Notes under the pieces: generated by a model
Databases searched by the model: none
Told to the model about the DNA's origin: nothing
Seen by the model: only the letters and a program-made list of their open reading frames with translations
Made by a program: the position numbers and the translations under genes
DNA from: an uncultured Amaricoccus sp.
GTDB taxonomy: Bacteria > Pseudomonadota > Alphaproteobacteria > Rhodobacterales > Rhodobacteraceae
Assembly: GCF_937858865.1 (NCBI RefSeq)
Contig: NZ_CALLYO010000116.1
Location: 1-15,403 of the forward strand
DNA length: 15,403 nt
Reading direction: 5' to 3'
In this document: piece after piece, positions 1 to 15,403 of the stretch
Position numbering within the stretch: position 1 is the stretch's first letter
Layout of the letters: every line of letters starts with the position of its first letter

Positions 1-991
1 TCCAGAACCAGCCGGCGAGGGTCTCACTGAGCCCGGCGGCGCGGGCGTGGCCGGGCGGGACGAGGGCGAGGGCGAGGAGGAGCGCCCCCCAGCGCAGCGT
101 GGTGCCGCGGCGGAACCAGAGGAGGACGAGGAGCGCGGCCGGCAGCGCCAGCAGCCAGCCGTCGTCCTGCAGGCGGCCCTCGGCCCCGGCGGCGCGGGCG
201 AGGCTGGAGGCGAGGGCGCGCTCGACGCCGCGGATGTCGGTGCCGTCGATGGTGGCCGCGACGGTGGCGACGTCGGCGCGGCGGGACCAGTCTGAGACCT
301 CGGCGCCGGGGTCGGGGGCGACGATCAGCGCGGCGCGGGCGCTGCCGCCGGCCGGAAAGGCGGCGATGTCGGCGGGGTCGATGCCGTCGGTGACGAAGAG
401 GACCGAACCGGGGGCCTCCTCCTCGGCGAGCAGCGTCTCGGCGAGGGCGAGGGCGGCGGAGGCGCGCCGGCCCTCATCGGGCATGATCGCGGGGTCGAGC
501 GCCTCGAGGAAGGGCAGCAGCACGGTCGGGTCGTCGGTCAGCGGCATGACGAGATGGGCGGTGCCGGCATAGGCGACGAGGCCGACCCGGCCGCCGGCGC
601 GGAGCGCGATGAGGTCGCGGACCTTCTGCTTCGCCCGCTCCAGCCGCGTCGGGGCGACGTCGGTGCCGGACATGCTCGGGCTGAGGTCGAGGGCGACGAC
701 GAGGGGCGCGGTCTCGGTGACGAAGGGCGACGGCGCCGGCCGCCAGGCCGGGCCGGCGGCGGCGAGCGTCATCAGCGCGGCGGCGCCGAGCAGGAGGTCG
801 GAGGCGTGGAGGCGGGAGCGGGCGTCGCGGCCGATGGTGAGCGCGGCGAGCAGGTGCGGGGCGATGATGTCGCCGACGGCCGGCGCCTCGGCGGCGGCGC
901 GGCGGCGGAGGAGGAGCCAGAGGCCCGCGAGCGGCAGGAGCGCGAGGAGCGCGAGGGGGCGGAGGAAGGTGAAGGCGGCGAGCGCGGTCAT
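1..991 (-). CDS. BatB-like VWA-domain membrane protein (C-terminus beyond left edge)
   Basis: The reading frame is open for 330 codons from an ATG at 991 to the left edge with no stop, so the protein is partial. Two hydrophobic segments (about residues 8-28 and 66-80) precede a von Willebrand A domain whose MIDAS motif is intact: D102-L-S104-P-S106. A third hydrophobic segment (about 284-300) and further apolar sequence follow, ending at the edge in Leu-Ala-Gly-Trp-Phe-Trp. This order matches BatB-type proteins, which often carry a TPR tail after the last membrane segment; a TPR tail here is an inference. The start overlaps the upstream VWA gene by four bases (ATGA), with a GAGG ribosome site 7 nt upstream. 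It is the last visible gene of the moxR operon. The VWA domain probably faces the periplasm and binds partner proteins through a divalent metal. Confidence 0.85.
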   Translation of the reverse strand, partial: MTALAAFTFLRPLALLALLPLAGLWLLLRRRAAAEAPAVGDIIAPHLLAALTIGRDARSRLHASDLLLGAAALMTLAAAGPAWRPAPSPFVTETAPLVVALDLSPSMSGTDVAPTRLERAKQKVRDLIALRAGGRVGLVAYAGTAHLVMPLTDDPTVLLPFLEALDPAIMPDEGRRASAALALAETLLAEEEAPGSVLFVTDGIDPADIAAFPAGGSARAALIVAPDPGAEVSDWSRRADVATVAATIDGTDIRGVERALASSLARAAGAEGRLQDDGWLLALPAALLVLLWFRRGTTLRWGALLLALALVPPGHARAAGLSETLAGWFW

Positions 992-1986
992 GCCGTCGCC
1001 TCGCGGCGGCGCGCCCGGCGGCGGCGGGCGACGGCGAGGGAGGCGGCGTAGGCGACGAGGACGAGGAGGACGAAGGCGGCGGCGGGGAGGGCGGCGAGCG
1101 GCGTGCGCGGGCGCCAGGAGGTGGTGGCGCCCTCGCGGGCGCCGGCGGCGTCGATCTGGTCGTAGATCGCCGCGAGGCCGGCGGCGTCCTCGGCGCGGTT
1201 GAAGCTGCCGCCGGTCGCCTGCGCGATCCCTTCGAGGGTGGCGATGTCGACCTTGTCGGCCTCGGCCGAGGCGTCCGGGTCGCCGACGGCGATGGTATGG
1301 ATGGTGACGCCGTTCTGCGCCGCGATGTCGGCGGCCTTGGCCGGCGCCATGCGGCTGCCGGTGTCGGTGCCGTCGGAGAGCAGGATGAGGATGCGGGCCT
1401 CGACCTTCGATGCCTCGAACGAGCGGATGGAGAGGCCGATCGCGTCGCCGAGCATGGTGTTCTGGCCGGCCATGCCGGGCTCGAGGGTGGCGAGCAGCGC
1501 GCGGGCGGCGGCGGTGTCGCGGGTGAAGGGGACGAGGACGTAGGCCGCGCTGCCGAAGACGACGAGGCCGATGCGGTCGTCGCGGCGGCCGGCGATGAAG
1601 CCGTCGAGGACCGACTTCACCCCGTCGAGGCGGGAGCCGCGGGTGCCGTCGGGCGCGGTGAAGTCGCGGGTGTGCATCGAGCCCGAGATGTCGACGGCGA
1701 GCATCACGTCGCGGGCGGCCTCGCTGCGCTCCACGGGCGCGCCGACCCACTGCGGCTGCGCGACGGTGACGAGGACGAGCGCCCAGAGCGTCCAGGCGAA
1801 GGCCATCTGGGCGCGGGTGCGCGGCAGGACGACGGCGCCCTCGCCCTTGTCGAGGCCGGCGCTCGTCGCCTCGAAGAAGGGGATGCGCACCGCCTGCACC
1901 GTCTCCCGGCGCGGCGGGGCCAGCCAGAGGACGAGGAGCGGCAGCGGCAGGGCGGCGAGCGCCCAGGGGAAGGCGAGCTCAAGCAT
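988..1986 (-). CDS. BatA-like VWA-domain membrane protein
   Basis: A 332-residue protein with hydrophobic segments at about 5-23 and 60-77, a VWA domain (about 93-270) and a final membrane segment (about 298-320) followed by an Arg-rich tail. The metal-ion-dependent adhesion site is complete: D99-I-S101-G-S103, T177 in GQNTMLGD, and D205 in LLSDGTD. BatA-type VWA proteins accompany MoxR ATPases in many bacteria and are thought to work in envelope-associated protein complexes; the substrate is unknown. The ATG at 1986 lies within the end of the DUF4381 gene (8-bp overlap) and has no convincing ribosome-binding site, so translation is probably coupled. The stop overlaps the next VWA gene as ATGA. 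Two consecutive VWA genes with intact MIDAS motifs is the usual BatA/BatB arrangement. Confidence 0.92.
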   Translation of the reverse strand: MLELAFPWALAALPLPLLVLWLAPPRRETVQAVRIPFFEATSAGLDKGEGAVVLPRTRAQMAFAWTLWALVLVTVAQPQWVGAPVERSEAARDVMLAVDISGSMHTRDFTAPDGTRGSRLDGVKSVLDGFIAGRRDDRIGLVVFGSAAYVLVPFTRDTAAARALLATLEPGMAGQNTMLGDAIGLSIRSFEASKVEARILILLSDGTDTGSRMAPAKAADIAAQNGVTIHTIAVGDPDASAEADKVDIATLEGIAQATGGSFNRAEDAAGLAAIYDQIDAAGAREGATTSWRPRTPLAALPAAAFVLLVLVAYAASLAVARRRRARRREATA

Positions 1987-2446
1987 GGCGGCGGCGGATC
2001 CAGGCGCGGGCGGCCGCGAGCGCCGCCGGCCCGTCGAAGGCGGGGACCGGGCGGTAGGGGGCGGTCGCGAGGTCGCCGGCGAGCGGGCCGAAGCCGGCGC
2101 CGCTGTCGGCGAGGAAGCGCGCCCAGCCGTCGCCGGAGAGAGGCGCGACCTCGGGGCGCGGGGCGGTGGCGAGGGCGACGCGGCGGAGCAGCGTCTGGAG
2201 CGCGGCGAGGGCGGCCGGGTCGCCGGCCTCCAGGGCGGGCGCGAGGGCGCCGAGCTCGGCGAGGGCGGCGCGGCGCCAGGCGGTGGCGCGGCGGTGGCGG
2301 AGGAAGGCCCGGAGGCCGAGGGTGAGGGCGGCGAGGAGGAGGAGGGCGAGGACGGCCCAGGCCGGGGTCGCCGGCCACATCGGGACGGGCGGCGGCTCGG
2401 CGATGTCGTCGAGCTGGTCGAGGAGGTCGACGAGGCTCTCGCCCAT
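1979..2446 (-). CDS. DUF4381 domain-containing small membrane protein
   Basis: A 155-residue protein. The N-terminal stretch has the acidic/hydrophobic start MGESLVDLLDQLDDI and a Pro-rich patch with a Trp (PPPVPMWPATPAW). A single membrane helix (about residues 29-48) is followed by a basic RHRRATAWRR segment and an Ala/Leu-rich cytoplasmic-like domain ending WIRRRHA. This architecture, placed between DUF58 and BatA-type VWA genes, is characteristic of DUF4381 proteins, which have no established biochemical activity. The ATG at 2446 overlaps the stop of the DUF58 gene (ATGA) and has a clear GGAGG 5 nt upstream. The domain name rests on length, single-helix layout and gene order rather than on a profile search. 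Confidence 0.8.
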   Translation of the reverse strand: MGESLVDLLDQLDDIAEPPPVPMWPATPAWAVLALLLLAALTLGLRAFLRHRRATAWRRAALAELGALAPALEAGDPAALAALQTLLRRVALATAPRPEVAPLSGDGWARFLADSGAGFGPLAGDLATAPYRPVPAFDGPAALAAARAWIRRRHA

Positions 2447-3393
2447 CAGCGCCTCCGCGCCGGCGCCGAAAGGGGGGCGCCGAAGAGGCGGAGGAGCTGC
2501 GGGATCGTCGGCTCGCCGGCGCTGACCGGCAGGATCGCGGCGTCGAGCCGCTCCTGCCAGGCGAGGAGCGTGGCGATGCGCCCGGAGCCGGTCCCGGCGA
2601 GGTTGCGGCGGACGCGGGCGTCGGCGAGGTCGAGTTCGACCTGCAGGCGGCCGTCGCCGACGACGATGCGGCCGCTGGCCGGGGTCTCGTGCGCCGAGGG
2701 GTCGTGGACGATGGCGAGCAGGATGTCGTTGCCGCGGGCGATGCCGGTCAGGAGGCGGAGCGTCGCCGCGCCGGCGCCGTCGAAGTCCGAGACGACGAGG
2801 AGGAGCCAGTCGTGGGTGAGGATCTCGGCCGCGCGGGCGAGGGCGGTGTCGAGGCGGCCGGCGGCGCCGGCGGCGACGGGGGCCTCGGCGGAGAGCGCGA
2901 GGTTGGCGTCGGCGATGCGGTCGAGCAGGCGCAGGACGGCCCCGCGCGAGCGGCGGGCGGGGACGGCGTCGAAGCCCTGGTCGGTGAGGACGAGGCCGCC
3001 GACGCGGTCGCCCTGGCCGAGGATGCGCCAGGCGGCGAGGGCGGCGATCTCGGCGGCGGTGACCGACTTCATGTTGAGGACGGTGCCGAAGAACATCGAC
3101 ATCCGCTGGTCGACGAGGAGGAGCGCCGGGCGGTCGCGCTCCTCGCGGGTGACGCGGACGTGGGGGGCGCCGGTGCGGGCGGTGACCTTCCAGTCGATGG
3201 CGCGCACGTCGTCGCCGGGGAGGTAGGCGCGCAGCTCCTCGAACTCGAGGCCGCGGCCGCGCAGGCGGCTGGCGCGGCGGCCGGAGAGGGCGCTGCCGAC
3301 CGGCTGGCGCGGCAGGAAGTCGAAGCCGCGCGCCCGCGCCTCGAGGCCCGCCAGGTGGGCGAGGTCGGCGTGGATGCGCGGGTCGAGGGTCAT
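2446..3393 (-). CDS. DUF58 domain-containing protein
   Basis: A 315-residue soluble protein. The DUF58 signature is clear at about residues 55-68: R-x-Y-x-P-G-D-D-V-R-x-I-D-W. A VWA-like fold follows, but its first metal-site motif is degenerate: D95-Q-R-M-S-M where intact VWA domains have DxSxS, then FFG and an MKS segment. DUF58 proteins are standard partners of MoxR ATPases; their exact role is undefined. The chosen ATG at 3393 overlaps the stop of the HAD gene (ATGA), with GAGAAG 2 nt upstream of the start. The same frame stays open back to 4095, but that part lies opposite the real HAD reading frame and is Arg/Pro-rich junk, so it is excluded. The end overlaps the DUF4381 start by four bases. 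Confidence 0.9.
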   Translation of the reverse strand: MTLDPRIHADLAHLAGLEARARGFDFLPRQPVGSALSGRRASRLRGRGLEFEELRAYLPGDDVRAIDWKVTARTGAPHVRVTREERDRPALLLVDQRMSMFFGTVLNMKSVTAAEIAALAAWRILGQGDRVGGLVLTDQGFDAVPARRSRGAVLRLLDRIADANLALSAEAPVAAGAAGRLDTALARAAEILTHDWLLLVVSDFDGAGAATLRLLTGIARGNDILLAIVHDPSAHETPASGRIVVGDGRLQVELDLADARVRRNLAGTGSGRIATLLAWQERLDAAILPVSAGEPTIPQLLRLFGAPLSAPARRR

Positions 3394-4370
3394 TGCTTCT
3401 CGAACGGGTAGATCACCTTCCAGTCGCTGGCCATGTCGATCAGGAGCCAGCCCTCGTCCGGCGCGGCGTCGAGGGCGCGGGCGAGCTGGCCGACGTGGCT
3501 GTCGCGGTCGTAGGCCCATTCGCGGGCGGCGTCGGTATGGTGGACGATGAGGCCGAGGTCGGGGCCGTCGCCGGCGGTGACGTAGTCGAGCATCTCGAAG
3601 TCGCCGTCGGAGTTGCCGAAGGCGATGACCGGGCGCTTGCCGATGTGGCGGAGGATGCCGACCGGCTTGCCGGCCTTGTCGTCGACGAAGAAGACCCCGG
3701 GCTCGCGGTCGAAGCGGGGCGGGCCGTCCTGGTCGTTGTAGGTGACCGCGATCTGCGAGCCGACGACCTGCTGCGGCGGGATGCCGTAGACCTGCTCGGC
3801 CCAGGGGCGCATGAAGTCGATGCCGCCGCCGGAGACGATCCAGGTCTCGAAGCCGTTGTCGCGCAGGTAGTCGAGCACCTCGAGCATCGGCTGGAAGACG
3901 AGGTCGGTGTAGGGCCGGTCGAAGCGGGGGTGGCGGGCGGTGGCGATCCAGTCCTTCACCAGCGCCTCGAATTCCTCGTTGGTCATGCCGGCGTGGGTGG
4001 CGGCCACGAGCTCGACGAGGCCCTGCTCGCCGGCGGCGCCGAGGGCGGCCAAGTCGCCGTCGAGCACAGCCTTGTAGGGCATCTCGTCCGCCCATTCGGG
4101 ATGGTCGGCGGCCATCGCCCTGATCCGGTCGTTCACGAACATGCCCTGGAAGTACATCGGCTGCTCGGACCAGAGGGTGCCGTCGTTGTCGAAGGTCGCG
4201 ATGCGGTCGTCGGGGGCGATGAAGCCCGGGCCGCCCTCGGCGGTGGCGGCCTGCACGAAGGCGACGATCGCCTGCTTCGTGGGGCCGTCGTTCCAGCTGG
4301 GCAGCGGGTCGTCCTGGGCGAGGGCCGGGACGGCGAGGAGGGCGGCGGCGAGGGTGGCGCGGAGGAACAT
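3390..4370 (-). CDS. Exported HAD-superfamily phosphatase-like hydrolase
   Basis: A 326-residue protein with a Sec signal peptide (residues 1-18, likely cut after A-L-A). The mature part carries all HAD motifs: motif I D61-N-D63-G-T (nucleophile and acid/base aspartates), motif II S180-G-G-G, a lysine in the DDKAGKP segment (about 230-236), and motif IV G252-N-S-D255-G-D257. This resembles the phosphoserine phosphatase-like branch of the superfamily, but the substrate cannot be read from sequence. Location is predicted periplasmic. The gene lies 14 bp after moxR; its AAGGAG ribosome site directly abuts the moxR stop codon, and its end overlaps DUF58 by four bases. It is therefore firmly inside the MoxR operon, where a HAD enzyme is not a standard member. 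Confidence 0.9.
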   Translation of the reverse strand: MFLRATLAAALLAVPALAQDDPLPSWNDGPTKQAIVAFVQAATAEGGPGFIAPDDRIATFDNDGTLWSEQPMYFQGMFVNDRIRAMAADHPEWADEMPYKAVLDGDLAALGAAGEQGLVELVAATHAGMTNEEFEALVKDWIATARHPRFDRPYTDLVFQPMLEVLDYLRDNGFETWIVSGGGIDFMRPWAEQVYGIPPQQVVGSQIAVTYNDQDGPPRFDREPGVFFVDDKAGKPVGILRHIGKRPVIAFGNSDGDFEMLDYVTAGDGPDLGLIVHHTDAAREWAYDRDSHVGQLARALDAAPDEGWLLIDMASDWKVIYPFEKQ

Positions 4371-4384
4371 GGGGCGCGGCTCCT

Positions 4385-5374
<990 letters not shown>

Positions 5375-5428
5375 GCGAGGGCCGCCCGCGGGGGCGATTT
5401 CGCGGATTTCGCGCGCGAAACTATAACT

Positions 5429-5457
5429 ATCATATTGATTCCGCTGAGATTCGTCAG
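5429..5457 (-). promoter_or_regulatory. Sigma70-like promoter for the moxR operon
   Basis: On the minus strand a -35 hexamer CTGACG (5457-5452) and a -10 hexamer TATGAT (5434-5429) are separated by exactly 17 bp. They sit in the only AT-rich patch of the region (about 5420-5470), directly upstream of moxR. The expected transcription start is near 5422, giving a leader of about 48 nt. This is sequence inspection only. Confidence 0.6.
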
Positions 5458-5480
5458 GTTAATTCTTTCTTGCCGAGGGG

Positions 5481-5503
5481 GTCGGAGGCTGCGCGCCTCC
5501 GAC
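5481..5503 (-). terminator. Hairpin downstream of the sulfatase gene
   Basis: A perfect 8-bp inverted repeat (GTCGGAGG at 5481-5488 and CCTCCGAC at 5496-5503) with a 7-base loop lies 13 bp beyond the sulfatase stop. It lacks a T-run on the minus strand, so it may be a weak or Rho-assisted terminator separating the sulfatase from moxR. Confidence 0.45.
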
Positions 5504-5515
5504 CGGGAGCGGCGG

Positions 5516-7078
5516 CTACTGGCCGCCGGCGGCGTTGCTGAGCTGCTGCTGGAGCTGCTCGGTGATCTGGTCGATCGAGAAGCTGGCCGGGCGCTGCGCC
5601 GGCGGAAACTCGGTGAAGGTGCCGAGGAAGTCCGCGACGTAGGCCTGCGCCGGGACCACCAGGTAGGCCTTGCTCAGCGTCCAGTCGTAGTAGGTGTTCG
5701 AGGTGATGTCGGCGCGCTCGTAGGGATCGGAGCGCAGGTCGAACATCTTCGGCACCCGCAGGTGGACGAAGGGCTCGGCCCAGATGGCGAGGGTTCCCTG
5801 CATCCGCTGCTCCTCGAAGACGAGCTTCCAGTTCTCGTAGCGCATGGCCACGAGATCGCCGTCGTCGTTGAAGTAGAAGAACTCCTTGCGGGCGCTGTCG
5901 GGCGAGGTGCCGGTCAGATAGTCGAGCTGGTTGTAGCCGTCGAGGTGGTTCTTGTACTCCGTGCCGTCGACGGTCGTGCCCTGCAGCAGCCGCTCCTTGA
6001 TGTCGGTGTCGCCGGCGGCGGCGAGCAGCGTCGGGAACCAGTCGAGGCCGGAGAAGATGCCGTTGAGCTCGGTGCCGGGCTGGATGTGGCCGGGCCAGCG
6101 GATGAGCGCCGGGACGCGGAAGGCGCCCTCCCAGTTGGTGTTCTTCTCGCTGCGGAAGGGGGTGGTGCCGGCGTCGGGCCAGGAGTTCTGGTGCGGGCCG
6201 TTGTCGGTCGTATAGATGACGATGGTATCGTCGGTCACGCCGAGCTCGTCGAGCTTGTCGAGGATGCTGCCGACGACGGCGTCGGTCTCGATCATGCCGT
6301 CGGCGTATTCGGTGCGGGCGGTCAGGCCGGGCTGGTCGCGGTGCTCGGGGCGGACGTGGGTGCGGAAGTGCATCCGCGTGGTGTTCATCCAGACGAAGAA
6401 GGGGGTGTCGGCGTCGACCTGGCGCTGGATGAAGTCGATCGCCGCCGCCGAGGTCTCGTCGTCGACGGTCTCCATGCGCTTGCGGGTCAGGGGACCGGTG
6501 TCCTCGATCGTGCCGTCGGCGGAGGACTTGATGACGCCGCGCGGGCCGAACTGCTCGCGGAAGGCCGGATCCTGCGGGTAGTTGAAATCTTCCGGCTCCT
6601 CCTCGGCGTTGAGGTGGTAGAGGTTGCCGAAGAATTCGTCGAAGCCGTGCGCGGTGGGCAGGAACTCGTCGCGGTCGCCGAGGTGATTCTTGCCGAACTG
6701 GCCGGTGGCGTAGCCGCGGTCCTTGAGCGCCGAGGCGATGGTGACGTCGCTCGCCTGCAGGCCGACGTCGGCGCCGGGCAGGCCGACCTTGGAGAGGCCG
6801 GTGCGCAGCGTCGCCTGGCCGGTGATGAAGGTGGAGCGGCCGGCGGTGCAGCTCTGCTCTGCGTAATAGTCGGTGAAGAGCGCGCCCTCCGTGCCGATCC
6901 GGTCGATATTGGGCGTCCGGTAGCCCATCAGGCCGCGCGAGTAGATCGAGAGGTTGGTCTGGCCGATGTCGTCGCCGAAGATGACGAGGATGTTCGGCGG
7001 CGACGGCTGCTCCTGCGCAAGCACGGCGCCCGAGGCCGTCATGGTCAGGAGCGCGGCGGCGCTCAGGATTTTCAGCAT
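5516..7078 (-). CDS. Exported arylsulfatase (type I, Cys-type formylglycine sulfatase)
   Basis: A 520-residue protein with a signal peptide (about 1-21, ending AVLA-Q). Active-site elements of type I sulfatases are in order: metal ligands D36-D37 in FGDDIG, the formylglycine motif C77-T-A-G-R81, K130 and H132 in GKNHLGD, H237, metal ligands D292-N293 in YTTDNGP, and K312. The cysteine would need oxidation to formylglycine by a maturation enzyme, and none is encoded in this window. It hydrolyses sulfate esters, presumably in the periplasm; the substrate is unknown. The ATG at 7078 is chosen over the longer frame opening at 7153 because it begins a clean signal peptide and has GGGAGG 9 nt upstream. 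The gene reads toward moxR, separated by a hairpin and the moxR promoter. Confidence 0.92.
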   Translation of the reverse strand: MLKILSAAALLTMTASGAVLAQEQPSPPNILVIFGDDIGQTNLSIYSRGLMGYRTPNIDRIGTEGALFTDYYAEQSCTAGRSTFITGQATLRTGLSKVGLPGADVGLQASDVTIASALKDRGYATGQFGKNHLGDRDEFLPTAHGFDEFFGNLYHLNAEEEPEDFNYPQDPAFREQFGPRGVIKSSADGTIEDTGPLTRKRMETVDDETSAAAIDFIQRQVDADTPFFVWMNTTRMHFRTHVRPEHRDQPGLTARTEYADGMIETDAVVGSILDKLDELGVTDDTIVIYTTDNGPHQNSWPDAGTTPFRSEKNTNWEGAFRVPALIRWPGHIQPGTELNGIFSGLDWFPTLLAAAGDTDIKERLLQGTTVDGTEYKNHLDGYNQLDYLTGTSPDSARKEFFYFNDDGDLVAMRYENWKLVFEEQRMQGTLAIWAEPFVHLRVPKMFDLRSDPYERADITSNTYYDWTLSKAYLVVPAQAYVADFLGTFTEFPPAQRPASFSIDQITEQLQQQLSNAAGGQ

Positions 7079-7182
7079 AGCGGGGATCCTCCCTTTCCAG
7101 CGGGGAGAGAGTGGCACGATTCGGGCGCAGGAAGGAACCACCCGCCCGCGCATGGTGTCGCGGGGGTGTTCAGGGCAGTCCG

Positions 7183-7203
7183 CCCGGCGGATCGCCCGCC
7201 GGG
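7183..7203 (-). terminator. Possible hairpin terminator after ubiV
   Basis: An 8-bp perfect stem (CCCGGCGG at 7183-7190 and CCGCCGGG at 7196-7203) with a 5-base loop sits 17 bp past the ubiV stop. No T-run follows, so intrinsic termination is uncertain. The rest of the 141-bp gap (7079-7219) shows no clear promoter for the sulfatase beyond its ribosome site. Confidence 0.35.
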
Positions 7204-7219
7204 ACCGGGGCCGGCGCGG

Positions 7220-8116
7220 TCAGGCCGCGCCGGACCAGTGCGCGCCCGAGGGCCCGGCGGGGAACCCGTCGGAGAGCCGCCCGCCCGGCACCCGCCCGAC
7301 GAGCGATGCGGCGAGCGCCGCGCCCGTCATCCGGCCGGCCAGCAGCTCGGCATAGTCGCGGCAGATGCCGGCGAAATCGCCGGTCTGCGGCGAGAGCCGC
7401 AGCGCCGCGACGCCCGCCGCGCGCAGCGCCTCCGCCTGCAGCGCCATGCTCGCCGTGCTCTGGCTCATCGTCTGCACGCCGTTCACCACGAGGAACTTCT
7501 GCCCGTCGAGCGTGTCGACCTCGCGCCCGTCGGGGTCCTCGCCGCAGACGAACTGGCAGCCGTCCTTGGCCCGGTCGTGCAGGCGCGCGTGGTAGCAGCG
7601 CCCGGAGATCGCCAGCGGCAGCCGGCCGTGGCCCCAGACCTCGACCGCCACCCCTGCCTCGCGCCCGGCCGCGGCCAGGACCGCGATCGAGGCGAGCGGC
7701 AGCTCGGGCGGCAGGCAGATGCGGGTTGCCCCGCGCCGCGCCAGCCAGCGGAGCGTGCTCTCGTTGTAGACGTTGACCATCGGGCCGACCCAGAAGGGCG
7801 TGCCGTCGGGGATGTGGCGCAGCGCGGTCAGGTCGTTGACCTCGACGGTCAGGCCGGCGGCCGCCAGGTCGGCGGTCAGCCGGCGCTCGCGCTTCAGCGT
7901 GACGAGCGCGAGGCTGGCCAGCGCCACCTCCTTGCCCGCCGCCTGCAGCCGCTCCACCGCCGCGGCGATCGCGTCCTGCCAGAAGGGCAGGCGCTTGGAG
8001 CAGACCCATTCGCCGATCGCCACCCGTGCGACCGGCGCCTCGGCCAGCCGGGCGTAGAAGGCGTCCACCGCCGCGGCGTCCCAGAAGAAGGCGTTCGGCC
8101 CGATCGTCAGGTCCAT
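7220..8116 (-). CDS. ubiV: UbiV, Fe-S subunit of anaerobic ubiquinone hydroxylation (U32 peptidase-like family)
   Basis: A 298-residue member of the U32 peptidase-like family. Four cysteines match the 4Fe-4S ligands described for E. coli UbiV: C39 (GEWVCS), C174 (GRCYHAR), C187 and C191 (GCQFVC). UbiU and UbiV form a complex that hydroxylates ubiquinone precursors without oxygen, with prephenate as oxygen donor in E. coli. Start choices are GTG 8128, ATG 8122 and ATG 8116. I chose 8116 because GGAG (8126-8123) then has a 6-nt spacing, the protein begins MDLTIGP like family members, and the first ligand falls at C39 as in E. coli. It starts 2 nt after the ubiU stop, or overlaps it as ATGA if 8122 is used. 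It is the last gene of the ubiTUV operon. Confidence 0.93.
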   Translation of the reverse strand: MDLTIGPNAFFWDAAAVDAFYARLAEAPVARVAIGEWVCSKRLPFWQDAIAAAVERLQAAGKEVALASLALVTLKRERRLTADLAAAGLTVEVNDLTALRHIPDGTPFWVGPMVNVYNESTLRWLARRGATRICLPPELPLASIAVLAAAGREAGVAVEVWGHGRLPLAISGRCYHARLHDRAKDGCQFVCGEDPDGREVDTLDGQKFLVVNGVQTMSQSTASMALQAEALRAAGVAALRLSPQTGDFAGICRDYAELLAGRMTGAALAASLVGRVPGGRLSDGFPAGPSGAHWSGAA

Positions 8117-8118
8117 CG

Positions 8119-9099
8119 TCATCTCCACGTCTTGGCGTAGGCGCCGGTCGTCGTGGCCTGGCCCTCGGTCAGCCGCGCCAGCGCGCCTTCGGGCAGCGGG
8201 CGGCCCGCTTCCTGCGCCTCGACGGCGGCGCGGAAGCTGCGCACGACCTGCGCGACGTAGGCGCGCGAGCGTTGCCGTCCCTCGATCTTCAGGGCCGCGA
8301 CGCCGGCACGCGCCAGCGCCGGGATGAGGCGGGTGGCGTCGAGGCTGACCGGGTCCTCGAAGATGTGCCCGGTCTCGGCGCCGGAGGTGAAGCAGCCCTT
8401 GCAGAGCGTCGGATAGGGCGCGGGGGCGTGCTTCGGCGTGCGGTGGATGGTAAAGCCGCCGAGGCGGGCGGCGAGCTCCGGGCCTTCCTCGGCATAGGCG
8501 ACGTGGCTTGCGGGCGAGCAGACGCCGTTCATGTTGGGCGAGCGGCCGGTGGCGTAGGAGGAGAGCGAGCAGCGTCCCTCGGCCATCACGCAGAGGCCGC
8601 CGAAGACGAAGACCTCGGTCTCGACGTCGATCTCGCGGTTGATCGCGGCGATCTCCTCGACCGAGAGCACGCGCGGCAGCACCACCCGGCGCACCCCGAA
8701 GGCCTCGGTGTAGAGGTTGATCGCGTCGGGGTTGGCGGCGGCGGCCTGTACCGAGAGGTGGCGGCGCAGGCCGGGATGATGCTCGGCGGCGTGGGCGAGG
8801 AGCCCGAGGTCGGCGAGGATGACCGCGTCCGCTCCCGCCGCCTCCGCATCGGCCACCGCGCGGTGCCAGAGCGGCTCGCCGCCGGCGCGCGGGAAGGTGT
8901 TGATCGCGACCAGCACGCGGGCGCCCCGGGCATGGGCGAAGGCGACGCCCCCGGCCATTTCCTCGCGGCTGAAGTTCAGGCCGGGGAAGTTGCGCGCGTT
9001 GGTCTCGTCCGCGAAGCCGCAGTAGACCGCGTGGGCGCCGGCCGTGACGGCGGCGCGGAGCGCGGCGGGGGTGCCGGCGGGGCAGACGAGTTCCATCAT
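8119..9099 (-). CDS. ubiU: UbiU, Fe-S subunit of anaerobic ubiquinone hydroxylation (U32 peptidase-like family)
   Basis: A 326-residue U32-family protein beginning (M)MELVCPAGT. Counting from the second methionine, the cysteines fall at C169, C176, C193 and C232, identical to the reported 4Fe-4S ligand numbering of E. coli UbiU. Family blocks are clear: NARNFPGLNF, AINTF, LSVQA, LPRVLS and KIEGRQRS. It works with UbiV in O2-independent hydroxylation of the quinone ring. Both ATG 9099 (ATGA overlap with the ubiT stop) and ATG 9096 are possible; GGAG at 9110-9107 serves either. An additional cysteine follows the last ligand (LCKGC, C235 in the same numbering) where E. coli has Arg. Some U32 proteins are annotated as collagenase-like peptidases, but the ligand pattern and the ubiT/ubiV neighbours decide the call. 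Confidence 0.94.
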   Translation of the reverse strand: MMELVCPAGTPAALRAAVTAGAHAVYCGFADETNARNFPGLNFSREEMAGGVAFAHARGARVLVAINTFPRAGGEPLWHRAVADAEAAGADAVILADLGLLAHAAEHHPGLRRHLSVQAAAANPDAINLYTEAFGVRRVVLPRVLSVEEIAAINREIDVETEVFVFGGLCVMAEGRCSLSSYATGRSPNMNGVCSPASHVAYAEEGPELAARLGGFTIHRTPKHAPAPYPTLCKGCFTSGAETGHIFEDPVSLDATRLIPALARAGVAALKIEGRQRSRAYVAQVVRSFRAAVEAQEAGRPLPEGALARLTEGQATTTGAYAKTWR

Positions 9100-9635
9100 G
9101 TATAGTCTCCGGTCGGCTCGGCGCGGTGCAGGGCGAGGCCGGTGATCCGCTCGGCCAGCGCGAGCGTCCGGCGCAGCGGCGCGGCGAGCGGGCCGCTCAC
9201 CGTCGCGAGCTCCTCGGTCAGGTCGATCTCGGCGTCGTCGAGCGCGTTGCGCAGCGCCAGCACCGCCTCGGTGTCGCCCTCGATGGTCAGGTCGCGCGAG
9301 AAGAAGAGCGCGTCGCCGTCCTCGGTCCCGTGCAGCATGGCGAGGAAGGCCGCGAGCGGCCCGGCGAGCCGCGCGTCGTGCGCCGGCGGCCAGGTGCGGC
9401 GGTGGGCCGAAAGGGCGCCGGTGGCCGGGCGCAGCAGCAGCAGGAACGGCAGGTCGGTGGGGTCGATCAGGAAGCTGCGCCCGGCGTGCGGGCCCATCCG
9501 GCGCAGGATCCCGGGATGTTCCCTGGCCAGGTGGCGCACCAGCAGGCCGAGCATGGCGCCGAGCGGCGCCGGCGGCAGCGGCCCGGCGGCGAGGCGGAGC
9601 GCGGGCGGAACGCGCGGGAAGTGCGATCTGGGCAT
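9096..9635 (-). CDS. ubiT: UbiT, SCP2-domain accessory factor of anaerobic ubiquinone biosynthesis
   Basis: A 179-residue protein with an SCP2 (sterol-carrier-like) lipid-binding domain spanning roughly residues 35-140, including the conserved FFSRDLTIEGDTEAVLALRN-type segment that precedes the C-terminal helix. UbiT proteins act as lipid-binding partners needed with UbiU and UbiV for anaerobic ubiquinone synthesis. The ATG at 9635 has GAGG 5 nt upstream. It is the first gene of ubiT-ubiU-ubiV, and its stop overlaps the first ubiU ATG as ATGA. A near-consensus FNR box lies 60 bp upstream of its start, consistent with expression under low oxygen. Frames that remain open further upstream, through the FNR box, are excluded. 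Confidence 0.9.
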   Translation of the reverse strand: MPRSHFPRVPPALRLAAGPLPPAPLGAMLGLLVRHLAREHPGILRRMGPHAGRSFLIDPTDLPFLLLLRPATGALSAHRRTWPPAHDARLAGPLAAFLAMLHGTEDGDALFFSRDLTIEGDTEAVLALRNALDDAEIDLTEELATVSGPLAAPLRRTLALAERITGLALHRAEPTGDYT

Positions 9636-9660
9636 CGGATCCTCGGACCGGGTGTCCCGG

Positions 9661-9666
9661 ACGGTA
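9661..9666 (-). promoter_or_regulatory. Candidate -10 element of the ubiTUV promoter
   Basis: The minus-strand hexamer TACCGT is placed so that a transcription start near 9654 would put the FNR-box centre at -41.5, the standard class II position. Three of six bases match TATAAT. Support comes mainly from the spacing. Confidence 0.4.
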
Positions 9667-9688
9667 GGCGGTCTGCGTGCCGCTGGAC

Positions 9689-9702
9689 TTGATCCTCGTC
9701 AA
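9689..9702. promoter_or_regulatory. FNR/FnrL-type binding site in the ubiT-ubiD intergenic region
   Basis: TTGAT-CCTC-GTCAA matches the FNR consensus TTGAT-N4-ATCAA with a single mismatch. Its centre (9695.5) is 60 bp from the ubiT ATG and about 63 bp from the ubiD-like translation start, so one dimer could serve both directions. Candidate -10 elements lie at the class II distance on both sides (TACCGT, minus; TACGCC at 9725-9730, plus). It fits oxygen-responsive control of an anaerobic quinone pathway. Confidence 0.75.
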
Positions 9703-9747
9703 ACCCGCGCGCTGATGCGGCTGCTACGCCGGACCGCGTCCGTGAGC

Positions 9748-9753
9748 AGGAGG
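9748..9753 (+). promoter_or_regulatory. Ribosome-binding site that marks the ubiD-like start
   Basis: A perfect AGGAGG lies 5 nt before an ATC codon at 9759, exactly where protein homology of the UbiD-family gene begins. No ATG, GTG or TTG occurs in that frame between the stop at 9690-9692 and the GTG at 9846. The site therefore points to ATC as initiator, or to a base change in an original ATG. Confidence 0.6.
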
Positions 9754-9758
9754 CCGCC

Positions 9759-11324
9759 ATCCGCAGTCTGCCGGTCTTCCCCGACCTGCGCGCCTTTCTC
9801 GGCTGGGCCGAGGGGCGCGGCGAGCTGCTGCGCCTGTCCGAGCCGGTGGCGCTGCGGCACGAGATGACGGCCGTGCAGCTCGCCTGCCTGCGCGCCGGCG
9901 GGCCGGTGCTGCGCTTCGACGCGGCGCGGCACGGCGACGGGCGGCCGGCGGCGATGCCGGTGCTGGCCAATCTCTTCGGGACGCCGGAGCGGGTGGCGGC
10001 GGGGATGGGCCTCGCGCTCGACGAGGTTCCGGCCTTCGGCGCGTTCCTCGCCGCGCTGCGCAGCCCGCCGCCGGTGGACGGGATGCGCGATGCGCTGTCG
10101 CGTTGGCCGCTGCTGAAGGCGGCGCTGGCGACGCGGCCGCGCGTCCTGCCCCGGGGGCCGGCGCAGGAGGTCGCGGCCGGGGCGGACCTGACGCGCCTGC
10201 CGGTGCAGACGCCCTGGCCGGGCGATGCCGGCCCGCTGATCACCTGGCCGGTCGTCGTCACCCGCCCGCACGGTTCGGAGGCGGCGCAGACCGGCCGCTA
10301 CAATCTCGGCGTCTACCGGGCGCAGGTGCTCGGGCCGGACCGGCTGATCCTGCGCTGGCTCGCGCATCGCGGCGGCGCCGCGCATGCCCGCGGCTGGGCG
10401 GCGGCGGGCGAGCCGATGCCGGTGGCGGTGGTGCTCGGCGCCGATCCGGCGACGCTCCTCTCCGCCGCGCTGCCGCTGCCCGAGACGGTGTCGGAGCTCT
10501 CCTTCTCCGGCGTGCTGCGCGGCAGCCGGACCGAGGTGGCGCCGGCGCGCAGCGTGCCGCTGATGGTGCCCGCCCACGCCGAGATCGTGATCGAGGGCTG
10601 GGTGCATCCCGGCGAGACGGCGCCGGAAGGGCCGTTCGGCGACCATACCGGCTATTACAACGCTGTGGAGCCCTTCCCGGTGATGCGGGTCTCGGCGATC
10701 ACCGAGCGCCGCGATCCGCTCTATCTCACCACGGTCACCGGGCGCCCGCCGGACGAGCCCGCGGTGATCGGCGAGGTGTTCAACACGCTCGCGCTGCCGC
10801 TGATCCGCGCCCAGATCCCGGAGCTGCGCGACCTCTGGCTGCCGCCGGCCGCCTGCTCCTACCGGATCGCGGTGGTGCAGATCGCCAAACGCTACCCGGG
10901 CCAGGCGCGGCGGGTGATGCTGGCGCTCTGGGGGATGCTGGCGCAATTCTCCTACACCAAGATGATCGTGGTGGTGGACGAGGACATCGACCCGCGCGAC
11001 TGGGACGACGTCGCCTGGGCGATGTCGACGCGGATGGATCCGGCGCGGGACGTGGTGGTGCTCGACGGCACGCCGATGGACTATCTCGATTTCGCCAGCC
11101 CGCGCGCCGGGCTGGCCGGCAAGCTCGGCATCGACGCGACGACCAAGATCGGCGCCGAGACCGAGCGGGAATGGGGAAGGGTGATGGCGCTCGACCCCGC
11201 GCACGAGGCCCGCGCGGCCGAGATCCTGGCGCGGCACCTGCCGGGCAGCGGGGCGGGGCAAGCGCGCGCCGACGATCCGCGGCGTCTCCGGCGCGCGGAG
11301 ACGGCCGGTCCCGCTTCGGTCTGA
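9759..11324 (+). CDS. ubiD: UbiD-family prFMN-dependent decarboxylase, apparent ATC start
   Basis: A protein of 521 residues if read from ATC 9759, or 492 from GTG 9846. The reading before 9846 (xRSLPVFPDLRAFLGWAEG, then RGELLRL) is the normal N-terminus of the family, so the GTG start would be truncated. UbiD hallmarks are present: NLGVYRAQV with RWLAHRGGAAH (prFMN/metal-binding half), and the E-rich catalytic block IEGWVHPGE...EGPFGDHTGYY. The family decarboxylates aromatic or unsaturated acids with prenylated FMN; UbiD proper acts on 3-polyprenyl-4-hydroxybenzoate. Divergence from ubiTUV across a shared FNR box suggests the ubiquinone role, but other UbiD-family substrates are not excluded, and no UbiX flavin prenyltransferase is in the window. 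The stop lies 18 bp from the end of the convergent LysR gene. Confidence 0.85.
   Translation: MRSLPVFPDLRAFLGWAEGRGELLRLSEPVALRHEMTAVQLACLRAGGPVLRFDAARHGDGRPAAMPVLANLFGTPERVAAGMGLALDEVPAFGAFLAALRSPPPVDGMRDALSRWPLLKAALATRPRVLPRGPAQEVAAGADLTRLPVQTPWPGDAGPLITWPVVVTRPHGSEAAQTGRYNLGVYRAQVLGPDRLILRWLAHRGGAAHARGWAAAGEPMPVAVVLGADPATLLSAALPLPETVSELSFSGVLRGSRTEVAPARSVPLMVPAHAEIVIEGWVHPGETAPEGPFGDHTGYYNAVEPFPVMRVSAITERRDPLYLTTVTGRPPDEPAVIGEVFNTLALPLIRAQIPELRDLWLPPAACSYRIAVVQIAKRYPGQARRVMLALWGMLAQFSYTKMIVVVDEDIDPRDWDDVAWAMSTRMDPARDVVVLDGTPMDYLDFASPRAGLAGKLGIDATTKIGAETEREWGRVMALDPAHEARAAEILARHLPGSGAGQARADDPRRLRRAETAGPASV
11283..11303. terminator. Hairpin in the 3' end of the ubiD-like gene
   Basis: An 8-bp perfect inverted repeat (CGTCTCCG and CGGAGACG, loop GCGCG) lies inside the last 14 codons of the ubiD-like gene and about 40 bp past the end of the convergent LysR gene. 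It could attenuate transcription from either side. There is no T-run, so the call is tentative. Confidence 0.3.
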
Positions 11325-11342
11325 CGGCCCCGCCTCTTGCGG

Positions 11343-12257
11343 CTACCGGCCGGTGAAGTCCGCCTGGGCTTCGCGGACCGCCTCGGTCAGGAAGTCGGCG
11401 GCGGCGCGGACGCGGGCGACGTCGCGCAGGTTCTCGTGGATCGCCAGCCAGTAGGAGCGGACGGTGCAGAGCTTCGGCAGGACGCGGACGAGGCCGCGGC
11501 CGCGGGTGAGATAGTCGTGCAGCGCGCCGATGCCGGCGCCGGCGCCGACCGCCTCGACCTGCCCGATGGCGCTGGTGATCTCGACCGACGAGCGCCAGCC
11601 GCGCAGGAACTCGGCCGCGTAGTTGAGGGCGGGCGCGGCGATCAGATCCTCGACGTAGCCGACGAGGCGGTGGCGGGCGAGGTCGGCCGGCTCCACCGGT
11701 GCGGGATGGGCGGCGAGGTAGGCGGGGGAGGCGTAGAGGCCGAGGCTGTAGTCGGTCAGCTTGCGGGCGACGAGCCGGCCCTTCTCGGGGCGCCCCACCA
11801 TCACCGCGAGGTCGGCCTCGCGGCGGGAGAGGGAGAAGCCGCGCGGGGTCGGGACGAGCTGGACGGTCAGGTCCGGGTGCCGGTCGGCGAGGCGGGCAAG
11901 GCGCGGGGCGAGGAAGCCGACGCCGAAGCCGTCCGGGGCGCCGATCCGCACGACGCCGGCGGCAGCCGCCCCGGCGCCCTGCAGCCGGGCCTGGACGGCG
12001 AGCATCTCGGTCTCCACCCGCTCGAGCGTCTCGAGGAGCGCCTGGCCAGCGTCGGTCAGCTCCGAGCCGTGGGTGCGGCGGACGAGCAGCTTGGCGCCGA
12101 GCGCGGCCTCGAGGGCGGCGACGCGGCGGGAGAGGGTCGCCTGGTTGACGCCGAGCCTGCGCGACGCGCCGAGCATCTGGCCGGCGCGGGCGACGGCGAG
12201 GAACATGCGGGTGTCGTCCCAGTCGAGCCGGCCCGGTGCGAATGCGCCTTCGTGCAT
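11343..12257 (-). CDS. LysR-family transcriptional regulator, probable regulator of mmsA
   Basis: A 304-residue protein with an N-terminal winged helix-turn-helix (about residues 14-72: [32 protein letters not shown], then [15 protein letters not shown]) and a periplasmic-binding-protein-like effector domain (about 95-300). The substrate-binding part has the usual [10 protein letters not shown] start and a YASPAYL strand. The ATG at 12257 has GAGG 7 nt upstream. It is divergent from mmsA across 76 bp, the classic arrangement in which a LysR regulator controls the adjacent target and its own gene. The inducer is probably an intermediate of valine or inositol degradation; that is inference from context. 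Confidence 0.92.
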
Positions 12258-12333
12258 ATCAGATCCTCATGCGAGGCGGTTGCTATTCGTGTCTTACAAT
12301 GCGACCTCAGCCACAGCAAACATGGAGGAAGCG
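12258..12333. promoter_or_regulatory. LysR-mmsA divergent promoter region
   Basis: This 76-bp interval is less GC-rich than the flanking genes. It holds a plus-strand -10-like TACAAT (12295-12300) with no matching -35 at 17 bp, which suits an activator-dependent promoter for mmsA. A stretch with TTG and CAA ends (12280-12299) could be part of a LysR site, but the dyad is imperfect. Confidence 0.35.
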
Positions 12334-13833
12334 ATGACCGATCTCAGCCACTATGTCTCGGGGGAGCGGGTGCCGGGCCGCTCGGGGCGTTTCGCCGACG
12401 TGTTCAACCCGGCGACCGGCGCGTCGGAGACGCGGGTGCCGCTGGCTTCGGTCGAGGAGGTCGGCGCGGTCGTCGCGGCGGCGAAGGCCGCCTGGCCGGC
12501 CTGGGCGAAGACGCCGCCGCTGCGGCGCGCGCGCATCCTCGACCGGTTCAAGTTCCTGCTGCAGGAGAACGCCGATCGGATCGCCGAGCTGATCTCGGCC
12601 GAGCACGGCAAGACCCACGACGACGCGCTGGGCGAGGTGACCCGCGGGCTCGAGGTGGTGGAGTTCGCGGTCGGCATCCCGCACCTGCTGAAGGGCGAGG
12701 TTACGGAGAATGTCGGGACCAACGTGGACAGCCACTCGCTCAGGCAGCCGCTCGGGGTGGTGGCGGGGATCACGCCGTTCAACTTCCCCTGCATGGTGCC
12801 GATGTGGATGTTCCCGGTCGCGCTCGCCTGCGGCAACACCTTCGTGCTGAAGCCCTCGGAGCGGGATCCGTCAGCGTCGCTCCTCATCGCCGAGCTGCTG
12901 ACCCGGGCGGGCCTGCCGGCGGGCGTCTTCAACGTGGTGAACGGCGACAAGGAGGCGGTCGACGCGCTGCTGACGCACCCGGACGTCAAGGCGGTGAGCT
13001 TCGTCGGCTCGACGCCGATCGCGCGCTACATCTATGCGACCGGCACCGCGGCCGGCAAGCGGGTGCAGGCGCTGGGCGGGGCGAAGAACCACGCGATCAT
13101 CATGCCGGACGCCGACATCGACATGGCGGTGGGGGCGCTGATGGGCGCGGCCTACGGGTCGGCCGGGGAGCGCTGCATGGCGATCTCGGTGGCGGTGCCG
13201 GTCGGCGAGGAGACGGCGAACCGGCTGATCGAGAAGCTGGTGCCGAAGATCGAGGCGCTGAAGATCGGGCCGGCGAGCGACCGGTCGTCGGAGATGGGGC
13301 CGCTGGTCACGGCGCAGCACCTCGCCAAGGTGAAGGGCTACATCGACCAGGGCGAGAAGGAAGGTGCCAAGGTCGTCGTCGACGGACGCGGCTTCAAGGC
13401 GCCGCAGGGCTACGAGGGCGGCTATTTCGTCGGCGGCACGCTGCTCGACGGGGTGACGCCGGACATGACGGTCTGGAAGGAGGAGATCTTCGGGCCGGTG
13501 CTGTCGGTGGTGCGGGCGACGAACTACCAGGATGCGGTCGATCTCGTCGGGCAGCACGAGTACGGCAACGGCGTGGCGGTATTCACCCGTGATGGTGACG
13601 CGGCGCGGGCCTTCGCGCACGACATCGAGGTGGGGATGGTGGGCGTGAACGTGCCGATCCCGGTGCCGATGGCGTTCCACTCGTTCGGCGGCTGGAAGGC
13701 GTCGCTCTTCGGCGACCACCATATGCACGGGCCGGAGGGGGTGCGCTTCTACACCCGGCTGAAGACGATCACCACGCGCTGGCCCACGGGGATGCGCGCC
13801 GAGGCGGAGTTCGTCATGCCGACGATGGGGTGA
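12334..13833 (+). CDS. mmsA: Methylmalonate-semialdehyde dehydrogenase (CoA-acylating)
   Basis: A 499-residue aldehyde dehydrogenase-fold enzyme of the normal MmsA/IolA length. The catalytic cysteine is C281 in GSAGERCMA, the oxyanion asparagine is N150 in [10 protein letters not shown], and the cofactor-binding lysine is K173 in LKPSERDPS. The general-base glutamate of hydrolytic ALDHs is replaced (ALGGAKNH, A246), as expected for the CoA-acylating methylmalonate-semialdehyde branch. It converts methylmalonate semialdehyde to propionyl-CoA in valine catabolism, or malonate semialdehyde to acetyl-CoA in inositol/beta-alanine routes. The start at 12334 is preferred over the in-frame ATG at 12322 because the ribosome site GGAGGAA (12324-12330) lies between them. 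A strong hairpin follows the stop. Partner valine-pathway genes (mmsB, acyl-CoA dehydrogenase) are not in the window. Confidence 0.95.
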
Positions 13834-13854
13834 CCGTTGCCGGAGGGAATGCAA

Positions 13855-13884
13855 GGGGGTCCGCGCCGATCGGCGCGGGCCCCC
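13855..13884 (+). terminator. Rho-independent-type terminator of mmsA
   Basis: A nearly perfect stem of 14 bp: GGGGG, a T:G wobble position, and CCGCGCCG pairing with CGGCGCGG and CCCCC, around an AT centre. It begins 22 bp after the mmsA stop and is followed by ATTTC. The T-run is short, but the stem is very stable. Confidence 0.7.
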
Positions 13885-13935
13885 ATTTCGCATGAGGGGG
13901 CGGTGCGGGCGATCCTCGTCCTGCCGCACATTTCC

Positions 13936-13964
13936 TTCACGATCGGGCGGCCGGCGGCTATCGT
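13936..13964 (+). promoter_or_regulatory. Sigma70-like promoter for the response regulator
   Basis: A -35 hexamer TTCACG (13936-13941) and a -10 hexamer TATCGT (13959-13964) are separated by 17 bp, 30 bp before the GTG start. The position fits a short leader with the GGGAGG ribosome site at 13983-13988. Confidence 0.5.
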
Positions 13965-13993
13965 TGCGGGAAAGGGACGGTCGGGAGGGTGGG

Positions 13994-14665
13994 GTGCGGC
14001 TGCTTCTCGTCGAGGACACCGAGGACGTGGCGGAGGCGATCGTGGCGTCCTTCGTGCACCGGGGGGATGCGATCGACTGGGTCGATACGGTGGAGGGGGC
14101 CGGCGACATGCTGGCGGTGAACGACTATGAGGTCGTCATCCTCGACATCAACCTGCCGGACGGGGAGGGGACGGAGGTGCTGCGGCGGCTGAGGCGGCAG
14201 CGCAAGCCGACGCCGGTCTTGATGCTGACGGCGCGGATGGCGGTCGAGGACCGGGTGGCGGCGCTCGACATCGGGGCGGACGACTATCTGGTGAAGCCGT
14301 TCGACCTGCGCGAGCTGCAGGCGCGGGTGCGGGCGCTCGGGCGGCGGGCGGGGCCGGACCGCAGCGGGGTGATCGAGTTCGGCAGCCTGGCGCTCGACCC
14401 GGCCGGGCGGGTGGCGAGCTGCGGCGGGGCGCCGCTGCAGCTGACGCGGCGGGAGTTCAGCCTGCTCGAGGCGCTGATGGCCAACCGCAGCCGGGTCATG
14501 CCGAAGGAGCGGCTCTTCGACCGGATGTTCTCGATGGACGAGGAGGAGGTCGGGCTGAACGCGATCGAGACCTATGTCGCCCGGCTGCGGCGCAAGCTCG
14601 AGGGGAGCGGGGTCGCCATCCGGACGCTGCGCGGGCTCGGCTATCAGCTGGTCAGGGTGGATTGA
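13994..14665 (+). CDS. OmpR-family two-component response regulator
   Basis: A 223-residue protein starting at GTG. The receiver domain (1-115) has the full phosphorylation site: acidic pair E7-D8, phosphoacceptor D51 in ILDINLPDGEG, T79 in MLTAR, and K101 in YLVKPFD. The C-terminal winged helix (about 127-222) contains LTRREFSLLEALMANRSRVMP-type recognition structure and the NAIETYVARLRRKL segment typical of OmpR/PhoB regulators. The GTG at 13994 is chosen because GGGAGG lies 5 nt upstream and the family N-terminus (MRLLLVEDTED) starts there; the frame opening at 13892 would add an unrelated basic extension. No histidine kinase gene lies beside it within the window, so it is an orphan locally. 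Its regulon cannot be told from sequence. Confidence 0.93.
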   Translation: MRLLLVEDTEDVAEAIVASFVHRGDAIDWVDTVEGAGDMLAVNDYEVVILDINLPDGEGTEVLRRLRRQRKPTPVLMLTARMAVEDRVAALDIGADDYLVKPFDLRELQARVRALGRRAGPDRSGVIEFGSLALDPAGRVASCGGAPLQLTRREFSLLEALMANRSRVMPKERLFDRMFSMDEEEVGLNAIETYVARLRRKLEGSGVAIRTLRGLGYQLVRVD

Positions 14666-14676
14666 TCGGCCCGGGA

Positions 14677-14714
14677 TGCCCGATCGGGCACGGGGTGGGC
14701 ACGCGTGCCCACCC
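14677..14714 (+). terminator. Tandem palindromes ending the response-regulator gene
   Basis: A perfect 14-bp palindrome (TGCCCGATCGGGCA, 14677-14690) is followed at once by a perfect 22-bp palindrome (arms GGGTGGGC at 14693-14700 and GCCCACCC at 14707-14714 around ACGCGT). The second is followed, after a short GC stretch, by TTGTTT. Together they probably terminate transcription from the gene ending 11 bp upstream. Confidence 0.6.
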
Positions 14715-14961
14715 GGTCGGACCCCTTGTTTCATTGGGTTCTCCGGCTTTCTCTTAACCCGATGGCAATAGTGGTTAACGGTGTCCGGCCGCGCCGCCCG
14801 GCCGGCGAACGTCTGACGCATGCCCGCGCGATGGACCGCTTCCGACAGCGCCATGACAGGTTCGTCGGCTGAATGACCCGTCGGGGGAGGCGCGCCGGTG
14901 CGCGTGATTCGCCTGCGCGGCAAGGGGCCGCGCTTCCGAACGGACGCATCGAGGAGCCGCC
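14715..14961. other. Leader region of the terC-like gene, no gene seen
   Basis: About 247 bp between the tandem palindromes and terC. It holds an inverted repeat TTAACC-N13-GGTTAA (14754-14778) and only a 36-codon ATG frame from 14762 without a ribosome site, which I do not call. TerC genes are sometimes preceded by a manganese-sensing yybP-ykoY riboswitch, but I could not recognise its conserved core here. No confident promoter was found. Confidence 0.4.
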
Positions 14962-15403
14962 ATGACAGATTTCTTCGCACTCCACTTCGCCTTCCTCGCG
15001 ACCCCGGAAGGCTGGGCCGCCATGATCACGCTGATCGCCATGGAGGTGGTGCTCGGCATCGACAACCTGATCTTCATCTCGATCCTGACCAACAAGCTGC
15101 CGGCCCAGCACCGGGTGAAGGCGCGGCGGCTCGGGATCTCGGGCGCGCTCGTCATGCGGCTGCTGCTGCTCACGACCATCGCCTACATCGTGGCGATGAC
15201 GACGCCGCTCTTCTCGGCCTTCGGGCACGACTTCTCCTGGCGCGACCTGATCCTGATCGCCGGCGGGCTGTTCCTGGTCTGGAAGGCGACGAAGGAGATC
15301 CACCATTCGGTCGATCCGCTGGACCAGAAGGAGGACGCGGTCGGGCGCGCGGTCAGCACCACGCTCGGCGGCGCGATCTTCCAGATCCTGCTGCTCGACC
15401 TCG
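14962..15403 (+). CDS. TerC-family integral membrane protein (C-terminus beyond right edge)
   Basis: The frame is open for 147 codons to the right edge. The N-terminus MTDFFALHFAFLATPEGWAA is followed by membrane segments at about 20-40, 64-82 and 93-107, with the family-defining acidic motif E28-V-V-L-G-I-D34-N35-L. A basic cytoplasmic loop (KLPAQHRVKARRLG) and the WKATKEIHHSV segment after the third helix match the YgjT/YoaE/TerC group. Members are linked to tellurite resistance or, in better studied cases, manganese export; which applies here is unknown. The ATG at 14962 has GAGGAG 5 nt upstream. No other tellurite-resistance gene is seen nearby. Confidence 0.92.
   Translation, partial: MTDFFALHFAFLATPEGWAAMITLIAMEVVLGIDNLIFISILTNKLPAQHRVKARRLGISGALVMRLLLLTTIAYIVAMTTPLFSAFGHDFSWRDLILIAGGLFLVWKATKEIHHSVDPLDQKEDAVGRAVSTTLGGAIFQILLLDL

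Follow-up and report, generated by a model that had tools for sequence, protein, structure and literature searches.

One FNR/FnrL-type box lying between ubiT and ubiD is, with a probability that we put at about 0.87, an operator shared by two divergent class II promoters, one of ubiTUV and the other of ubiD. That a single box goes here with two class II promoters is well supported by sequence comparison, which covers the identity of the flanking genes, the conservation of the intergenic region and several control loci. The window analyzed is the whole contig G000:C116 of 15,403 bases, part of an assembly of 3.62 Mb that is 92.6% complete and consists of 651 contigs. It represents one more member of a known FnrL-controlled arrangement, to which our comparison adds the precise two-sided class II geometry, an asymmetry between the two promoters and a probable non-AUG start of ubiD.

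Loci and genomes compared

Genome contigs were scanned with UbiU, and of 462 confirmed relatives the best 80 were retained; by title, these are mostly Rhodobacteraceae/Rhodobacterales, with Hoeflea, Stappia, Roseibium and a MAG labelled Acidovorax also represented. A UbiD match adjoins ubiT in 76 of these best 80. In two of the remaining four (L038 and L054) the contig stops on that side of ubiT, and in the other two (L052 and L094) the available flank shows no UbiD. L064 and L107 were dropped from the 76 because their best UbiD match starts far from the gene start, and by eye their promoter layout is like that of the other divergons. The 87 measured loci thus comprise 74 relatives and 13 loci from the family of the window (the window is one of them, and some coincide with contigs of named loci); removal of near-duplicates at 85% identity left 80 non-redundant loci, the window included. 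Loci were anchored on the box centre alone, with no further alignment. In the family sample of 149 genomes, UbiT exceeds the cut-off in 30. The UbiD match is short in L049 (the first 212 residues only) and split in two in L064 and L107, ubiTUV being otherwise normal in these loci; in L086 the contig ends within the UbiD match.

The box, the promoters and the flanking genes

Table 1. Features of the region between and around ubiT and ubiD in the window
Feature	Position	Strand	Basis
ubiV, O2-independent hydroxylation	7220..8128	minus	NF047965, 344 bits (cut-off 275)
ubiU, O2-independent hydroxylation	8119..9105	minus	NF047963, 499.8 bits (cut-off 440)
ubiT, SCP2-domain accessory factor, O2-independent ubiquinone synthesis	9096..9635	minus	NF047962, 82.8 bits (cut-off 46.9)
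ubiT Shine-Dalgarno, GAGGA	9640..9644	minus	sequence
Predicted ubiTUV +1	9654	minus	inferred from the -41.5 position of the box centre; column has A in 47% of 80 loci
ubiT promoter -10, TACCGT at -12..-7	9661..9666	minus	TA at this offset in 72/80 non-redundant loci
FNR/FnrL-type box TTGATCCTCGTCAA, common to both promoters	9689..9702		centre 9695.5; motif scan and divergon comparison
Extended -10 of ubiD promoter, TGcTACGCC	9722..9730	plus	TG at -15/-14, TACGCC at -12..-7
Predicted ubiD +1	9737	plus	inferred from box centre at -41.5
ubiD Shine-Dalgarno, AGGAGG	9748..9753	plus	5 nt before ATC 9759
Probable non-canonical ubiD start, ATC	9759..9761	plus	aligns with ATG/GTG/TTG starts of relatives
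ubiD, UbiD-family 4-hydroxy-3-polyprenylbenzoate decarboxylase	9759..11324	plus	TIGR00148, 428 bits, over cut-off

A preliminary description, made from the sequence of the window, had placed ubiTUV and a ubiD homologue on the two sides of a box one mismatch away from the FNR consensus, and the motif scan and profile searches bear this out. The box TTGATCCTCGTCAA has no mismatch to TTGATNNNNRTCAA and one to TTGATNNNNATCAA, and it is the sole match in the window with fewer than two mismatches to the motif. The three minus-strand products all exceed the NCBIfam equivalog cut-offs, so that UbiT, UbiU and UbiV of the O2-independent ubiquinone pathway occur together, and a UbiD-family decarboxylase is encoded on the plus strand. 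The same description had derived transcription starts at 9654 (minus) and 9737 (plus) from a class II position of the box; the arithmetic from the box centre is correct, and both of the hexamers it named, TACCGT (9666-9661, minus) and TACGCC (9725-9730, plus), lie exactly at -12 to -7 on their sides. Two features had escaped it: the extended TG at 9722-9723 that precedes TACGCC on the plus strand, and the lack of an in-frame ATG, GTG or TTG start near the 5' end of ubiD.

Besides ubiD, no PF01977 gene was found in the assembly. The product of ubiD contains the domains PF01977, PF20695 and PF20696, the substrate being predicted by family; the best NCBIfam model, NF008175, scored 519 bits vs. 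a cut-off of 788 with a query short of the first 29 residues. A match to UbiX (prFMN cofactor) is located on another contig than ubiD (G000:C544:6519-7058). In 65 of the 69 relatives with enough flank a ubiX match begins less than 600 bases past ubiD, and in the genome of the window the two are unlinked; no box better than three mismatches was detected for this unlinked ubiX in 400 bases.

As for the wider neighborhood, a convergent LysR gene (11343-12257, minus) adjoins ubiD, and positions 988-5374 (minus) are occupied by a cluster of genes for a VWA-domain protein, a DUF58 protein and an AAA-type ATPase, which we take to be MoxR-like. Elsewhere in the assembly, two more FNR-type boxes are present on contig G000:C575 (4539-4552 and 4673-4686), near genes of an FtrB-like regulator and an MFS transporter; the same contig carries the FixK-like gene considered below.

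Conservation of the two-sided geometry

Comparison of this intergenic region in relatives, a check that the preliminary description had recommended, revealed the -10 TA at class II distance on each side in about 90% of the 80 non-redundant divergons. TA occupies exactly -12/-11 (T at offset 30 from the box centre) in 72 loci on the ubiT side, in 71 on the ubiD side and in 67 on both; at other offsets (29 and 31 set aside) it was found in 0.8 of 80 loci on average and in 5 of 80 at most. TA is missing from the exact offset in 8 of the 80 loci on the ubiT side and in 9 on the ubiD side. The conserved TA fixes the position of the -10 element, not of +1, on each side. At the predicted +1, A is favoured (47 and 49% of the 80 loci on the two sides), and in the window this base is C on both strands. 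The two promoters are not alike: an extended -10 TG at -15/-14 is seen in 61 of the 80 ubiD-side promoters vs. 9 of 80 on the ubiT side. The columns between the box and the -10 elements are mostly near background, the exceptions being this TG and a T-rich pair immediately next to the box. In L045, L046, L053, L061, L100, L101, L104 and L108, belonging to Paracoccus/Pseudogemmobacter, the ATG of ubiT, as assigned by the chosen rule, coincides exactly with the predicted +1; the ubiT mRNA of the Paracoccus group may therefore be leaderless.

Loci with ubiTUV but no high-identity ubiD found beside it provide a control. In L052 and L094 the box and the exact TA on the ubiT side are retained, and on the other side GA and TG stand at this offset. 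A second, more distant type of ubiTUV occurs in 17 of the 149 family genomes (L013, L015-L026, L028-L031), none of which has a high-identity UbiD. A box within two mismatches is present in 9 of these 17 loci and absent at that threshold from the other 8; among the nine, the exact TA is found six times on the ubiT side and once on the other side. Thus, judging by these loci, each promoter tends to accompany the gene that it faces. Upstream of ubiT in the 17 loci, the unannotated open frames did not reveal a common divergent gene that could encode a replacement decarboxylase. One of these genomes (G138) has a UbiD-like match of 32% identity.

All 13 intact UbiD genes of the 149 family genomes (at least 65% identity, near full length) adjoin ubiT. 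Three genomes without a UbiT match have a UbiD of about 51-53% identity, and no box better than three mismatches was found upstream of it; these proteins are probably not orthologues, which makes them a weak control. The remaining UbiD-like matches have 30-37% identity. In L159 (G013), a genome with no UbiT match, the UbiD match is broken into three pieces, of which the last lies in another frame; the box TTGACCAACGTCAA persists there 68 bases upstream, and the start column reads ATC.

With regard to close relatives that keep the gene order, in which the preliminary description had suggested looking for loss of the motif, the comparison reaches the family level only, where the box is conserved; in ten congeners neither UbiU nor an orthologous UbiD was found, and therefore conservation of the divergon cannot be judged within the genus. 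Among the 11 genomes of the genus searches, that of the window is the only one with UbiU and the only one without FnrL over the cut-off. Since UbiU is carried by none of the ten other genomes, contamination of the MAG was considered; it was rejected, as the contig looks native. The neighboring AAA-ATPase is 85 and 77% identical to proteins of two congeners, and the tetranucleotide correlation of the contig with other pieces of the same genome is 0.993, the next highest value for the other loci compared being 0.972.

The start codon of ubiD

In the window, AUC 9759 is the probable start of ubiD translation. From the TGA at 9690, located inside the box, up to the GTG at 9846 there is no in-frame ATG, GTG or TTG. 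In the start column of the 87 loci a canonical codon is present in 49; a further 18 have a canonical codon 1-8 codons upstream, where it sits on the predicted transcript; 18, including the window, have only ATT (10), ATC (7) or ATA (1), hereinafter AUH; and two have something else. The 17 AUH-only loci besides the window are L014, L027, L039, L063, L071, L074, L078, L079, L082, L083, L092, L093, L095, L099, L102, L110 and L111. A Shine-Dalgarno match of at least four bases with a spacing of 5-8 nt was found in 17 of the 18, and their 5' leader lengths fall equally into the three frames (6, 6, 6), which indicates that the region upstream of the AUH codon is not coding. Placed on the UbiU tree (a quick method, 80 rows), the start-codon label requires 9 changes vs. 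an average of 16.5 for shuffled labels, so that AUH starts are clustered on the tree; the starred branches force at least two of the nine changes. Shine-Dalgarno matches of six or more bases occur in 6 of 18 AUH loci vs. 3 of 49 loci (Fisher p 0.009, Mann-Whitney p 0.05, the rows being related), which is no more than suggestive of a stronger Shine-Dalgarno sequence offsetting the AUH start.

The codons AUC, AUU and AUA are very rare as bacterial starts; infC and pcnB are bacterial genes starting at AUU. Like these, ubiD combines the absence of a canonical start in reach with a properly spaced Shine-Dalgarno sequence. Unlike them, it encodes a metabolic enzyme, and its start codon alternates between ATG/GTG/TTG and ATT/ATC/ATA among relatives. 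As a tentative reading, to which we give somewhat less than even odds, ubiD would start at AUC, AUU or AUA in the window and in at least 17 further loci, the weak, IF3-sensitive start would keep UbiD low relative to UbiTUV and so offset the matched promoters, and the codon would have been switched several times; the throttling role of the AUH codon is a guess. Among the papers listed by a literature search on AUU/AUC starts in Rhodobacter or of ubiD, we recognised none as relevant. If true, such a start would make ubiD a rare metabolic gene of this kind, and one present in culturable species.

Proposed mechanism

When oxygen falls, a dimer of the FNR family (FnrL by homology, perhaps together with or replaced by a FixK/CrpK-type relative) would bind TTGATCCTCGTCAA and contact RNA polymerase on either side at -41.5. 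Transcription in the minus direction would supply UbiT, UbiU and UbiV for ring hydroxylation without O2, and in the plus direction UbiD for ring decarboxylation without O2; these four proteins would between them make up the anaerobic branch of the ubiquinone pathway. The ubiT promoter with its bare -10 should depend strongly on the activator, and the ubiD promoter with its extended -10 should keep a basal level, the message being translated probably from the AUC codon.

Alternative readings

A chance match in a GC-rich genome was considered as an origin of the box and excluded. With up to two mismatches allowed, the motif does match seven times in the window, and 9 of 200 shuffles reach that number; the box, on the other hand, fits TTGAY-N4-RTCAA exactly, a pattern with seven sites in the 3.62 Mb assembly, TTGATCCTCGTCAA among them, vs. 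one site for the reversed control pattern. About 2e-4 such sites would be expected per 123-bp intergenic region (arithmetic from the seven per assembly). Moreover, the position of the box is fixed across the 87 divergon loci, in 77 of which, the window included, the best box matches this pattern, with 10 deviating, so that chance is practically negligible as an explanation. The box might also serve mainly ubiTUV, ubiD having its own constitutive extended -10 promoter that is little changed by FnrL. The prevalence of the extended TG on the ubiD side agrees with this, as do several data on R. capsulatus, whose loci L058 and L059 have as their box the same 14-mer, TTGATCAATATCAA, that is given as the ubiD site in a published RNA-seq listing: there, ubiD shows no differential expression dependent on FnrL (PMC4634722); it is about twofold up in photosynthesis; and it is reported to be expressed and functional both aerobically and anaerobically (PMC10626278). 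Against this, the TA on the ubiD side keeps the class II distance just as strictly, which would be needless for a free-standing promoter, and RSP0467-8 is given as FnrL-activated in R. sphaeroides (PMC2908626). We regard service to ubiTUV mainly as rather unlikely. Co-activation of both units by a single FnrL dimer, as envisaged in the preliminary description, is supported by the -10 TA at class II distance on both sides and by the '+' sign of the R. sphaeroides site for both units; the reservations are that ubiD is unchanged in R. capsulatus, that the extended -10 suggests a basal promoter, and that no FnrL is recognisable in the assembly.

As to the last point, no protein of the assembly exceeds the FnrL cut-off; the best, a FixK-like protein encoded on C575, scored 110 bits vs. 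a cut-off of 300. The acting regulator in this organism might hence be a FixK/CrpK-type or Dnr-type relative instead of FnrL. FixK/CrpK-type regulators may act at this site too; in R. sphaeroides, CrpK binds this interval, with both operons marked '+' (PMC4263372), and Dufour et al. computationally put RSP0465-6 in the DNR regulon (PMC2908626). Nevertheless, 18 of 21 genomes from the family sample have FnrL over the cut-off, as do all ten congeners searched (one with a stop inside the match), and given this frequency and the incompleteness of the assembly, a gap is the likely cause of the missing FnrL; replacement of FnrL by such a relative is therefore doubtful, though worth keeping in mind, and we retain FnrL as the presumed activator of the shared operator. 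Finally, translation of ubiD could begin at a canonical codon elsewhere, far upstream or at GTG 9846. The general rarity of AUH starts speaks for this, as do those 18 loci with a canonical codon slightly upstream, 8 of which have ATC or ATT in the start column. However, in the window the upstream frame is free of canonical codons back to the stop inside the box, GTG 9846 would cost 29 residues common to relatives, AGGAGG is properly placed before the ATC, and the 17 further AUH-only loci are alike in Shine-Dalgarno spacing and leader frames. A canonical start is thus quite unlikely, and AUC 9759 is the preferred one.

Comparison with known systems

For R. sphaeroides, others have demonstrated that FnrL binds the orthologous box and that both units are under '+' regulation: a single FnrL ChIP-chip peak, TTGATgtagGTCAA, was assigned to RSP0466-4 (+) and RSP0467-8, i.e., ubiD (+), and RSP0465 and RSP0466 were named as experimentally confirmed FnrL targets (Dufour et al., 2010, PMC2908626). 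The latter two are labelled there as a peptidase U32 and a putative lipid carrier; by our own identification they match UbiU and UbiT. The box in the divergon of the family genome G051 (L005) is identical to TTGATgtagGTCAA. As in the window, one box lies between two transcription units, and in R. sphaeroides FnrL is bound to it in vivo. The accessible text of PMC2908626 does not tie the site to the O2-independent ubiquinone pathway, which was named later, nor does it use the term class II, and a further difference is that ubiX does not adjoin ubiD in the genome of the window. Our comparison thus joins two literatures: one on the FnrL regulon as of 2010, which included genes for a U32 peptidase and a lipid carrier of then unknown role, and one on ubiTUV, discovered later.

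In many Rhodobacteraceae, then, oxygen-free decarboxylation and hydroxylation of the ubiquinone ring appear to be placed under one switch. This fits what is known of R. capsulatus, where knockouts of ubiD-X and ubiU-V grow aerobically and fail anaerobically because UbiN performs the decarboxylative hydroxylation in the presence of oxygen (PMC10626278), UbiD-X being needed only without it. The question of how the ring is decarboxylated anaerobically is thereby sharpened for those relatives whose ubiTUV is of the second type and which lack a high-identity UbiD.

FNR sites upstream of ubiTUV have been described across Pseudomonadota, where the authors regard the role of FNR as formally demonstrated in E. 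coli and P. aeruginosa alone (PMC11707229); FNR-type activation of ubiTUV is common to that survey and the window, and the term ubiD is absent from its text. The divergent ubiUV and ubiT operons of E. coli, also activated by Fnr, possess two sites, F1 for ubiUV and F2 for ubiT (PMC10470549), unlike the one box of the window. The conserved two-sided class II layout of the ubiT/ubiD divergon was not found in print by our search of accessible literature. The same architecture is known from nirS/nosR2 and hemA3/dnrE of Dinoroseobacter shibae, in which one Fnr/Dnr box lies at -39.5/-41.5 of two divergent promoters; these pairs differ in comprising denitrification and haem genes, in the motif (TTAAC-N4-GTCAA) and in being regulated by FnrL plus Dnr (PMC5398030). 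Considering the FnrL site of R. sphaeroides and these divergent pairs of D. shibae, neither the regulation nor the architecture of the ubiT/ubiD divergon is new in kind.
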